Shown here: in pieces, positions 1 through 59,345 of the stretch
Numbering within the stretch: the stretch's first letter is position 1
Layout: the number at the start of each line of letters is the position of its first letter
Assembly (NCBI GenBank): GCA_944331715.1
Contig: CALVIP010000005.1
Location: 1 to 59,345, forward strand
Length of the DNA: 59,345 nucleotides
Source: an uncultured Bacilli bacterium
GTDB taxonomy: Bacteria > Bacillota_I > Bacilli_A > RF39 > UBA660
Direction: 5' to 3'
The notes under the pieces: generated by a model
What the model saw: only the letters and a program-made list of their open reading frames with translations
The model's database searches: none
Told to the model about the DNA's origin: nothing
Program-made: the position numbers and the translations under genes

Positions 1-927
1 AATGATGCTAAAGCGGTATGTGATAAGTTAGGAATACCTTTACATAGAGTAGATTTTATTAAAGAGTATTGGGATGACGTCTTTACTTACTTTTTAGATG
101 AATTAAAGAAGGGGAGAACACCTAACCCTGATATTATGTGTAATAAATATATTAAGTTTGATCTATTTGTTAGGGAAGCGAAAAAGTTAGGTGCTGACTA
201 TATTGCTACAGGTCATTATGCTAAAATTGAAAACGGTAGACTTATGAGAAGTCATGAACATAATAAAGATCAGACTTATTTTCTATCACAAGTATCTAAA
301 GAACAATTACAAAATGTTTTATTTCCACTAGGAGATATTAAAGATAAAAAGGAAGTACGTGAGATTGCTTTAAAATATGATTTAGTTACTGCTAAAAAGA
401 AAGACTCTACTGGTATTTGTTTTATAGGTGAGAGAAACTTTAAAAACTTTCTTAAGAATTATTTACCAAACAAAAAAGGTAATATTGTTAATATTGATAC
501 TAATGAAGTATTAGGAGAACATATTGGTCTTATGTACTATACAATAGGGCAGAGAAAGGGACTTGATGTTGGTGGTACTAAAGATAAGTTATTTGTTGTT
601 GGTAAAGATTTAAATAAAAATATTTTATATGTGGCAGAAGGAGAGGATAATGAATATTTATATTCAGATAGTGCTGTTTTAGAGACTATTAACTTTAACT
701 GTGATGAAAGACCTTTAGAGTGCACTGCTAAATTTAGATATAGAGCGCCTGATGTTCCTGTTAAACTAGAATATCTAGATAATGGAGAAATAATCGTTAG
801 ATATAATAATGTTAAAGCAGTAACTCCTGGACAAGCATGTGTTTTTTATGATGGAGAATACTGTTTAGGTGGTGGAATTGTTAAAGAAGTTAGAAAAGAT
901 GATAAAAAACTCTGGTATTTACTTTAA
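1..927 (+). CDS. mnmA: tRNA 2-thiouridylase MnmA (5' end outside window)
   Basis: Transfers sulfur to U34 of the tRNAs for Lys, Glu and Gln, using ATP and a persulfide relay. The reading frame is open from base 1, so the N-terminal PP-loop is cut off by the window edge; an internal Met at 136 is not the start. Seen: GRTPNPDIMCN with the first catalytic Cys, GHYAKI, DQTYFLSQV, and GICFIGER with the second catalytic Cys, followed by the C-terminal beta-barrel (YTIGQRKGL, TPGQACVFYDG). All are MnmA signatures and the C-terminus has the usual length. A hairpin terminator follows about 60 bases downstream. Confidence 0.96.
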   Translation, partial: NDAKAVCDKLGIPLHRVDFIKEYWDDVFTYFLDELKKGRTPNPDIMCNKYIKFDLFVREAKKLGADYIATGHYAKIENGRLMRSHEHNKDQTYFLSQVSKEQLQNVLFPLGDIKDKKEVREIALKYDLVTAKKKDSTGICFIGERNFKNFLKNYLPNKKGNIVNIDTNEVLGEHIGLMYYTIGQRKGLDVGGTKDKLFVVGKDLNKNILYVAEGEDNEYLYSDSAVLETINFNCDERPLECTAKFRYRAPDVPVKLEYLDNGEIIVRYNNVKAVTPGQACVFYDGEYCLGGGIVKEVRKDDKKLWYLL

Positions 928-985
928 AATATGCTTATACTAATAGTAGGAGGGATATTCATGGAAAGAGATAGAGGATAATTTG

Positions 986-1012
986 AAAAGAGATTATCTC
1001 TTTTTTCTTTTT
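986..1012 (+). terminator. Intrinsic terminator after mnmA
   Basis: AAAAGAGA (986-993), loop TTA, TCTCTTTT (997-1004), then a T-rich tail. Perfect 8-bp stem. Confidence 0.75.
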
Positions 1013-1037
1013 GTAAAGTATTTTACACAGATTTTAC

Positions 1038-1066
1038 TTGACTAAACTTGTCAAACTAATTAAAAT
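1038..1066 (+). promoter_or_regulatory. Sigma-A promoter of the HTH gene, with inverted repeat
   Basis: TTGACT (1038-1043), 17-base spacer, TAAAAT (1061-1066). The -35 is the left arm of an inverted repeat, TTGAC-N7-GTCAA, a possible operator for autoregulation (inference). Confidence 0.55.
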
Positions 1067-1087
1067 GTATTATAGGTGGTGTGTGAC

Positions 1088-1855
1088 ATGAAAGAATTAA
1101 ATATATTATTAAGTGAACTTGGAATTTCAAAAGTAAGACTTGCTAAGTATTTAGGAGTATCAAGACAAATGTTATATAACTATTTAGCAATGGATAGCTT
1201 ATCACAATGGCCTAAAGAAAAAGCAGTTAGACTACTTGCTTTATTAAATATAGAAGATGAAGAAGGCGTAAATGGTATTACTGTAACAAGTGATTACATT
1301 ATTGAAGTTGAAAATAGATTAAATGAAGGAGTAAAAGATTCTTCTAATAGAGAAGTGTTAGCAGACCTTAAATGTTTTAATAAAAAAGAACAAGAAATAA
1401 TGGCTGATATAATTAATCTATTAAAAGAAAAATTAGCTGAAGATAAGACTAAAACTACTTATAATACATATGTATATTTATATCATTATTTACAATCAAT
1501 GGAGACTGCTGATGAATTAAGGTATATTTTGGCTTATATGTCTAAATCTATGGGATTTACTGATCCAATGGAATTTACTTTTGATAAAGATAAACAGTTT
1601 ATATTTGAGAGTATTTTATTTTCTGCAATGACTCTATATCATAATGGTGGTGCATCTAAAAATAAAATAGCAGAAACTCATAAGAGATTTGTTCAAGATA
1701 TTGAAGCGAAAAAAGAAGAAAAGCTTAGTCGTACTCAGGAATTAAATACTGCTAAAGTACAAGCATTAAGAGAACTAGGATACAGTGAAATTAATGAGAC
1801 TAATGCTAAAGAAGTACTAGAGAAAATAGCTGAGATTCAATCAAGGAAAGTATAA
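1088..1855 (+). CDS. Helix-turn-helix (XRE-like) transcriptional regulator
   Basis: 255 aa from ATG 1088, chosen because GGTGG at 1075-1079 lies about 8 bases upstream; GTG codons at 1076 and 1079 are too close to that site. Residues about 1-55 form a Cro/XRE-type HTH (LGISKVRLAKYLGVSRQMLYNY). The remaining 200 residues are mostly helical and charged and match no family I recognise. It is transcribed alone between two terminators. The inverted repeat over its own -35 suggests autoregulation. The DNA-binding role is well supported; the regulon is unknown. Confidence 0.7.
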   Translation: MKELNILLSELGISKVRLAKYLGVSRQMLYNYLAMDSLSQWPKEKAVRLLALLNIEDEEGVNGITVTSDYIIEVENRLNEGVKDSSNREVLADLKCFNKKEQEIMADIINLLKEKLAEDKTKTTYNTYVYLYHYLQSMETADELRYILAYMSKSMGFTDPMEFTFDKDKQFIFESILFSAMTLYHNGGASKNKIAETHKRFVQDIEAKKEEKLSRTQELNTAKVQALRELGYSEINETNAKEVLEKIAEIQSRKV

Positions 1856-1876
1856 TATAGATTGTGTAATAAAAAT

Positions 1877-1908
1877 AAGACTTTTATATAATAAATAGAA
1901 GTCTTTTA
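1877..1908 (+). terminator. Intrinsic terminator after the HTH gene
   Basis: AAGACTT (1877-1883) pairs with AAGTCTT (1899-1905), followed by TTTAATTTT. Confidence 0.65.
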
Positions 1909-2004
1909 ATTTTAGATTATGTAAACTAAATGTAAAGTGTTAATGAAGTAGGAGAGTAGTGCTGTATTTTCTGATATAATTGAATTGTAGAGAGGTGTAT
2001 ACAT

Positions 2005-2190
2005 ATGAGTAATTCTGAATTTCTTTTTACATCTTTATTTGGTTGGTTTTTAATGTTAGGTTTACCTTTAATTTTAGCATTAATTATTATTAAATTTTTA
2101 CGTAAAAGAGACATTAAAAGACAAGCTAGATTTGAATTAGAAGTTGAAAAAGAAAAAGAAAGATTATTAAATGAGGAAGATAATGATTAA
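2005..2190 (+). CDS. Small single-pass membrane protein, unknown function
   Basis: 61 aa. SD-like GAGAGGTG sits 7-8 bases upstream of ATG 2005. Residues about 7-30 are a strongly hydrophobic segment (FGWFLMLGLPLILALIIIKF). It is followed by a basic stretch and a charged helical tail rich in Lys and Glu, so an N-out/C-in small membrane protein is likely. Flanked by its own terminators. I do not recognise a family. Confidence 0.6.
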   Translation: MSNSEFLFTSLFGWFLMLGLPLILALIIIKFLRKRDIKRQARFELEVEKEKERLLNEEDND

Positions 2191-2207
2191 TTTTCCTTGT
2201 TTTTTTA
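2174..2207 (+). terminator. Probable terminator at the end of the small membrane gene
   Basis: AGGAAGA (2174-2180) pairs with TTTTCCT (2191-2197) including one G-T pair, then a long T-run. The left arm lies inside the coding region. Confidence 0.5.
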
Positions 2208-2647
2208 TTTTTTTATGTTATATTAAATTCAGAAAAGGAAAAACTTTTTTGGGCTTTATTAGTTAACATAATATATATTATAGGAAGTTAAATATTTTAA
2301 TCATTTAGACTAATAGTTGTTAATCTTTTAAATCTTACTAATTTATGTTAATTGTTTTAATAATTAATCATCTATCTATGAAATTAAAATATTTTTAATT
2401 TAACCTCTATTAATTATTTAATCATATTACTTTGTTTGAGATTAAGATATCTATACACTAATTAATTATAATACTTTGCTAATTTATCTGCTTATTATAT
2501 TAAATATTATAGTATATATAAAAAGAATACTTTAATATTAAGTACTACTCTATTTTTTAAAAATCAAAGTAGGGGAAGTGAATTTTAAAAATAGGGGAAT
2601 AAACTACTTATTTTTGGGAAATATAAATAGTGAAGGAGAGATAGAAG
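2208..2647. other. Gene-free, extremely AT-rich interval
   Basis: About 440 bases with no credible ORF. A purine-rich patch at 2570-2625 holds two AGGGGAA motifs and a weak inverted repeat (AAGTAG/CTACTT). It is probably the leader of the DUF1540 gene. No RNA family is recognised here. Confidence 0.4.
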
Positions 2648-2824
2648 ATGAAAAAACAAAATATTAAATGTGATGTCGATAGTTGCAAATATAATAGTAA
2701 TAATAAAGAATGCAACTTAGATGAAATACAAGTTAGTAGCAACTGTGATTGTCCAAAAGATGAAGTTTGTGATCAAGAACAAACTGTATGTGCTAGCTTT
2801 GAAAAGCAAGAAGAAGAAAACTAA
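2648..2824 (+). CDS. DUF1540 cysteine-rich small protein
   Basis: 58 aa, starting at ATG 2648 behind an SD (GGAGAG). It has seven cysteines in the DUF1540 arrangement: NIKCDVDSCKYN at the N-terminus, a central C-N-L-D-E-I-Q-V segment, and a C-terminal T-V-C-A-S-F. DUF1540 proteins are small presumed metal-binding proteins common in Bacillota; their role is not established. It is alone between a long AT-rich leader and a terminator shared with convergent deoB. Confidence 0.8.
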   Translation: MKKQNIKCDVDSCKYNSNNKECNLDEIQVSSNCDCPKDEVCDQEQTVCASFEKQEEEN

Positions 2825-2850
2825 TAGAGTAACATCTACTAGTTTTTTTT
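2821..2850 (+). terminator. Terminator between DUF1540 gene and deoB
   Basis: CTAATAGA (2821-2828) pairs with TCTACTAG (2835-2842) with one mismatch, followed by eight T. It overlaps the DUF1540 stop codon. Confidence 0.7.
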
Positions 2851-2871
2851 ATGTATTAACACTACTCTTCC

Positions 2872-4041
2872 CTACTCTAGTTCGTCTAATATACTAGTTC
2901 CTATTTCAGGAGGTGTTATTTCAAAATTATCTGCTATTGTTGCACCAATTACGGCTAATGTATCCTGTATTTCTAATCTTTTAGGATTTTTAAAATTTCT
3001 ACAATAAAATATCAAAGGTACATTTTCTCTAGTGTGATCATTTCCTTTAAAAGTTGGATCATTACCATGGTCTGCTGTTATAATAAATAAATCATCTACT
3101 TCTAGTTTATTTAAAATCATAGGTATTTCTACATCTAATTCCTCTATTGCTTTAGCATAACCATCTACATCTCTTAAATGACCATATAAGCTATCAAAAT
3201 CACATAAATTAACCATACATAATCCAGTAAATTTTTTATCCATGACATTAGTTAATTTATTAATAGCATCCATATTAGAATTTGCCTTTAATGTCTTATT
3301 TATACTAGTTTTACTAAATATATCATTCATTTTACCTATAGCGATAACATTATAGTTATTAGCATTTAAATCATCTAAAATAGTCTTAGATGGAGGTGCT
3401 ACTGGATAGTCTTTTCTACCAGCATTATTTAATTTATATTTACCATTACTACCAGTAAAAGGTCTAGCAATTACTCTACCTACTAAAAAGTCATCTTTTA
3501 GTGTTAATTCACGTACCTTTTCACAATAACTATATAAAGTTTCAGGACTAATAACATCTTCATGAGCAGCGATTTGTAAATCTGAATCTGCTGATGTATA
3601 AACTATTAAAGAACCATAATCTACTTGTCTTTCTCCTAGTTCATTAATAATACTGTTATCATTACTACATTTATTACCTATAACTCTTCTTCCAGTAACT
3701 GTTTCAATTTCATCTATTAACTCAATAGGGAACCCATTTTCATTAAAAGTTTTAAATGGGATATTAGAAGTAATTCCCATCATTTCATAATGACCCGCTA
3801 AAGTATCTTTACCGGCATTATTAGGTCTTGCAATTGTATAATAGGCATCAACCTCTGTATTTTCATCCATATTTAAAGTATTAAGAAAACCTATTTTAGC
3901 AAGGTTGGGAACAAATAGATCATAATTTTCTTTAATATGCCCTAATGTATTAGCGCCACCGTCTCCATAACTTGCTGCATCACTCGCTTCCCCTACTCCT
4001 AAGGAATCTAAAACCATTAAAAATATTCTTTTAAATCTCAT
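2872..4041 (-). CDS. deoB: Phosphopentomutase DeoB
   Basis: Interconverts ribose (or deoxyribose) 1- and 5-phosphates in nucleoside salvage. 389 aa, the usual length. Alkaline-phosphatase fold motifs are visible: VLDSLGVGEASDA at the N-terminus (metal Asp), GDGGANTLGH, and the C-terminal metal site TADHGNDPTF and NDHTRENVP. It lies 2 bases after xerD, the same order as xerD(ripX)-drm in Bacillus subtilis, so it is probably co-transcribed from the xerD promoter. Confidence 0.96.
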   Translation of the reverse strand: MRFKRIFLMVLDSLGVGEASDAASYGDGGANTLGHIKENYDLFVPNLAKIGFLNTLNMDENTEVDAYYTIARPNNAGKDTLAGHYEMMGITSNIPFKTFNENGFPIELIDEIETVTGRRVIGNKCSNDNSIINELGERQVDYGSLIVYTSADSDLQIAAHEDVISPETLYSYCEKVRELTLKDDFLVGRVIARPFTGSNGKYKLNNAGRKDYPVAPPSKTILDDLNANNYNVIAIGKMNDIFSKTSINKTLKANSNMDAINKLTNVMDKKFTGLCMVNLCDFDSLYGHLRDVDGYAKAIEELDVEIPMILNKLEVDDLFIITADHGNDPTFKGNDHTRENVPLIFYCRNFKNPKRLEIQDTLAVIGATIADNFEITPPEIGTSILDELE

Positions 4042-4043
4042 AA

Positions 4044-4943
4044 TTAATTCTCCTTCTTGGCCCTTGGATGATTATTTAAGTAATCATTCCTAACTTTCTC
4101 ATTAGTAATATGTGTATATATACGGGTAGTAGCAATATCAGAGTGTCCTAAGAGCATTTGAATACTTCTAAGGTCTGCTCCCCCATTTAATAAATGTGTT
4201 GCAAAAGAATGTCTTAAACTATGAGGAGATATATCAGGATCAAGACCTTTTTCTTTTAAAATCTCTTTTAAATTCTTAAAGAATCCTTGCCTTGATATAC
4301 CTGTTCCTCTAGAGTTTAAAAATAAAGCATCAGACTGTTTCTTTTTTAATAGTAGATGTCTTTTATCTAAATATTCATTTAAATAATACTTTTCTATATC
4401 ATTAATAGGAACAATTCTCTCTTTACTGCCTTTACCTTTAACTCTAACAATATCGTTATTAAAATCTATATCATAAACTGTTAGACTAATAAGTTCAGAT
4501 ACTCTTAGTCCTGAACCATACATTAATTCTAACATAGCTTTATTCCTATAGTCAAATGGGGTATCTAGTTCTATATCTAAGAGCTTATCTACTTCTTCTA
4601 TAGTTAAACTATGAGGAAGTGTTTTTGTAGTTTTAGGTCTATCTATAAATTCACTAGGATTATTAGTCTCATTTTCTTCTTTTTCTAAATAGTTATGAAA
4701 GTTCTTAATAGTAGTAAGTTTATGAGCAACAGTTTTACTATCTTCATTACGAAGGTAACAGTATTTTAGATATTTAGTTATAGTATCTTTAGTTATACTT
4801 TTTGTATTATCTATCTTTTCTTTTTCTAAAAAACTAATATAGTCTTTCATATCATAGCCATAACTTTTAATACTATTATTAGAAAGTCCTTTTTCAAACT
4901 CACAGTAATTAAGAAAATTTTCATAAGCAGTTATAAGTTTCAT
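4044..4943 (-). CDS. xerD: Site-specific tyrosine recombinase XerD
   Basis: Resolves chromosome dimers at dif with a partner recombinase. 299 aa, as expected for XerD. An N-terminal SAM-like core-binding domain (about 1-95) precedes the catalytic domain with the full active-site set: Arg in YGSGLRVSEL, Lys in VKGKGSKER, His and Arg in SPHSLRHSFATHLL, His in LLGHSDIATT, Tyr in TRIYTH. The position directly upstream of deoB matches the xerD-drm order of Bacilli and supports XerD over a phage integrase. Confidence 0.92.
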   Translation of the reverse strand: MKLITAYENFLNYCEFEKGLSNNSIKSYGYDMKDYISFLEKEKIDNTKSITKDTITKYLKYCYLRNEDSKTVAHKLTTIKNFHNYLEKEENETNNPSEFIDRPKTTKTLPHSLTIEEVDKLLDIELDTPFDYRNKAMLELMYGSGLRVSELISLTVYDIDFNNDIVRVKGKGSKERIVPINDIEKYYLNEYLDKRHLLLKKKQSDALFLNSRGTGISRQGFFKNLKEILKEKGLDPDISPHSLRHSFATHLLNGGADLRSIQMLLGHSDIATTRIYTHITNEKVRNDYLNNHPRAKKEN

Positions 4944-4961
4944 AACATCATCCTCATAATT

Positions 4962-5002
4962 ATTATATAACTATTTGATGTTTTTGTAAAAGTGTGTATA
5001 AT
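4962..5002. promoter_or_regulatory. Overlapping divergent promoters, xerD (-) and CHC2 gene (+)
   Basis: Minus strand: TTTACA (4985-4990), 17 bases, TATAAT (4962-4967), for xerD-deoB. Plus strand: TTGATG (4975-4980), 16 bases, TATAAT (4997-5002). The two promoters interleave, so they may compete. Confidence 0.6.
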
Positions 5003-5029
5003 AATATTCAATAGTTTCGAGGTGATATG

Positions 5030-5785
5030 ATGAATAAGAATATTGATGAGATTTTACAACTTAAAGTTGAAGAAATTGTTATTAAAGGTTGTACTGAAGG
5101 TTTAAAAGTTGGAGATTATTATGAAATAAGAGAATTTTTGTTTAACTATCGAAACTATAAAGATAATCTTTATTATAAGAAACTTGAAAATGTATTATGT
5201 AATCATAATTCTTCACGATACTATTATGATGATGATTATATTTTTTATCTATGGAGTAATTCTAGTCTTTTACCTTTTGTTCTCGCAAATAATACTCATG
5301 ATAGAATGAAATTGTATTCAACCGATAGTTTTATGTTCTTATGCCAATTTCATAGGGAAAAAACGCCTTCACTAGGAGTAACAAATCATGTGAACTTAAT
5401 GTATTGTTTTGGCTGTGGGTTTGGCGCTAATATTTTTAAGTACATACAAGAATATGAAAATATATCTTTTAAAGAAGCTTTATCTTTAGTTGCCGAAGTA
5501 TATAATTTAGAAAAGTCTGATGTTAAAGTTAATAAAGCTTTAATTGACAAATATAAAGAGAGTATTATGAGTAATAGATATTTAGAATTAATAGAACAAG
5601 GTATAGAAAGACTTGATGATAGAAAAGATAGAGGAATCATCACTTCTTATGATGATAGTGCTAGGAAGGCATATAATAAAAACTTAATACAAAGGCAAGC
5701 GATTATTGATAATAAAAGAATAGAAGATTATCCTAAAGATAAAATATATACTAAAGTTTATCTAGATAGTAGTTATTTAGAGTGA
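5030..5785 (+). CDS. Protein with a lone DnaG-type CHC2 zinc finger
   Basis: About 251 aa. Two adjacent ATGs exist; the second (5030) is preferred because GAGGTG lies 5 bases upstream. Residues about 103-150 match the primase zinc-binding domain: ligands C105, H108, C126, C129 in FLCQFHREKTPSLGV and MYCFGCGFGANIFKYI, then FKEALSLVAE as in DnaG. There is no TOPRIM or helicase-binding domain; instead there are about 100 unknown residues before and a charged helical tail after. The zinc site looks intact, so it may bind single-stranded DNA, but it cannot be a primase by itself. It is transcribed alone, divergent from xerD. Confidence 0.72.
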   Translation: MNKNIDEILQLKVEEIVIKGCTEGLKVGDYYEIREFLFNYRNYKDNLYYKKLENVLCNHNSSRYYYDDDYIFYLWSNSSLLPFVLANNTHDRMKLYSTDSFMFLCQFHREKTPSLGVTNHVNLMYCFGCGFGANIFKYIQEYENISFKEALSLVAEVYNLEKSDVKVNKALIDKYKESIMSNRYLELIEQGIERLDDRKDRGIITSYDDSARKAYNKNLIQRQAIIDNKRIEDYPKDKIYTKVYLDSSYLE

Positions 5786-5787
5786 TA

Positions 5788-5816
5788 TTGACATATTAAA
5801 AGCATTTTGTTATAAT
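5788..5816 (+). promoter_or_regulatory. Consensus sigma-A promoter
   Basis: TTGACA, 17 bases, TATAAT: a perfect consensus immediately after the CHC2 gene. It predicts strong independent expression of the next gene. Confidence 0.8.
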
Positions 5817-5847
5817 ACAGCTACATTTATTAGAGGAGGAATTATAA

Positions 5848-6444
5848 ATGAAAAATTTAAATATTAATAAAGATTTACAAAACAAAATTATAGGTGGAGG
5901 ACTTAGTTTTGCTATTCTAGTTACAGGTTATGCTATGGGAAAAGCAGATTCTAATAGTTCTAAAGCAACAGAGGTTAAATCACAAGATGAGATAGCAAGA
6001 GAATATTTAGATGAGTATATAGAACAACGTTCTTCTCTAGAAAAAGAAATAGATAAATTAGTAAAACAAAAAGAAGAGTTACAAAACAGTGAAACATTTA
6101 ATTTGGATGAACTAATTGTGGTAACTCCTACAGAAGAAAATAAATTAGATAATCTCTATATTTTAAATGGCAATGGTCCTATTTATTATGAGTATCATGA
6201 TGAATTTAAGGCATTTTATAATTTACATGAAAATAATAATGAACACACATACGACTTTTGTCCAGAATATGTTCATTTATCTGGAGAAATAGATTTATTA
6301 TTTAATTATCTTGATGATGAAGAAATAGAAAAGGTAAATTCAAGAGGTGGAGAGATTACTACTTTAGAACTTGATGAAATTGAAAACAGATTAAGAAGTG
6401 ATTATCAAAAAGAAATTACTGAAAGTAATCAATTGACGAAATAG
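5848..6444 (+). CDS. Membrane-anchored coiled-coil protein, unknown function
   Basis: 198 aa, behind a strong SD (GAGGAGG) and a consensus promoter. Residues about 14-31 are hydrophobic (GGGLSFAILVTGYAMG), a signal anchor or single TM. Then come a charged coiled-coil (about 45-78, ESLEKEIDKLVKQKEEL-like heptads) and an acidic C-terminal domain of about 110 residues that I cannot assign. The C-terminal part is probably outside the membrane. It is monocistronic, ending in a strong terminator. Confidence 0.6.
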   Translation: MKNLNINKDLQNKIIGGGLSFAILVTGYAMGKADSNSSKATEVKSQDEIAREYLDEYIEQRSSLEKEIDKLVKQKEELQNSETFNLDELIVVTPTEENKLDNLYILNGNGPIYYEYHDEFKAFYNLHENNNEHTYDFCPEYVHLSGEIDLLFNYLDDEEIEKVNSRGGEITTLELDEIENRLRSDYQKEITESNQLTK

Positions 6445-6471
6445 TTATCAAATAATGATAACTATTTTACT
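6441..6471 (+). terminator. Strong intrinsic terminator
   Basis: ATAGTTATCA (6441-6450) pairs perfectly with TGATAACTAT (6456-6465), loop AATAA, T-rich tail. Overlaps the stop codon. Confidence 0.85.
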
Positions 6472-6478
6472 TTATATA

Positions 6479-6508
6479 TTGTCTAAAGTGATAAAACAGT
6501 GTTATAAT
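6479..6508 (+). promoter_or_regulatory. Promoter of tmcAL-gmk
   Basis: TTGTCT (6479-6484), 18 bases, TATAAT (6503-6508). Confidence 0.6.
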
Positions 6509-6539
6509 TAGTAAACAAATTAAGAAAGGGGTGTTAGTC

Positions 6540-7715
6540 TTGTCTAAACATATAGTTGGTATTATCGCTGAATATAATCCTTTTCATAATGGACATTTAT
6601 ATCATATAGAAAAGGTTAAAGAAATGTTTCCAGATAGTCCTATTATATTAGTACTAGGCGGTAATTTTACAGAAAGAGGAGATATATCAATATTAGATAA
6701 ATGGGAGAAAACTGTAATTGCTATTAAAAATGGAATAGATTTAGTAGTAGAACTTCCCTTTCCTTTCTCTTGTTCATCAGCAGATATCTTTGCAAAAGGT
6801 TCTCTTGATATTTTAAACTATTTAGGAGTTACTGATTTAGTATTTGGTAGTGAATCTGATGATATAGAAGGTATTAAAAAATTAGTAGAGACTGAGCTTT
6901 CTAACCCTGATTTTGATAATTTAGTACAAGTTTATTTAAGAATGGGTTATAACTACCCTACTTCTTTATCTAAAGCTTTAGAAGATATAACAGGAGATTG
7001 TTTTAAACTACCTAATGATATTTTAGGTATTAGTTATGTAAAAACAATTTACTCTAATAATTATAAAATAACACCTCATACTATTAAAAGAACTAATGAT
7101 TATCATAGTAAAGAATTAGATAATATGAGCATAAGGAGTATATCCAGTGCAACTAGTATAAGAGAAGCTTTACTAAATAATAAAGATATTAAAGACAGTG
7201 TACCTTCTATCACTTATAGTTATTTAAAAGATAAGAAAATACCTAAGTTAGATGATTATTTTAATCTCTTAAAGTATAAAATAATAAGTTGCAATGATTT
7301 AACTATCTATAATCTAGTAGATAGTGGTATTGCTACCAAACTAAAAAAAGAAATACTTAATAGTTATAGTTTTGATGAACTTATTAATAAAGTTAAAAGT
7401 AAGAACCTAACCTACTCTAGACTTTCTAGGACTTTAATTTATATATTATGTGATTATACAAAGGTGCAAGCTAAAGAGTTTAAGAAAGTTAAGTATATTA
7501 GATTGTTAGGGTTTTCTAATAAAGGAAGAGATTATTTAAATAGAATAAAAAAATATGTAGATATACCTATTATTAGTAAATTTACAAGAGAAAAAGATAA
7601 GATGTTAGAATATGAATATCAAATTACGAAGATATATTCTTTAGTTTTTGATAAAGATAAGGCTAAAAGCTTAATAGAAGCTGAATATAAGATGAAACCT
7701 ATAAGGGAGGAATAA
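6540..7715 (+). CDS. tmcAL: tRNA(Met) cytidine acetate ligase TmcAL
   Basis: Makes N4-acetylcytidine at the wobble base of elongator tRNA-Met from acetate and ATP (YlbM family). TTG 6540 is the likely start: AAGAAAGGGG lies 8 bases upstream and translation begins SKHIVGIIAEYNPFHNGH, like family members; the GTG at 6531 overlaps the SD. About 391 aa. Seen: nucleotidyltransferase motif HNGH, GGNFTERGD, VVELPFPFSCSSADIF, and IRSISSATSIR near residue 200. It is followed 3 bases later by gmk in one operon. An elongator tRNA-Met gene, its substrate, lies at 40424. Confidence 0.93.
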   Translation: MSKHIVGIIAEYNPFHNGHLYHIEKVKEMFPDSPIILVLGGNFTERGDISILDKWEKTVIAIKNGIDLVVELPFPFSCSSADIFAKGSLDILNYLGVTDLVFGSESDDIEGIKKLVETELSNPDFDNLVQVYLRMGYNYPTSLSKALEDITGDCFKLPNDILGISYVKTIYSNNYKITPHTIKRTNDYHSKELDNMSIRSISSATSIREALLNNKDIKDSVPSITYSYLKDKKIPKLDDYFNLLKYKIISCNDLTIYNLVDSGIATKLKKEILNSYSFDELINKVKSKNLTYSRLSRTLIYILCDYTKVQAKEFKKVKYIRLLGFSNKGRDYLNRIKKYVDIPIISKFTREKDKMLEYEYQITKIYSLVFDKDKAKSLIEAEYKMKPIREE

Positions 7716-7718
7716 GAT

Positions 7719-8408
7719 ATGGATAATATGGTTAAAACAAAGAAACAAGGGCTTTTAATAGTTATTTCAGGGCCTTCAGGTTGTGGTAAAAATAGTATAA
7801 TTAATGAATTGTTAAAAATAAGAAAGAATACTTGGGTATCTATATCATGTACTAGTAGAGAACCAAGAGGTGAAGAAAAAGATGGTATTAACTATTATTT
7901 CTTATCTAAAGAAGAGTTTGAAGAAGATATTAATAATGATGAATTCTTAGAATATGCAGAATACTCTGGTAATTACTATGGTACTCCTAAGAAATATATT
8001 AAAGAACATTTGGATAAGGGTGAAGATGTAATTCTTGAAATAGAGATTCAAGGAGCTTTAAAGATTAAAGAAAAGTTAGATGAGACTGTATTTATCTTTA
8101 TAATGCCACCTACTATGAATGAATTAAAAAGACGTCTTATTAATAGAAATACTGATAGTTTAGAAAAAATAGAAAAAAGGTTTAAAAGAGCTTATGAAGA
8201 GATAAATGAAATACCTAAATATAACTATGTAGTTGTTAATGATGATTTAGATAAAGCGGTTAAAAAGGTTGATGCTATTTTAGAAGCAGAACGTCTCAGA
8301 GTTGATAGAATTGAAGAAGTTTATCTAGACAGTAAAGAAGAAAAAATCCATGAAGCTTTACTTGATGATGTTAAAGAATTTGATAATTCTAAGATAGAAA
8401 TAAAATAA
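7719..8408 (+). CDS. gmk: Guanylate kinase
   Basis: Phosphorylates GMP to GDP with ATP. 229 aa, a little longer than the usual ~205 because of a charged C-terminal tail. P-loop GPSGCGKNSI near residue 20 (the usual form is GxGKGT; the Asn-Ser variant is unusual). GMP-binding region: SCTSREPRGEEKDGINYYF, EYAEYSGNYYGTP, and DVILEIEIQGA; lid RLINRNTDS. Last gene of the tmcAL operon. The typical yicC/rpoZ neighbours are absent. Confidence 0.93.
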   Translation: MDNMVKTKKQGLLIVISGPSGCGKNSIINELLKIRKNTWVSISCTSREPRGEEKDGINYYFLSKEEFEEDINNDEFLEYAEYSGNYYGTPKKYIKEHLDKGEDVILEIEIQGALKIKEKLDETVFIFIMPPTMNELKRRLINRNTDSLEKIEKRFKRAYEEINEIPKYNYVVVNDDLDKAVKKVDAILEAERLRVDRIEEVYLDSKEEKIHEALLDDVKEFDNSKIEIK

Positions 8409-8437
8409 GCAAGGAATAAAATCCTCGCTTATTTTTA
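8402..8437. terminator. Bidirectional terminator between gmk and pyk
   Basis: AAAATAAGCAAGG pairs with CCTCGCTTATTTT with a single A-C mismatch. It carries T-runs in both directions and serves both convergent genes. Confidence 0.8.
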
Positions 8438-9844
8438 TATTTCTTCAATCTTCATTAAGTTAGTAATTCTCTTAGTTTCTGTATTAGGGAAACCTCCAGT
8501 AATTACGATTAAATCTCCTTCATTAAGTTCCATAAACTCTTTAGCTTTCTCTACACTTTGTGTTAATACTTCATCAGTTGTATCTAAGAATGGTAAAGTA
8601 TCTGCATAAACACCCCAGTTTAAAGCTAAACGTCTACCAGTTTTCTCATCAGTACATAAAGCAAGTATTGGTGCATCTGGTTTTAAATTACTAATTACTC
8701 TTGCAGTTCTACCACTGATAGTAGCAGCACAGATTAATTTAGCACCAAGTGCATCTGTACTAAGTACAACATTAGAAGCAATAGATTTAGTAATGTTATC
8801 TAAGCTTTCGATATCAAAAGCATAATCAAAACTTGCATATTTTTCAGTAGTTTCACAAATATGAGCCATAGCAGCAACTGTTTCAATTGGATGTTTTCCT
8901 ACAGTAGTTTCACCACTTAACATAACAGCATCTGTACCGTCTAATACTGCATTAGCAATATCACTAGTTTCTGCTCTTTTTGGACGAATATTATCCATCA
9001 TTGTCTCAAGCATTTCAGTAGCAACAATAGATATTTTTCCAAGTCTTCTACAAGTATTGATCATTTGTTTTTGATAGATTGGAACCATCTCACTAGGTAC
9101 TTCGGTACCAAGGTCACCACGTGCTACCATAACACCATCACTAACACTTAAAATATCTTCTAAGTTTTCAATACCTAAAGCACTCTCAATCTTACAAATA
9201 ATTTGTAAGTCTTCTCTATTATGTTCTTTTAAGATTTCTTTAACTTCTAATACATCTTCTTTAGTAGAAACAAAAGATAGTGCAAGGAATTCTCCTCCAT
9301 GTTCACAAGCATAGATAATATCTTCACGATCTACATCACTAACATATGGGATATTAAGTTTAATACCAGGAACACTCATACTCTTACGGTTTCCTAATAC
9401 ACCACCATCAATAATCTTACAAGTAACTCTATCTTCATACTTAGCGATAACTTCAAGTTTCATCTTAGCATTCTCTAATAAGATAATATCACCAACATTA
9501 AGAGAATCAATAGCACTAGGATGATTAACAGAAAATCTTTCTTTAGTACCTGTAACAGTCTCTTTAACTATATCAATAGTTTCACCTGGAACAAGTTCAA
9601 TAGAATCATTTTCCATAATTCCACATCTAAATTCAGGACCTTTAGTATCCCAAAGAATAGCAACATTCATACCAGTTTTTTTTCTAACTTCACGAACTGA
9701 GGCACATGCTTTCTCTCTTTCTTCTATAGTAGCATGAGAAAAGTTAATTCTTGCTACATTCATTCCTGCTCTAACCATTTTTTCCATTACATCAGGTTCA
9801 TTACTAGCAGGACCTATACTACAAACAATCTTTGTCTTTTTCAT
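8435..9844 (-). CDS. pyk: Pyruvate kinase
   Basis: Converts phosphoenolpyruvate and ADP to pyruvate and ATP, the last step of glycolysis. 469 aa, the short form without the extra C-terminal domain of Bacillus PykA. Seen: TKIVCSIGPAS, NVARINFSHA, DTKGPEFR, ICKIESALGIENLE (catalytic Lys), MVARGDLGTEVP, and ATEMLETMMDNIRPKRAE. The C-terminal regulatory domain is intact (ATISGRTARVISNLKP). Monocistronic, with its own promoter at about 9880. Confidence 0.97.
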   Translation of the reverse strand: MKKTKIVCSIGPASNEPDVMEKMVRAGMNVARINFSHATIEEREKACASVREVRKKTGMNVAILWDTKGPEFRCGIMENDSIELVPGETIDIVKETVTGTKERFSVNHPSAIDSLNVGDIILLENAKMKLEVIAKYEDRVTCKIIDGGVLGNRKSMSVPGIKLNIPYVSDVDREDIIYACEHGGEFLALSFVSTKEDVLEVKEILKEHNREDLQIICKIESALGIENLEDILSVSDGVMVARGDLGTEVPSEMVPIYQKQMINTCRRLGKISIVATEMLETMMDNIRPKRAETSDIANAVLDGTDAVMLSGETTVGKHPIETVAAMAHICETTEKYASFDYAFDIESLDNITKSIASNVVLSTDALGAKLICAATISGRTARVISNLKPDAPILALCTDEKTGRRLALNWGVYADTLPFLDTTDEVLTQSVEKAKEFMELNEGDLIVITGGFPNTETKRITNLMKIEEI

Positions 9845-9877
9845 TATTTACTTCACTCCTTCTAATCAAGCTATATA

Positions 9878-9943
9878 ATTATAGCATAGTTTGATTAAAA
9901 TTAAAAGAGTCTTTTTCTTAAATTATATTACGAAAATTCGTAA
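9878..9943 (-). promoter_or_regulatory. pyk promoter and upstream 16-bp palindrome
   Basis: Minus-strand TATAAT at 9878-9883 with a weak TTTTAA -35. Upstream, TTACGAAAATTCGTAA (9928-9943) is a perfect palindrome, a likely operator. It is loosely like a Rex-type dyad but has no CAA/TTG ends, so no regulator is assigned. Confidence 0.5.
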
Positions 9944-9963
9944 CTAATTTATTACATTTTTTC

Positions 9964-9992
9964 TTGCTATAGAGAAATTAATATGATACTAT
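9964..9992 (+). promoter_or_regulatory. Promoter of type I toxin mRNA (locus 1)
   Basis: TTGCTA (9964-9969), 17-base spacer ending TATGA, TACTAT (9987-9992). The start of transcription is predicted near 9999. The same spacer end and -10 occur in the antitoxin promoter on the other strand. Confidence 0.55.
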
Positions 9993-10027
9993 TTATATAG
10001 AGAACATTTAATAGGATTAAACAGTGG

Positions 10028-10049
10028 TTAGCCTCAGAAAGGAGGCTAA
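10028..10049 (+). promoter_or_regulatory. Hairpin sequestering the toxin Shine-Dalgarno
   Basis: TTAGCCTC (10028-10035) pairs perfectly with GAGGCTAA (10042-10049), burying the GGAGG (10041-10045) that serves ATG 10053. This is a hallmark of type I toxin mRNAs, which stay untranslated until refolded. Confidence 0.7.
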
Positions 10050-10052
10050 TAT

Positions 10053-10145
10053 ATGAAAAAGAAAGATTGCTTAATTTCTTCCTTAATCATCATATTATTT
10101 CTTCAAAATCTCATATTTTTATTCATGATACTTGCTTTAATATAG
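10053..10145 (+). CDS. Predicted type I toxin peptide, 30 aa, hydrophobic
   Basis: MKKKD start, then an almost wholly hydrophobic stretch rich in Leu, Ile and Phe up to the stop; predicted to insert in the membrane. GGAGG lies 7 bases upstream but is locked in a hairpin. The ORF is followed at once by a bidirectional terminator, with a convergent small RNA on the other strand driven by a perfect TTGACA promoter. This is the architecture of Fst/Ldr-like type I toxin-antitoxin loci. The peptide is too short for sequence-based family assignment. A second peptide with the same KKD-plus-hydrophobic pattern is at 22790-22858. Confidence 0.6.
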   Translation: MKKKDCLISSLIIILFLQNLIFLFMILALI

Positions 10146-10147
10146 AA

Positions 10148-10266
10148 GAAACCACCTAGCTCAGCAATGATTTAGGTGGTTCTTAACATAATTTTATTAT
10201 TCGAGGCCACTCAACATGCCATTATTAAGTGTTCTCTCTTTTTTATTTTATGTAAATTTCTTTTAC
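10148..10266 (-). ncRNA. Predicted antitoxin small RNA, locus 1
   Basis: Minus-strand promoter TTGACA (10296-10301), 17 bases, TACTAT (10273-10278). The start is near 10266 and the terminator at 10150-10181, giving about 120 nt. Its 5' end forms a hairpin, GTAAAAGAAATTTAC. The RNA holds AGAGAACACTTAATA and AGTGGCCTC, close copies of the 5' part of the toxin mRNA. Its GCCTC could pair in trans with the toxin SD (GAGGC). Function is inferred. Confidence 0.6.
10150..10186. terminator. Bidirectional terminator shared by toxin mRNA and antitoxin RNA
   Basis: AACCACCTA (10150-10158) pairs with TAGGTGGTT (10173-10181). It works for the toxin mRNA on plus and for the small RNA on minus. Confidence 0.7.
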
Positions 10267-10366
10267 ATATTCATAGTATCATACATATTAACTTTTGTCA
10301 AAAAAATATTAGTAGAGATGATGACATTAGTTTTAAAAAAATGTATAATTAAGTGGGAGGATATAT

Positions 10367-11683
10367 ATGAAAGATATAGATTACAAACAAATTCAAAAAT
10401 TTTATAATGAATACAATAATGATAAAAATAACAAAATAGTTGAAAATGCTATGAAAAAAATAGGCATGGAAAGTTTTTGCTTAAATACTGATATTATTAA
10501 TAGAACTCCAAATGTTTTTAATATAGAATTGCCTAATACTAAAATATATGACCAAGAAGATTCTTGGCTATGTTGGCTTTATGCAGGAATAAATTTTATT
10601 GAAAGCAATATTGCTAATAATCTTAACATTTTACCTACAGATATAAATTTATCAGTAAATTATCTTTCTTTTTTTGATAAACTAGAAAAAGCTAATACTT
10701 TTTATAACAGAATAATTGAAAAAGATAATTTCGATTTAAAAACTGAAGTAAATAAATATTATATAGAGGATGCATTTTATGAAGGAGGACGTTTTACATT
10801 CTTCAAAGAGCTAGTTAATAAGTATGGTCTAGTTCCAGAAGATGTGATGCCTAAAACATTTGATAGTAAAAACTCTGAACAGCTAAGAAGACTTTATAAT
10901 GAAAAAGTAAAGAAAGATATGTTTAAATTACTAAAATTAAAAGAGAATAACACTTCAAAGGATAAACTTTATCTAAAAAAAGAAGAAATGTTAAACGAAA
11001 ATTATAACCTCTTATCTAAATGCTTAGGCTCTATTCATCTATCTTTCACATATGAATATAAAGATAAAGATGGAAAACTAATTAAATTAGAAAATATAAC
11101 TCCTATAGAATTTAAAAATAAATATTTATCTATCAACTTAGATGATTATGTAAGTATTGCCAATGTTCCTATGTATAATACTGAATATAGTAAACTTTAT
11201 AGAAAAGAATATAATGAAAATATAGATGGCGAATATGTTGAATTTATTAATAAACCTATCGAAATACTAAAGGATTTAGCAGTTAGACAATTAAAAGATG
11301 GTATGCCAGTTTATTTTGCCTGTAATATTGATAAAATGAGAGATAGAAAATCAGGTATATTAGATTCTAATTTATATAATTATAAAGAGGTATTTAATAT
11401 AGATTTATTAACTAAAGAAGAAGCTTTAAATAGCTTTGATATTTACTATCAACATTTAATGGTTATAACAGGAGTTCATATTGAGGATAATAAAACTATT
11501 AGATGGAAAGTTGAAAATAGTTATGGAGATAAATTATATAAAGATGGTTATTATATAATGAATGATAATTTCTTTAATGATTTTGTTCTTATGGTAATAA
11601 TTAATAAGAAATATTTAAGTAAGGAAGACCTAGAATTATTTAATACAAAGCCAACGATAATAGACAGATATAATCCATTTTAA
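10367..11683 (+). CDS. PepC/bleomycin-hydrolase-like C1 cysteine peptidase
   Basis: 438 aa, cytoplasmic (no signal peptide), usual PepC length. Papain-type active site appears complete: Q63 and C69 in YDQEDSWLCWLYAG, H363 in YQHLMVITGVH, N384 in WKVENSYGD. Other family marks are LSVNYLSFFDKLEKAN and GGRFTFFKELVNKYGLVPEDVMP. The usual SSGRCW around the Cys is changed to DSWLCW, so the specificity may differ from aminopeptidase C. It is flanked by two antitoxin-like small RNA units in direct repeat. A paralogue with a Cys-to-Ser change is at 19406-20713. Confidence 0.85.
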   Translation: MKDIDYKQIQKFYNEYNNDKNNKIVENAMKKIGMESFCLNTDIINRTPNVFNIELPNTKIYDQEDSWLCWLYAGINFIESNIANNLNILPTDINLSVNYLSFFDKLEKANTFYNRIIEKDNFDLKTEVNKYYIEDAFYEGGRFTFFKELVNKYGLVPEDVMPKTFDSKNSEQLRRLYNEKVKKDMFKLLKLKENNTSKDKLYLKKEEMLNENYNLLSKCLGSIHLSFTYEYKDKDGKLIKLENITPIEFKNKYLSINLDDYVSIANVPMYNTEYSKLYRKEYNENIDGEYVEFINKPIEILKDLAVRQLKDGMPVYFACNIDKMRDRKSGILDSNLYNYKEVFNIDLLTKEEALNSFDIYYQHLMVITGVHIEDNKTIRWKVENSYGDKLYKDGYYIMNDNFFNDFVLMVIINKKYLSKEDLELFNTKPTIIDRYNPF

Positions 11684-11718
11684 AAGACTTATGATTTTTT
11701 TATCCATAAGTCTTTTAT
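11682..11718 (+). terminator. Terminator of the PepC-like gene
   Basis: AAAAGACTTATG (11682-11693) pairs perfectly with CATAAGTCTTTT (11705-11716). 12-bp stem. Confidence 0.85.
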
Positions 11719-11731
11719 TTCTAGCAATATA

Positions 11732-11851
11732 AAACAAAAGCCACCTAAATCACAACTGTTGAATTAGGTGCGTACCCTTTTACAGGAGAAACACTTAACA
11801 CAAGCGACATTAAATGTTCTCTTTTTTTTATTGTATGTAAATTTCTTTTAC
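11732..11851 (-). ncRNA. Orphan antitoxin-like small RNA
   Basis: Promoter TTGACA (11881-11886), 17 bases ending TATGA, TACCAT (11858-11863). The transcript opens with the same GTAAAAGAAATTTAC hairpin as locus 1, then AGAGAACATTTAATG. It ends in the terminator CACCTAA (11742-11748)/TTAGGTG (11764-11770). The stretch from promoter to hairpin is nearly identical to 10249-10301. No toxin-like ORF faces it: the PepC-like gene's terminator is directly upstream. It looks like an antitoxin unit that lost or never had a toxin. Confidence 0.5.
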
Positions 11852-11890
11852 ATATTCATGGTATCATAAATATATATTTTTGTCAAAAAA

Positions 11891-12709
11891 TTATTTTTGG
11901 CACTTAGGACAAAAGTATGTTCCCCTTCCTCCTACTTTAGTAACAATAAGTTTCTTTCCACAGTCTGGACAAATACCATCTTTCTTACCATGAACAGATA
12001 ATTCATTTTGAAATAAGCCATGTACACCTTCTGCTGATGTAAAGCTCTTAATAGTAGTACCTCCCATAGTAACAGCTTTATCTAATATTATTTTTGTATT
12101 TTTAATAATAGCATTCGCTTCCTCCATATTAATACTATCTGCTTTCCTTAAAGGGTTAATATGAGATGCAAATAGGATTTCATCATCATAAATATTACCA
12201 ATACCTGTAATAATTGACTGATCAAGTAAAGCTGTTTTAATAGGCACTTTCTTTTTTCTTAAAGCTTCTAATAAATAACTAGGAGTTAGGCTTTTATCAT
12301 AATACTCTAATCCTAAATCAGAAAGTGGTTTTAAATTATAAATTTGTTCTTTTGGTAAACATGCCATTTTTCCAAATTTTCTAACATCATTAAATCTCAT
12401 ATCAGTATTATCAGTAAAAGTAATAATAACGTGTTCATGCTTTTCTTTAACTACACTAGGATCTCTAAAGAAAAACTTTCCTTCCATTCTTAAATGACAT
12501 ATCAAAGCCTTAGTTGTAAGAAAGATAACTATCCATTTACCTCTTGTTGTAATAGATTCTATCCTCTCACCCACTAAATTTTTTTTAAATTCATCTTTAT
12601 CACCAATAATTATATTATCCCAGTATACATCTACTTTCTTAATAGTTTTACCTATAATAATCTTTTCTAGTGTCTTACTTACTGTAATTACTTCTGGTTT
12701 TTCGGGCAT
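11891..12709 (-). CDS. mutM: Formamidopyrimidine-DNA glycosylase
   Basis: Removes 8-oxoguanine and formamidopyrimidines and nicks the strand by beta,delta-elimination. 272 aa. Start set at ATG 12709 so the mature N-terminus is PEKPEV with catalytic Pro2 and Glu3; AAGGAAG lies 8 bases upstream. Seen: the catalytic Lys in MEGKFFFRD, KKVPIKTALLDQSIITGIGNIYDDE (H2TH), and a C-terminal zinc finger (CPDCGKK ... YFCPKCQ). Downstream of polA, the standard Bacilli order, with a formyltransferase-like gene between. Confidence 0.96.
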   Translation of the reverse strand: MPEKPEVITVSKTLEKIIIGKTIKKVDVYWDNIIIGDKDEFKKNLVGERIESITTRGKWIVIFLTTKALICHLRMEGKFFFRDPSVVKEKHEHVIITFTDNTDMRFNDVRKFGKMACLPKEQIYNLKPLSDLGLEYYDKSLTPSYLLEALRKKKVPIKTALLDQSIITGIGNIYDDEILFASHINPLRKADSINMEEANAIIKNTKIILDKAVTMGGTTIKSFTSAEGVHGLFQNELSVHGKKDGICPDCGKKLIVTKVGGRGTYFCPKCQK

Positions 12710-12730
12710 ATATAACACTTCCTTTACTTC

Positions 12731-13567
12731 TTAATCATTATCTTCTTCATAATATCTAATACAGACAAAACCATCAAGCGCCGCCATTAGCACTTCTTTA
12801 TTAGTAATATGTACAATTGTATTTGGTTTATATTTATGTTCTTCTTTCCAACAAGTCGCATCATGTACTAAAAAGTTTTTACCTAAAAAACTAGTACAGG
12901 AATCAAACTTACCAAAAGCTCTTATTATTCTATCAATATCATCTACTTTCATAAAACCATTAAATGTCATATCTTCATCTGTTGGATAAGGATAATATTC
13001 TCCTTCTTCTTGTTCTTTAGCATTATCATAATAATAATTAAAATTACTAATTACTTCAATTATAAGTTTTTTAGCAAGTACTTGACTTCTACAAGATAGT
13101 GTCTCTAAATCTTCATTATCTAATACCTTAAACTTTTCTTGTAAAAGTATTGGTCCTTTATCCATATCATCAGTTAATCTATGAATAGTAACTCCACTAT
13201 ATTTTTCTTTATTTAAAATTATCCAAAGTAAAGGCCATGGACCTCTTCCTTTAGGTAAAAGTGTAGGATGGATATTAATTCCTTTAAAATTAGGATGGTT
13301 AATAATTGGTATTTTATAAATATAACCTGCTGTAATTATTACATCAACTTTATCTTCTGAAAACAATCTAAATAGTTCTTCTTCACTTGGTTTATCATAA
13401 AAAATAGGTATGCTGTTTTTATTTGCAATAGATTTTATTTTATTATTAAAGTTATATTTATTATCAGTTTCAAAAGTAAATATCTTTACAATGGTATTGT
13501 TCTTATCTTTAACTAATTCTTCTAAACAACCATAGAAGAAATCATAACCACAATATACTATTCTCAT
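12731..13567 (-). CDS. Fmt-like formyltransferase family protein
   Basis: 278 aa with the N10-formyltetrahydrofolate transferase fold (about residues 1-185). The catalytic set is present: Asn and His in GINIHPTLLPKGRG and Asp in DDMDKGPILL. The loop is HPTLLPKGRGPWP rather than the SLLPKYRGAAP of methionyl-tRNA formyltransferase, and the C-terminal tRNA-binding barrel is short and divergent. A sugar or other amine acceptor is therefore possible. It lies 6 bases after polA and 21 before mutM, so probably in that operon. Whether this is the cell's only fmt cannot be told from the window. Confidence 0.65.
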   Translation of the reverse strand: MRIVYCGYDFFYGCLEELVKDKNNTIVKIFTFETDNKYNFNNKIKSIANKNSIPIFYDKPSEEELFRLFSEDKVDVIITAGYIYKIPIINHPNFKGINIHPTLLPKGRGPWPLLWIILNKEKYSGVTIHRLTDDMDKGPILLQEKFKVLDNEDLETLSCRSQVLAKKLIIEVISNFNYYYDNAKEQEEGEYYPYPTDEDMTFNGFMKVDDIDRIIRAFGKFDSCTSFLGKNFLVHDATCWKEEHKYKPNTIVHITNKEVLMAALDGFVCIRYYEEDND

Positions 13568-13573
13568 AATTAC

Positions 13574-16204
13574 CTACTTAGCTTCATACCAGTCATTACC
13601 TGTTTCAATATCTACTTTTAAAGGAACATCTAACTTAATAACATTTTCCATCTTATCTCTTACTAACTCTTTAACTTCATCTAACTCATCTTTATAAACA
13701 TTTAAAACAAGTTCATCGTGTACTTGAATAAGTATTTTACTCTTTAAATTTCTTTTAGTCATCTCACTATATAAGTCTACCATCGCTTTTTTAAGGATGT
13801 CGGCAGCACTTCCTTGAATAGGAGTATTAAGAGCCATTCTCTCTCCTCCACTTCTTACCATATAGTTACTACTCTTTAACTCATCAATAACTCTTCTTCT
13901 ATTCATAATAGTAGTAACATAACCATTCTTATAAGCTTCTCTTTTTTCTTTATCCATATATTCACTAATACCTGGATAAGTCTCTAAGTAATTATCCATA
14001 AACTTCTTAGCACTACCTACATCTATTTTTAAATCTTCTGATAGACCAAAACTACTAATACCATATAAAATACCAAAATTAACGGCTTTAGCAGTTCTTC
14101 TCATGGATTTATCTACATCTTTAATATCTACTTTAAAAATATCACTAGCAGTCTTAGAATGGATATCTTTATCTTCTTTAAAGGCTTGAATTAAGTTAGT
14201 CGCTTTAGATAGTGATGCAAAGACTCTTAACTCTATTTGTGAATAATCAGAACTCATAATAATAGAGTTATCTTCAGGTATAAAAGCTTTTCTAATTAAT
14301 CTCGAATAATCACTTCTAATAGGGATATTTTGTAAATTAGGTTCAGTTGATGAAAGTCTACCTGTCCTAGTTAAGCACTGATTAAATATAGTATGAACCT
14401 TACCATCTTCTTTTATTTTATCTAAAAGTCCAACTACATAATTAGCATATAACTTAGTAAGCATTCTATATTCTAATACTTTATTTACTATAGGATGATA
14501 TGGACTTACTTTATCTAAAATATCTCTACTAGTAGAGTAACTAGTCTCATCTTTTTTTCTCTTTTTAGGATAAGGTAGTTCTAACTTTATAAATAATATT
14601 TCACCTAATTGTTTAGGAGAACTAATATTAAACTCACATCCAGCATCATTATATATGTCTTCTTCCATGTCTTTTATCTTTACTTCTAACTCATCTTTTA
14701 GTTTTAATAAGTAATCTTTATCTACTCTAATACCAGTAAGTTCCATATCGATAAGGACATATGCTAAAGGCATCTCTATTTCACTAAATAATTTAGTCTC
14801 ACCATACTCATCTATTTTAAGTAAGAAATCACTCTTAGTATTATAGATAAAACTACTCTTTAAGTTACACTGTTTAATTGTTTCTTCAAGTTCAACTTTC
14901 TTTCTTCTTTTAAGTGTTCCATAAGTATCTTCAAAGGACTTAATCTCTACCTTTAAATCATTCATTAAAGTAGTAATATCATCATTCATTTTATAGTCTA
15001 ATAGATATGATGCAATCATGGCATCATAGTTGCAGTTATTTAATTTTATACCTAGTTTATTTAATAGAATATAACACTTCTTAACATCATAAGTAGATTT
15101 AGGAGTATCATTTTCAAATAACTCTCTATAGTTAACAACATCTTCTCCTTTTATAAAACAAGTACCACTATCATTTGTAAAACTAACTCCTATAATAACT
15201 GACTCATTATAGTTATAAGCATCCATTTCTATATAAAAGGAATATTCTTTACTACTATCAAAGTCTTTAATATCTATCTCTTTTACTTTTATATTTTTAT
15301 CATCATCATTAGTATCATTTTCTTCTAAATTATTTGAATCTATACTATTAACTTTTTTAAGCAATGATTTAAACTCTAATTCTTCTAGAATTTCTATATA
15401 TTCTTTTCTATTAAATCCTTTGTATTTGCAATCTTCTAAGCTAAATGGAATATCTACATTTCTATATATAGTTGCAAGATCATAACTCATATAAGCATTA
15501 TCTTTATCATTTACTAATTTTTCTTTAGTCTTTGGAGTTAATTCATCTACATGAGCATATAAATTATCTAAAGTCTTATATTTTTCTAATAAATTAATTG
15601 CAGTTTTCTCACCAATTCCTCTAACACCAGGTATATGATCAGACATATCTCCCATTAAAGCTTTAAGATCAATCATATTAATAGGTTCTACTTTGTAAAA
15701 TTCTTTAAATACTTCTCTATTAAATCTAATAGAGCCTTTAGTCTTTAATAATTTAACATCTACTTCATCACTAATTAACTGTAATAAATCTTTATCACTT
15801 GAGATAATTGTAGCGATAAATTCATCTTCTTCATCTACTCTTTTTGCAAGAGTACCAATTATATCATCCGCTTCATAATTATCTATTTCAAAATGTTTAA
15901 TACCTAAAGCATCAAGAACTTCCTTAGCTTTAGGAAATTGGCTTCTTAAATCATCTGGCATTTCTTTACGACCTGCTTTATATGAATCATATTTATCATG
16001 TCTAAAAGTCTTACCTTTATCGAAAGCTACCATAATATAGCTTGGTTTTTCTTCTTCAATAATTTTATTCATCATATTAATAAAACCATATAAACCATTA
16101 GTAGGGAAACCTTTAGAATTTCTCATAATAACCCCACTATAACTAGTAGCATAGTAACTCCTAAATAAAAGATTATTTCCATCAACTAATATTATTTTTT
16201 TCAT
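13574..16204 (-). CDS. polA: DNA polymerase I
   Basis: Fills gaps in repair and removes RNA primers. 876 aa in three parts: 5'-nuclease (about 1-290, LVDGNNLLFRSYYA, EADDIIGTLA, GVRGIGEKTA); a proofreading-exonuclease fold (about 300-470) in which the acidic catalytic residues are not evident, as in Bacillus PolI; and the polymerase (about 480-876, SSDYSQIELRVFAS, RRTAKAVNFGILYG, QVHDELVL). It starts 55 bases after the SOS-linked small gene and could be co-transcribed with it, though a TACAAT-like element at about 16228 may give it its own promoter. Confidence 0.96.
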   Translation of the reverse strand: MKKIILVDGNNLLFRSYYATSYSGVIMRNSKGFPTNGLYGFINMMNKIIEEEKPSYIMVAFDKGKTFRHDKYDSYKAGRKEMPDDLRSQFPKAKEVLDALGIKHFEIDNYEADDIIGTLAKRVDEEDEFIATIISSDKDLLQLISDEVDVKLLKTKGSIRFNREVFKEFYKVEPINMIDLKALMGDMSDHIPGVRGIGEKTAINLLEKYKTLDNLYAHVDELTPKTKEKLVNDKDNAYMSYDLATIYRNVDIPFSLEDCKYKGFNRKEYIEILEELEFKSLLKKVNSIDSNNLEENDTNDDDKNIKVKEIDIKDFDSSKEYSFYIEMDAYNYNESVIIGVSFTNDSGTCFIKGEDVVNYRELFENDTPKSTYDVKKCYILLNKLGIKLNNCNYDAMIASYLLDYKMNDDITTLMNDLKVEIKSFEDTYGTLKRRKKVELEETIKQCNLKSSFIYNTKSDFLLKIDEYGETKLFSEIEMPLAYVLIDMELTGIRVDKDYLLKLKDELEVKIKDMEEDIYNDAGCEFNISSPKQLGEILFIKLELPYPKKRKKDETSYSTSRDILDKVSPYHPIVNKVLEYRMLTKLYANYVVGLLDKIKEDGKVHTIFNQCLTRTGRLSSTEPNLQNIPIRSDYSRLIRKAFIPEDNSIIMSSDYSQIELRVFASLSKATNLIQAFKEDKDIHSKTASDIFKVDIKDVDKSMRRTAKAVNFGILYGISSFGLSEDLKIDVGSAKKFMDNYLETYPGISEYMDKEKREAYKNGYVTTIMNRRRVIDELKSSNYMVRSGGERMALNTPIQGSAADILKKAMVDLYSEMTKRNLKSKILIQVHDELVLNVYKDELDEVKELVRDKMENVIKLDVPLKVDIETGNDWYEAK

Positions 16205-16258
16205 ATCTAACCACTCTTTCTTTATTTATTGTACCACACTACTAGGGAGTTTTTAAAA

Positions 16259-16417
16259 TTATTTTAAAGATAAAGCAACTGTAGTGTTGATTATTTCCTC
16301 TTCACTACTCTCTAACTCGTTAACTCGATCACACATAAATAAAGTAAGAACAACAGCCATCATATAGATTAGGCTAACTCCAATAGCAGTTTTTAAAATA
16401 TTTTTTAAATTTAACAT
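16259..16417 (-). CDS. 52-aa membrane protein divergent from lexA, candidate SOS division inhibitor
   Basis: AGAAGGAGTGATAG precedes ATG 16417. The peptide has a short basic N-terminus (MLNLKNILK), one TM segment (about 11-29, IGVSLIYMMAVVLTLFMC) and an acidic outside tail rich in Glu and Ser. Its promoter (TTGACA, 17 bases, TAAAAT) carries an SOS-box-like sequence inside the spacer. Bacillus YneA and Staphylococcus SosA are small membrane division inhibitors encoded next to and divergent from lexA. This gene has the same position, topology and regulation but is much shorter, and sequence kinship is not visible. Too short for most gene callers. Confidence 0.68.
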   Translation of the reverse strand: MLNLKNILKTAIGVSLIYMMAVVLTLFMCDRVNELESSEEEIINTTVALSLK

Positions 16418-16443
16418 ATCTATCACTCCTTCTTTCTGATATC

Positions 16444-16520
16444 ATTTTATATCGAACAGTTGTTTATGTCAATATATTTTCGAAGATTTGTTTGACATTT
16501 TACAGTCTATATGCTAAACT
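16444..16520. promoter_or_regulatory. Divergent SOS control region with two LexA-box-like sites
   Basis: Box 1, CGAACAGTTGTTTA (16453-16466), lies in the 17-base spacer of the minus promoter (-35 TTGACA at 16467-16472, -10 TAAAAT at 16444-16449). Box 2, CGAAGATTTGTTTG (16481-16494), overlaps the lexA -35 (TTGACA 16492-16497; -10 TAAACT 16515-16520). Each matches the Gram-positive consensus CGAAC-N4-GTTCG at 8 of its 10 defined bases. LexA bound here would shut both promoters. Confidence 0.72.
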
Positions 16521-16549
16521 AGATACAAATAAAGGAGGAAGTGTGTCAA

Positions 16550-17167
16550 ATGGAAAAACTAACTGATAGACAGTATGATATATTACAGATTATTAAGAAA
16601 TTAATTGCAAAAAATGGTTATCCACCTACTGTAAGAGAAATAGGAGATGAAGCGAAATTATCTAGTCCTGCTACTATTCATTTTCATATTAAACAGCTAG
16701 TAAAAAAAGGATATATTAAGAAAGGTAGCGGTACTAATAGAACAATTGAAGTATTAGTTGATAATGAATACTTAGATAATGATGATGAGGTTGTTAAAGT
16801 ACCTCTACTTGGTAAAGTTACTGCAGGTACACCAATTGAGGCGATAGAACGACCTGATGAGACTTTCGCTTTACCTACTGAATTATTTGGTAATCAAAAA
16901 GAAATATTTACTTTAAAAGTAAGTGGTGAATCTATGATTAATGTAGGTATATATGATGGTGATATCTTAATAGTTGAAAGATGTAATACTGCTAGAAATG
17001 GTGAAACCGTAGTTGCTATGAATAATAACAATGAAGCGACTGTTAAAACATTTTATAAAGAAAATGGTCATTTTAGATTACAACCAGAAAATGATACAAT
17101 GGATCCTATAATATTAGATGAAGTTACAATACTTGGTAAAGTTGTAGGACTATATAGGAAATTTTAA
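16550..17167 (+). CDS. lexA: SOS repressor LexA
   Basis: Represses DNA-damage genes until RecA-stimulated self-cleavage. Start ATG 16550 with AAAGGAGG upstream; 206 aa. N-terminal winged HTH (LTDRQYDILQIIKKLIAKNGYPPTVREIG). The cleavage site is Ala92-Gly93 in KVTAGTPIE, catalytic Ser128 in SGESM, Lys166 in ATVKTF. Divergent from the 52-aa membrane gene across two SOS boxes, one over its own -35, so autoregulated. Confidence 0.96.
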   Translation: MEKLTDRQYDILQIIKKLIAKNGYPPTVREIGDEAKLSSPATIHFHIKQLVKKGYIKKGSGTNRTIEVLVDNEYLDNDDEVVKVPLLGKVTAGTPIEAIERPDETFALPTELFGNQKEIFTLKVSGESMINVGIYDGDILIVERCNTARNGETVVAMNNNNEATVKTFYKENGHFRLQPENDTMDPIILDEVTILGKVVGLYRKF

Positions 17168-17200
17168 AACGAGGCTAACATTTAGTCTCGTTTATTTTTC
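17167..17200. terminator. Bidirectional terminator between lexA and tcdA
   Basis: AAACGAGGCTAA pairs with TTAGTCTCGTTT with one mismatch, flanked by T-rich tracts. Confidence 0.75.
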
Positions 17201-17861
17201 TTACTATATAACTTGCTATTAAAAGTCCTGCACTACTAGGTACAAAGACATTTGAACCTATAACAGATTTATCTTTAACTTTTAAAGGTAATTCGGTTGA
17301 TGTGCAAACGGTTATTTTTTTCTGTACACTCTTATCAAACTTAGAACGAATGCTTCTTGCAAGTGGATCATTGAAAGTTTTATCTAAAGTTGTAATAGTA
17401 AGTTTACTTGAATCTAATCTATTACCAGTACCCATAGAACTAATAAAGTCTATGTTATGTTCTAAACAATAATTAATAATAGATACCTTTGCTCTTACAT
17501 CATCAACTGCATCAACAACAAAATCTATTTTAGTGTTAAAAATATCTTTAATATTATCATTATCAATTCTTAAGTTATAGGAAATAACATTACACGCTTC
17601 ATTAATACTTTCTATTCTTTCTTTAAAACAATCTACTTTATACTTATCAATATTTTCATTAACAGCAATTATTTGTCTATTGAAGTTAGTAATATCGACT
17701 TTATCATAATCTACTAATATCAAATTACCAATACCACTTCTTGTAAGTGCTTCTACAACATATCCCCCTACTCCTCCAAGGCCAACAATTAGAACAGTAG
17801 AGCTTTTTAACTTTTCTAAAGAAAAAGAACCTATTAAGTTCTCTAATCTATTAAACTTCAT
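17175..17861 (-). CDS. tcdA: tRNA threonylcarbamoyladenosine dehydratase TcdA
   Basis: Cyclises t6A37 of tRNA to ct6A using ATP. E1-like ThiF/HesA fold, 228 aa, slightly shorter than the E. coli enzyme. Seen: nucleotide-binding VLIVGLGGVGGYVVEALTRSG, DYDKVDITNFNRQI, DAVDDVRAKVSII, and SSMGTGNRLD with DPLARSIR, which separate TcdA from ThiF and MoeB. It starts 2 bases after the stop of the upstream gene, so the two form an operon. Confidence 0.9.
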   Translation of the reverse strand: MKFNRLENLIGSFSLEKLKSSTVLIVGLGGVGGYVVEALTRSGIGNLILVDYDKVDITNFNRQIIAVNENIDKYKVDCFKERIESINEACNVISYNLRIDNDNIKDIFNTKIDFVVDAVDDVRAKVSIINYCLEHNIDFISSMGTGNRLDSSKLTITTLDKTFNDPLARSIRSKFDKSVQKKITVCTSTELPLKVKDKSVIGSNVFVPSSAGLLIASYIVRKINETKC

Positions 17862-17863
17862 AA

Positions 17864-18691
17864 TTAAGCAACCCTACTATTAGAATTTAATTTTTTGATA
17901 AGTATTTTTTGTTGTTCTTCTGAAAGTACTGGCCATTCTAAATTTCTTCCATTTACTATGGTATTTAAAGCAGCTAGATACATATAACTATCATAATTAT
18001 TTATAGCAGTATTTTTATAATTTGTTAAAAAGTTATTTATCTTGTTAGAATCATTAAAGAAAGCATTAACTGTATCTAATTCATCAGTTAATAAAACATC
18101 ATTATTTTTACTATTCTCATAATTTAAAGTATTAAGGAAATCTAATATTTCTAGTTGTTTTTCACATCCAGCATTCATTAAACTATTTCTAATATATAGT
18201 TGATTAGGATTATTATTTTTAATACTTGCAATTTTATTATAAAACTCTCCATTAAATAACTCATCAAAGCCAATACTAGCAAGTGATATATTTGTTTTCT
18301 TTATTTTATCTGGACTACTAAGTCTAATATTATTAACAAGTGTACCATAAATATAATCATTGACTTCATTAGGTTTATATGATGGAGCAGTAACTATATA
18401 AGTATCATAGAAATCTCTATCTTTATATCTTTTAGTATTTACTTCGATATAATTAGCATTCTCGCTTCCATAATTAACATTTCTTCTAATAAAGTCTGTA
18501 ATAGCTTTAGGATCTGTAATAGGTTTTTTAGTATCTTCATAAGCTTTAAGATGAGTTTTACCAATAATTATGTCACTTTCTTTTACATCTTTTGCTCCTG
18601 AATCTAACCTATCTTTTTTTACCTCTAAATCTTTAAAGTTAATAGTTACTTTTAGTATTACATCATTTATCATTAATGGTAAACTTATCAT
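17864..18691 (-). CDS. Uncharacterised protein upstream of tcdA
   Basis: 275 aa from ATG 18691 (AAAGG 11 bases upstream; a GTG at 18700 is too close to it). No signal peptide or membrane segment. The N-terminal half is beta-rich with many Lys/Asp. The middle has INNYDSYMYLAALNTIVNGRN-like helical text and the C-terminus LSEEQQKILIKKLNS. I do not recognise it. It is translationally linked to tcdA by a 2-base gap, but a functional link is not shown. Confidence 0.6.
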   Translation of the reverse strand: MISLPLMINDVILKVTINFKDLEVKKDRLDSGAKDVKESDIIIGKTHLKAYEDTKKPITDPKAITDFIRRNVNYGSENANYIEVNTKRYKDRDFYDTYIVTAPSYKPNEVNDYIYGTLVNNIRLSSPDKIKKTNISLASIGFDELFNGEFYNKIASIKNNNPNQLYIRNSLMNAGCEKQLEILDFLNTLNYENSKNNDVLLTDELDTVNAFFNDSNKINNFLTNYKNTAINNYDSYMYLAALNTIVNGRNLEWPVLSEEQQKILIKKLNSNSRVA

Positions 18692-18752
18692 ATAAATCAC
18701 TGCCTTTCCATAGGAAGAGTATTATATCATATTTTTTTATTCTTGACAAGTA

Positions 18753-18781
18753 TTGCATGTTTAAAAAAAGTGTGCTAAAAT
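18753..18781 (+). promoter_or_regulatory. Promoter of tRNA-Glu
   Basis: TTGCAT, 17 bases, TAAAAT, ending 18 bases before the tRNA. Confidence 0.65.
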
Positions 18782-18799
18782 TTATTAGTAACTTGTTAT

Positions 18800-18876
18800 G
18801 GCCTGTTGGTGAAGTGGTTTAACACGCGCGCCTCTCAAGCTCGTATTCACGGGTTCGAACCCCGTACAGGCTACCA
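18800..18876 (+). tRNA. tRNA-Glu (anticodon CTC)
   Basis: Acceptor GGCCTGT/ACAGGCT with a G-U first pair, encoded CCA. T arm ACGGG-TTCGAAC-CCCGT. Anticodon loop CTCTCAA gives CTC (Glu, reads GAG). The anticodon stem CGCGC/GCTCG has one C-U mismatch. 77 nt. Confidence 0.78.
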
Positions 18877-18887
18877 TTAAAGTATTT

Positions 18888-18918
18888 AACACCTACTATT
18901 TTGCAGGTGTTTTTATTT
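18888..18918 (+). terminator. Terminator after tRNA-Glu
   Basis: AACACCT (18888-18894) pairs with AGGTGTT (18905-18911), then a T-rich run. Overlaps the end of the convergent gene. Confidence 0.75.
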
Positions 18919-19354
18919 TTTTCTTAACTTGTTCTTTAGGTTCTATTTTATTTAGTTCTTCTTGATAAAATTCTATTTCTTCTCTACAACGTCTATACAT
19001 TTCTCCAAAGGTCTCTCCTTCTTTAGGACGTAAGCTTGCTAATAGACTTGAATTTACTCTATCTCTTTCTTTAATTGCTTCTTCATAATCATATGTTATA
19101 TAGTCTGTAATAAAACCATTAATGCATTCCCAAGAGTCAAGTTTGTTTATTTCTGGAATTTGTTCTTCTCTACTATTATAACCTCTTCTAGGATAAACAA
19201 TTTCATAACCTTTTTCATTTCTACCATCTGCCATATGAATTAATAATTCTTTAACTATGTAACATGGGGATACAATATAAAAACCTCCATCACTCTTTTG
19301 TTTAGGTACTTTCATAAGGGCATATGCTCTAGGATATTTTAATTCATCTATCAT
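18896..19354 (-). CDS. Uncharacterised protein, 152 aa
   Basis: SD AAGAAGGAA 6 bases before ATG 19354. Begins with a compact beta-rich segment (YALMKVPKQKSDGGFYIVSPCYIVKELLIHM), followed by an acidic middle and a Lys-rich end (EQVKKKIKTPAK). No membrane segments. I do not recognise a family. It ends against the tRNA-Glu terminator and follows the pseudopeptidase gene by 51 bases, so the two may share a transcript. Confidence 0.55.
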   Translation of the reverse strand: MIDELKYPRAYALMKVPKQKSDGGFYIVSPCYIVKELLIHMADGRNEKGYEIVYPRRGYNSREEQIPEINKLDSWECINGFITDYITYDYEEAIKERDRVNSSLLASLRPKEGETFGEMYRRCREEIEFYQEELNKIEPKEQVKKKIKTPAK

Positions 19355-19405
19355 ATTAATTCCTTCTTTCTTATTTACTACTATAACACAAATAAATTAA
19401 TTAAT

Positions 19406-20713
19406 CTATGCTAATGTTCCTAAAGGATCCCATGGTTTTAACTCTACTGGTTCATATGACATTTCATCTAATTGTTCTTGAGTTAAATATTTCTTATTAA
19501 TAACTACTTGATATACATACTTTTCAAACCAAGAATCACTTGCGACAAAATATCCTTTATTACCTACATCTTCACCCCAACTATTCTCAAGTTTCCATTT
19601 AGTTGCTTTATTATCCTCTAAATTAACTCCAGTAACTATCATAGCATGATTCATTGAGCTTTCATAATTATCAAGAGCTTCTTCTTTAGTCATAAAGAAA
19701 TCAGTTTTAAAGGTATCATAATAATTAAAACTCATATCATCAAATATTCCATCTCTTTTATCTATTGTTTTTTTGAAGTCACAACCTAACCAAACTACTT
19801 CTTTGGCTTGTAATTGTTTAATAACAAGTTTTTTTAACTCTTCAATAGGAAGATTAAGAAATATAGGTGTTTTTCCTTCTATAACATTATTTAAATATTT
19901 AACTACGTAAGTTCTATTAAAAGTTTTATCCTTAGTTGGTACATTAGTAATACATACATAGTTATTTATATTTATATCAGTATATTCATGATAAAATTCT
20001 AAAGGAGTTATTCCCTTAATAATGTGATATTTTTTATCTTTATCTGTATATTCAAAATCAAACTGTTTTGGTGGAACACCGTAACAACAAGCTAGTATTC
20101 TATAAATATCATCTAAATATAAACTTTTTAAATAATCTAAATTCTCATTACTAGTAAGTAATCTTGCATTAAATTGCCTTAATTTTCTGTTAAGTAGATG
20201 ATTCATTTCATCTGGATTAAGACTTTGATATGTATCACTCATTGCTGTTTTAGGAACAAAACCATATTTGTTAATAATATTAGAAAAGAAATCCCAAACT
20301 CCACCGTCCTCTATACCTTTTGTTAATAAAAAGTATCTTTCTCTATCACCTGCATCTTTATCTTTAAGTTGGGCTAAACTTTCCATTATATAATTACATT
20401 TTTCTAATTTATCATAAAAAGATATATAACTTTGAGAAATTTCAAAATTTTCTAAATCATATTTTTTACATATAGACTCTCTTAATACATTACACCCTGC
20501 ATATATAAAAGAATTATTCGCATTTTTTTGATTTACAGCCTTTAAAGTATCAAGGTTAATAGAAAAATTAAATAGTAGTTGTCCTTCTCTTTCTTTATTT
20601 CTCATAATATCTCTTATATTGTTGTTTACAAGGGCACATCTTACTGTTTTATTTTCAATACCTTGTATATAGTTATTACTTATTTCTTCAAGTATTTCTT
20701 TTTTAATTTCCAT
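19406..20713 (-). CDS. PepC-like C1 pseudopeptidase (catalytic Cys replaced by Ser)
   Basis: 435 aa, clear PepC/bleomycin-hydrolase fold: ISQSYISFYDKLEKCNY, EDGGVWDFFSNIINKYGFVPKTAM, NHAMIVTGVNLEDNKATKWK and ENSWGEDVGNKGYF. The oxyanion Gln (Q62), the His and the Asn are kept. The motif NQK-SSGRCW, where Cys is the nucleophile, reads NQK-NANNSF here, so Cys68 is Ser. A Cys six residues later (C74) is probably out of position. The ORF is intact, which argues for a retained non-proteolytic or altered role rather than decay. Paralogue of 10367-11683. Confidence 0.85.
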   Translation of the reverse strand: MEIKKEILEEISNNYIQGIENKTVRCALVNNNIRDIMRNKEREGQLLFNFSINLDTLKAVNQKNANNSFIYAGCNVLRESICKKYDLENFEISQSYISFYDKLEKCNYIMESLAQLKDKDAGDRERYFLLTKGIEDGGVWDFFSNIINKYGFVPKTAMSDTYQSLNPDEMNHLLNRKLRQFNARLLTSNENLDYLKSLYLDDIYRILACCYGVPPKQFDFEYTDKDKKYHIIKGITPLEFYHEYTDININNYVCITNVPTKDKTFNRTYVVKYLNNVIEGKTPIFLNLPIEELKKLVIKQLQAKEVVWLGCDFKKTIDKRDGIFDDMSFNYYDTFKTDFFMTKEEALDNYESSMNHAMIVTGVNLEDNKATKWKLENSWGEDVGNKGYFVASDSWFEKYVYQVVINKKYLTQEQLDEMSYEPVELKPWDPLGTLA

Positions 20714-20816
20714 ATTATCACCATCCTTTAATAGTATATCTATTATAATGGTTTTAATACGAATTTTAACATGATAAATTTAATAACTAAATGGTTATGT
20801 TTAGAGAATATCAAAG

Positions 20817-20852
20817 AAGAGTTAGTTTATTTAAAAAACTAACTCTTTAATT
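20817..20852 (-). terminator. Terminator of gltX
   Basis: AAGAGTTAGTTT (20817-20828) pairs with AAACTAACTCTT (20836-20847). Perfect 12-bp stem overlapping the gltX stop region. Confidence 0.8.
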
Positions 20853-22478
20853 CTTATAAAACTCTACTCTATTTTTAAATTCATCTATTCCAATAATCTT
20901 TAATAATTGATATAAATTAGGAGTCTTAACTCTACCAGTAAGTAGATGTCTAATCATCTCGCATACATCTCCTATATGTCCTTTATATAGAGTTGGATCT
21001 TCTTTATACATTTTAACACTAGGAGCATAACCCATTTCTTCGGCAAGTACTTTAACTTGATTGTACCACTCATCTTCACTATTAAAGTCTTGATATATAT
21101 CTATATATTTATTAATAACATCATAATCGATTTTATCATCTATATCTTTATATGTTTCATTTCTATCTTTATAAAATAAATCATTAAATATATAAGCACT
21201 TTCTGTTTTAATGTCTTTATATGTTGCAATATCTTTACGAGGCCTTTTACTATCACGTTCTATATTTAAGAAAGAAATTAACTTGTCTTTATCTTTAACC
21301 ATTAAATCATAGAACTCTTTATCATACTTTTTATAATACTCTAAAGCATCATTATAAATAGTTTCGGCACTAACTCTTGAAAAAAAAGTTCTACAGATAT
21401 TATTTAACTTCTCCATATCAAATAAAGTTCCACCTGTAGGCATTTTCTTAAATGAGAATTTAAAATCTTCAATAGATTTATCTTTATTTTGTAAATACCA
21501 TTCTTCAAAGTTAGTGTTCGCTAGTGTTGCAAGATAAAGTCTAACACCTTCTTTAGGTATACCTGCTTCTTCATAGTAACTAACAGCAAATTCTGGATCT
21601 TTTCTCTTACTAAACTTACGGATTTTACCATCTTCTTTTTTAGTAAGAGGTGCATGATGTGCATACTTACAAGGTTTAAATCCTAAAACTTGGTTAAGTT
21701 GTAAATGTTTAGGAAAACTAGGAACCCATTCATCACCTCTTAAAACATGAGTTGTATGCATTAAATGGTCATCTATAACATGAGCGAAATGATAAGTTGG
21801 AATGCCATCTTTTTTTAGTATTACTTCATCGATATCGTTTTCTGGTAATACAATATCACCTTTAATTAAATCATGTAAGATTACTTCATTATGAGAATCC
21901 CCTGGTGATTTTAAACGAATAACATAACTATCACCATTAGCAAGATGTTCTTTTACTTCTTCAAGTGTTAAATCTCTATCAACGGCATAACTTCCATAAA
22001 TACCAATTTTTTCTTTTCTTAGTTCTTGTCCACTTCTTATATCAGCGATTTCTTCTTCACTCATAAAACAAGGATATGCCTTACCTTCACTAACTAACTT
22101 TTTAGCATAAACTTGATATATTTCTGCTCTTTCGCTCTGAATATATGGTCCATAGGCACCACCTTTATCAGGTCCTTCATCATAAACAAAACCGTAAGCT
22201 TTAAGTCCATCAAGAATAGCAGTAAATGCTCCTTCTTTTTCTCTTTTACTATCAGTATCCTCTACCCTAAGATAAAAAACTCCACCTGTTTGTTTAGCAA
22301 GCATAGAGTCAAGGAAAGAGCCATATAAACCTCCAACATGTAAAAAACCTGTAGGAGAAGGCGCAAATCTTGTAACATAAGCACCATCTTTTAAATCTCT
22401 AAGGGGATACCTTGCTTCTATCTCATCAACAGTTATCTTGATATTTGGAAATAATAAATCCGCAAGTTCTTTATTCAT
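20847..22478 (-). CDS. gltX: Glutamate-tRNA ligase
   Basis: Charges tRNA-Glu, and in most Bacillota also tRNA-Gln before amidation by GatCAB. 543 aa. The HIGH-like motif is FAPSPTGFLHVGG and the KMSKS-like motif is RKFSKRK; the VLRGDEWVPSFPKH and YHFAHVIDDH regions match the catalytic core. The C-terminal anticodon-binding domain is present. tRNA-Gln is encoded immediately upstream on the same strand, and tRNA-Glu about 2 kb away. Discrimination between GluRS and GlnRS rests on the PSPTG core. Confidence 0.93.
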   Translation of the reverse strand: MNKELADLLFPNIKITVDEIEARYPLRDLKDGAYVTRFAPSPTGFLHVGGLYGSFLDSMLAKQTGGVFYLRVEDTDSKREKEGAFTAILDGLKAYGFVYDEGPDKGGAYGPYIQSERAEIYQVYAKKLVSEGKAYPCFMSEEEIADIRSGQELRKEKIGIYGSYAVDRDLTLEEVKEHLANGDSYVIRLKSPGDSHNEVILHDLIKGDIVLPENDIDEVILKKDGIPTYHFAHVIDDHLMHTTHVLRGDEWVPSFPKHLQLNQVLGFKPCKYAHHAPLTKKEDGKIRKFSKRKDPEFAVSYYEEAGIPKEGVRLYLATLANTNFEEWYLQNKDKSIEDFKFSFKKMPTGGTLFDMEKLNNICRTFFSRVSAETIYNDALEYYKKYDKEFYDLMVKDKDKLISFLNIERDSKRPRKDIATYKDIKTESAYIFNDLFYKDRNETYKDIDDKIDYDVINKYIDIYQDFNSEDEWYNQVKVLAEEMGYAPSVKMYKEDPTLYKGHIGDVCEMIRHLLTGRVKTPNLYQLLKIIGIDEFKNRVEFYKN

Positions 22479-22516
22479 CTAAATCACTCCATCTATTTAA
22501 AAATAATTATCTTAAT

Positions 22517-22591
22517 TGGTTGCCCCAGTTAGATTCGAACTAACGCATAATGCGGTCAGAGCGCACTGCCTTACCACTTGGCTATGGGGCA
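22517..22591 (-). tRNA. tRNA-Gln (anticodon CTG)
   Basis: Read on the minus strand: acceptor TGCCCCA/TGGGGCA with the U1-A72 pair typical of tRNA-Gln, encoded CCA. Anticodon stem GTGCG/CGCAT, loop CTCTGAC, anticodon CTG. T arm TTAGT-TCGAATC-TAAC. 75 nt. Confidence 0.9.
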
Positions 22592-22606
22592 ATAAATAAC
22601 AATTAA

Positions 22607-22635
22607 ATTCTACCACAAAAAGGTTTTGTTGACAA
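22607..22635 (-). promoter_or_regulatory. Promoter of tRNA-Gln (and probably gltX)
   Basis: Minus strand TTGTCA (22630-22635), 17 bases, TAGAAT (22607-22612). Its -35 abuts the -35 of the divergent antitoxin RNA promoter. Confidence 0.65.
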
Positions 22636-22636
22636 C

Positions 22637-22665
22637 TTGAAAAAAAGATATTTTTATGATAATAT
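22637..22665 (+). promoter_or_regulatory. Promoter of antitoxin RNA, locus 2
   Basis: TTGAAA (22637-22642), 17 bases ending TATGA, TAATAT (22660-22665). Same layout and same downstream GAATATGTAA as the other two antitoxin promoters. A TTGACA at 22629 is too far from this -10. Confidence 0.55.
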
Positions 22666-22671
22666 GAATAT

Positions 22672-22790
22672 GTAAGGAAAACTTACATATAAATAAAAAT
22701 GAGGAATACTTAGTTTTGCAGATGGGTATTAGCCTCAAATATTTATTCGAGTAAACACCCTATTTACAAAGTTGTAATAGGGTGCTTTTC
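22672..22790 (+). ncRNA. Predicted antitoxin small RNA, locus 2
   Basis: Starts near 22672 with a 5' hairpin (GTAAGGAAAACTTAC overlapping the start). It contains GGAATACTTAGT and ATGGGT, shared in the same sense with the convergent toxin mRNA, and a TGAGG...CCTCA stem. It ends at the terminator 22756-22784. About 115 nt. No ORF of note. Function inferred from architecture. Confidence 0.55.
22756..22790. terminator. Bidirectional terminator of toxin-antitoxin locus 2
   Basis: CACCCTATT (22756-22764) pairs with AATAGGGTG (22776-22784), then CTTTTC on plus; on minus it directly follows the toxin stop. Confidence 0.7.
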
Positions 22791-22858
22791 TATCTATAAA
22801 TAATCAACAATATGATAATAATTAATAATATAACTATTAAAAAGTCTTTCTTACCCAT
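22790..22858 (-). CDS. Predicted type I toxin peptide, 22 aa, hydrophobic
   Basis: Start ATG 22858 with AAAGGGG 8 bases upstream (an ATG at 22864 is too close to it). MGKKDF then a run of about 14 Ile/Leu/Val and a Tyr-Arg end: a minimal transmembrane peptide. The mRNA 5' region folds so that TCTTTCTA pairs with the SD-bearing TAGAAAGG. A terminator follows at once and a convergent small RNA is predicted. Same plan and same KKD start as the locus 1 toxin. Toxicity is inferred only. Confidence 0.55.
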   Translation of the reverse strand: MGKKDFLIVILLIIIILLIIYR

Positions 22859-22866
22859 AGACATTT

Positions 22867-22906
22867 CCCCTTTCTACCCCCTGAAATCAAGTAAGATAGA
22901 AAGAGG
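22867..22906 (-). promoter_or_regulatory. Hairpin sequestering the locus 2 toxin SD
   Basis: On the mRNA, CCTCTTTCTA (22897-22906) pairs with TAGAAAGGGG (22867-22876) over 10 bp with one G-U, burying AAAGGGG. Confidence 0.6.
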
Positions 22907-22937
22907 CAAAACACCCATTACTAAGTATTCCATCTAT

Positions 22938-22966
22938 ACAATATCATAAATGTATCTATAAAACAA
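22938..22966 (-). promoter_or_regulatory. Promoter of toxin mRNA, locus 2
   Basis: Minus strand TTGTTT (22961-22966), 17 bases ending TATGA, TATTGT (22938-22943). Start predicted near 22931. Confidence 0.45.
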
Positions 22967-23004
22967 GCGAACAAAAGCAAGTTTTATAGATTTTCTTAGT
23001 ATAA

Positions 23005-23586
23005 TCACTTATATTTAATGAGAACTTTATCTGGATGATTTACAATGCTTTCTGGATGATGAAAAGCATTTTGAAACAAACTTATAGTATATTCTTCCAT
23101 ATCTAGTTGATATTCATTAATTGTCCTTTTCTTTTTATCTATTGTAAAATTAAAAACTAAATCATAGCCACGATTAAATTCACAATCTTCTTCATCATCT
23201 CTAAATACTGAATTAATCTCTTCAACGCAACATACCATGCTCATATCTCTAGCCATAATTCCTATTGCAGGAGTGTCTGAATATATTTCTTCATTTTCAT
23301 CGTATACATAAAAAGAAAAAATAACATAATTATAATTAAGACAAATATTAAGCTCCATATTTAAAAGTTCTTCTTGAAGATTTTTAAATCTACTTTTAAC
23401 TATATTAGAACTAATTAAATCTAAAAAATAAATTAATCTTTTCTTTTGTTCAGTATTTTCATAATCACTTATCATATATTTAATTCTTTTACAGTCTTCT
23501 TTTATTGCCTCTTGATATTCAAAAAACAATTCTAATTCATCTTTAGGCATATCGTTAGAATAATAACTTAAATATAGATAATCCAT
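23005..23586 (-). CDS. Uncharacterised acidic protein, 193 aa
   Basis: SD AAGAAAGAAG upstream of ATG 23586. Soluble, with no TM segment. The N-terminal half is helical (LELFFEYQEAIKEDCKRIKYM) and the second half beta-rich and acidic (FSFYVYDENEEIYSDTPAIG, EDCEFNRGYDLVFNF). I do not recognise a family. It is the most downstream gene of the tkt side, 70 bases after yneF, and may share its transcript. Confidence 0.55.
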   Translation of the reverse strand: MDYLYLSYYSNDMPKDELELFFEYQEAIKEDCKRIKYMISDYENTEQKKRLIYFLDLISSNIVKSRFKNLQEELLNMELNICLNYNYVIFSFYVYDENEEIYSDTPAIGIMARDMSMVCCVEEINSVFRDDEEDCEFNRGYDLVFNFTIDKKKRTINEYQLDMEEYTISLFQNAFHHPESIVNHPDKVLIKYK

Positions 23587-23655
23587 TATATCAACTTCTT
23601 TCTTAATTATTTTATCTTTTCAATAATGCTTCTTCTATAAGAAAAAATGCAAAAA

Positions 23656-23865
23656 CTACATATATTTTTGCATTGATTTCATCATTTGATTAATTTGTTT
23701 TTGATTAGGTTTTCTACCCATCTGCATCATTAAAGCTTTAATCATTTCTTCATTAATAGGTGGATTCTTCTTCATATATCTTTTAGTAACAGTTCTTGCT
23801 ATAAAGAAACCAATAATCGTTCCTATTACTAACCCTATTAAAATCATCAATATATCGTGTAACAT
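23656..23865 (-). CDS. yneF: YneF/UPF0154 family membrane protein
   Basis: 69 aa. One N-terminal TM (MILIGLVIGTIIGFFIARTV) followed by the UPF0154 signature KNPPINEEMIKALMMQMGRKPNQKQINQMMKSM. Role unknown in the family. It follows tkt and a SirA-like gene, matching the tkt-yneE(sirA)-yneF order of Bacillus subtilis. Confidence 0.92.
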   Translation of the reverse strand: MLHDILMILIGLVIGTIIGFFIARTVTKRYMKKNPPINEEMIKALMMQMGRKPNQKQINQMMKSMQKYM

Positions 23866-23909
23866 AATAACACTCTCCTTACAACAATATATTACCTTAA
23901 ATTAGAAAA

Positions 23910-24335
23910 TTAAACAAGAATTTTCTTACTATCTAGAAAGAAATAGTCTTGATTTTTAAAATCAATGGCAAAATAAGTATTATTAATACTATTTAACTCA
24001 TCAAAGAAGAAACAATCATAATAATTAGTTTTAACTAACATATAAGCTCTTTTTACTACTAGAGTACTAATTTCATCATGAACAGGATTATTATAGTAAT
24101 GAGTCTCTTTCTTTTTACTATAAGGAATACTTTGATGATATTTAACAAATAAATATCTATCTGTTTTATCTTTATCAATTTTCTTAGTTAATTGTCTAAA
24201 AAGACTATATCCATAATTTAATTCTTCTTTTTTTAAAGTATAAATCTGTTCAAAGATATTATATAGTATACTAGGTTTATCCATATATAGATTCTTAAAT
24301 TCATCTTTAAGTTCAAAAATAAAAAACTCTCTCAT
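23910..24335 (-). CDS. sirA: SirA (YneE)-like inhibitor of replication
   Basis: 141 aa from ATG 24335 (GGTGA 6 bases upstream; an ATG at 24347 overlaps that SD). In Bacillus subtilis SirA (148 aa) binds DnaA domain I and blocks replication initiation at the onset of sporulation. Recalled resemblance: N-terminal LKDEFKNLYMDKPSILYNIF against the SirA LIKEEFANHYFGRES region, and a C-terminal TYFAIDFKNQDYFFLDSKK against the SirA CFLAMDFNSKRYGWL end. The strongest support is position: between tkt and yneF exactly as in Bacillus. Function in this host is inferred. Confidence 0.72.
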   Translation of the reverse strand: MREFFIFELKDEFKNLYMDKPSILYNIFEQIYTLKKEELNYGYSLFRQLTKKIDKDKTDRYLFVKYHQSIPYSKKKETHYYNNPVHDEISTLVVKRAYMLVKTNYYDCFFFDELNSINNTYFAIDFKNQDYFFLDSKKILV

Positions 24336-24385
24336 TATAATCACCATCTTAACTATAACAAGAAAGTTTTAAAAACATTGTCGAA

Positions 24386-26368
24386 TTATTTAATTATCTC
24401 TTCTATTTTTAGAGCGATTTCTTCACTAGTAAAATTAAACTTAGCATTTATATCACTTGCTTTACCACTTAAACCAAATCTATCTACTGTAAATAAGTAG
24501 TTATCATTGTAAGCGAAACGGTACCATGAGTAAGCAGATGATTTTTCAATAATAAATTTCTTTTTACCAATAGGTAATAACTCTTCTTTTTCTTCATCAC
24601 TTAATAGGTTAAACCTTTCAATACTTGGCATTGATACTATTCTAAAGTCATAACCTTTTTCAAATAAAGCATTAACTACATCAAAAGCAAGATCTACTTC
24701 TTCTCCTGTTGCAATAATAACACCATCTAGCTTTCTTTCTTCTTGTTTTATAACGTATGCTCCTTTAGAAACATTTGGAACAGAAGATGTTTCTCTTATT
24801 TTAGTTTCATTACGTCCTAAAATAATACAAGCTGGTTTATTTTCTTCAAAAATAGTTTTATAAGTACCAATAACTTCATTACTATCACTTGGTCTAAACA
24901 CTTCTAAATTAGGTGTCGCTCTAAGTCCTACTAATTGTTCAACTGCTTGATGAGTTGGTCCATCCTCTCCTACTGTAATTGAGTCATGAGTAAAGATATA
25001 AGTAACTGGTAAATTCATAAGACAAGTTAGTCTTAAAGCAGGTTTCAAATAGTCACTAAAAGTTAAATAAGTAGAGACAAATGGACGATAACCTGATAGT
25101 GCAAGTCCATTAGCGATAGATGCCATAGCAAATTCTCTTACCCCAAAGAAGATATTTCTACCGTTATAATCAAGAGAAGAAAAGTCTCCTTTATCTGTTA
25201 AATATGTTAGAGTTGAACTAGATAGGTCTGCCGCCCCTCCAAAGATTAATTTACTAGAGTTAGCAAGTGAATTTAACACTTTACTACTAGCTTTTCTTAA
25301 TGATTCAACTCTTTCTTCTGGATAAGCATAATCTAAGTTAGTTAATTCTATTTTCTTATCATTAGAAATTATTGAATCTAATAATTCTTTAGTCTTATCA
25401 TCAAGATTATTATACTTTTCATTAAAATCATTTTCTAAATTACTACATCTATCATCTATTTGTTTTTGAAAGTCTTGTAAAGCTTCATTAGAGATTGTAA
25501 ATGGTATATCTCTTAGTCCTAATTCAGTTTTAATACTAGTAATATCTTCATCATCTAAAGGTTTTCCATGAACTATATTTTTACCAGCGTTACGAGAATA
25601 TTTTCCTATTGTTGTCTTTACTTGAATTAAGCTAGGTAAATCACTATTTTTAGCATCTTTAATCGCTTTATCAATCTCTTTAATATCATCACTAACAGTA
25701 CTAACATTAAATCCCATAGCTTTAAATCTAGCTTCTATATCATCAGTAAATGTTTTCTTAGTATCACTATCTAAACATACATGATTAGAGTCGTATAGAA
25801 GAATCAAGTTATTAAGTTTAAGATTACCTGCAAGTGATAAAGCTTCATAACTAACACCTTCCATCAAATCTCCATCACCACATAAACAGTATACTTTATA
25901 ATCAATAATATTATTTTTCTTATCATTAATTAAAGCTTCTGTATGTTTTTCAGCGATAGCCATACCTACAGCCATTGCAACTCCTTGGCCTAAAGGACCA
26001 GTTGTTGCATCAACTCCAGGTGTAACACCATATTCAGGATGACCTGGGGTAATAGAATCTATTTTTCTAAAACTCTTTAAATCATCTAGTTCAATATTAA
26101 ATCCTGCCATCGCAAGAGTTGCATAAAGTAAAGCAGACCCATGTCCTGCACTCATAACAAACCTATCTCTATTAAAAAAGTTAGGGTTATCTTTAGAAAA
26201 TCTTAAATGATGAGCATAAACAGTATAGATGATGGAAGCAGCACCTAGAACAATACCAGGATGTCCACTATTCGCTTCATGAATCATATCAATACCTAGA
26301 CCTCTTATTTGATTAACAATTCTTTCTTCATTAATATTATCTTCACTACTTTTAGTAAAAGCTAGCAT
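24386..26368 (-). CDS. tkt: Transketolase
   Basis: Thiamine-diphosphate enzyme moving two-carbon units in the non-oxidative pentose phosphate pathway. 660 aa, full length. Seen: ANSGHPGIVLGAA, DRFVMSAGHGSALLY, the ThDP motif CLCGDGDLMEGVSYEALSLAGN, KTTIGKYSRNAG, GVREFAMASIANG, and THDSITVGEDGPTHQ. SD TAAGGAGTG before the ATG. First gene of tkt-sirA-yneF. Confidence 0.97.
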   Translation of the reverse strand: MLAFTKSSEDNINEERIVNQIRGLGIDMIHEANSGHPGIVLGAASIIYTVYAHHLRFSKDNPNFFNRDRFVMSAGHGSALLYATLAMAGFNIELDDLKSFRKIDSITPGHPEYGVTPGVDATTGPLGQGVAMAVGMAIAEKHTEALINDKKNNIIDYKVYCLCGDGDLMEGVSYEALSLAGNLKLNNLILLYDSNHVCLDSDTKKTFTDDIEARFKAMGFNVSTVSDDIKEIDKAIKDAKNSDLPSLIQVKTTIGKYSRNAGKNIVHGKPLDDEDITSIKTELGLRDIPFTISNEALQDFQKQIDDRCSNLENDFNEKYNNLDDKTKELLDSIISNDKKIELTNLDYAYPEERVESLRKASSKVLNSLANSSKLIFGGAADLSSSTLTYLTDKGDFSSLDYNGRNIFFGVREFAMASIANGLALSGYRPFVSTYLTFSDYLKPALRLTCLMNLPVTYIFTHDSITVGEDGPTHQAVEQLVGLRATPNLEVFRPSDSNEVIGTYKTIFEENKPACIILGRNETKIRETSSVPNVSKGAYVIKQEERKLDGVIIATGEEVDLAFDVVNALFEKGYDFRIVSMPSIERFNLLSDEEKEELLPIGKKKFIIEKSSAYSWYRFAYNDNYLFTVDRFGLSGKASDINAKFNFTSEEIALKIEEIIK

Positions 26369-26429
26369 ATTATCACTCCTTAGTTAATACTATCATATCA
26401 TATTTAAAAATTAAGTCAAAAAAAGTTTA

Positions 26430-26458
26430 TTGATTATGTAAGGGAACTATGCTAAAAT
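26430..26458 (+). promoter_or_regulatory. Promoter of tRNA-Thr
   Basis: TTGATT, 17 bases, TAAAAT; the tRNA starts 12 bases later. Confidence 0.65.
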
Positions 26459-26469
26459 TTAGTTGTAAT

Positions 26470-26543
26470 GCCGGTATAGTTTAGTGGTAAAACAGATCCT
26501 TGGTAAGGATCAGCGGTAAGTTCAATTCTTACTTCCGGCACCA
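26470..26543 (+). tRNA. tRNA-Thr (anticodon GGT)
   Basis: Acceptor GCCGGTA/TTCCGGC with one T-T mismatch, encoded CCA. Anticodon stem GATCC/GGATC, loop TTGGTAA, anticodon GGT. T loop TTCAATT, slightly unusual for the standard TTCRANY. 74 nt. It borders the accessory island to its right. Confidence 0.85.
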
Positions 26544-26592
26544 TTAGGGAATCCAGTTGAACTTTTCCGGAAGGGAAGCACTTTAGATAGAG

Positions 26593-26621
26593 ATCAATCC
26601 GTAAAAAGGATTGATTTTTTG
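26593..26621 (+). terminator. Terminator after tRNA-Thr
   Basis: ATCAATCC (26593-26600) pairs with GGATTGAT (26608-26615), then six T. Confidence 0.8.
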
Positions 26622-26685
26622 TTGATATGAAAGGAAATGGTGAAATGATAAACGTTATACAAAAAGAGATACAGATAGGCAGTGA

Positions 26686-27264
26686 ACTAAAGAGAAAAAT
26701 AAGAAACGACTTAATGAATTAAATGATAAAGCCGATAACTTACAGAATAAGTCTAATCAAATTACTGAAATTATAGATAATTTAAAACCTAGTAAATTAA
26801 ATAAAAATAACTTTACTATTTCAAATAAAGAAGTTGAAGAAATTAAAGACTATATTAAACAAACAACTGATACTACTTCTAATTTAAAATCTACTAACGA
26901 CTTAACTACTATACTTGAACATTATGAGGAAGATTTAAAAAATCATTCTAACGAAGTTAAAAATCTTCAAAAGAAAATCAAAATTAGAGATGATAAAATT
27001 GAAACCTTACAATATAATTTAGATAATGCAAATGATGAAATTGATGAGCTAGAAGATAAAGTATCTAAACTTGAAGAAGCATTAAGTTATTCCAAAGAAT
27101 TATGGCGAAAATTTATAGATTTTTTGCAAGATAAATTCTTTTCATCAAATAAATATGATGAAATCGTTACTGAACTATATCAAGAAGAAATTATTGATGA
27201 TAATGATTTAGATATAATTCAAAATAATATAAATATTGATAAAAATGAGGATTTGGAGTTGTAA
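26686..27264 (+). pseudogene. Coiled-coil remnant, resembling the tail of a plasmid mobilisation (Mob/Pre) protein
   Basis: An open frame of about 190 codons with no start. It begins right after TGA at 26683 and codes for a long coiled coil (KRLNELNDKADNLQNKSNQ, IETLQYNLDNANDEIDELED) and a tail (DKFFSSNKYDEIVTELYQEEII). Upstream, another frame from ATG 26647 (NVIQKEIQIGSELKRKI) runs into it, so a frameshift near 26685 joins two parts of one former protein. The coiled-coil C-terminus recalls MobV-type relaxases, but the catalytic half is absent. Assignment is tentative; the broken state is directly visible. Confidence 0.45.
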
Positions 27265-27359
27265 GTCTTAAAAATAACAAAATTCTATGGTAAAATTGTA
27301 TAGGAATAAGAAAAACTAAATTTGTTAAAAATTGCCTAATGGAGAGAGGATGGGTTATT

Positions 27360-27593
27360 ATGCCAAATAATAATGAATTAAATAAAGCCAGAAAATTTTG
27401 TTTGGAAGTAAAAGAATTAGCAAAAAAATATAATTTGCCATTTTTTGTAGTAACTGATGGAGCTAGTACAACATCTAACAACGGTTGTGTAGCAGTGAAG
27501 AATGCAAGAGATAATCATATTAATTGGGAAAAAGAAAATGGATTTGATCCTTATGAAGATTGGGGCAAAAAAGATGGAACAAAAAATCAATAG
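27360..27593 (+). CDS. Small conserved-type hypothetical protein, 77 aa
   Basis: ATG 27360 is preferred (GAGAGG about 10 bases upstream) over ATG 27339, which has no SD. Soluble; it carries ARKFCLEVKELAKKYNLPFF, VTDGASTTSNNGC and NHINWEKENGFDPYEDWG. I have a sense of small proteins of this type in gut Bacillota, with no known role. Its last 20 bases overlap the start of the transglutaminase-like gene, so the two are translationally coupled. Confidence 0.65.
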   Translation: MPNNNELNKARKFCLEVKELAKKYNLPFFVVTDGASTTSNNGCVAVKNARDNHINWEKENGFDPYEDWGKKDGTKNQ

Positions 27594-28668
27594 TATAATG
27601 AATTTGATGGATTCTATTGAATATGGTTTTAAAGATGAAAATGGTGATAATATAATTAATGCTAATCCTCAAAAATGGGAGGATGAATTTTACAAATTCT
27701 ATTATTTGCAAACTCCAGATGAATTATTAAAATCTAAATGTGGTGTATGTTGGGACCAAGTGGAATTAGAAAGAAAATTATTCCAAGATAATAATATTAA
27801 TTTTAAAACTTATTTTATCTACATAGTTGACAACGATATGCTGCCATCTCACACCTTTTTAACCTATGAAAATAATAATAAACATTATTGGTTTGAACAT
27901 TCTTGGGGAGCATATAAAGGTATTCATGAATATGAAAGTGAATTAGAACTATTATTAGATATAAAATCAATATTCATGAGCGAGCATAGTTATGTTAGTG
28001 GGAATTGTTTCTTATATATCTATGAGTATCAAAAACCTAAAGAACATATAACTTGTGATGAATTTTATGAATATATTGATACTCAAAAATTGATTAAAAC
28101 AAATAAACCATTATATTTTTATCATTTAGTAAATAAAGATGTTGATATGGTCAATGGATTAATAAGTCTTCAATATATGTATGATAACAAAATGTATAAT
28201 TTATTTGATAAAAATGTTGAAAAATATAAAGATAGAATATTAAATGATTGGAATATAGAAAAATATAAAGAAAAAACTAACTTGACACGTGAAGAATATA
28301 TTGATGCGTTAAATATTTTTAGAGGAAAATATGGAGTAAATTATATATACTTTTTTAGATATGCTCCATATAAAAAACTAGGTAACAAAATAAATGAAAT
28401 AGCAAAATGTAAGGATATTTACAGAATTAATATAAATGATGAAGAAATTCAAAAATCAATAAATGATATATTTTATGGATATGATATGAGTAATAGTGAT
28501 AATAGATTATTAGACAAACAATGGTATGAAACAATTTCACAAGAAGAATATTTTTCTAAATACGATGATGCTCTCTTAATGAATTTTAGCACATTAAATC
28601 ATATTAGTATCAGTTTTAAAAATGGAAATTGTCCTTTAAATTTTTTAGAAAAAGTTGATTGGAGGTAA
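27574..28668 (+). CDS. Transglutaminase-like domain protein
   Basis: About 364 aa from ATG 27574 (the longer frame from 27502 lies inside the upstream gene). Residues about 55-150 hold a probable papain/transglutaminase-like triad: Cys in KCGVCWDQVELERKLF, His in LPSHTFLTYEN, and an acidic/aromatic region WFEHSWGAYKGIHEY. The C-terminal 200 residues (YHLVNKDVDMVNGLISLQYMYDNKMYNLFDK) look like an added recognition domain of unknown type. Cytoplasmic. In the tRNA-Thr island, probably in one operon with the flanking genes. Confidence 0.6.
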   Translation: MEQKINSIMNLMDSIEYGFKDENGDNIINANPQKWEDEFYKFYYLQTPDELLKSKCGVCWDQVELERKLFQDNNINFKTYFIYIVDNDMLPSHTFLTYENNNKHYWFEHSWGAYKGIHEYESELELLLDIKSIFMSEHSYVSGNCFLYIYEYQKPKEHITCDEFYEYIDTQKLIKTNKPLYFYHLVNKDVDMVNGLISLQYMYDNKMYNLFDKNVEKYKDRILNDWNIEKYKEKTNLTREEYIDALNIFRGKYGVNYIYFFRYAPYKKLGNKINEIAKCKDIYRININDEEIQKSINDIFYGYDMSNSDNRLLDKQWYETISQEEYFSKYDDALLMNFSTLNHISISFKNGNCPLNFLEKVDWR

Positions 28669-28671
28669 TTT

Positions 28672-29346
28672 ATGAGATTAGTAACTTTTCAGTCTTTTGA
28701 TGCATTAAAAGATTTAGTTAATAAAGGGTATTTAGAGTGTAATGAAAAATTTATTAATATGAAAAAGGCAGGACCTACTTATCAATGGGTTTTAGAAAAA
28801 ATGAATAAACAAGTAGAAAACAAATATAATACTAAATATCCTATTTGGTGTTGGGTGAAATGCTATAACAATATATGTCCACAAAAACACAAAGGAGAAC
28901 CAGTTAAGGGATTTGATGTTAAAATCACTTTTAGAAAAAACAAAAAAGATGTTTTTATTACAGATTTTAGAAGATATTCTTTCCTATTAAACAATGTTTA
29001 TATTCCTGATAATATTATGGATAAAGAAAAATTTGATATGTTGCTCAAAGAAAAAAATATAACTTTAGAAGAATTAAAAGCATATGTCAGACTAGATAAA
29101 TATGAAACACATAGAGAAGATAAAGAATTTTTAAATATATGTAAAAAGATAAGAGATAGTTTTGATAAATGTATTACATTAGATAGTGATATTTTACAAG
29201 GTTGTGTATGGAGAATATCATTAAATGATGTTGAAAAAATTGAAATCCTAAATGATGATAATTATAGATATGGATCATTGAACTACAAAAGAAGTAATGG
29301 TAAAACCAAAAATTGGAGAGAAGATTATTACAAAATGCTAAAATAA
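28672..29346 (+). CDS. DUF3841 domain protein
   Basis: 224 aa, SD TTGGAGG, 3 bases after the previous gene. The DUF3841 pattern is visible: RLVTFQSFDALKDLVNKGYL, YQWVLEKMNKQV, YPIWCWVKCYN, then FITDFRRYSFLLNNVYIPD. The family is uncharacterised and common in accessory regions of Bacillota. The C-terminus (CVWRISLNDVEKIEIL) is also typical. Function unknown. Confidence 0.75.
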   Translation: MRLVTFQSFDALKDLVNKGYLECNEKFINMKKAGPTYQWVLEKMNKQVENKYNTKYPIWCWVKCYNNICPQKHKGEPVKGFDVKITFRKNKKDVFITDFRRYSFLLNNVYIPDNIMDKEKFDMLLKEKNITLEELKAYVRLDKYETHREDKEFLNICKKIRDSFDKCITLDSDILQGCVWRISLNDVEKIEILNDDNYRYGSLNYKRSNGKTKNWREDYYKMLK

Positions 29347-29388
29347 AATTTTGCACTTCTTGAGTTTCATGGTAAAATAGTATTAGAG

Positions 29389-29411
29389 ATTGATACAAAT
29401 ATTGTATCGAT
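29389..29411. repeat. 10-bp inverted repeat
   Basis: ATTGATACAA, loop ATA, TTGTATCGAT (one G-U pair). No T-run follows, so an operator or processing site is as likely as a terminator. Confidence 0.4.
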
Positions 29412-29470
29412 TGTCTAATTTTGCGAAAAAAGTTTGAAACTACTTGATTACTCGCACCAGTTTAGAAGAT

Positions 29471-29500
29471 AAACTCGAGCTTTTTGTTTCGAGTTTTAAT
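29471..29500 (+). terminator. Terminator of the island operon
   Basis: AAACTCGA (29471-29478) pairs with TCGAGTTT (29489-29496). Confidence 0.65.
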
Positions 29501-29565
29501 ATACTTAAATCTATGATAAAATATTTATAGAAATTAATTTACATCAATTTAGAAAGAGTGATATT

Positions 29566-30122
29566 ATGGCTTCTGCTACAATTCATCTAGCTATCGCTAA
29601 AAAATATTTAGAAAATCATAAAGAATTAAATTATAAAAAGTAATTGCTGGTACTCTTTATCCAGACACAACAAAAGCTAACAATAAAACACATTATACTA
29701 AAGTATATCGTGGTAAAGATAATCTAAGTCATGTACGTAGCAAAGTAAATTTATATAATTTTTTGAACGAAAATGAAAGTCTAGACGAATTTAAACTAGG
29801 ATAATTTTTACGTTTAGTAACAGATTATTTATTCTTTGAAGAATGTTTTACAGAAGAATATTTACTAAATGCCAGTTATAATGATTTTTGTAAAGATTTA
29901 TATTTTGCTTACGACCATTTGAATCTTTATTTAACACAAAAATATCGTATTAGCAAAGATGATTATAAAGATTATCCAGGCGAGTATTATCAAAGACTTC
30001 CCCATAAAAATTGTATTTTATCAAAAGAAACAGTTGATACATTTATTAATCGAGTTTCTAGCATTGATTTAGATAAATATATGAAAAAAATACAAAAACA
30101 TCAAGGTAATATAAAACCCTAA
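29566..30122 (+). pseudogene. Broken gene, zinc-dependent phospholipase C-like hypothetical
   Basis: ATG 29566 starts ASATIHLAIAKKYLE and stops at 29641. The protein continues in another frame from 29640 (VIAGTLYPDTTKANN), so one base is lost or gained in the A-run at 29634-29639. A second lesion is an in-frame TAA at 29802 where a Trp codon is likely (..LG-stop-FLRLVTDYLFFEECF). The rest reads through to 30122 (FCKDLYFAYDHLNLYL). The N-terminal His/Asp pattern is of the phospholipase C/VanZ-neighbour type; the assignment is loose. Confidence 0.7.
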
Positions 30123-30147
30123 AAATATAAAAAGGCAGTGATATGAT

Positions 30148-30942
30148 ATGAAAATAATTGATATTTGTGAAAACTTTTCAGCTTTAGGATGTTTAAAGCA
30201 ATATTATGAAAAGAATAACATAAAAAATTATACAATTTTTGCACTTGAAATGCATCTATCAATAGGAGACATTAAAAATAATCATTTAGGATTTCTAGAA
30301 AAACTTTATCAAAAATATTATGACTATAATTATACATATAACTATAATGATATATTAAAGGAAATATCAAATAACATCACAAACCATACAGTAATTAGAA
30401 TTTGGTCCTCTAAGAAAAATGATGATGATTATATGCTATTACTATTTCTATGTAACTTTTTAAAAGATAGAATAAACACAATTAATATTGTTTTCTCCAG
30501 TGATTATAATGAATTACAATATAGCATTAACTTCTTAGATTATAAAAAAGTTAATGATGTATTAAAATATGAAAAAAAATTATCAAAAGATGAAATTGAA
30601 ACTTATGCTAAAAAATGGAATAAATTAGTTGAAATTAATAGTGAATTAAGGACATTAGAAAATGGCGAAGTTAAAAGCAAAAAATATTCTGACTACTATA
30701 ATATTATATTAAGCATCCTAAAAGAAAGAAAATCTTGCAAAATAGCAAATTTAATTGGTGAATGTATGGTAAAAAATGTCCTTAATGATGCCAGAGATTT
30801 TGTTTATTTATATTTAATTGACCAGTTAATTGACTTGAATAAAATTAAAATAATTGAAAAAGGAGCAAAGCACTTTGTAGACACAATCGCTTTAACAGAA
30901 AATAAAATGGAGGAGAAAAAATATGAATACAATAATATATAA
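30148..30942 (+). CDS. DUF1835/DUF3658 domain protein
   Basis: 264 aa. N-terminal DUF1835-like part (IIDICENFSALGCLKQYY, LSIGDI, VIRIWSSKKNDDDYMLLLFLCNFL) and a C-terminal DUF3658-like part (KIANLIGECMVKN, YLYLIDQLIDLNKIKIIEKGAKHFVDTI). Both domains commonly occur together in uncharacterised proteins. Soluble. Overlaps the next ORF by 20 bases. Confidence 0.7.
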   Translation: MKIIDICENFSALGCLKQYYEKNNIKNYTIFALEMHLSIGDIKNNHLGFLEKLYQKYYDYNYTYNYNDILKEISNNITNHTVIRIWSSKKNDDDYMLLLFLCNFLKDRINTINIVFSSDYNELQYSINFLDYKKVNDVLKYEKKLSKDEIETYAKKWNKLVEINSELRTLENGEVKSKKYSDYYNIILSILKERKSCKIANLIGECMVKNVLNDARDFVYLYLIDQLIDLNKIKIIEKGAKHFVDTIALTENKMEEKKYEYNNI

Positions 30943-31192
30943 ACTATTAAGTAAAACAAATGATGAAAAGAATCTAGATAACTCATTATTAGAAAACCTA
31001 TACCAATATTATGACGAAAAAAGTATTGAATTAAATTATGAGAAAAATATTAGTAAAGATGACTTTGATAAAATATTTAATACAGTATATGATGTTTTAA
31101 AGCTAAAAATAAATGATGATGAGGCTTATGAAGCAATGATTAATTATTTATCTCTTTTAATAACTAATGACCATACGGTGCATGGTCATTAG
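30923..31192 (+). CDS. Small helical protein next to the IS element
   Basis: 89 aa, with GGAGGAG inside the preceding gene just before ATG 30923. The body is helical and acidic (KTNDEKNLDNSLLENLYQYYDEK, DEAYEAMINYLSLLI). The last residues (NDHTVHGH) are coded by the perfect hairpin at 31164-31192 that borders the IS element, so the native C-terminus may have been replaced or truncated. No family recognised. Confidence 0.5.
   Translation: MNTIIYKLLSKTNDEKNLDNSLLENLYQYYDEKSIELNYEKNISKDDFDKIFNTVYDVLKLKINDDEAYEAMINYLSLLITNDHTVHGH
31164..31192. repeat. Perfect 11-bp hairpin at the left flank of the IS element
   Basis: CTAATGACCAT, loop ACGGTGC, ATGGTCATTAG. It may be a transcription stop or the left-end structure of the IS; no T-run follows. 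Confidence 0.55.
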
Positions 31193-31790
31193 TCTAGGGT
31201 TTAATTCCCCGTTGCTTGCAACGTAAGGCCGAACGTAGTATTATAAATACGAAGTGAGGGCGATGTTATGGAAGAGAGTCAATATCTATATTTGTCGCAC
31301 AACGTAAGCAATCTTGTTTACCACATTGTATGTCCAGCAAAATACCGTCGTGTAGTATTTGATGAAACAGTGGATGAACATCTTCGACAAATTTGTCTTG
31401 AGATAGAGAAACGTTATGACTATATTGTTTTTCTAGAGATAGGTACGGATAAAGATCATGTACATTTTCTAGTTCAAAGCACACCAAACTATGCACCTAG
31501 TAAAATAGTTCAAATAATAAAGAGCATAACAGCAAGACAAATTTTTGTCGAATGTCCTCAAGTAAAGAAACAACTATGGGGAGGACAGTTTTGGTCAGAC
31601 GGTTATTTTGTGGCTACAGTAGGAAAAAATCAAAATGAATCGGTAATAAAAGAATATGTAAAAAATCAAGGTAAACAAGATGCGGAATACAAGCAGTTAT
31701 ATTTGAAATTTCAACAGAAAAAATAACATCGCTTTGGAAAGATACCCCGTAGCTTGCTGCGGGGAGTATTCATTAGCAGATGCGAGAGAC
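31193..31790 (+). mobile_element. IS200/IS605-family insertion sequence, tnpA only
   Basis: Single-stranded transposon unit with subterminal hairpins. Left: CGTTGC-TT-GCAACG (31210-31223). Right: CCCCGTAGC-TT-GCTGCGGGG (31745-31764). They enclose one Y1 transposase gene and no tnpB. No terminal inverted repeats or target duplication are expected for the family. Exact ends cannot be fixed without the empty site; the bounds are approximate. Confidence 0.7.
31268..31726 (+). CDS. tnpA: IS200/IS605 Y1 transposase TnpA
   Basis: 152 aa. HUH motif in DKDHVHFLVQS, catalytic Tyr in SVIKEYVKNQG, plus YHIVCPAKYRRVVF, ITARQIFVE and WGGQFWSDGYFVATVG, all typical of TnpA. Higher GC and different codon use from its neighbours, consistent with recent arrival. 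The frame is intact, so the element could be active. Confidence 0.92.
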   Translation: MEESQYLYLSHNVSNLVYHIVCPAKYRRVVFDETVDEHLRQICLEIEKRYDYIVFLEIGTDKDHVHFLVQSTPNYAPSKIVQIIKSITARQIFVECPQVKKQLWGGQFWSDGYFVATVGKNQNESVIKEYVKNQGKQDAEYKQLYLKFQQKK

Positions 31791-31988
31791 GGATTTAATG
31801 TAGATATTAACTGGTCCATCAAATATATTTGGTATTTATGCGCTGGTATAAAAGAAGAAATAAAACCCAAATATAAAGACTGCATTTCTTTTATTCAACA
31901 ACAACTAATAAAAGAGTTTAGTATTAAAGAAACTATTAACGAAAAAGTAAAAAGAAAAATATTTACTGGTTATATGACTAATATTTAA
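31790..31988 (+). pseudogene. 3' fragment of a gene interrupted by the IS element
   Basis: An open frame continues out of the IS right end and codes for FNVDINWSIKYIWYL, then IKPKYKDCISFIQQQLIKEF. It has no start of its own (the TTG/ATG region lies in the IS hairpin). It is probably the tail of a gene split by the insertion. No family recognised. Confidence 0.45.
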
Positions 31989-32555
31989 TAAATAGAAAAA
32001 ACTACTCTCAAAGCAACTTAAAAGTAGTTTTCTTCTTATTTTTTTATACACTTTCCCTTTTTCTTTAGATAATTCTATCTCTTCCGCATTATCTCTAACT
32101 TTATCATTCATAATATCATTAAAATCTATAAAATCTAGTTCACTGGTATCTTCTACCCTATCACAGAAAAATGAACCTCCTTGACCTTCTATAACACCTA
32201 TTTTATAGTAAACTTCATTAGCATTATCTTTTATACCATAATATGATTGATACTCATACATAGTTGGATAAATATAATTCTTATCTGCATATTTCTCTAT
32301 TCCTTCAAAGAATAGTCCTAAATTATTTACTTTATCTAAATCTTCTTTGGAAATTTTTTCAGGGAAATATAGAAAATCTTCATCGGAAAAGCCTTTGGTA
32401 TTAGCAGTAAAGCTATTAAGCCAATTCATATAATCATAACTGGAAAACAGTCTTTTTAATTTAGCATCCCTTTCTTTCTTTTCCCTAATCCATTTTTCTT
32501 TATTCCTATTTACATATTCTTTTATATCTTCATCAGTAATTAATAATCTTTTCAT
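31905..32555 (-). CDS. Uncharacterised protein reading through its own terminator
   Basis: 216 aa as it stands. It begins MKRLLITDEDIKEYVNRNKEKW and stays acidic and soluble to about residue 172 (IELSKEKGKVYKK). Then the frame passes an A7 run (minus strand, 32039-32045) and goes on through the terminator hairpin and antisense to the next gene, giving an unlikely tail. One A fewer would give a stop (TAA) right after KVYKK, so the true end is probably about 32037. A replication slip or a sequencing error explains it. Family unknown. Confidence 0.55.
   Translation of the reverse strand: MKRLLITDEDIKEYVNRNKEKWIREKKERDAKLKRLFSSYDYMNWLNSFTANTKGFSDEDFLYFPEKISKEDLDKVNNLGLFFEGIEKYADKNYIYPTMYEYQSYYGIKDNANEVYYKIGVIEGQGGSFFCDRVEDTSELDFIDFNDIMNDKVRDNAEEIELSKEKGKVYKKIRRKLLLSCFESSFFYLLNISHITSKYFSFYFFVNSFFNTKLFY
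31997..32033. terminator. Bidirectional terminator
   Basis: AAAACTACT (31997-32005) pairs with AGTAGTTTT (32023-32031). Confidence 0.65.
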
Positions 32556-32642
32556 AACAAACCTCCCATAATTACTTTAAACTTATTAAATTAATTATAA
32601 CTTAATTTTTTAAAAAAATATATGAATAATTAAGAAAATACT

Positions 32643-32730
32643 GGTTATTATAATAATGTACATAAATAATATGTACAACACCAGGAAGTCTTACTACTGG
32701 TCTAAAGAGCTTCAAGCTCTTTTCTTTTTT
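32643..32730 (+). ncRNA. Candidate structured small RNA
   Basis: A TATAAT at 32649 precedes three hairpins: GTACAT-N7-ATGTAC, CCAG-N12-CTGG (about 32681-32700) and AAAGAGC-TTCAA-GCTCTTT with a T-run (32704-32730). No ORF. The -35 is weak. It may also be a leader or transcription attenuator. Confidence 0.35.
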
Positions 32731-32816
32731 GCCAAAAATTACCCTTAAAATTAGACAAATTTCTTGCATATTTTCTATTAAGATAACAAAGACTAATAGT
32801 GGAAAGGAGGAAAATA

Positions 32817-33566
32817 ATGAAAAAAATCAGTAAGATTCTATTACTATTTGTTTTGACAATTACCTTAAGTACTACAATAAACGTTAATGCTGCAACTAGT
32901 AAGACTGTTAATAACCAGGCTGAACTAAAAGAAGCTTTAAATGATAGTAATATCTCTACTATTATTCTTGGTAGTGATATAGAAACAACTGAGAAGATTA
33001 ATATAATGAGAGATGTTACTATTGATGGTAATAATAAAACAATTAAGTATGTAGGAAAGTTTGGCTCTAGCAGTAGTAGTGATAATACTGTATGGGGAGG
33101 AATTTATGTATTACAAATTTATAAGAGTAATGTTACTTTAAAAAATATTAAATTAACTGGTGGTAATGCAGGACTTCTTATAAATGGTGGCCATGCTACA
33201 TTTGTAGGTAAAATAGATGTATCTGGTAATGGTTTTGGTGGTATTGAACTTGGTAAAGGTAGTGGAGTTACAGAAGCTCCTACTCTAACAATAACTGATA
33301 ATGCTGAAATCATTAATACAACTGAAAGTGCTGATAAACCAACAATATGGGTACCTGCTGATACAAATGGTGCTGTTATAGAAATAGGTAATACTGAATT
33401 TGAACTAAACTCAGGAGAAGAACTAACTCTTGATGAAATTAATGAATTAGAAGAATCTATTGAAAATCCAGAGACAAGTGACTCATTATTGTTAAATATA
33501 TTCTTTTTATCTATCTTTGTTATTTTATCAAGTTATGCTTTCAAAAAGATTCTTAATAAAGAATAA
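32817..33566 (+). CDS. Secreted beta-helix-like surface protein with sortase-type tail
   Basis: 249 aa from ATG 32817 (GGAAAGGAGG just upstream). Signal peptide (KKISKILLLFVLTITLSTTINVNA), then a right-handed beta-helix-like body with repeated Thr/Val/Ile/Asn/Gly rungs (VTIDGNNKTIKY, VTLKNIKLTGGNAGLLI, GFGGIELGKGSG). The C-terminus has the order of a cell-wall sorting signal: NPETSD, hydrophobic stretch LLLNIFFLSIFVILSSYAF, basic tail KKILNKE. A class B sortase is encoded next to it, convergently. Probably a wall-anchored surface protein; ligand unknown. Confidence 0.7.
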   Translation: MKKISKILLLFVLTITLSTTINVNAATSKTVNNQAELKEALNDSNISTIILGSDIETTEKINIMRDVTIDGNNKTIKYVGKFGSSSSSDNTVWGGIYVLQIYKSNVTLKNIKLTGGNAGLLINGGHATFVGKIDVSGNGFGGIELGKGSGVTEAPTLTITDNAEIINTTESADKPTIWVPADTNGAVIEIGNTEFELNSGEELTLDEINELEESIENPETSDSLLLNIFFLSIFVILSSYAFKKILNKE

Positions 33567-33572
33567 GAGAAA

Positions 33573-34268
33573 CTAGCTAGTTTCTTCTTTTTTTAAGAGT
33601 TTAGCATGGACTACTACCCTTTTACCAAAATTATCTTTACAAGTAGAAAGAGTTAGTATTTTATCATTTGTATTTACATCTGTATTAAAATTATAAATAC
33701 TTCTTTTCATAATTGTTTCTAAAAACTCTTTAAAATACTTATTACTACTAAAATATGTCTTAATATAATAACCTTCTTTAGGTATAGTATAAACACTAAA
33801 TATTTTAAAAGTCATTATACTATTAGGAGTAGAAAGCGTTATATAATAACTTTCTTTACTATCTAGGTTATTACTATCTAATAGATTATTTAAACTACCA
33901 AACATAGTATTATCAAGTCTACCATGACCATAAATAATATTATTCTTTGATAAATTATCTAAGTCGTTACGATAATCTAAGAAAATAGAACCTATATTAT
34001 TTTTTTCTTTTGTATAAGAGTGGTTTAAGTAATAACTATTATCACTACTCTTTACAACTGGATAACTAATATTAGTATTATCTACTTCTATATAGCCAAC
34101 TATATCAGAGTTCATTTTTTTTAACTTATCAAAATCGTATTCTGCTATTTTTTCTTTAAATTCTAAATCTTTTTTATAACTATAGTAATAACTAGTAATA
34201 TTATAAATTAGTATCATGATAATAATGCTACTGATTATAAAGACTAAATACCATTTTCTTTTCTTCAC
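33573..34268 (-). CDS. srtB: Class B sortase
   Basis: 231 aa, GTG start at 34268 behind GGAGGTGA. N-terminal membrane anchor (KWYLVFIISSIIIMILIYNI). SrtB-type core: NTNISYPVVKSSDNSYYLNHSY, IGSIFLDYRND, catalytic His in IIYGHGRLDNTMFGSL, Cys in TLSTCKD and Arg in GKRVVVHA. It probably anchors the neighbouring protein through its NPETSD motif (SrtB enzymes favour NPxTx-type motifs). The two genes are tail to tail. Confidence 0.88.
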   Translation of the reverse strand: MKKRKWYLVFIISSIIIMILIYNITSYYYSYKKDLEFKEKIAEYDFDKLKKMNSDIVGYIEVDNTNISYPVVKSSDNSYYLNHSYTKEKNNIGSIFLDYRNDLDNLSKNNIIYGHGRLDNTMFGSLNNLLDSNNLDSKESYYITLSTPNSIMTFKIFSVYTIPKEGYYIKTYFSSNKYFKEFLETIMKRSIYNFNTDVNTNDKILTLSTCKDNFGKRVVVHAKLLKKEETS

Positions 34269-34414
34269 TTAATCACCTCCATTAAAGTTCACTATTATTA
34301 TTAGATAAAATATGTCATATTATGTAAAAGTTTAAGTTTTTTTATTATTCTCTTTGATTTAATAAATTTTTAAGATATAATTTACTTATAATAATATTGG
34401 TAAGGAGTGAATTT

Positions 34415-35698
34415 ATGAAGAAGAAAAAAATTATTGTTACAATAGTAATCATTGTAGCGATAGGACTATTAGTGGCAGGAGGTATTTTAGTATATCAAAA
34501 CTATTCTAATAAGAATAGAATTGTAACATCATTTAACGAATTAAAGACAGCTTTGACTGAGACACTTAATCTTGATGAAAATACTACAAATACTAAAATT
34601 ACCCAAACTGTAACGGGATCTACTAGATTTAATATTAATCCTATGTTAGGAAATAGTGAAGATGGAACTGATGTTGTTATTGGTAACTTAAATAATAGTA
34701 CTTTTAACTATGAGTATCGTCTTGATACTGAATCTAAAAGAATGTATATGGATGGTTCATTATTATTAAATGCAACTGAACTATTAGGTATTAACTTTTA
34801 TCAAGCTGAAGATATTAGTTATGTATTCCTAAGAAATATCTTTGATAAGTATATTGTTATTGAAAATAGTGATATATTTACTTATTTAGAAGAAAGTAAT
34901 CAAGCAGTAGATGATGTTAACTATATTTATGATAAGATAATAGAAAGTCTTGGTAATAATATTACTACTGATGATATTAAAGTAACAAATCAAGATGGTA
35001 AGAAAAAAATAAGTTTAGAACTTAATGAAGAAAGACTTAATGACATTAGTAAAAATATAGTTAATGACTTAAAGAAAGATGATAAAGCTAAAGAGATACT
35101 TGGTAATAGTTTAGATGAGTTAGATACAACCACATCAAGTAGTTCATCTGATAATAATAGTTATTTATACTATAGTATTTATCTAGAGAAAGATGACATT
35201 GTAACTTATGAATTTGGAGTAAAAGATAAAGATGGTGACTACAGTATAGAATTTAATAATGGAAATGAAAAAAGCTTTGTTATTAAAGAAGGAAATACTG
35301 AGAGTTTAAAAGCAGTTATAGAAGAAAGTAATGGAACTACAACTATTAATCTAAGTAGTGATAATACTAGTATTGGTACTGTTTCTATTAATGATAATAA
35401 TATTAGTCTTAGTATAGGTGATGCATCTACAGGAGTTTTATTAAATGCTAATTTAACTAGTAGTACAGAAAATAATATTATAACAACTACATTTAATATG
35501 GCTATATCAAGTTATGGAAGTAATATTGATGTCTTAACTGTAACTGATACTAAAACAGTAACAGATGGAGTCGCAGATTTCTCTAATATTAATCCTACAA
35601 ATAACATTGATATAAATAGTTTAACAGAAACTGATATTACAACAATTCAAACAAACTTAATGACTATCTTATATAACTTCATGGGTATTGCAATGTAA
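34415..35698 (+). CDS. Membrane-anchored extracytoplasmic protein, unknown function
   Basis: 427 aa from ATG 34415 (AAGGAG upstream). N-terminal KKKK then a TM segment (IIVTIVIIVAIGLLVAGGILV), followed by a large outside domain rich in Ser, Thr, Asn and Asp with repeated beta strands and a Ser-rich linker near residue 245. No lipobox or sorting signal. Divergent from srtB and possibly functionally linked to it as a surface protein. No family recognised. Confidence 0.65.
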   Translation: MKKKKIIVTIVIIVAIGLLVAGGILVYQNYSNKNRIVTSFNELKTALTETLNLDENTTNTKITQTVTGSTRFNINPMLGNSEDGTDVVIGNLNNSTFNYEYRLDTESKRMYMDGSLLLNATELLGINFYQAEDISYVFLRNIFDKYIVIENSDIFTYLEESNQAVDDVNYIYDKIIESLGNNITTDDIKVTNQDGKKKISLELNEERLNDISKNIVNDLKKDDKAKEILGNSLDELDTTTSSSSSDNNSYLYYSIYLEKDDIVTYEFGVKDKDGDYSIEFNNGNEKSFVIKEGNTESLKAVIEESNGTTTINLSSDNTSIGTVSINDNNISLSIGDASTGVLLNANLTSSTENNIITTTFNMAISSYGSNIDVLTVTDTKTVTDGVADFSNINPTNNIDINSLTETDITTIQTNLMTILYNFMGIAM

Positions 35699-35702
35699 AA
35701 GA

Positions 35703-35729
35703 AAAGAAGCGAAATGCTTCTTTTTATTT
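35703..35729. terminator. Terminator between surface gene and GNAT gene
   Basis: GAAGC-GAAAT-GCTTC with flanking A/T pairs, T-rich tail. Confidence 0.6.
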
Positions 35730-36218
35730 GACATTATATGAATAAAAATATGATTTAGGATTTTTAATACCTTTATATTCTAGAGCACTCCAAACTCCAC
35801 TAATAACAAAATTATTCTTTAAATAAAAGTCTTTAGCTTTATCATTTAAACTAAATGAATATAGATAAATATAATCAATACTATTATCTTTAGCATATTC
35901 CTTTATAAAGTTTATTAAAGCTGTTCCAATACCTTTATTTTGATAACTTTTAGTAATTGCAATTTGTTTTATTTTTATATTATTAGGTGATAATTCAATA
36001 TAAAACTTACATTCTTCATCTGGAGTAATATCTTCTTTTGATAAAGAAGCATAACCTACTACTCTATTATCTATAAATACTAATACTATTTTATCAGCAT
36101 TAGTTAAATAGTCATCATCTATTAAATAACCATTAGGATAGGCATTTTCTAGATGAATACTATCAATAATATCTTTATATTTATAAAATTCGTTTTTATT
36201 TATAACTTCTATTTTCAT
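35724..36218 (-). CDS. GNAT family N-acetyltransferase
   Basis: 164 aa, single GNAT fold. Motif A is clear: IKIKQIAITKSYQNKGIGTALINF with the acetyl-CoA loop Q-x-x-G-I-G; motif B: YLYSFSLNDKAKDFYLKNNF. Substrate cannot be told. It follows the 373-aa gene by 12 bases and may be co-transcribed. Confidence 0.85.
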   Translation of the reverse strand: MKIEVINKNEFYKYKDIIDSIHLENAYPNGYLIDDDYLTNADKIVLVFIDNRVVGYASLSKEDITPDEECKFYIELSPNNIKIKQIAITKSYQNKGIGTALINFIKEYAKDNSIDYIYLYSFSLNDKAKDFYLKNNFVISGVWSALEYKGIKNPKSYFYSYNVK

Positions 36219-36230
36219 AATAGTGTCTTT

Positions 36231-37352
36231 TTAACGTTTATTTACAAGTTGCCTTCCTTTAGAAAGTCTTTCTATAGGTTCAAGCCAATCAATTATTTCT
36301 CCAACTTTAATAGTTTTTAGTTCCTCGTTTTTCTTTGCTCTACTAAAATAGTTCTCATAACAAACTAAATCTTTAGAACCTCCTGCTTTAATATATTCAT
36401 CTACAAATAGTTTTAAACCAGGATCACTTGTATCAACACCATACATCATAGGTATATCTATATTTCTATTGAATTCTTTAGCAAATAAGAAAGCTCTACG
36501 AGGACCAATTCTATTCCCACCACGTTCAATAATTCTATACATGATGCAATTTAGAAATTCATCTTTTAGAAATACCCATTTATCATGCCATTTAATAGCA
36601 TCTTCTATTTCATTGTTAGGATGAAGAGTAATGTTATTAGACTTAAAATATTCTAATACCTCTTTAATATGCTTACCTTTAAAATAATTATCTAAATCAA
36701 TATGAGTATTAGGTAAATCTTCTTTTAAACAATTAAAGTTCTCTGCCTCTTCTACTATGCCATCTGGTGTAAGGTATAAACGAGTTACATATGGCTTACT
36801 AGTATCTACATTAACATTACTTCTATAATGTACTTCTCTAAACATAAACTGTTCATCACTTGGTAAAGACTTAATATAAACTTCTTTATTATAGAAATCT
36901 GGCCAATTTAAGGCATCTACATTTTGATTATTACCAAGTGTATCAGTAATATATTGATTATTATTAAACATAACATCATTAATCTCAGTTATTTCTAGAG
37001 AAGAACCTGGCATTAGCCTATTAACTTCATATTCAGGATATCTTAATTCATACCATACTGCAACCTTTTCGATTATATCACGCATTCTTCTTGGTTCATT
37101 ATATTCACCATTAGGAGTATAGTGTCCTTTTACAGCATTATTAAAATACCAGTTTATATAATTATCAACTTTATCATCTAAATTTCTTAACCTTGAATCT
37201 ATTCTTCTAAAAGTAGTGTATTCATCTTTAACACTTTCTTTAGTATCATTAGGAATATTTTGTTCTTTCTCTTCTTGTTTTTTTATTTCTTCTATATCAC
37301 ACCTAGCCAATAACCCATTTCTTAACTTAATTAATTCTTCTTTAATATTCAT
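36231..37352 (-). CDS. Uncharacterised soluble protein, 373 aa
   Basis: SD TAGGAGG before ATG 37352. The N-terminal third is helical and charged. The middle has WYELRYPEYEVNRLMPGSS, FMFREVHYRSNVNVDTSKPYVTRLYLTPDGIV. Towards the C-terminus are NCIMYRIIERGGNRIGPRRAFLFAKEF and MMYGVDTSDPGLKLFVDEYI. No TM segment or signal peptide. I do not recognise the family; composition matches the rest of the chromosome. Confidence 0.6.
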   Translation of the reverse strand: MNIKEELIKLRNGLLARCDIEEIKKQEEKEQNIPNDTKESVKDEYTTFRRIDSRLRNLDDKVDNYINWYFNNAVKGHYTPNGEYNEPRRMRDIIEKVAVWYELRYPEYEVNRLMPGSSLEITEINDVMFNNNQYITDTLGNNQNVDALNWPDFYNKEVYIKSLPSDEQFMFREVHYRSNVNVDTSKPYVTRLYLTPDGIVEEAENFNCLKEDLPNTHIDLDNYFKGKHIKEVLEYFKSNNITLHPNNEIEDAIKWHDKWVFLKDEFLNCIMYRIIERGGNRIGPRRAFLFAKEFNRNIDIPMMYGVDTSDPGLKLFVDEYIKAGGSKDLVCYENYFSRAKKNEELKTIKVGEIIDWLEPIERLSKGRQLVNKR

Positions 37353-37374
37353 GCGTAACCTCCTAAATAATTAA

Positions 37375-37451
37375 TGGTGTCCACGACAGGAATCGAACCT
37401 GCGACCTTTTCCTTCGGAGGGAAACGCTCTATCCTACTGAGCTACGTGAAC
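37375..37451 (-). tRNA. tRNA-Arg (anticodon CCG)
   Basis: Minus strand: acceptor GTTCACG/CGTGGAC with a G-T pair, encoded CCA. Anticodon stem TTTCC/GGAAA, loop CTCCGAA, anticodon CCG. T arm GCAGG-TTCGAAT-CCTGT. Upstream promoter TTGTAA, 17 bases, TATAAT. 77 nt. Confidence 0.9.
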
Positions 37452-37505
37452 ATAACTAAATTATAGCATTGCTCCCTTTATTTTACAATTATTAACATCT
37501 GTAAT

Positions 37506-37535
37506 TTGACAAACTTATAAAGATTAGCATAAACT
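37506..37535 (+). promoter_or_regulatory. Promoter of the glmS transcript
   Basis: TTGACA (37506-37511), 18 bases, TAAACT (37530-37535); the start is predicted just before the ribozyme. Confidence 0.6.
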
Positions 37536-37549
37536 ATTATTAAGGATAA

Positions 37550-37690
37550 GTTAGATGGAGGTAATAACTTATTTTAGCGCCAGAACCAGTTTGGTTGACG
37601 AGGTTGATAGTTATCGAAAATTCGGTGGATACTATCACGGCTACTAGTCGTAAGGTATATGACAAAAAGTAAAATCTTTTATTACAACAA
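37550..37690 (+). ncRNA. glmS ribozyme (glucosamine-6-phosphate riboswitch)
   Basis: Self-cleaving leader of glmS that uses glucosamine-6-phosphate as coenzyme and destabilises the mRNA when the product is plentiful. Core consensus is visible: AGCGCCAGAACCAG, TTGGTTGACGAGGTTGATAG, TTATCGAAAATTCGGTGGAT, and CACGGCTACTAGTCGTAAGG. The cleavage site is between A37576 and G37577. It stands about 30 bases before the glmS SD, in the correct position. Confidence 0.93.
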
Positions 37691-37719
37691 AACATATATC
37701 AAAGTAGTAAGGAGTTTAT

Positions 37720-39522
37720 ATGTGTGGAATTGTTGGGGCAATTTCTAAAAATAGAAATATATTGCCTATTTTAATAACGGGATTAAAAAATCTTGAATAT
37801 AGAGGTTATGACTCAGCAGGAGTCGCATACCTTAAAAATAATAAAATAAATATTGTAAAAACAAGTGGTAAAGTAAGTAAACTTGAAAATAAACTTAATA
37901 AGAGTGATGAAAGTAATATAGGTATCGCTCATACTAGATGGGCAACTCATGGGAAAGCGAATAGTATTAATGCTCATCCTCATAGAGTTAACCATATTAC
38001 TATTGTTCATAATGGTATAATAGAAAATTTTAAAGAGATTAAAGATATGTTAGAAAAAGAAAACTATTCTTTTAAGTCTAGTACAGATACAGAAGTAGGA
38101 TGTGCTTTATTAAATTACTATTATGAAAAGTTTAATGATGTAGATAAGACTATTAAAGCTTTTATGGATAAAGTTATTGGTAGTTATGCTATTACCATGA
38201 TTATTGATAATGACTTAGACAATCTTTATGTTTTAAAGAAGGAAAGTCCTTTAGTAATAGGTATTAGTGATAATACTAATATAGTTTCTAGTGATATTAG
38301 AGCGATATTAAAATATACTAATAAATACTATATCTTAGATGACTTTGAGTATGCTAAAATTAGTACTAATGAAGTTATTATTAAATCTATTAAGGGAGAA
38401 ATATTAAATAAAGAATTACATACTCTAGATTTAAAAGATAATGATAATTCTAAAGGTCATTATAAACATTATATGTTAAAAGAGATTATGGAACAAAAAA
38501 CTACTATTTTAAAGACAGTATTACCTTTTATAAAAGATGAAATAGACTCTTTATTGACATTACCTGATTTAACTAAATATAAAGAAATATCTATTGTCGG
38601 GTGTGGTACTGCTTATCATGCAGGAATAGTAGCCAAATATCTTTTTGAAGAAGTTACTAATACTAGATGTAGTGTTTATCTAGCTAGTGAATATAGGTAT
38701 CAAAATAACTTTTTATCTAAAGATATACTAACTATCTTTATCTCACAATCAGGAGAAACTGCAGATACTATCGCTGCTTTAAAACTTGTTAAAAGTAAAG
38801 ACTGCCCTACTCTTGGTATTATTAATGTAGAAAACTCTACTATTTCTTATTTAGTAGATACATGTCTATATACTAAAGCAGGTAGTGAAATAGCAGTAGC
38901 ATCTACTAAAGCTTATACTGCTCAAATTTCCCTTCTTTCTATTCTTGCTCTATCTCATGGACTAAGGAATAAAACTATTAGTAAAGATAAAGTAATAGAG
39001 ATAATAGATGAGTTTAAAAGTATAGAGAAACTAATCACTCCCCTATTAAATGATAAAGATACATATCTATCTATTGCAAAAAGCATCTATAAAGAAGAAG
39101 ATATCTTCTATATAGGAAGAGGACTTGATTATTATCTTAGTATGGAAGGTGCTTTAAAATTAAAAGAAATATCTTATATTCATAGTGAATCATATGCTGC
39201 AGGAGAGTTAAAACATGGTACTATTTCTTTAATTAAGAAAAATACCCCTGTTATTGCTAGTGCAACTAACTCTTGTTTAAATGCTAAGACTATTAGTAAT
39301 TTAAAAGAAGTTCTAGCACGAGGAGCAGTTATTTATTTAATATGTGATGATTGTTATAAAGATGATAGTTTTAATGTTATAAATATACCTAAAGTAAGTG
39401 ATTTTATTAAACCTATATTAGTTATTATTCCTTATCAATTAATCGCTTATTATACTGCTAACTTAAGAGGTGCTGATATAGATAAACCAAAAAATTTAGC
39501 AAAGTCTGTTACTGTTGAATAA
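37720..39522 (+). CDS. glmS: Glutamine-fructose-6-phosphate aminotransferase
   Basis: Makes glucosamine-6-phosphate, the first step to UDP-GlcNAc for peptidoglycan. 600 aa. N-terminal glutaminase with Cys2 (MCGIVGAIS), EYRGYDSAGVA, HTRWATHGKAN, HNGIIENF. Two SIS domains follow, with GCGTAYHAG, SQSGETADTIAA, YIGRGLDYYLSMEGALKLKEISYIHSESYAAGELKHG and the C-terminal LAKSVTVE. SD AGTAAGGAG. Under ribozyme control. Confidence 0.97.
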   Translation: MCGIVGAISKNRNILPILITGLKNLEYRGYDSAGVAYLKNNKINIVKTSGKVSKLENKLNKSDESNIGIAHTRWATHGKANSINAHPHRVNHITIVHNGIIENFKEIKDMLEKENYSFKSSTDTEVGCALLNYYYEKFNDVDKTIKAFMDKVIGSYAITMIIDNDLDNLYVLKKESPLVIGISDNTNIVSSDIRAILKYTNKYYILDDFEYAKISTNEVIIKSIKGEILNKELHTLDLKDNDNSKGHYKHYMLKEIMEQKTTILKTVLPFIKDEIDSLLTLPDLTKYKEISIVGCGTAYHAGIVAKYLFEEVTNTRCSVYLASEYRYQNNFLSKDILTIFISQSGETADTIAALKLVKSKDCPTLGIINVENSTISYLVDTCLYTKAGSEIAVASTKAYTAQISLLSILALSHGLRNKTISKDKVIEIIDEFKSIEKLITPLLNDKDTYLSIAKSIYKEEDIFYIGRGLDYYLSMEGALKLKEISYIHSESYAAGELKHGTISLIKKNTPVIASATNSCLNAKTISNLKEVLARGAVIYLICDDCYKDDSFNVINIPKVSDFIKPILVIIPYQLIAYYTANLRGADIDKPKNLAKSVTVE

Positions 39523-39559
39523 ATTGTGATACAATAGATAGCAGAAAGAGGGACTTTTT

Positions 39560-40282
39560 ATGAAATATTATGATGAAAATGATAAAGAGGTTATAATTCC
39601 TGATGATGTGCTAAATAATGAAGTTGGTCATGGAGTCTGTGCAACTGTTTATAGATATAGTGAAGATTTATGTTTCAAACGTTATGATAGAGGTATTTAT
39701 TTAGAAAAGAATTTTCTAAAAAATGATATTTATAAAGATTTAAGTAATATAAAACATCATAACCTTGCTGATATTAAAAAAATATTATATAAAGATAAAA
39801 AATATAAATATACAGCAGATGCTTATTTACTTTCTTATTATGAGGAAATATATAAAAACTTTTTAGAAGTTCCTACTGAGTATTTATTATATAATATAGA
39901 GGAAATATTTAAATTGCTAAAAATAATGAGTGAATATAAAATGAGGCTTGATAATTTAAAAAGAGAAAATATTCTATTAACAGAGAAAAGTATAGTCTTA
40001 ATTGATCCAGATTGGTGGCACTATGAATATCTAACTAAAGATAAGAATGATATTGAAAAACTTAATATTAATAATATAATGGGAATGTTCAGTGAAATTA
40101 CAGAAAAAAGTTTACAAGATAATCATTTAGGTTTTCTTATAGAAAATAATTTATACAATTATGTTATAAGTAGTAAATTATTTCCTTTAACTAGTAATAA
40201 AGATAGAGCGATGAAGGTTTTATCTAAAAGACTAAATGGCTATAAAAGACCAATAGATTATGTTTATAGTATGAAGAAGTAA
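39560..40282 (+). CDS. Kinase-like fold protein
   Basis: 240 aa. A small protein-kinase-like pattern: glycine loop VGHGVCATVYRY, a Lys in LCFKRYDRG (the usual ATP-anchoring Lys), a catalytic-loop-like MRLDNLKRENILL and a metal-binding DPDWW in place of DFG. Relative to HRDLKPEN the loop has one extra residue, so activity is uncertain. Soluble. Follows glmS by 37 bases and could be co-transcribed. Confidence 0.55.
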   Translation: MKYYDENDKEVIIPDDVLNNEVGHGVCATVYRYSEDLCFKRYDRGIYLEKNFLKNDIYKDLSNIKHHNLADIKKILYKDKKYKYTADAYLLSYYEEIYKNFLEVPTEYLLYNIEEIFKLLKIMSEYKMRLDNLKRENILLTEKSIVLIDPDWWHYEYLTKDKNDIEKLNINNIMGMFSEITEKSLQDNHLGFLIENNLYNYVISSKLFPLTSNKDRAMKVLSKRLNGYKRPIDYVYSMKK

Positions 40283-40308
40283 TGTTTTAAATATTACTTC
40301 TTCTTTAT
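40273..40308 (+). terminator. Terminator of the kinase-like gene
   Basis: GAAGAAGTAAT (40273-40283) pairs perfectly with ATTACTTCTTC (40293-40303), then TTTAT. Overlaps the stop codon. Confidence 0.8.
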
Positions 40309-40375
40309 AGGTATATTTTAAATTAATTAGTTAATAATATAATTAGTATCACTTATGAAAAAAGCAAAAAATATA

Positions 40376-40404
40376 TTGTCAAATTTAATGAATTGTGGTA
40401 ATAT
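40376..40404 (+). promoter_or_regulatory. Promoter of tRNA-Met
   Basis: TTGTCA, 17 bases, TAATAT. Confidence 0.6.
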
Positions 40405-40423
40405 AATCTTGCTAATGTTTTAT

Positions 40424-40500
40424 GGCGAGATAGCTCAGTTGGCTAGAGCGCTCGGTTCATACCCGAAAGGTCGAGGGTTCGAATCCCCCTCTCGCTACCA
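40424..40500 (+). tRNA. tRNA-Met (anticodon CAT), elongator
   Basis: GGCGAGA acceptor with a terminal G-U pair, encoded CCA. Anticodon stem CTCGG/CCGAA region with loop TTCATAC, anticodon CAT. No initiator-type GGG/CCC anticodon stem, so elongator Met is preferred. 77 nt. Confidence 0.9.
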
Positions 40501-40510
40501 TTTATCAATC

Positions 40511-40536
40511 ACTAGGGTCCACACCTAGTTTTTTTG
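40511..40536 (+). terminator. Terminator after tRNA-Met
   Basis: ACTAGG, loop GTCCACA, CCTAGT, then seven T. Confidence 0.75.
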
Positions 40537-40576
40537 TTTCTTTAACATATATTTTTTTTGTTTCTTTAACATATAT
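40536..40576. repeat. 24-bp tandem duplication
   Basis: GTTTCTTTAACATATAT occurs at 40536 and 40560 with the T-run between, a 24-base unit repeated. It duplicates the sequence after the tRNA terminator. Confidence 0.7.
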
Positions 40577-40759
40577 TTATTGAAATACCAATTATGTTAT
40601 GTTATTATATTTTTAATGGATTGGAGATGATATATTATTAATGCATATTTTTTGATTATATTAATTTTAATATTAATTTATATATTGATTTCCAAAAATA
40701 AAAGAAAAAATCTTATTATGTTAAACATAATAAGAAAGAAGAAAGGAAGAAAAAGAAAA

Positions 40760-40957
40760 ATGCCAGAGAAACTAATAAAAGAATTTATTGGTAAAACATG
40801 TACTATTATATTATTTAATAATTCATTTGGTACAGAGGTAAAAATTATTGATGTTGAAGATAATTGGGTAAAAGTAGAAGATAAAAATGTAATTCGTTTA
40901 ATTAATGGAGATTTAATACAGGATATTACATTAGTAAAAGACAAGAAAAAGAAATAA
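40760..40957 (+). CDS. Small Sm-like/DUF6897-type protein
   Basis: 65 aa from ATG 40760 (AAGGAAG about 10 bases upstream). The frame is open further to TTG 40652, which would add a hydrophobic segment and a very basic stretch, but no SD supports that start. The core KLIKEFIGKTCTIILF and EVKIIDVEDNWVKVEDKN recalls a short beta-barrel as in DUF6897 proteins. Lys-rich end. Function unknown. Confidence 0.5.
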   Translation: MPEKLIKEFIGKTCTIILFNNSFGTEVKIIDVEDNWVKVEDKNVIRLINGDLIQDITLVKDKKKK

Positions 40958-40962
40958 AATTT

Positions 40963-40998
40963 AAAAGGAATAGTTACTTATCTCTAACTATTCCTTTT
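40963..40998. terminator. Bidirectional terminator
   Basis: AAAAGGAATAGTTA (40963-40976) pairs perfectly with TAACTATTCCTTTT (40985-40998). Serves both convergent genes. Confidence 0.85.
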
Positions 40999-41681
40999 TC
41001 TTCACATATTAAATTGTTACTATATTTCTTATACTTAATAAATTCTTCTTTAGTTTTAATAGTCCATACAAATAATTCTTTTAAAGACACTTCTTTTACT
41101 TTAAGTACTAATTCTTTAGGACTAGAGATAAAACTAATATATTTTTGTTTTATTAAATATTTATAGATAAAAACATCATATAAAGCTCTTTTAAAGTCTT
41201 TATATTCATTAGTTAATAAAATCCCCATCTTATATCTTTTTAAGCTTGTATAAGTCATTTTTCTAAGTATTATAGGGTTAAAACTTTGTAATAATATTTT
41301 ACCATTATAATCAAGTAATAACTTATTTAATTCATTTAAAGTATTATTAGAAAGATTTACTTTAATTTCTATCAGTAAAGTGACTCTACCGTTTACTAAC
41401 TTTAATACATCTTCTAAAAGAGGTATTTTATCTGTTGTATTTAAAAGTTTAACATTACTTAACTCAGCATATGTCATATCTTTAACTAATCTATCTATAC
41501 CAGTTAATCTTTTAATATTATTATCATGAAAAACTACTATTTTATTATCTTTAGTTACTCTAATATCAAGTTCAATATTAAGATTATCTAGTAAAGCTTT
41601 CTTAAAAGAACTAATAGTATTCTCTACTATTTTTTTATTATCAAATAAACCTCTATGGGCATATATATTCAATCTAATCAC
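40974..41681 (-). CDS. Glycerophosphodiester phosphodiesterase
   Basis: Splits glycerophosphodiesters to glycerol 3-phosphate and an alcohol. 235 aa TIM barrel, no signal peptide, so cytoplasmic. Motifs: AHRGLFDN and ENTISSFKKAL, LELDIRVTKDNKIVVFHDNNIKRLTG with the metal Glu/Asp and catalytic His, IPLLEDVL, LLIEIK, LLQSFNP. It overlaps the upstream pentapeptide gene by 8 bases. Confidence 0.88.
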   Translation of the reverse strand: MIRLNIYAHRGLFDNKKIVENTISSFKKALLDNLNIELDIRVTKDNKIVVFHDNNIKRLTGIDRLVKDMTYAELSNVKLLNTTDKIPLLEDVLKLVNGRVTLLIEIKVNLSNNTLNELNKLLLDYNGKILLQSFNPIILRKMTYTSLKRYKMGILLTNEYKDFKRALYDVFIYKYLIKQKYISFISSPKELVLKVKEVSLKELFVWTIKTKEEFIKYKKYSNNLICEEKGIVRDK

Positions 41682-42261
41682 TCTCTTCTATTTTAATACC
41701 TAATAATAGACTTAAATCTAATGCTTGAAGTGTATTAACTACTACACCCTTCAATTCATTTAAAGATACTTTAATATTTTTAATATTACAAGTATTTAAT
41801 TTTATTTTATCTAATGAAGTATGTATAAATAAAGAATCTGTTAAATCACAAGTTTCAAACTCTACTTTCTTAAATTTAACTTCTTCAAAACTAGAATTTT
41901 TTAAAGAACAATTAATAAATTTAAAACTTTTAAATCTCGTACTAGAAAAATTTGCATAATCTAAATTACAATCAGTTATAGTAGTATCCATAAGTATACT
42001 ATTACTAAAATCTATTCCTAACAAATTACAGTTTATGAATGATAAATCTTTTATCCCATTATTACTAAAATTAGTATTACGAAAGTCACATGATTTAAAC
42101 TTACATGACATAAAATCCACTCTTTCTAAATCACTACTACTAAAATCTATATTGGTAAATGTACAATTCCTAAAACTCAAATAATAAGGACTATTAGGAA
42201 ACTTATCATTAGCATACTCTTTATCATAAAATGTCTCATCATCTATAAAATCATTAAACAT
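41674..42261 (-). CDS. Pentapeptide-repeat protein
   Basis: 195 aa with about 20 consecutive A(D/N)LXX-type repeats read as C-x-F-x-x-x-(D/N)-F (FRNCTFTNIDFSSSDLERVDF, FKSCDFRNTNFS and so on), which form a right-handed quadrilateral beta-helix. Some members mimic DNA and protect gyrase; here no such link is visible. Translationally coupled to the GDPD gene and 2 bases after the coiled-coil gene: one operon. Confidence 0.85.
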   Translation of the reverse strand: MFNDFIDDETFYDKEYANDKFPNSPYYLSFRNCTFTNIDFSSSDLERVDFMSCKFKSCDFRNTNFSNNGIKDLSFINCNLLGIDFSNSILMDTTITDCNLDYANFSSTRFKSFKFINCSLKNSSFEEVKFKKVEFETCDLTDSLFIHTSLDKIKLNTCNIKNIKVSLNELKGVVVNTLQALDLSLLLGIKIEESD

Positions 42262-42263
42262 AT

Positions 42264-43163
42264 TTACCCTTCCATTACCTTTACTTTCGCTTTACCATTA
42301 TCTATGCTTCTATCAATATCATCTTTAGTTTTATCTATATCTTTTAGACTATATTTAACTGTATCTTTAATATCATCTATTACTTTAAATATTCTTTTAA
42401 ATTCAGATTCTTTTAGATAAGCTTTATATTTAGTTTTTAATTCTTCCTCTACTTTCTCTATATTATCAAGGTTACTTACTAAGTTTTTCTCTATCTCTAC
42501 GGCATTATCTTTATAAGACTCTAAACTATCTATATATTCATTACATAAATCTATATAGTTATTCTTATTAAATGAAGATAGTTCACTTAATACTTTATAA
42601 GAAAGATATGTTGCAAGGAGTGTTCCAACGATATTATGATTATTTTTAAAGGCAAGAAAACTACCTAGGGCAAGTAAGGCTTTAGTACCAAAACCTAGTC
42701 TTTTAGATTCTTCTTTCTCTAAATCATTGAAAGTTCTATCTAAGTTAATGCTAGCGGTAGAGCTTATATCATCAAGAATCTTACTTGTTGCTTTGAGTTC
42801 TTTGGCAACTTTATCAAAGTCTTTTAAATCATCTTCTTTATCACTTAAATCTTCTTTTATATTATTAAACTCTGTTGTCTTAGATCTAACCTCACTATCT
42901 AGTACTTCTTCTCTTAACTTCGCTTCTTTATATTCTTTATATAAAAGAAACAATTCATTTAAGTCATCAGTTTTTTTTAATAAAGAAACAATATAGTCAT
43001 ATAAATCTTTATTCTCATTTCTTAATTCATTAAGTATTTCTTTTAATTTCTCTAAATCTTTAGGATTAGTAATATAAGGAATCTCACTAATCATCTTATC
43101 ATACTTAAGACTATTATCATCATTTTTATCTCTTATATTATTTAAATATGTCTTAGCATCCAT
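42264..43163 (-). CDS. Coiled-coil protein with a central hydrophobic hairpin
   Basis: 299 aa. Long charged coiled coils at about 5-135 and 200-299 flank a hydrophobic stretch near 155-195 (GTKALLALGSFLAFKNN, VGTLLATYLSYKVL) that could be one or two TM segments. Very rich in Lys, Asp, Glu. Looks like a membrane-attached structural or scaffolding protein. Upstream member of the pentapeptide-GDPD operon. No family recognised. Confidence 0.55.
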   Translation of the reverse strand: MDAKTYLNNIRDKNDDNSLKYDKMISEIPYITNPKDLEKLKEILNELRNENKDLYDYIVSLLKKTDDLNELFLLYKEYKEAKLREEVLDSEVRSKTTEFNNIKEDLSDKEDDLKDFDKVAKELKATSKILDDISSTASINLDRTFNDLEKEESKRLGFGTKALLALGSFLAFKNNHNIVGTLLATYLSYKVLSELSSFNKNNYIDLCNEYIDSLESYKDNAVEIEKNLVSNLDNIEKVEEELKTKYKAYLKESEFKRIFKVIDDIKDTVKYSLKDIDKTKDDIDRSIDNGKAKVKVMEG

Positions 43164-43190
43164 TTACATCCCTCTTTTACATACACTTTA

Positions 43191-43973
43191 TTATACTATA
43201 AGAGTCTTAATTAAGATATATATTTTTGTAAATATTTTTTGATTAAGTGGTCTTGAAATAATAAACTTAGGCTTATCTTTTTCTATCTCTTTAACTACTT
43301 CTTTAACTAAATAACTATAATCAATATTCTCTAATAAACTAAACATAATCTTTTGATATTTAGAGATAGTTATAGCCTTATCTTTAAGAATATATTCATC
43401 TTTAGATTTATTATCTATCATTAAGTCATTAAAACCTGTATAATAGGCACTAGGCATTATTAAAGAGATACTTACATCAAGACCTTGATATAGTAATTCT
43501 AATCTAAGAGTATTTGCAAGTTGATATAGATATAATTTACTTGAAGTATAAGTAGATAGATATGGTAAAGGATAAAACACAGCCATGGATGATGTTATAA
43601 AGACTTTACCACGTCTTTTATGATAATAACAGTATCTTAGATACTTCTGTAATAGTCTAAAATTACCTTTAATATTAACATCTATTACTTCATTAAATCT
43701 TTCATTAGATAGTTCTAAGATACTACCTCCATTACCAATAGAAGCATGTAATATTAAACAGTCTATATCAAGTTTATCTATATCAAAATCACTATTTAAT
43801 AAATTTAACACTATAGGAAACATAATAATCTTCTCATGATTAATTTTCTTTTCTAAAGCATTCTTTTCTAATAAAGTCTTACATCCTGCATAAACAATAT
43901 GACCGCGTAATGCAAGAGCCTTACCAAGACTATATCCAATATTACTTCTAGAACCAGTTATTAATATATTCAT
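43191..43973 (-). CDS. SDR family oxidoreductase
   Basis: 260 aa Rossmann protein. Cofactor loop TGSRSNIGYSLGKALALRG, N-x-G-type LILHASIGNGG, catalytic Ser in ITSSMAVF and Tyr/Lys in YTSSKLYLY. The C-terminus (LNQKIFTKIYILIKTLIV) is hydrophobic and may touch the membrane. Substrate unknown. Confidence 0.8.
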   Translation of the reverse strand: MNILITGSRSNIGYSLGKALALRGHIVYAGCKTLLEKNALEKKINHEKIIMFPIVLNLLNSDFDIDKLDIDCLILHASIGNGGSILELSNERFNEVIDVNIKGNFRLLQKYLRYCYYHKRRGKVFITSSMAVFYPLPYLSTYTSSKLYLYQLANTLRLELLYQGLDVSISLIMPSAYYTGFNDLMIDNKSKDEYILKDKAITISKYQKIMFSLLENIDYSYLVKEVVKEIEKDKPKFIISRPLNQKIFTKIYILIKTLIV

Positions 43974-44007
43974 TTTTAGTCACTGCCTTTCTTATTAATA
44001 ATATAAC

Positions 44008-44033
44008 CAAAAATACCTCTATTATTTAGAAGT
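44008..44033. repeat. Terminator-like repeat, copy A
   Basis: CAAAAATACC..., containing ACCTCTATTATTTAGAAGT at 44015-44033. The same 19 bases occur at 45412-45430; over 26 bases the copies differ at one position. Folds as ATAC-c-TCT/AGA-a-GTAT. Confidence 0.7.
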
Positions 44034-44146
44034 ATAAACACAATTCTATTTCAAAAAGACTGTCCATTTCCAGTTTTTTTGGAATATCTATTGATAAATA
44101 CCATATTTTAGTATATACTATTAATAACTTATAAAGGAGAATTGCT

Positions 44147-45400
44147 ATGGAAATTGAAAGAAATTATTATTTAAACAAACTAATAACTAAAAAAGAAAAT
44201 CATCTTATAAAAATAGTTACAGGTATAAGAAGATGTGGTAAATCATATTTACTTGATCCTATTTTTAAGAATTATTTATTAGAAAATGGTGTCGATGAAA
44301 AACATATTATAAAATTAGAATTAGATTCTATTGAAAATGAAGAATACACTAATCCGAAAAAGCTTTACGAATATGTTGTGAATAAAGTTATTGATGATAA
44401 AACTTATTATATTATTTTAGATGAAATCCAAAAAGTAGATAATTTTGAAAGTGTTTTAAATGGTTTCTTGAGAAAACCAAATCTCGATGTATATGTAACA
44501 GGAAGTAATTCTAAGTTTCTATCAAGTGATATAATTACTGAATTTAGAGGCCGCGGAGATGAAATAAAAGTTTACCCTTTAAGTTTTTCTGAGTTTATGT
44601 CAGTTTATGATGATAATGAAGTAAAAGGCTTAGATGAGTATATAAACTATGGAGGGCTTCCTTTAATTACTACTTTTAAGACAAGAGAAGAAAAAATTGA
44701 TTATTTAAATTATCAGAAAGATAATGTATATATCAATGATGTAGTTGAAAGAAATGATATACGAAATGATGATGAGTTAAAAACTTTAATTGAAATAATA
44801 TCTTCAAGTATAGGTTCTCTTACTAATCCAACTAAACTATATAATACATTTGTAAGTAAAGGAAATAAAAGTATTACAAATAAAACAATATCTTTATACT
44901 TAAAATATTTAGAAGAAGCTTTCTTAATTGAGAAATCTAAAAGATTTGATGTAAAGGGGAAAAAATATATTGAAACTCCATCTAAATATTATTTTGTAGA
45001 TATAGGTATTAGAAACAGTTTAATTAATTTTAGACAATTAGAAAGAACACATATAATGGAAAATATAATATATATTGAACTTAGAAGAAGAGGTTTTAAT
45101 GTTGATGTTGGACTTGTAGAAAAAAGAAGTATCAAAAATGGGAAAAAGGATTATAAACAACTTGAAGTTGATTTTGTCGCTAACAAAGGTAGCGATAAGT
45201 ATTACATTCAATCTGCATATAGTATTGAAGATAACAATAAAAAAGAGCAAGAAATACAATCACTTTTAAATGTAGGTGATAATTTCAAAAAAATAGTTAT
45301 TGTTTATGATCATTTTATTAAATGGCAAGATGAGGATGGAATAATTTATATGAGTTTATATGACTTTTTACTGAATGAAAACAGTCTAAAAGAAGCATAA
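44147..45400 (+). CDS. AAA_14/DUF4143 ATPase
   Basis: 417 aa. Walker A GIRRCGKSYLL near residue 30, Walker B YYIILDEIQKV, then VTGSNSKFLSSDIITEFRGRG and FSEFM, typical of the AAA_14 domain. The DUF4143 half has a PD-(D/E)XK-like end (VDFVANKGSDKYYIQSAYSI). These ATPases are widespread in gut bacteria and archaea and often sit alone; the role is unknown. It is bracketed by copies of a terminator-like repeat. Confidence 0.88.
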   Translation: MEIERNYYLNKLITKKENHLIKIVTGIRRCGKSYLLDPIFKNYLLENGVDEKHIIKLELDSIENEEYTNPKKLYEYVVNKVIDDKTYYIILDEIQKVDNFESVLNGFLRKPNLDVYVTGSNSKFLSSDIITEFRGRGDEIKVYPLSFSEFMSVYDDNEVKGLDEYINYGGLPLITTFKTREEKIDYLNYQKDNVYINDVVERNDIRNDDELKTLIEIISSSIGSLTNPTKLYNTFVSKGNKSITNKTISLYLKYLEEAFLIEKSKRFDVKGKKYIETPSKYYFVDIGIRNSLINFRQLERTHIMENIIYIELRRRGFNVDVGLVEKRSIKNGKKDYKQLEVDFVANKGSDKYYIQSAYSIEDNNKKEQEIQSLLNVGDNFKKIVIVYDHFIKWQDEDGIIYMSLYDFLLNENSLKEA

Positions 45401-45404
45401 CAAT

Positions 45405-45430
45405 CAAAAAGACCTCTATTATTTAGAAGT
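45405..45430. terminator. Terminator of the histidine kinase gene, repeat copy B
   Basis: AAGAC-c-TCT-ATTATTT-AGA-a-GTCTT overlaps the end of the histidine kinase gene and also ends the ATPase gene. Copy A is at 44008-44033; the inner base pair differs but stays paired. Confidence 0.65.
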
Positions 45431-46693
45431 CTTCTTAAATATAACAAAGGATACACCTTTTTTTTCGTTCTTAACTTTAATATCATAGTTCATTAGTAAT
45501 AAGGTTTTTTTGACTATTGAAAGTCCTAATCCAAATTCACCCTTAATACCTTTCCGGAACGGAGTAAAGATTCCTTCAAGGAGAGTATCATCGATATTAG
45601 GACCATCATTATATAAGGTTAAACGGTTATTTTTGGCAGTAATTTTAATTGTAGACTCTGTATATCTCATGAAGTTAGCAAGGATATTATCTATTACAGT
45701 CTCAAAGTAATCGTAAGTACCATAGAATTTACTATTTTTATCAAAAGAAACTTCGAATTTAACATCTTTTCTTCTAAACTTAAATTCTTTTATCGCAGTA
45801 TTAATTATTTTTTTAATATCTACTAACTCATAGTCTACTTTTTTATTATCTTTTAAATAATCTAATTTATTCAAATAAAGAAGTGAATGAACTTTTAATT
45901 CAAGCTTATCAGTTTGTTCACTAATAACATCTATTACAGTATTAGCATCTTCTATTTTATCATTATAAGCTTCTATATATGATTTTATTACGGTGAGAGG
46001 TGTTTTAAAATCATGTGAAATATTTTGATACATTTGATTACGATACTCTTCTTGGTTCTTTAAAGAGATACGCATATCTTCAATAGCCAGTTCTAATGAA
46101 CGCATTTCATCGTCAATTTGAAATGATATACTATGATCATAGTTATCATTATCAATGTTGTCAATTTTTTGTTTTAACTTTTCTATTTTTCTAACTATAA
46201 AGCTTCCCCAGAATATAAGGATTAAAGCGATTATTAGAAAAGCTAGTATTACTACAGGTAGTACTGCGTCTAATATATCTTGTTTAGTCTTTTCAATATA
46301 AGTATCATTGGTAAGAGCTATTTTAGTAACATCATCATTATGGAGTGTATAATAATAATAAATTTGATTTTTATAAATAAATTTTCCGTAATTACTTTTA
46401 AAGGCATCCATAATATCATTAACATCATTAAAGTCTATAATATCATGGATGTTATCTGAATAGGCAACTGTATTTCCTATTTTATATAGGTATGCAATCT
46501 CAGTTGTAACTAAGTCTTCATTAATATCTGATTGGACAAATTCAAGAGGTTCTCTTAAGTAACTATAGATATTACTTTCTGCAGAAGGGACAATGACTTG
46601 AGGTAATATTATGCCAAGAGTTAGAAAGAAAGCTAGAAATACTACTATTATTAATATTAATAACTGATGAGACAGTTTATTTAGATATTTCAT
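45419..46693 (-). CDS. Sensor histidine kinase
   Basis: 424 aa. TM1 (LLILIIVVFLAFFLTLGIIL) and TM2 (about 135-165) enclose an outside sensor domain of about 110 residues. A HAMP-like linker follows, then the H-box NISHDFKTPLTVIKSYIEAY with the phospho-His. N-box FETVIDNILANFMRYT and G-box GEFGLGLSIVKK form the ATPase. It overlaps the regulator gene by 4 bases. Signal unknown. It lies beside the DGR-diversified surface gene, which may be a target (inference). Confidence 0.92.
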   Translation of the reverse strand: MKYLNKLSHQLLILIIVVFLAFFLTLGIILPQVIVPSAESNIYSYLREPLEFVQSDINEDLVTTEIAYLYKIGNTVAYSDNIHDIIDFNDVNDIMDAFKSNYGKFIYKNQIYYYYTLHNDDVTKIALTNDTYIEKTKQDILDAVLPVVILAFLIIALILIFWGSFIVRKIEKLKQKIDNIDNDNYDHSISFQIDDEMRSLELAIEDMRISLKNQEEYRNQMYQNISHDFKTPLTVIKSYIEAYNDKIEDANTVIDVISEQTDKLELKVHSLLYLNKLDYLKDNKKVDYELVDIKKIINTAIKEFKFRRKDVKFEVSFDKNSKFYGTYDYFETVIDNILANFMRYTESTIKITAKNNRLTLYNDGPNIDDTLLEGIFTPFRKGIKGEFGLGLSIVKKTLLLMNYDIKVKNEKKGVSFVIFKKTSK

Positions 46694-47352
46694 GCACTTA
46701 ATCTATATCCATATCCATAAATAGTATTAACGTTTAATAAAGGCATTTTCTTTCTAAGTCTTCTAACTAAATCATCTACGGCTCTATCACTACCAAAGTA
46801 ATCATTACCCCATACAGCATCAAGTATATCTTCTCTTGAAAAAGATTTATTAATATTTTCTACTAATAATATAAGTAAATCAAATTCTAGTGTTGTAAGC
46901 TTAATAGGTTTATCTTTAACACTTACAATACGTTTATCTAAATCTATAGAATAATCTAAATAATTTAGAATCTTAGATTCAGTACTTTGATATACTCTTT
47001 TTATAATATTATTAACTCTTAAAACAAGTTCTTTACTAGAATAAGGTTTAGTAATGTAATCATCGCTACCTAACTCAAGGCCTAAAATTCGATCCAAATC
47101 CTGATCTCTTGCAGATGTAAATATTACAGGTACAAGGGGATATTTTTCACGAATTGCTTTGATTACATCATAGCCATTAACATCATCTCCTAACATAATA
47201 TCTAGAATCCAGACATCAACAGGATTACCTATATAACTAATGGCTTCGCTTCCTTTAGTAAAGGTAACAACGTCATAGCCTGCTTTTTCTAAATACATTT
47301 TAACTACAGTTGCTAAATCAGTTTCATCTTCAACTAAACATATTTTATACAT
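46690..47352 (-). CDS. OmpR/PhoB-type response regulator
   Basis: 220 aa from ATG 47352 (AGGTGG 5-6 bases upstream). Receiver with acidic pocket (LVEDETD), phospho-Asp in WILDIMLGDDVNG, Thr in VIFTSARD, Lys in DYITKPYSSKEL. C-terminal winged helix (LTTLEFDLLILLVENINKSFSREDILDAVWG and DDLVRRLRKKM). Partner of the kinase overlapping its 3' end. Confidence 0.94.
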   Translation of the reverse strand: MYKICLVEDETDLATVVKMYLEKAGYDVVTFTKGSEAISYIGNPVDVWILDIMLGDDVNGYDVIKAIREKYPLVPVIFTSARDQDLDRILGLELGSDDYITKPYSSKELVLRVNNIIKRVYQSTESKILNYLDYSIDLDKRIVSVKDKPIKLTTLEFDLLILLVENINKSFSREDILDAVWGNDYFGSDRAVDDLVRRLRKKMPLLNVNTIYGYGYRLSA

Positions 47353-47577
47353 AGACACCACCTACCCCTAGTATAACATTAATTCAAGTTTTTGCCTACA
47401 AGTAAGTAGGCTTATCACTCTCCTTTCTTTTCTATAATTTATGTAAAAAAACTATAGTTGTAAACGTAACTTAAAATTCTCTACTACATTTACCACTTCC
47501 TTTCTTTTACGTATTAATCATATCAATTAAAAGTGTATAAATTATAAAAGAATTATGGGAAATTATGGGAAAAGAAA

Positions 47578-47606
47578 AAGAATATCTATAAAAGATACTC
47601 TTAACT
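47578..47606 (-). terminator. Terminator of the DGR target gene
   Basis: Minus strand AAGAGTATCT (47593-47602) pairs with AGATATTCTT (47578-47587) with one mismatch, then TTTCTTTT. Overlaps the stop. Confidence 0.6.
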
Positions 47607-49463
47607 AGCTAGTTCCAATGTAAATGGATTGTTTTTAGTTCCATCACCATTTACAATTTGCACGTTTGATTTTAGATTTATTGACGGCCGGACACCGAGC
47701 GCGCGGGCCGAAGTAATGTTGTACGCGTAACCATAGTCGTTCACATTACGCACGTAAGACGTACTGTATGGTGTTAAAGTCCAATAAGATGTATTATTAC
47801 CATATCTATCAAATTGTCCGGACATTAATTCTCCTAATCTTAGTAATCCTACTTTAGCATTCGTTATTGATGCAGTTGTACTACTCATATTAGTATCTGT
47901 ATATTTTGCTAATTTATATGAAGTACCAATTCCTACAGTTCCAAGATACCAAGTTGTATTATCTTCTATCATATCACTATATGTACTATCTACATAACTA
48001 TTTAAATATTCTCCATTTAAGAATGTACCTATTGTTGTACTACTTGAATAATTAACACTACTATTACTATCAAATGCACTTGTTATAAAGGTACCAGAAC
48101 TCTTTAATGGTTCGGCACTTACTATTTTTGTTCCTGTTCCATTTTCGTGGCTTACTATTCTATATAGATTATTTTCATCATTTCCAAATCTTATATATTC
48201 CCCACTATACCTGCTTGACAACAATGTTCCTGAAAGATTAGTATCATTATCTCCGTTTAAGCGATAAGGGTTATCTATTGTTCCATCACCATCTACAATT
48301 TTAACGCTAGATTTTAGATTTATTGATGGCCGGACACCGCTCGCGTTGGCCGAAGTACGGTAGTTCGCGTCACCATTGTTGCTCACGTAACGCACGTTAG
48401 ACGTACTGTATGGTGTTAAGGTCCACCACCAAAGTACATTATTTAAATAACCATTACTATATGTTGTTCCTGTATAACTAGATTGATATTCATACATATT
48501 AAGTAATCCTACTGCATCGGTTACTGTGGTAGTCCCATTTGGTCTTGTTATACTTCCTAAATCTGTTGCATCCATTGTCGCATCCCATACACTATCTGTT
48601 ACGATAAAGTTATCATAATCTCTTAAATTACCTAAGAATCCATCTACTGTTGTATCATTTAGCCAATCTTCCATATAACTTCCTTCAAATGCAGTTTGTT
48701 TTTCAGGATTATATGGAATTGTGCTTATAGTCCACTGCGTTACTAATTTAACCGTCTTTGCTTCTTTATTTACAGACACCGCTCTCCATAACTTTCCACT
48801 ATACCAGATATAGTTATTAGGGTCAGTTCCCGTTATAAATGTATCTATCCCATCATCATAAAGATTATCTTTAGGTATATTTGCTAACAATGTTTCTGCT
48901 ACTGTTGGTCTTTCTTGAGATACTTCTACTCTTAACTTACCACTAAATACTTGACCTGAATAATTACCATCTACATCACTAGTTATCCAAAGATTTAGAC
49001 TATATGTATTTGTCCTTCCACCTTCTATAGTTCCAGAATCTAATACTCTATTAGGGTTAGTTCCTGTCTTAGTTAAAAGTGTCGCTCCACTGTCAATTCC
49101 ATTCTTATTTAAATTATACTTTAAATACTTATCATCTATTCTTGTATCAGTATCACTTATAGTATTATCATCTAAATAAATTGTATAATCTACAGCCTTG
49201 TTGCCATTATTTCTTAACTCAAAAGTAGAAGGTGTTGAACTCATACCTTTACTATCACTTATACCTATAGCATTATCTAAACTTATCCCCTCACTAGTCT
49301 CATCTAATACTAACTCTAACTCCCCTACTTTTACTATTTGATCTGTTCCATATAACTGTGTAGAAAAGTAAGCATAACTTATCGCTAATGCTAATACTAA
49401 TATAATTACTATACTAATTACTATTGTTATTACTTGCTTCTTTTTATTATTAGTTTCTTCCAT
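47601..49463 (-). CDS. Surface protein with two DGR-type variable regions
   Basis: 620 aa. SD TAGGAGTG before ATG 49463. N-terminal KKK then TM (about 10-31, VITIVISIVIILVLALAISY) and AYFST, as in TasA/camelysin-type surface proteins, with a beta-rich stalk to about 190. Two DUF6273-like (C-type-lectin/FGE-fold) domains follow, about 205-400 and 405-620. Each ends WTLTPYSTS-variable-GVRPSINLKS. The variable blocks, residues 356-375 and 570-589, are identical in nucleotide sequence outside AAY-type codons and GC-rich in an AT-rich gene. That is how reverse-transcriptase-driven adenine mutagenesis looks. Ligand unknown; probably a diversified surface binding protein. Confidence 0.82.
   Translation of the reverse strand: MEETNNKKKQVITIVISIVIILVLALAISYAYFSTQLYGTDQIVKVGELELVLDETSEGISLDNAIGISDSKGMSSTPSTFELRNNGNKAVDYTIYLDDNTISDTDTRIDDKYLKYNLNKNGIDSGATLLTKTGTNPNRVLDSGTIEGGRTNTYSLNLWITSDVDGNYSGQVFSGKLRVEVSQERPTVAETLLANIPKDNLYDDGIDTFITGTDPNNYIWYSGKLWRAVSVNKEAKTVKLVTQWTISTIPYNPEKQTAFEGSYMEDWLNDTTVDGFLGNLRDYDNFIVTDSVWDATMDATDLGSITRPNGTTTVTDAVGLLNMYEYQSSYTGTTYSNGYLNNVLWWWTLTPYSTSNVRYVSNNGDANYRTSANASGVRPSINLKSSVKIVDGDGTIDNPYRLNGDNDTNLSGTLLSSRYSGEYIRFGNDENNLYRIVSHENGTGTKIVSAEPLKSSGTFITSAFDSNSSVNYSSSTTIGTFLNGEYLNSYVDSTYSDMIEDNTTWYLGTVGIGTSYKLAKYTDTNMSSTTASITNAKVGLLRLGELMSGQFDRYGNNTSYWTLTPYSTSYVRNVNDYGYAYNITSARALGVRPSINLKSNVQIVNGDGTKNNPFTLELAS
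47672..47783 (-). repeat. DGR variable region 2 (C-terminal)
   Basis: Coding strand TGG ACT TTA ... CTA. Variable codons lie at 47697-47756. Constant parts such as GTCCGGCC and TACAGTACGTCT equal VR1 base for base. Codons CGG, GCC, GTC and TCG are rare elsewhere in the window. Confidence 0.78.
48313..48423 (-). repeat. DGR variable region 1 (internal)
   Basis: Variable codons at 48339-48398. Eleven codons differ from VR2 (TAC/AAC, AAT/TAC, AAC/AGC, GAC/AAC, TAT/AAT, TAC/GAC, TAC/AAC, AAC/TAC, ATT/CGT, CGC/AAC, CTC/AGC, VR2 first). That is 15 base differences, 11 with A in one copy. Confidence 0.78.
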
Positions 49464-49792
49464 TCTTACTTCACTCCTATATCCTTTAGTATATACATTT
49501 TGCTATTCTTAATACTCTTTATTCTTATAAATAGATTATAAAATAAATATAAGGGTAATGCAAGTAAGTTATTTGTAAATTACAAGTTATTTACAAATAA
49601 GTGAAAAAACTATTAATTTTTTAAATTGACCCTATTTTTTAGAGTCAATTTTTAATTCTCTCTAGACGAATTTATAAAATTGCCCCTGTTTTTAGAGTGA
49701 ATTTACAAAATTCTCTTTTTGCAATGATTTCCTCCATATGTTAGAGTGTAGACATCTGCAGATAAATCATTATTGTTGGAGGTATAAATATT
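49464..49792. other. Control region between the DGR target and the Rpn gene
   Basis: No gene. It holds the minus-strand promoter area of the DGR target, a perfect inverted repeat TTATTTGTAAAT (49569-49580)/ATTTACAAATAA (49589-49600), a terminator-like hairpin AAATTGAC (49623-49630)/GTCAATTT (49644-49651), and an imperfect tandem repeat of about 41 bases at 49623 and 49677 (period 54). Confidence 0.55.
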
Positions 49793-50668
49793 ATGAAACA
49801 AGAAGAAAATAAAGATACTAAAGAAAAGAGTGAAAAGAAATTTATTAGTCTTTTAAGTGATACTACATTTAAACATTTCTTTAAAATAGAAGATTATAAA
49901 GAATTCTTTAATACTATTATTAAACCTTTTATAAATATGGATATTAAGGATTTTAAGTTATATGATGCTGAACTTAATAGTGGTAATGAAAAACGTGATT
50001 ATCATTTAGATATATTACTTGTAAGTGATCTAGTTGATCTAGTTATATCAATAGAGATGAACCAATTTCCTAGTGAAGAGACAAAATATAAAGATAGATT
50101 ATATGTATATGCCTTACTTGCTAAAAGTTTGAATAGTGGTGAAGATATTAAGAAGAAGAAAGTCATTCAAATAAACTTTAATAAAGAAAAGCATCCTTAT
50201 GTTAGTAAAGGTTCATTCTATTTGATGGATAAGGTAACTAATAGAGAAATAAAAGATTTTGAAATATATGAAGTGTATCTTGAAAACTACAAAGGAATAA
50301 GATATAATGGAGACAATAAAGAAGAAGCATATCTATCTTTATTTACTGCAAACTCTTATGAAGAGTTAAGAGAAATAGCAGGAGATGATAAGGAGGCATT
50401 AAAGATTGTGGATGAATTAGAAAGACTAGGACTTGATGATAAGTTTGGATTAGCCTATGACAATGAAGTGATGCAGAAAAAAATGATTAATACCGCTCGT
50501 AGTTGGGGTTATGATGATGGTAAGGCAGATGGACTAGAAGAGGGTGCTAAAGCAAAAGAAATAGAAATTGCTAAAAATTTCCTTAAAGATGGCATACCTA
50601 TAGATATAGTATCTAGAAATACTGGTTTAAGTGAAGAAGAGTTAGAAGAAATAAATAAAGAAGCCTAA
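49793..50668 (+). CDS. Rpn/PDDEXK-family nuclease or transposase-like protein
   Basis: 291 aa, SD TTGGAGG. Opens FISLLSDTTFKHFF; the nuclease core has DYHLDILLVSD and VISIEMNQF, with Asn where the usual D-ExK Lys would be, as in many Rpn-family proteins (which often read ExQ). Then LENYKGIRYNG, AYLSLFTANSYEE and a helical tail with a HTH-like end (DIVSRNTGLSEEELEEI). Rpn proteins are linked to recombination or phage defence. A paralogue lies at 57463-58269. Confidence 0.82.
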   Translation: MKQEENKDTKEKSEKKFISLLSDTTFKHFFKIEDYKEFFNTIIKPFINMDIKDFKLYDAELNSGNEKRDYHLDILLVSDLVDLVISIEMNQFPSEETKYKDRLYVYALLAKSLNSGEDIKKKKVIQINFNKEKHPYVSKGSFYLMDKVTNREIKDFEIYEVYLENYKGIRYNGDNKEEAYLSLFTANSYEELREIAGDDKEALKIVDELERLGLDDKFGLAYDNEVMQKKMINTARSWGYDDGKADGLEEGAKAKEIEIAKNFLKDGIPIDIVSRNTGLSEEELEEINKEA

Positions 50669-50683
50669 GTGCTTCTTTATTTA
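50657..50683. terminator. Bidirectional terminator between Rpn gene and ftsQ
   Basis: AAAGAAGC (50657-50664) pairs with GCTTCTTT (50671-50678). It covers the stop region of the Rpn gene. Confidence 0.7.
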
Positions 50684-51364
50684 TTGCATAATCTGAAAAT
50701 GATTACCTGAATCTAAATATAAATAACCTTTCTTACCATCTAATTGTGGTAGTACATCATTATAATAATTTAATCTTTCAAACTTAGTAATAGTTATATA
50801 AACACTATTACCATCATCCATATAAAGTAAAAATCTCTCTTCATCAATGTCATTAGGGTCATACTTTATTTCACTAATCTTTTCTCTAATACTTAAATCA
50901 ACCCTTTTATAATATTTAATAAATCTATTTAATATCTTCTTGGGTATCTCATTAATTAATCTAGGTATAGTATAAGGAGTCTCTTTATCAAGAGTTACTT
51001 CTTCTTTATTTTCTAAAACATACTTACCATTATCTTCTCTTTTATAAAGAATCTCATATTCGTCTACATTAATCTCTATAATATGATAAAAACTTCTATT
51101 AATATCAACACTCTTAATAAGAGGATTTTCTTTTATATTATTTTTCATAGTTATATTTAATGTCTTATAGAAACTAGGATAATCTGTAAGTCCTGCTAAT
51201 TCTATTATATCATCATCACTAAGTACTTCATTACCTGTAATTATAATATTTTTGACTTTAGTATCAAGAATAAATAAACATGCAAAAACTATTACAGTGA
51301 TTACTATAATAAATATAAAAAATGGTAATAGTCTTAATTTTTTCTTCTTGATTACTTTAGCCAT
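50681..51364 (-). CDS. ftsQ: Cell division protein FtsQ/DivIB
   Basis: 227 aa. Basic cytosolic start (KVIKKKKLR), one TM (LLPFFIFIIVITVIVFACLFI), then the POTRA domain (VKNIIITGNEVLSDDDIIELAGLTDYPSFYK) and the FtsQ beta domain. Part of the divisome, linking septal wall synthesis. It follows murB by 9 bases, the common dcw order murG-murB-divIB. Confidence 0.9.
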   Translation of the reverse strand: MAKVIKKKKLRLLPFFIFIIVITVIVFACLFILDTKVKNIIITGNEVLSDDDIIELAGLTDYPSFYKTLNITMKNNIKENPLIKSVDINRSFYHIIEINVDEYEILYKREDNGKYVLENKEEVTLDKETPYTIPRLINEIPKKILNRFIKYYKRVDLSIREKISEIKYDPNDIDEERFLLYMDDGNSVYITITKFERLNYYNDVLPQLDGKKGYLYLDSGNHFQIMQ

Positions 51365-51373
51365 ATATCACTC

Positions 51374-52282
51374 TTACTCCCAATTTACAAATTCTTGTTC
51401 TACTTTTAAATCTATTCCATAATGTTCTTTAACTGCATCTTTTACAAATAGTATTAAATCATGTATATCTTTAGCACTTGCATTATTTTTATTAATTATA
51501 AAATTAGCATGTATTTCACTAACTTCTGCTCCTCCTTTGGTAAGTCCTTTAAGTCCTAAATCTTCTATTAACTTACCTGATGGATCGGCATTAGGAGGAT
51601 TTCTAAAGACACTACCTGCACTAGGATAGGTTAATGGTTGTGATTTAACACGTCTTTCTCTTCTATCTTTAACAACTTCTTCTAAAGCATTTTTATCACC
51701 TTTTTGTAAGCTTAAAGTTGCTTCTAAACATATATAGTTAGGATGAGACTGTAAGAAACTACTACGATAATGAAAATCCATTTCTTCATTAGTTAGAGTT
51801 ATAATCTTTAAATCATCTGTTAAGACTTTAACAGTTCTAGTAATATAACCCATATCACTTTTATAAGCCCCTGCATTCATATAAACTGCTCCCCCAATTG
51901 TTCCTGGTATACCACAAGCGAATTCTAGTCCTGCTAGCCCTTTTTTAATAGATTCTCTTGCTACTTTCATTAAACTTGCTCCCGCGCCACAAGTTACTTT
52001 GGTACCAAAGAACTCTATTTTATCAAACTCATCTAATTTAATTAAAACTCCTTCATAAGTCTTATCACTAAATAATAGATTACTTCCATTACCAAGTATT
52101 TTATACTTAATATTATATTTTTTTATTAACTTACATAATAATACTAACTTATCAGTATTTTTAGGATATATTATCGCTCTTACTAATCCTCCTACTTTAT
52201 AAGTAGTAAACTTACTAGCGAAAACATCTTTTTGAATCTTTCCTATATCATTAGATTCTACTTCTTTTAAAAACTCCTTCAT
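51374..52282 (-). CDS. murB: UDP-N-acetylenolpyruvoylglucosamine reductase
   Basis: Reduces UDP-GlcNAc-enolpyruvate to UDP-MurNAc with FAD and NADPH. About 302 aa from ATG 52282 (AGGG 9 bases upstream); ATG 52291 inside the murG stop is an alternative. Type II MurB: FTTYKVGGLVRAI, ILGNGSNLLFSD, GLAGLEFACGIPGTIGGAVYMNAGAYKSDM, the active-site Ser in YPSAGSVFRNP, and the Glu in GGAEVSEIHANF. Confidence 0.95.
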   Translation of the reverse strand: MKEFLKEVESNDIGKIQKDVFASKFTTYKVGGLVRAIIYPKNTDKLVLLCKLIKKYNIKYKILGNGSNLLFSDKTYEGVLIKLDEFDKIEFFGTKVTCGAGASLMKVARESIKKGLAGLEFACGIPGTIGGAVYMNAGAYKSDMGYITRTVKVLTDDLKIITLTNEEMDFHYRSSFLQSHPNYICLEATLSLQKGDKNALEEVVKDRRERRVKSQPLTYPSAGSVFRNPPNADPSGKLIEDLGLKGLTKGGAEVSEIHANFIINKNNASAKDIHDLILFVKDAVKEHYGIDLKVEQEFVNWE

Positions 52283-52283
52283 T

Positions 52284-53366
52284 CTACTCATCCCTAACTA
52301 ATTTTAAAATCTCTTCATATATTCTAGATGCACTATCTGTTACTCCTCTTTTTAATAAAGCATTCTTCATACTTTTTAATTTTTCTTTATCATTAAGAGT
52401 CTTATCTAATAGATTAACTAAACTATCTTTATTAAAGTCCTTCTCTTCCAATATTATACATGCTCCATCATCTTCTAGACTCTTAGCATTTACATATTGA
52501 TGATTATTAGTAACATATGGACTAGGTACCATAATAGCAGGTAGTCCTATACTTGTTATTTCTGCAATTGTAGAGGCACCACTTCTAGTTACTATTAAGT
52601 CTGTATCTTTCATTAGTCCTATTAAGTTATCAATAAATGGTACTAATTTTACATTACTACTTAATTTTATATCTTTATAATCATCATAATAGTTTTTACC
52701 TGTTATTAATAAGACTTGATAATCTTTATCTTTAAATAGAGGTAATGCCTCTTTTAACTTCTTAGTCATTGTTAAAGATCCAAGTGAACCCATAACTATT
52801 ATAACAAGTGCTTTATCTTTTTTAAAGCCTAAGGTTGTTTTACTTACCTTTTCTATATCTTTTATCTGTTCACTACGAGGATTTCCTGTATAGATTGTTT
52901 TATCTTTTGGAAAATCTTTAATACTTTCTTTAAAAGATACTAATACTTTATCTACATATCTTGATAGGAATTTATTGGAAACACCTGGTATAGAGTTTTG
53001 TTCATGAATAATTGTTTTTATATTAAGTTTAGATGCAGAATATATAACTGGTGCAGATATATAACCACCAAAGCCTATAACTACATCAGGTTTAAACTTA
53101 ACTAACTCATTCTTAGCTTTCTTTACGGCTCTAAAATATGTTTTCATAACATCTATATTCTTAAAGATATTTTTTCTATTTAGTCCTTTCATCTCTATTC
53201 CTATATAAGGTATTCCTTCTTTTGGTATAATATCTTTTTCCATTCTATCAGTAGTACCAATATAAAGAATCTCTACATCCTTATCTTTTTCTTTAAGTTT
53301 AGATATTAATGCTAAAGCTGGAAAAATATGTCCCCCTGTACCTCCTGCTGTTATAACTACTTTCAT
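52284..53366 (-). CDS. murG: UDP-GlcNAc:lipid I GlcNAc transferase MurG
   Basis: Adds GlcNAc to lipid I, completing lipid II on the inner membrane face. 360 aa. GTGGHIFPALAL at the N-terminus, KPDVVIGFGGYISAPV, IHEQNSIPGVSNKFLS, and the UDP-sugar site TRSGASTIAEITSIGLPAIMVPSPYVTNNHQYVNA. Head of the murG-murB-ftsQ operon, with a preceding phosphohexomutase 39 bases away. Confidence 0.96.
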   Translation of the reverse strand: MKVVITAGGTGGHIFPALALISKLKEKDKDVEILYIGTTDRMEKDIIPKEGIPYIGIEMKGLNRKNIFKNIDVMKTYFRAVKKAKNELVKFKPDVVIGFGGYISAPVIYSASKLNIKTIIHEQNSIPGVSNKFLSRYVDKVLVSFKESIKDFPKDKTIYTGNPRSEQIKDIEKVSKTTLGFKKDKALVIIVMGSLGSLTMTKKLKEALPLFKDKDYQVLLITGKNYYDDYKDIKLSSNVKLVPFIDNLIGLMKDTDLIVTRSGASTIAEITSIGLPAIMVPSPYVTNNHQYVNAKSLEDDGACIILEEKDFNKDSLVNLLDKTLNDKEKLKSMKNALLKRGVTDSASRIYEEILKLVRDE

Positions 53367-53404
53367 TTTTAGTCATCCTTCCTATTATAAGATATGTTTT
53401 TAGT

Positions 53405-54778
53405 TTATTTATTGTACTTAAAGATTAATCCTTCAAATTCATTTTTAATACTTTCAAGTCTTTCTTCAGTAGATGCTTCAAATCTTGCTGTCAAATTTGG
53501 ACCTGTATTAGATGCTCTTACACTAGCCCAAGAATCATCAAATGTTACTCTAACTCCATCTATATTATTATAAGTATAACCTTTTTCTTTGCAATAGTCT
53601 TCTATCTTTTTAACTACATCAAACTTAATCTCATCAGTAGTCTTATATTTTGTCTCTGGAGTAGAATAATATCTATTAATACCATCAAGTAATTCATCTA
53701 TACTCTTATTAGTATTAGATAGTATTTCAAGTAATCTTAACCCTGCATAAATACCACTATCAAAACCTAAGAATTTATCTCTAAAGTAAACATGACCTGA
53801 TAATTCTCCTCCAAAAGCAAGATCTAACTCTTTAACTTTCGCTTTAGTATAAGAGTTACCTGTTCTATAACAATAAGGTGTTCCCCCTAATTTATTTATT
53901 TCATCTTCTAGACTCTTACTACATTTAACATCATAAAGAAATGTCTTATTACTTACTTTATTAATAATATCTCTAATAATTATAATCATATAATAATCTA
54001 TTGGTATAAACTTACCACTAGAAGAAACAACTCCTACTCTATCACCATCTCCATCGAAAGCAAGACCAACATCAAAGTTCTTATCTAAAACAGTCTCTTT
54101 TAACTCATTTAGATTACTTTCAATAGAAGGATCTGGATGATGATTAGGAAAACTTCCATCACTTTCACCATTAATAATAGTATAATCTACATTTACTCTT
54201 TTAAAAACATCATTTAATAGTATAGATGTAGTTCCATTACCAGGATCAAGTACTACTTTAACTTTTCTCTTACCAAAAGATAAATTATCGGTTAAGGCAC
54301 TTAAATAATCTTCTTTTACATCTTTTCTAGTAATAGAACCTTCACCATAATGAAAGTCACCTTTCTTTATAAAGTCATAAAAGTCTTCTATTTCTTTTCC
54401 TTTAGCATTATCATAATCTTTAAAAGCAAATTTAAAACCATTCTCATCTTTAGGATTATGACTTGCAGTTACCATAATACCTGAATCAATACTCAAATCA
54501 ATACATCCAAAATAATACATTGGGGTTGTACATAGTCCTAAATCATAAACATTAACTCCCGTATCGATTAAACCTTGTATCAAGGCTTGATGTAAATCAG
54601 GAGAAGAGATTCTATTATCATGACCTACGACACATTTATCTTTTCCTAAATCTATTAATTTACTACCAAAACCCATTCCTATAGTGTAAGCGGTATCTAC
54701 ATCAATATCAGTAGGAACAACTCCTCTAATATCATAACCTCTAAATATATATTTATTAATATCTTCTTTTATTTTCAT
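53405..54778 (-). CDS. Phosphomannomutase/phosphoglucomutase
   Basis: 457 aa alpha-D-phosphohexomutase. All four marks are visible: phospho-Ser in VTASHNPKDENG, metal loop AFDGDGDRVGV, sugar-binding GGELSGHVYF and phosphate-binding RASNTGPNLTARFEA. Family members interconvert hexose 1- and 6-phosphates; substrate preference (glucose or mannose) cannot be read. Not GlmM (its SHNP and length differ). Upstream of murG, so wall or surface sugar supply is likely. Confidence 0.9.
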   Translation of the reverse strand: MKIKEDINKYIFRGYDIRGVVPTDIDVDTAYTIGMGFGSKLIDLGKDKCVVGHDNRISSPDLHQALIQGLIDTGVNVYDLGLCTTPMYYFGCIDLSIDSGIMVTASHNPKDENGFKFAFKDYDNAKGKEIEDFYDFIKKGDFHYGEGSITRKDVKEDYLSALTDNLSFGKRKVKVVLDPGNGTTSILLNDVFKRVNVDYTIINGESDGSFPNHHPDPSIESNLNELKETVLDKNFDVGLAFDGDGDRVGVVSSSGKFIPIDYYMIIIIRDIINKVSNKTFLYDVKCSKSLEDEINKLGGTPYCYRTGNSYTKAKVKELDLAFGGELSGHVYFRDKFLGFDSGIYAGLRLLEILSNTNKSIDELLDGINRYYSTPETKYKTTDEIKFDVVKKIEDYCKEKGYTYNNIDGVRVTFDDSWASVRASNTGPNLTARFEASTEERLESIKNEFEGLIFKYNK

Positions 54779-54861
54779 AAATATTCCTTTCTAACTATAA
54801 AGTATATCATCTTTTTTAACATTTATATTAGTCTTTAAAGCATTTCTACATAACTTGACAA

Positions 54862-55590
54862 TTATTTTTGCTTCTTTTTTATTCCTTTTATACTATATCT
54901 TTTTAATTTACTAAGAGGGTTATTATAATCACTAGTATTAATCCAAGGGAAGGCATTTAACATATGTCTAACAAAGAAATTAGTTTTAATATCACGTTTC
55001 TTAGTAAGTTCTTCTCTTATTAGTTTTGTAAGTTCAGCGGTTACATCCCTACTTTTAAATTTTCGTGATGATACTTTAACTTGATAAAGAGTTCTAATAG
55101 TAATAATAACATCAGCGATAAAAATGAACATTAAAATAAAAGAAACTATTCTAAGAACCATTATAGGAAGTTTATCTAGTGTCGATATTACTAAAGGATT
55201 AAGGACATAAGTAAAGAATACACCCCCTATACCAAATAAAAAGGCATTATATAAGCAAACTCTTCCTTCAATATTAAATCTTCTATCACTATAATCCCAC
55301 CATCTTGCTTTAAATATCTTTTCTAAGACATAACTAGTAATATATTCTACAGTAGTACAAACAAAAGCACTCATAACAAAAACTGTAATTAAATCAGATT
55401 TATATCTTATAATAAATGATCCCATCAATAAACAACATATTCCATATATTGGTAAATATGGTCCTAAGAAGAAACCTCTATTTAAAACTAGTTTTTTAGA
55501 ATTTATTGAACAACTAATAATCTCGGCAATATAACCTACAAACGAATAAATAATAAATAAAAGAAAAATATAACAAATTTTATCTAACAT
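54862..55590 (-). CDS. CmpB-type putative ABC-transporter type IV membrane protein
   Basis: 242 aa from ATG 55590 (AGGTG upstream; the longer frame lies in the ZIP gene). Six hydrophobic segments. Signature of PF06541: YSFVGYIAEIISCSI, NRGFFLGPYLPIYG, TVEYITSYVLEKIFKARWWDYSDRRFNIEGRVCLYNA. The tail is basic and cytosolic. Role unknown in the family. Starts 9 bases after the ZIP gene ends: same operon. Confidence 0.82.
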   Translation of the reverse strand: MLDKICYIFLLFIIYSFVGYIAEIISCSINSKKLVLNRGFFLGPYLPIYGICCLLMGSFIIRYKSDLITVFVMSAFVCTTVEYITSYVLEKIFKARWWDYSDRRFNIEGRVCLYNAFLFGIGGVFFTYVLNPLVISTLDKLPIMVLRIVSFILMFIFIADVIITIRTLYQVKVSSRKFKSRDVTAELTKLIREELTKKRDIKTNFFVRHMLNAFPWINTSDYNNPLSKLKRYSIKGIKKKQK

Positions 55591-55598
55591 AATAACAC

Positions 55599-56348
55599 CT
55601 AACCTATAAGCATTGCAAGTAATGCAATGACAACACCACAACTTAACCCAATAATAGTAATTTTCTTATCAGAAGTCTTCTTAACTTTAGGATATAACTC
55701 AAAGATAATAATATATAAAAGCATACCTATAGTAAGAGCAAGCAAAGAACCTATTACAATATCACTGACAGTATTAATATTTAATAAGTAAAGTAATAAT
55801 CCTCCTACAAAACTAGAAATAAATAAAGAGATTATGCAAAATAGATATTTACCTAGTTTTTCATCATTATTTAATGTTGTAGTAATAATTATTCCTAAAG
55901 GTATATTATGAAGTCCTACTCCTAAAGCCATCATTATACCTAAATTAATATCATTAGTGGCAGTTAAATAAATAGCCATACCTTCGACAAAGTTATGAAT
56001 GATTAAGGCAATAGTTGCAAGAACTCCAATATGAACAATATTTTTCTTCTCTTCTTTCTTAGTCATCTTAACATCTTCATGCTCTGGGATAAAATCATCT
56101 ATTATTTTAAAGATTAAAAGTCCAAGACAAGTAAAGAGAATAAATAGATAAATGTGTTTAATTCCTAAATGCTCTATAGTATGCCCTAATAAATCTGTTA
56201 GTATTAGCATTGTGAGAATTGAAAGGGCAAAGGCAAAGATAAAGTCTAAGACTTTCTTTTGTTTCTTTAAAAAGAATGCTATTATAACTCCAATAATGAT
56301 AAAAAATCCTAATAAGAATGTTATAAATAAAGCAAGAGTATTATGCAT
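55599..56348 (-). CDS. ZIP family metal transporter
   Basis: 249 aa, about eight TM segments. Metal-binding TM4 and TM5 are clear: ALIIHNFVEGMAIYL and GVGLHNIPLGIIITT. A cytosolic loop before TM4 holds PEHEDVKMTKKEE. It probably brings in Zn or Mn. The upstream region carries two GCAC(C/T)TAGGTGC palindromes, likely sites for a metal-responsive repressor (inference). Confidence 0.85.
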   Translation of the reverse strand: MHNTLALFITFLLGFFIIIGVIIAFFLKKQKKVLDFIFAFALSILTMLILTDLLGHTIEHLGIKHIYLFILFTCLGLLIFKIIDDFIPEHEDVKMTKKEEKKNIVHIGVLATIALIIHNFVEGMAIYLTATNDINLGIMMALGVGLHNIPLGIIITTTLNNDEKLGKYLFCIISLFISSFVGGLLLYLLNINTVSDIVIGSLLALTIGMLLYIIIFELYPKVKKTSDKKITIIGLSCGVVIALLAMLIG

Positions 56349-56429
56349 AAGTTATCACCTCTTTAAATACGTTTTTTACAAATTCATATAATAAACAGTT
56401 TTTGTTTCAATTACCATTTCATAAATTTT

Positions 56430-56462
56430 GCACTTAGGTGCAAAATTTATGCACCTAGGTGC
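56430..56462. promoter_or_regulatory. Twin palindromic operator upstream of the ZIP gene
   Basis: GCACTTAGGTGC (56430-56441) and GCACCTAGGTGC (56451-56462), the second a perfect 12-bp palindrome. Centres are 21 bases apart, two helical turns, so two dimers could bind the same face. Confidence 0.6.
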
Positions 56463-56479
56463 ACAAATTATTAGACAAT

Positions 56480-57295
56480 CTAAAATATTACTGTTAAAAT
56501 AACAATTATTGCAAGGATAATACGATAAATCATAAATAGTTTAAAGTCATGTTTTTTAAGATATTGTAGTAAGAATTTAATACAAATTAAACCAGTAACA
56601 AATGATACAACAATTCCTAAAATAAAGATAGCCCAATTTTCCATAATTAATGAAACTGCTCCATCATCAAGTAATTGTAGAACACATGCTCCTAGAACAA
56701 CTGGTGCTGATAAATAAAATGAAAACTTAGCGGCACTTTCTCTATCTACTTTTAAACATCTTGCACTAGCGATAGTTGTACCACTACGAGAAAAACCTGG
56801 TATTAGGGCAAAGACTTGAGAACAACCAATAATAATAGCATCTTTAAAAGATATTTCTTTTGTATTTTTCTCTTCTTTACAGTTTTTATCTACTAAATAA
56901 ATGATAATACCCATAACTATTAAGGCAGTAGCGATTAATAAGTAATTAGTCCTAATAGCATTCTCTATTGTCTCTTCAAATAAAACTCCAACGATAGCGG
57001 CAGGAATAGTTGCAACTACTATTTGCCAGAATAGTTTACCATCTTTATCTTTAACACCTTTAGTAAAACCTTTTATAACCATGTTTAAAAAGTCTTTAAA
57101 GAAGAACACTGCTATTGCCAGTAATGTACCTAAGTGTAAAGCTAAATCAAAACATAAAGCTACTTTACTAGACATATCTGTACCTATTCCAAAAAGGTCT
57201 CTAAAAACAATTAGATGAGCACTACTTGAAATAGGTAAAAACTCCGCAATTCCCTGAATGATTCCTAAAATGATTGTATTAATAATATCTGTCAT
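56480..57295 (-). CDS. uppP: Undecaprenyl-diphosphatase UppP (BacA)
   Basis: Recycles the lipid carrier for peptidoglycan and wall polymers; confers bacitracin tolerance. 271 aa, eight TM-type segments. Family motifs GIAEFLPISSSAHLI (residues about 15-30) with the catalytic Glu and Ser, and PGFSRSGTTIASARCL (the second BacA motif with Arg). Downstream the ZIP gene is separated by the twin palindrome. Confidence 0.95.
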   Translation of the reverse strand: MTDIINTIILGIIQGIAEFLPISSSAHLIVFRDLFGIGTDMSSKVALCFDLALHLGTLLAIAVFFFKDFLNMVIKGFTKGVKDKDGKLFWQIVVATIPAAIVGVLFEETIENAIRTNYLLIATALIVMGIIIYLVDKNCKEEKNTKEISFKDAIIIGCSQVFALIPGFSRSGTTIASARCLKVDRESAAKFSFYLSAPVVLGACVLQLLDDGAVSLIMENWAIFILGIVVSFVTGLICIKFLLQYLKKHDFKLFMIYRIILAIIVILTVIF

Positions 57296-57403
57296 AATTA
57301 ACCTCTTTTCTACTAGTTAAGTATACCATTAAAATATGATAAAAGAAAGTAGAATAAAACTATTAGACATTTATAAACACAAGAAATTTATCTTAAATTA
57401 ATA

Positions 57404-57450
57404 AAGGGACTGAGCAGAAATGAATATTTCTATTTTTTACTCAATCCCTT
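57404..57450 (-). terminator. Hairpin terminator of the second Rpn gene
   Basis: AAGGGACTGAG (57404-57414) pairs with CTCAATCCCTT (57440-57450) with one mismatch, enclosing a smaller AGAAA/TTTCT hairpin. Confidence 0.6.
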
Positions 57451-57462
57451 AATGTTTACTTA

Positions 57463-58269
57463 CTACATCAATGCTGTTATTTGTTTTTTAGAAAGCCCTG
57501 TCGCTTTCATTATATCTTTAACAGATAAATTCATTTTAAGAAGATTCTTTGCAATAGTTTTTTTCTCATTATTAGCCCCTTCTTTTCTAGCAGAATTTAC
57601 TTCTTTCTTATGTACTATCTCTGCATCATAAAGCATTCCAAATTTATCATCTAAACCTAATTCTTTTAACTTCTCCATAATTATCCTCCCTTCTTCTAAA
57701 TCACCTACTATTTTTTCCATCTCTTCGTAAGAGTTTGCTGTTAACATAGATAAGTAAGTTTCATATTTGTTAGTTCCATTATATCTTATTCCTTTGTAAT
57801 TTAAAAGATATATATCTATAATATTTAAATTTTTTAATATTTTTGCATATTTGGGATCTTGCAACTTATAATCTATTAAACTATTACCTTTCTTGCCATC
57901 ATTTCCTACTTTATTATTTAAATTAATTTGGGTTACATATCTTTCATCATAATCTTCTCCTGATAAGTAACCATAACCCGCTAATCTTAAAGCATAGTAT
58001 AGATTCTTTGTTAAAGTGTATTCGTGAATAAATTGATTTAATTCTAGATTAATAATTTGTTTTCCTTTTTCATAAATTAAATCTGCTCTATAATCTTTAA
58101 TTTTATTACCAGTATTCATTTCTGGGTCAACTAACTTATATATTGTTAAATCAATACCAGTTTTAAATCTAATAATATCTTCATAGAACCAACTATAACG
58201 TTTATCTTTAAGTAAAGCTTTAGCAGTTGTATCTGCTAATAAGGAAATAAATCTTGGGACTTTATTCAT
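57463..58269 (-). CDS. Rpn/PDDEXK-family nuclease or transposase-like protein
   Basis: 268 aa from ATG 58269 (AGAAGGAGGA just upstream). The longer frame is not supported. Paralogue of 49793-50668: FISLLADTTAKALL, DYRADLIYEKGKQIINLELNQF (nuclease Asp and Glu), LNYKGIRYNGTNKYETYLSMLTANSYEEM, LGLDDKFGMLYD and a HTH-like end (SVKDIMKATGLSKKQITAL). The proteins are similar along their length. Copies this close suggest duplication. Confidence 0.82.
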   Translation of the reverse strand: MNKVPRFISLLADTTAKALLKDKRYSWFYEDIIRFKTGIDLTIYKLVDPEMNTGNKIKDYRADLIYEKGKQIINLELNQFIHEYTLTKNLYYALRLAGYGYLSGEDYDERYVTQINLNNKVGNDGKKGNSLIDYKLQDPKYAKILKNLNIIDIYLLNYKGIRYNGTNKYETYLSMLTANSYEEMEKIVGDLEEGRIIMEKLKELGLDDKFGMLYDAEIVHKKEVNSARKEGANNEKKTIAKNLLKMNLSVKDIMKATGLSKKQITALM

Positions 58270-58594
58270 ATAATTCCTCCTTCTGCAATACTTATAGCAC
58301 ACTCTATAAATGATTGCAAAAAGGCAATTTGCAAAATTCAAGAAAAATAAGTCTTCAATTTACTATTTTCTCTAGATGAATTTTAAATATTCATATCAAA
58401 AATTACTTGAATTTATAAAATTTATGCTTTTTTAAGAAATTTTAAATTTCCTCCTTTCGCCATCTTTTACACATCGCCTCTTATATTTATATATGTATCA
58501 CAATAGATAACTTGTGTCAATAGAAAATAGGTAAAAATTAGGTAATATTCTGAATACTATTATTAAAAACAAAAACTTAAAAAATAGTCAAAAG
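58270..58594. other. Gene-free upstream region of the second Rpn gene
   Basis: About 325 bases, very AT-rich. A minus-strand promoter-like TTGACA (about 58516-58521) with TACATA 17 bases on, and a strong AAAGGAGG (about 58453) with no useful start codon after it. The motif TCTCTAGAYGAATTT occurs here (58371) and also upstream of the first Rpn gene (49658). Confidence 0.4.
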
Positions 58595-58622
58595 AAATAG
58601 TATAGCCTAAACTATACTATTT
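58595..58622 (-). terminator. Terminator of the pyrophosphatase gene
   Basis: AAATAGTATAG (58595-58605) pairs perfectly with CTATACTATTT (58612-58622); read on minus it is followed by CTTTTG. Confidence 0.75.
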
Positions 58623-59345
58623 CTCAAAACTTGCCATTATTACAGGCACAACATTCTTCTTACGAGATACACAGTCTTGTAGGTATTCTCCTTCACTCAT
58701 CTCTTTATCATAAGCATTATCCATTATATCTTTAGCTTTCCTATTAAATAGGACATAAGAACCATTCTTAATAATATCTGTTATATATAAAGCAATTAAT
58801 GAATAGTTATTACCTTCTGCTTCTCTATCTAAAGTATCAAGATATGAATCCATATCTTTTTTAATATCATCAAAGTTAGTAGTAAAGAATTGTCCTATAC
58901 CTAAAGTCTTATCATCTACAGTATATAGTTTAAAGTCATTATATAGTACATCTTCATGACTCATACCATCAAGTGATGTACCTGCTTTAATTAAATTAAG
59001 ACCATATTCTTCATAATTAACTTCTGCAATACTAGATAACTCTTTAACTGCTTTTCTATCTAATTCTGTAGTTGTAGGTGATTTAAGGATTAAAGTATCT
59101 GATAGAATTCCTGATAACATCATACCAGCGATTTCTTTAGGTATTTCAATATTTCTTTCTTTATATAAAGAATAGATAATTGTATTACTTGAACCTACTG
59201 CCATATTTCTAAAGTTAATAGGACTAGTAGTAGATAGACTACTTAAGTTATGATGATCTACTATCTCAACAATCTCTGCTTCATCTAGACCTTCAGCACT
59301 TTGTTTCGCTTCATTATGGTCTACTAATATTACTTTCTTAGGATT
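58617..59345 (-). CDS. ppaC: Manganese-dependent inorganic pyrophosphatase (N-terminus outside window)
   Basis: Hydrolyses pyrophosphate with Mn. DHH family. The frame is open to base 59345, so about 243 residues are seen. The first Met in view (59204) is internal: before it come VILVDHNE and EIVEIVDHHNLSSL, the DHH metal site. After it GSSNTIIYSLYKE, AGMMLSGILSDTLILKSPTTT, and the DHHA2 domain with FNRKAKDIM. Type II fold. Start and any CBS insert cannot be judged. Confidence 0.9.
   Translation of the reverse strand, partial: NPKKVILVDHNEAKQSAEGLDEAEIVEIVDHHNLSSLSTTSPINFRNMAVGSSNTIIYSLYKERNIEIPKEIAGMMLSGILSDTLILKSPTTTELDRKAVKELSSIAEVNYEEYGLNLIKAGTSLDGMSHEDVLYNDFKLYTVDDKTLGIGQFFTTNFDDIKKDMDSYLDTLDREAEGNNYSLIALYITDIIKNGSYVLFNRKAKDIMDNAYDKEMSEGEYLQDCVSRKKNVVPVIMASFEK

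Follow-up and report, generated by a model that had tools for sequence, protein, structure and literature searches.

The gene described here, a single reading frame of 620 codons, is very probably a target of a diversity-generating retroelement (DGR) with two variable repeats (VRa and VRb), as a preliminary description had proposed from the DNA letters. This reading is supported by change limited to template adenines, both against the template repeats (TRs) of seven genomes and against the ortholog in a sister species, by complete DGR cassettes in sister genomes, and by a TR in the same genome. The stretch of DNA that was analysed (the window, 59,345 nucleotides) is the whole contig C5 of an assembly of 108 contigs and 1.16 Mb, 87.6% complete (genome about 1.2 Mb). 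The relatives used for comparison belong to Candidatus Onthousia, a genus of gut Bacilli whose named members come from chicken gut, and the window genome is probably a member too. In the following, genomes are labelled G (the own genome is G000), contigs C and loci L; contigs without a genome label are those of the own genome. The features of the gene and its surroundings are as follows:

47601..49463, minus strand: target gene (620 aa), the single open reading frame that holds both GC-rich blocks
48906..49355, minus strand: beta-sandwich domain, putatively TasA-like (residues 37-186), following the membrane helix at the N-terminus, from AlphaFold2 and a structural match
48249..48878, minus strand: DUF6273 module 1 (residues 196-405), VR near its C-terminal end; best PF19789 stretch at residues 250-385
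48330..48407, minus strand: VRa, 26-codon core, in GC-rich block 48313-48423
48148..48533, minus strand: 386-bp stretch covering VRa, identical in a gene with a pilin-like leader on contig C71 of the same genome
47604..48248, minus strand: DUF6273-like module 2 (residues 406-620), VR near its C-terminal end, from the second PF19789 stretch and alignment
47688..47765, minus strand: VRb, 26-codon core, in GC-rich block 47672-47783
46690..47361, minus strand: response regulator gene adjoining the target gene (PF00072/PF00486; tblastn)
45419..46693, minus strand: histidine kinase gene overlapping the response regulator gene (PF00512/PF02518)

The protein consists of an N-terminal membrane helix, a putatively TasA-like beta-sandwich and two DUF6273 modules, each of which ends in a VR. 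PF19789 (DUF6273) matched it in two stretches with E=1.5e-10 and 41.6 bits against a curated cut-off of 23.5, which bears out the DUF6273-like part of the fold proposed earlier. The C-type lectin part was not confirmed, as the AlphaFold2 models (full protein and module 1, from shallow alignments) were too poor in the DUF6273 part to judge a C-type lectin fold around the VR, and the Foldseek matches of that part were not meaningful. DUF6273 in phage DGR targets has been reported to be lectin-like (PMC10743442). The protein may thus recognise variable ligands at the surface. The TasA-like membrane anchor of the preliminary description has moderate structural support: the best VIA-align match of the sandwich, modelled with pLDDT mostly 55-80, was the TasA fibre 8aur_A (Z 7.4, 127 residues, 3.3 A), with other structures scoring close, while a Pfam search of the protein gave no family match for this domain. 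The adjoining response regulator gene also neighbours the orthologous locus G019:C3 and a complete cassette in G002:C58. Two-component genes thus recur at these G019 and G002 loci. A sortase gene (33573-34268) and an IS200-type transposase gene (31268-31726) lie elsewhere in the window.

The two GC-rich blocks were located where the preliminary description had placed them. Over the 78-nt core, VRa and VRb differ at 15 bases in 11 codons, and the remainder is identical, including silent sites. The VR blocks have a GC content of 49-50%, compared with 33% for the target gene and 26.6% for the window; of the five GC-rich patches in the latter, two correspond to tRNA genes, a third is coding and the remaining two are the VRs. 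Outside the VRs, no significant similarity links the two protein halves (the best match, over 22 residues, has E 0.03), so a recent tandem duplication does not account for how nearly identical the VRs are. Judging from the sequence, the VRs, not the surrounding modules, are what stays alike.

We defined template-A positions as those with A in at least five of the seven same-length TRs taken from sister genomes, which gave 23 such positions and 55 others in the core. The differences between VRa and VRb fell on 14/23 template-A positions and on 1/55 others (Fisher p=1e-8, with the TR consensus taken from other genomes). It had been claimed that 11 of the 15 differences have A in one copy and that the other four fit an A changed in both copies. 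The 11 were found as described, and three of the remaining four lie on template adenines. The last, the third base of codon 7 (C/T), is an ordinary change, since this base is C in all seven comparable TRs, leaving 14 of 15 differences on template A. A similar pattern was observed across five distinct VRs of the own genome with the same skeleton (C5a, C5b, C71b, C1 and C23), in which 21 of the 23 adenine columns vary and 10 of the 55 others. The inferred cognate template has the skeleton AGTACGTCT-AAY-GTGCGT-AAY-GTG...ACTTCGGCC-AAY-GCG-AAY-GGTGTCCGG.

The preliminary description had also suggested comparing strains for changes confined to the variable codons. A sister species has its ortholog of this locus on G019:C3, with 4.5 kb aligned at 91.5% DNA identity and a response regulator of 98.6% protein identity. 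Between the two loci, VRa differs at 12/23 adenine sites and 4/55 other sites, and VRb at 11/23 and 2/55, giving 23/46 adenine sites against 6/110 others for both VRs combined (p=7e-10). Outside the VRs, 249 of 1692 sites of the gene changed. Conservation of the non-adenine VR sites (6/110) thus exceeds that of the remaining gene (p=0.003), in line with a rewriting of the VRs from a template after the two species diverged.

The preliminary description had noted that the window holds neither a reverse transcriptase (RT) nor a TR. This is correct, and both were found in the genome and the genus. Complete cassettes are present in G025, G002, G024, G008, G003 and other relatives, in the order two-VR gene, hairpin, conserved TATAAT-like box, TR, Avd-like protein and RT (about 317 aa); in some, an additional ORF of about 115 aa lies between TR and Avd. 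The cassette RT (L082) matched the PHROG reverse transcriptase family with E=5e-70, and its best PDB match was 8ub7_A (E=1.3e-18), the RT of Bordetella phage BPP-1. The cassette RT carries the DGR-type motif IGNYTSQ. The Avd-like partner in relatives matched the PHROG family "Avd protein of DGR" with E=2e-5 for type I and 8e-9 for type II, and its Pfam bAvd match (E=0.009) was below the cut-off.

TRs in sister genomes were recognised by their conserved 3' flank CGGCATTTCCTTTTAAACCTAGCATTAT, which identified a TR in 21 of 35 genus genomes, the own genome included. In its consensus fold, the TR RNA forms one stem that encloses the TR and a second immediately on its 3' side; covariation is limited (3/40 pairs). 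In 27 adjacent TR-VR pairs from relatives, 325/661 adenines (49%) were changed compared with 96/1439 other bases (6.7%), an odds ratio of 13.5, and several VRs had no non-adenine change at all. In G016:C20, the two VRs of one gene showed changes at 11/24 and 13/24 TR adenines and at 0/54 non-A positions in each, showing that one TR writes two VRs of one gene. In G019, the VRs on C24 and C3 match the TR on C49 except at 2 and 3 non-adenine sites, a pattern consistent with action in trans. Two VRs in tandem had been called unusual. This did not hold: tandem two-VR genes are the rule in Candidatus Onthousia, and several VRs in one ORF were described before, in 31 of 271 multi-VR DGRs (PMC6642488) and in a further system (PMC10907252).

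The own genome contains at least 10 VRs on six contigs (C5, C71, C12, C9, C1 and C23). The leader of the C71 gene is type IV pilin-like, and the other VR genes with an intact 5' end have related TasA-like leaders. The orientation of C1 and C23 would allow them to be parts of a single gene interrupted by a gap, though this is no more than a conjecture. Despite the unrelated leaders, VRa of the window is the same as VRa of C71 and lies inside the 386-bp identical stretch, which could reflect gene conversion or an assembly chimera rather than retrohoming. A further paralog, on C39 (L198 1479-2990), has a pilin-like leader and two DUF6273 modules with decayed VRs; these are AT-rich, non-template sequence (33-36% GC) and provide a natural control.

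The preliminary description had proposed to look for RT, Avd and TR in the rest of the genome. A single TR is present, on C12, with conserved flanks and an internal deletion of 12 nt relative to related TRs; it does not match the window VRs and is thus not their template. The 127-aa ORF behind it (L017 4759-5142) matched MutS domain I above the Pfam cut-off, and ORFs at a comparable position in complete cassettes, such as L082 4239-4574, matched no family. The C12 locus was rejected as a working cassette, since the TR and the MutS-I-like ORF remain there and Avd and RT are absent. In the 87.6%-complete assembly, no type-I RT was found, and no credible match to Avd (best E 0.06). A second DGR family, with a 368-aa RT, its own Avd, an accessory ORF of about 120 aa and a different target (L097-L101), is represented in the own genome by a partial RT cut by the contig end (G000:C80:2839-3459). 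This RT reads YMDG where relatives read YMDD, and is the only other non-intron RT of the assembly. The RT on C6 was rejected as a DGR RT, being a group II intron maturase (GIIM domain, TIGR04416). The two-VR gene on C9 has thiI close by, a neighbour that it shares with the complete cassettes of G003 and G024, with one extra gene between here, and its VRs match the TR of G019:C57 with one non-adenine mismatch each. Only 67 bp of contig C9 remain beyond VRb; in G003 and G024, this is the place of TR, Avd and RT. As the contig is cut where a cassette like those would start, type-I DGR machinery is likely to be present in the unassembled part of the own genome.

Searches of the own assembly with the VRs, the flank pattern and the inferred template yielded no cognate TR for the window VRs, and no TR across the genus matches their skeleton throughout (6-7 non-adenine mismatches at best). 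These results raise the question of whether the gene is a fossil, its VRs written by an ancestral DGR whose template has since been lost, so that only recombination and point mutation act on them now. The deletion in the C12 TR and the identity of the window VRa with that of C71 would fit such a history, as would a locus in G016. VRs of almost the same skeleton (1-2 differences) occur at G019:C3, G008:C70 and G016:C4. At G016:C4, the 5' half of a TR lies directly behind the two-VR gene and agrees with the inferred window template at 37/39 bases; the TR is interrupted by an element with tyrosine recombinase genes, and the 3' half of the TR was looked for and not found. This half-TR shows that a template of the expected kind exists and also one route by which it can be lost. 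However, the conservation of non-adenine VR sites relative to the rest of the gene fits a refresh since divergence from G019, and the assembly is incomplete, breaks at these repeats, and ends on C9 where a cassette should start. We therefore regard the fossil reading as doubtful, though a serious contender.

The element at G016:C4 belongs to a wider set. DGR TRs of several genomes are interrupted at the same site, after GGYAAYRYG, by an element whose ends are long inverted repeats (TTATAGGACAAAATAA...). Its copies are:

L090 (G034:C8) 7434-10941; G022:C20; G012:C36 and C82; G016:C4; G013:C48: TR-inserted element

In the G034 copy, three tyrosine recombinase genes lie in tandem, which recalls the "recombinase in trio" elements. 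In addition, the TRs at G008:C23:10971-11019 and G019:C24:2346-2394 are broken off at one point and then continue into the same unrelated sequence.

The double-VR proteins might instead be prophage or phage tail proteins, given that phages are known to carry DUF6273 targets (PMC11792537, PMC10743442) and that a weak match to a Hoc-like PHROG was obtained. This is very unlikely in view of the membrane helix and TasA-like leader and the housekeeping neighbours (uvrC, thiI, murG and two-component genes). Moreover, the TR flank was not found in viral contigs, a search for viral relatives of the module yielded none, and the viral matches were limited to RTs at 35-37% identity. Least probable of all, to the point of being nearly negligible, is that the VRs are alike through gene conversion or recent duplication combined with diversifying surface selection, without a retroelement: the 386-bp stretch shared with C71 does point to recombination among paralogs or a chimeric contig, but this explanation predicts neither changes that track the adenines of templates in other genomes, by which it is already contradicted, nor TR-Avd-RT cassettes beside the same genes, and the C39 paralog with decayed VRs has ordinary AT-rich sequence at that place.

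Under the DGR reading, the TR would be transcribed and then copied by an error-prone RT with an Avd-type partner, template adenines would be read as random bases, and the mutated cDNA would replace the matching VR by homing. One template would serve both VRs, with which the two DUF6273 modules end, and a single event could thus alter as many as a dozen or so residues of one binding face. The N-terminal membrane helix and TasA-like domain would display the two-VR module on the cell surface. The same module is fused to other leaders at several loci and would be fed by several templates, and loci without machinery of their own would be served in trans, or would have been served formerly, before template loss. 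For the window gene, whose cognate TR and type-I RT are absent from the incomplete assembly, trans diversification is plausible. The own cell would then have a working type-I RT and a cognate TR, with ongoing diversification and faces that bind ligands.

Like the system described here, Bordetella phage BPP-1 shows adenine-specific transfer from TR to VR with an Avd-type partner and a related RT, but it has one target with one VR, in cis, in a phage tail protein. Bacteroides gut bacteria reportedly diversify pilin-tip surface adhesins by DGR (Macadangdang et al. 2024, as cited in PMC12632263); these differ in their type V pili anchors and belong to another phylum. Thiohalocapsa PB-PSB1 (PMC10907252) resembles our genus in its several dispersed loci, at some of which the targets place several VRs in lectin domains arranged in tandem, in degenerate loci for which service in trans has been proposed, and in mobile elements that damage DGR parts. 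Its targets are putative conflict-system sensors, whereas those found here, TasA-like or pilin-like, are anchored in the membrane and encoded by a genome of about 1.2 Mb, with two VRs per gene as the rule across a genus. In gut-phage DUF6273 targets (PMC11792537, PMC10743442), the VR also lies at the DUF6273 C-terminus and one TR can feed two VRs, but these are in separate genes, whereas here both are in one cellular protein. A further published DGR system has many dispersed targets per genome, as here, and is not known to have tandem VRs in one protein.

DGRs, DUF6273 targets, multi-VR ORFs, tandem lectin VRs and trans service are thus already known, the last two from PMC10907252. As far as the literature consulted shows, the genus-wide two-VR rule on TasA-like or pilin-like anchors in small genomes is new, as are the many targets per template lineage and the repeated interruption of the TR by an element with three recombinases. 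These findings add a genus-wide cellular DGR with two hypervariable faces per surface-anchored protein and many targets served by few templates in a very small genome. Because assemblies from short reads are interrupted at precisely these repeats, DGR cassettes can easily escape notice. The genus offers a natural test system for trans diversification, for joint versus separate change of two VRs, and for template loss or silencing. As a tentative picture, possible though short of probable, this gut Bacilli genus may hold an interchangeable two-paratope repertoire, in which the double-VR module changes between leaders of the TasA-like and the pilin-like kind at many loci, recombination spreads it and a few template lineages diversify it in trans, with the three-recombinase transposon inserting in the TR and perhaps switching diversification off. 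Through the double-VR module, the cells would keep up a repertoire of binding proteins on their surface that changes rapidly.
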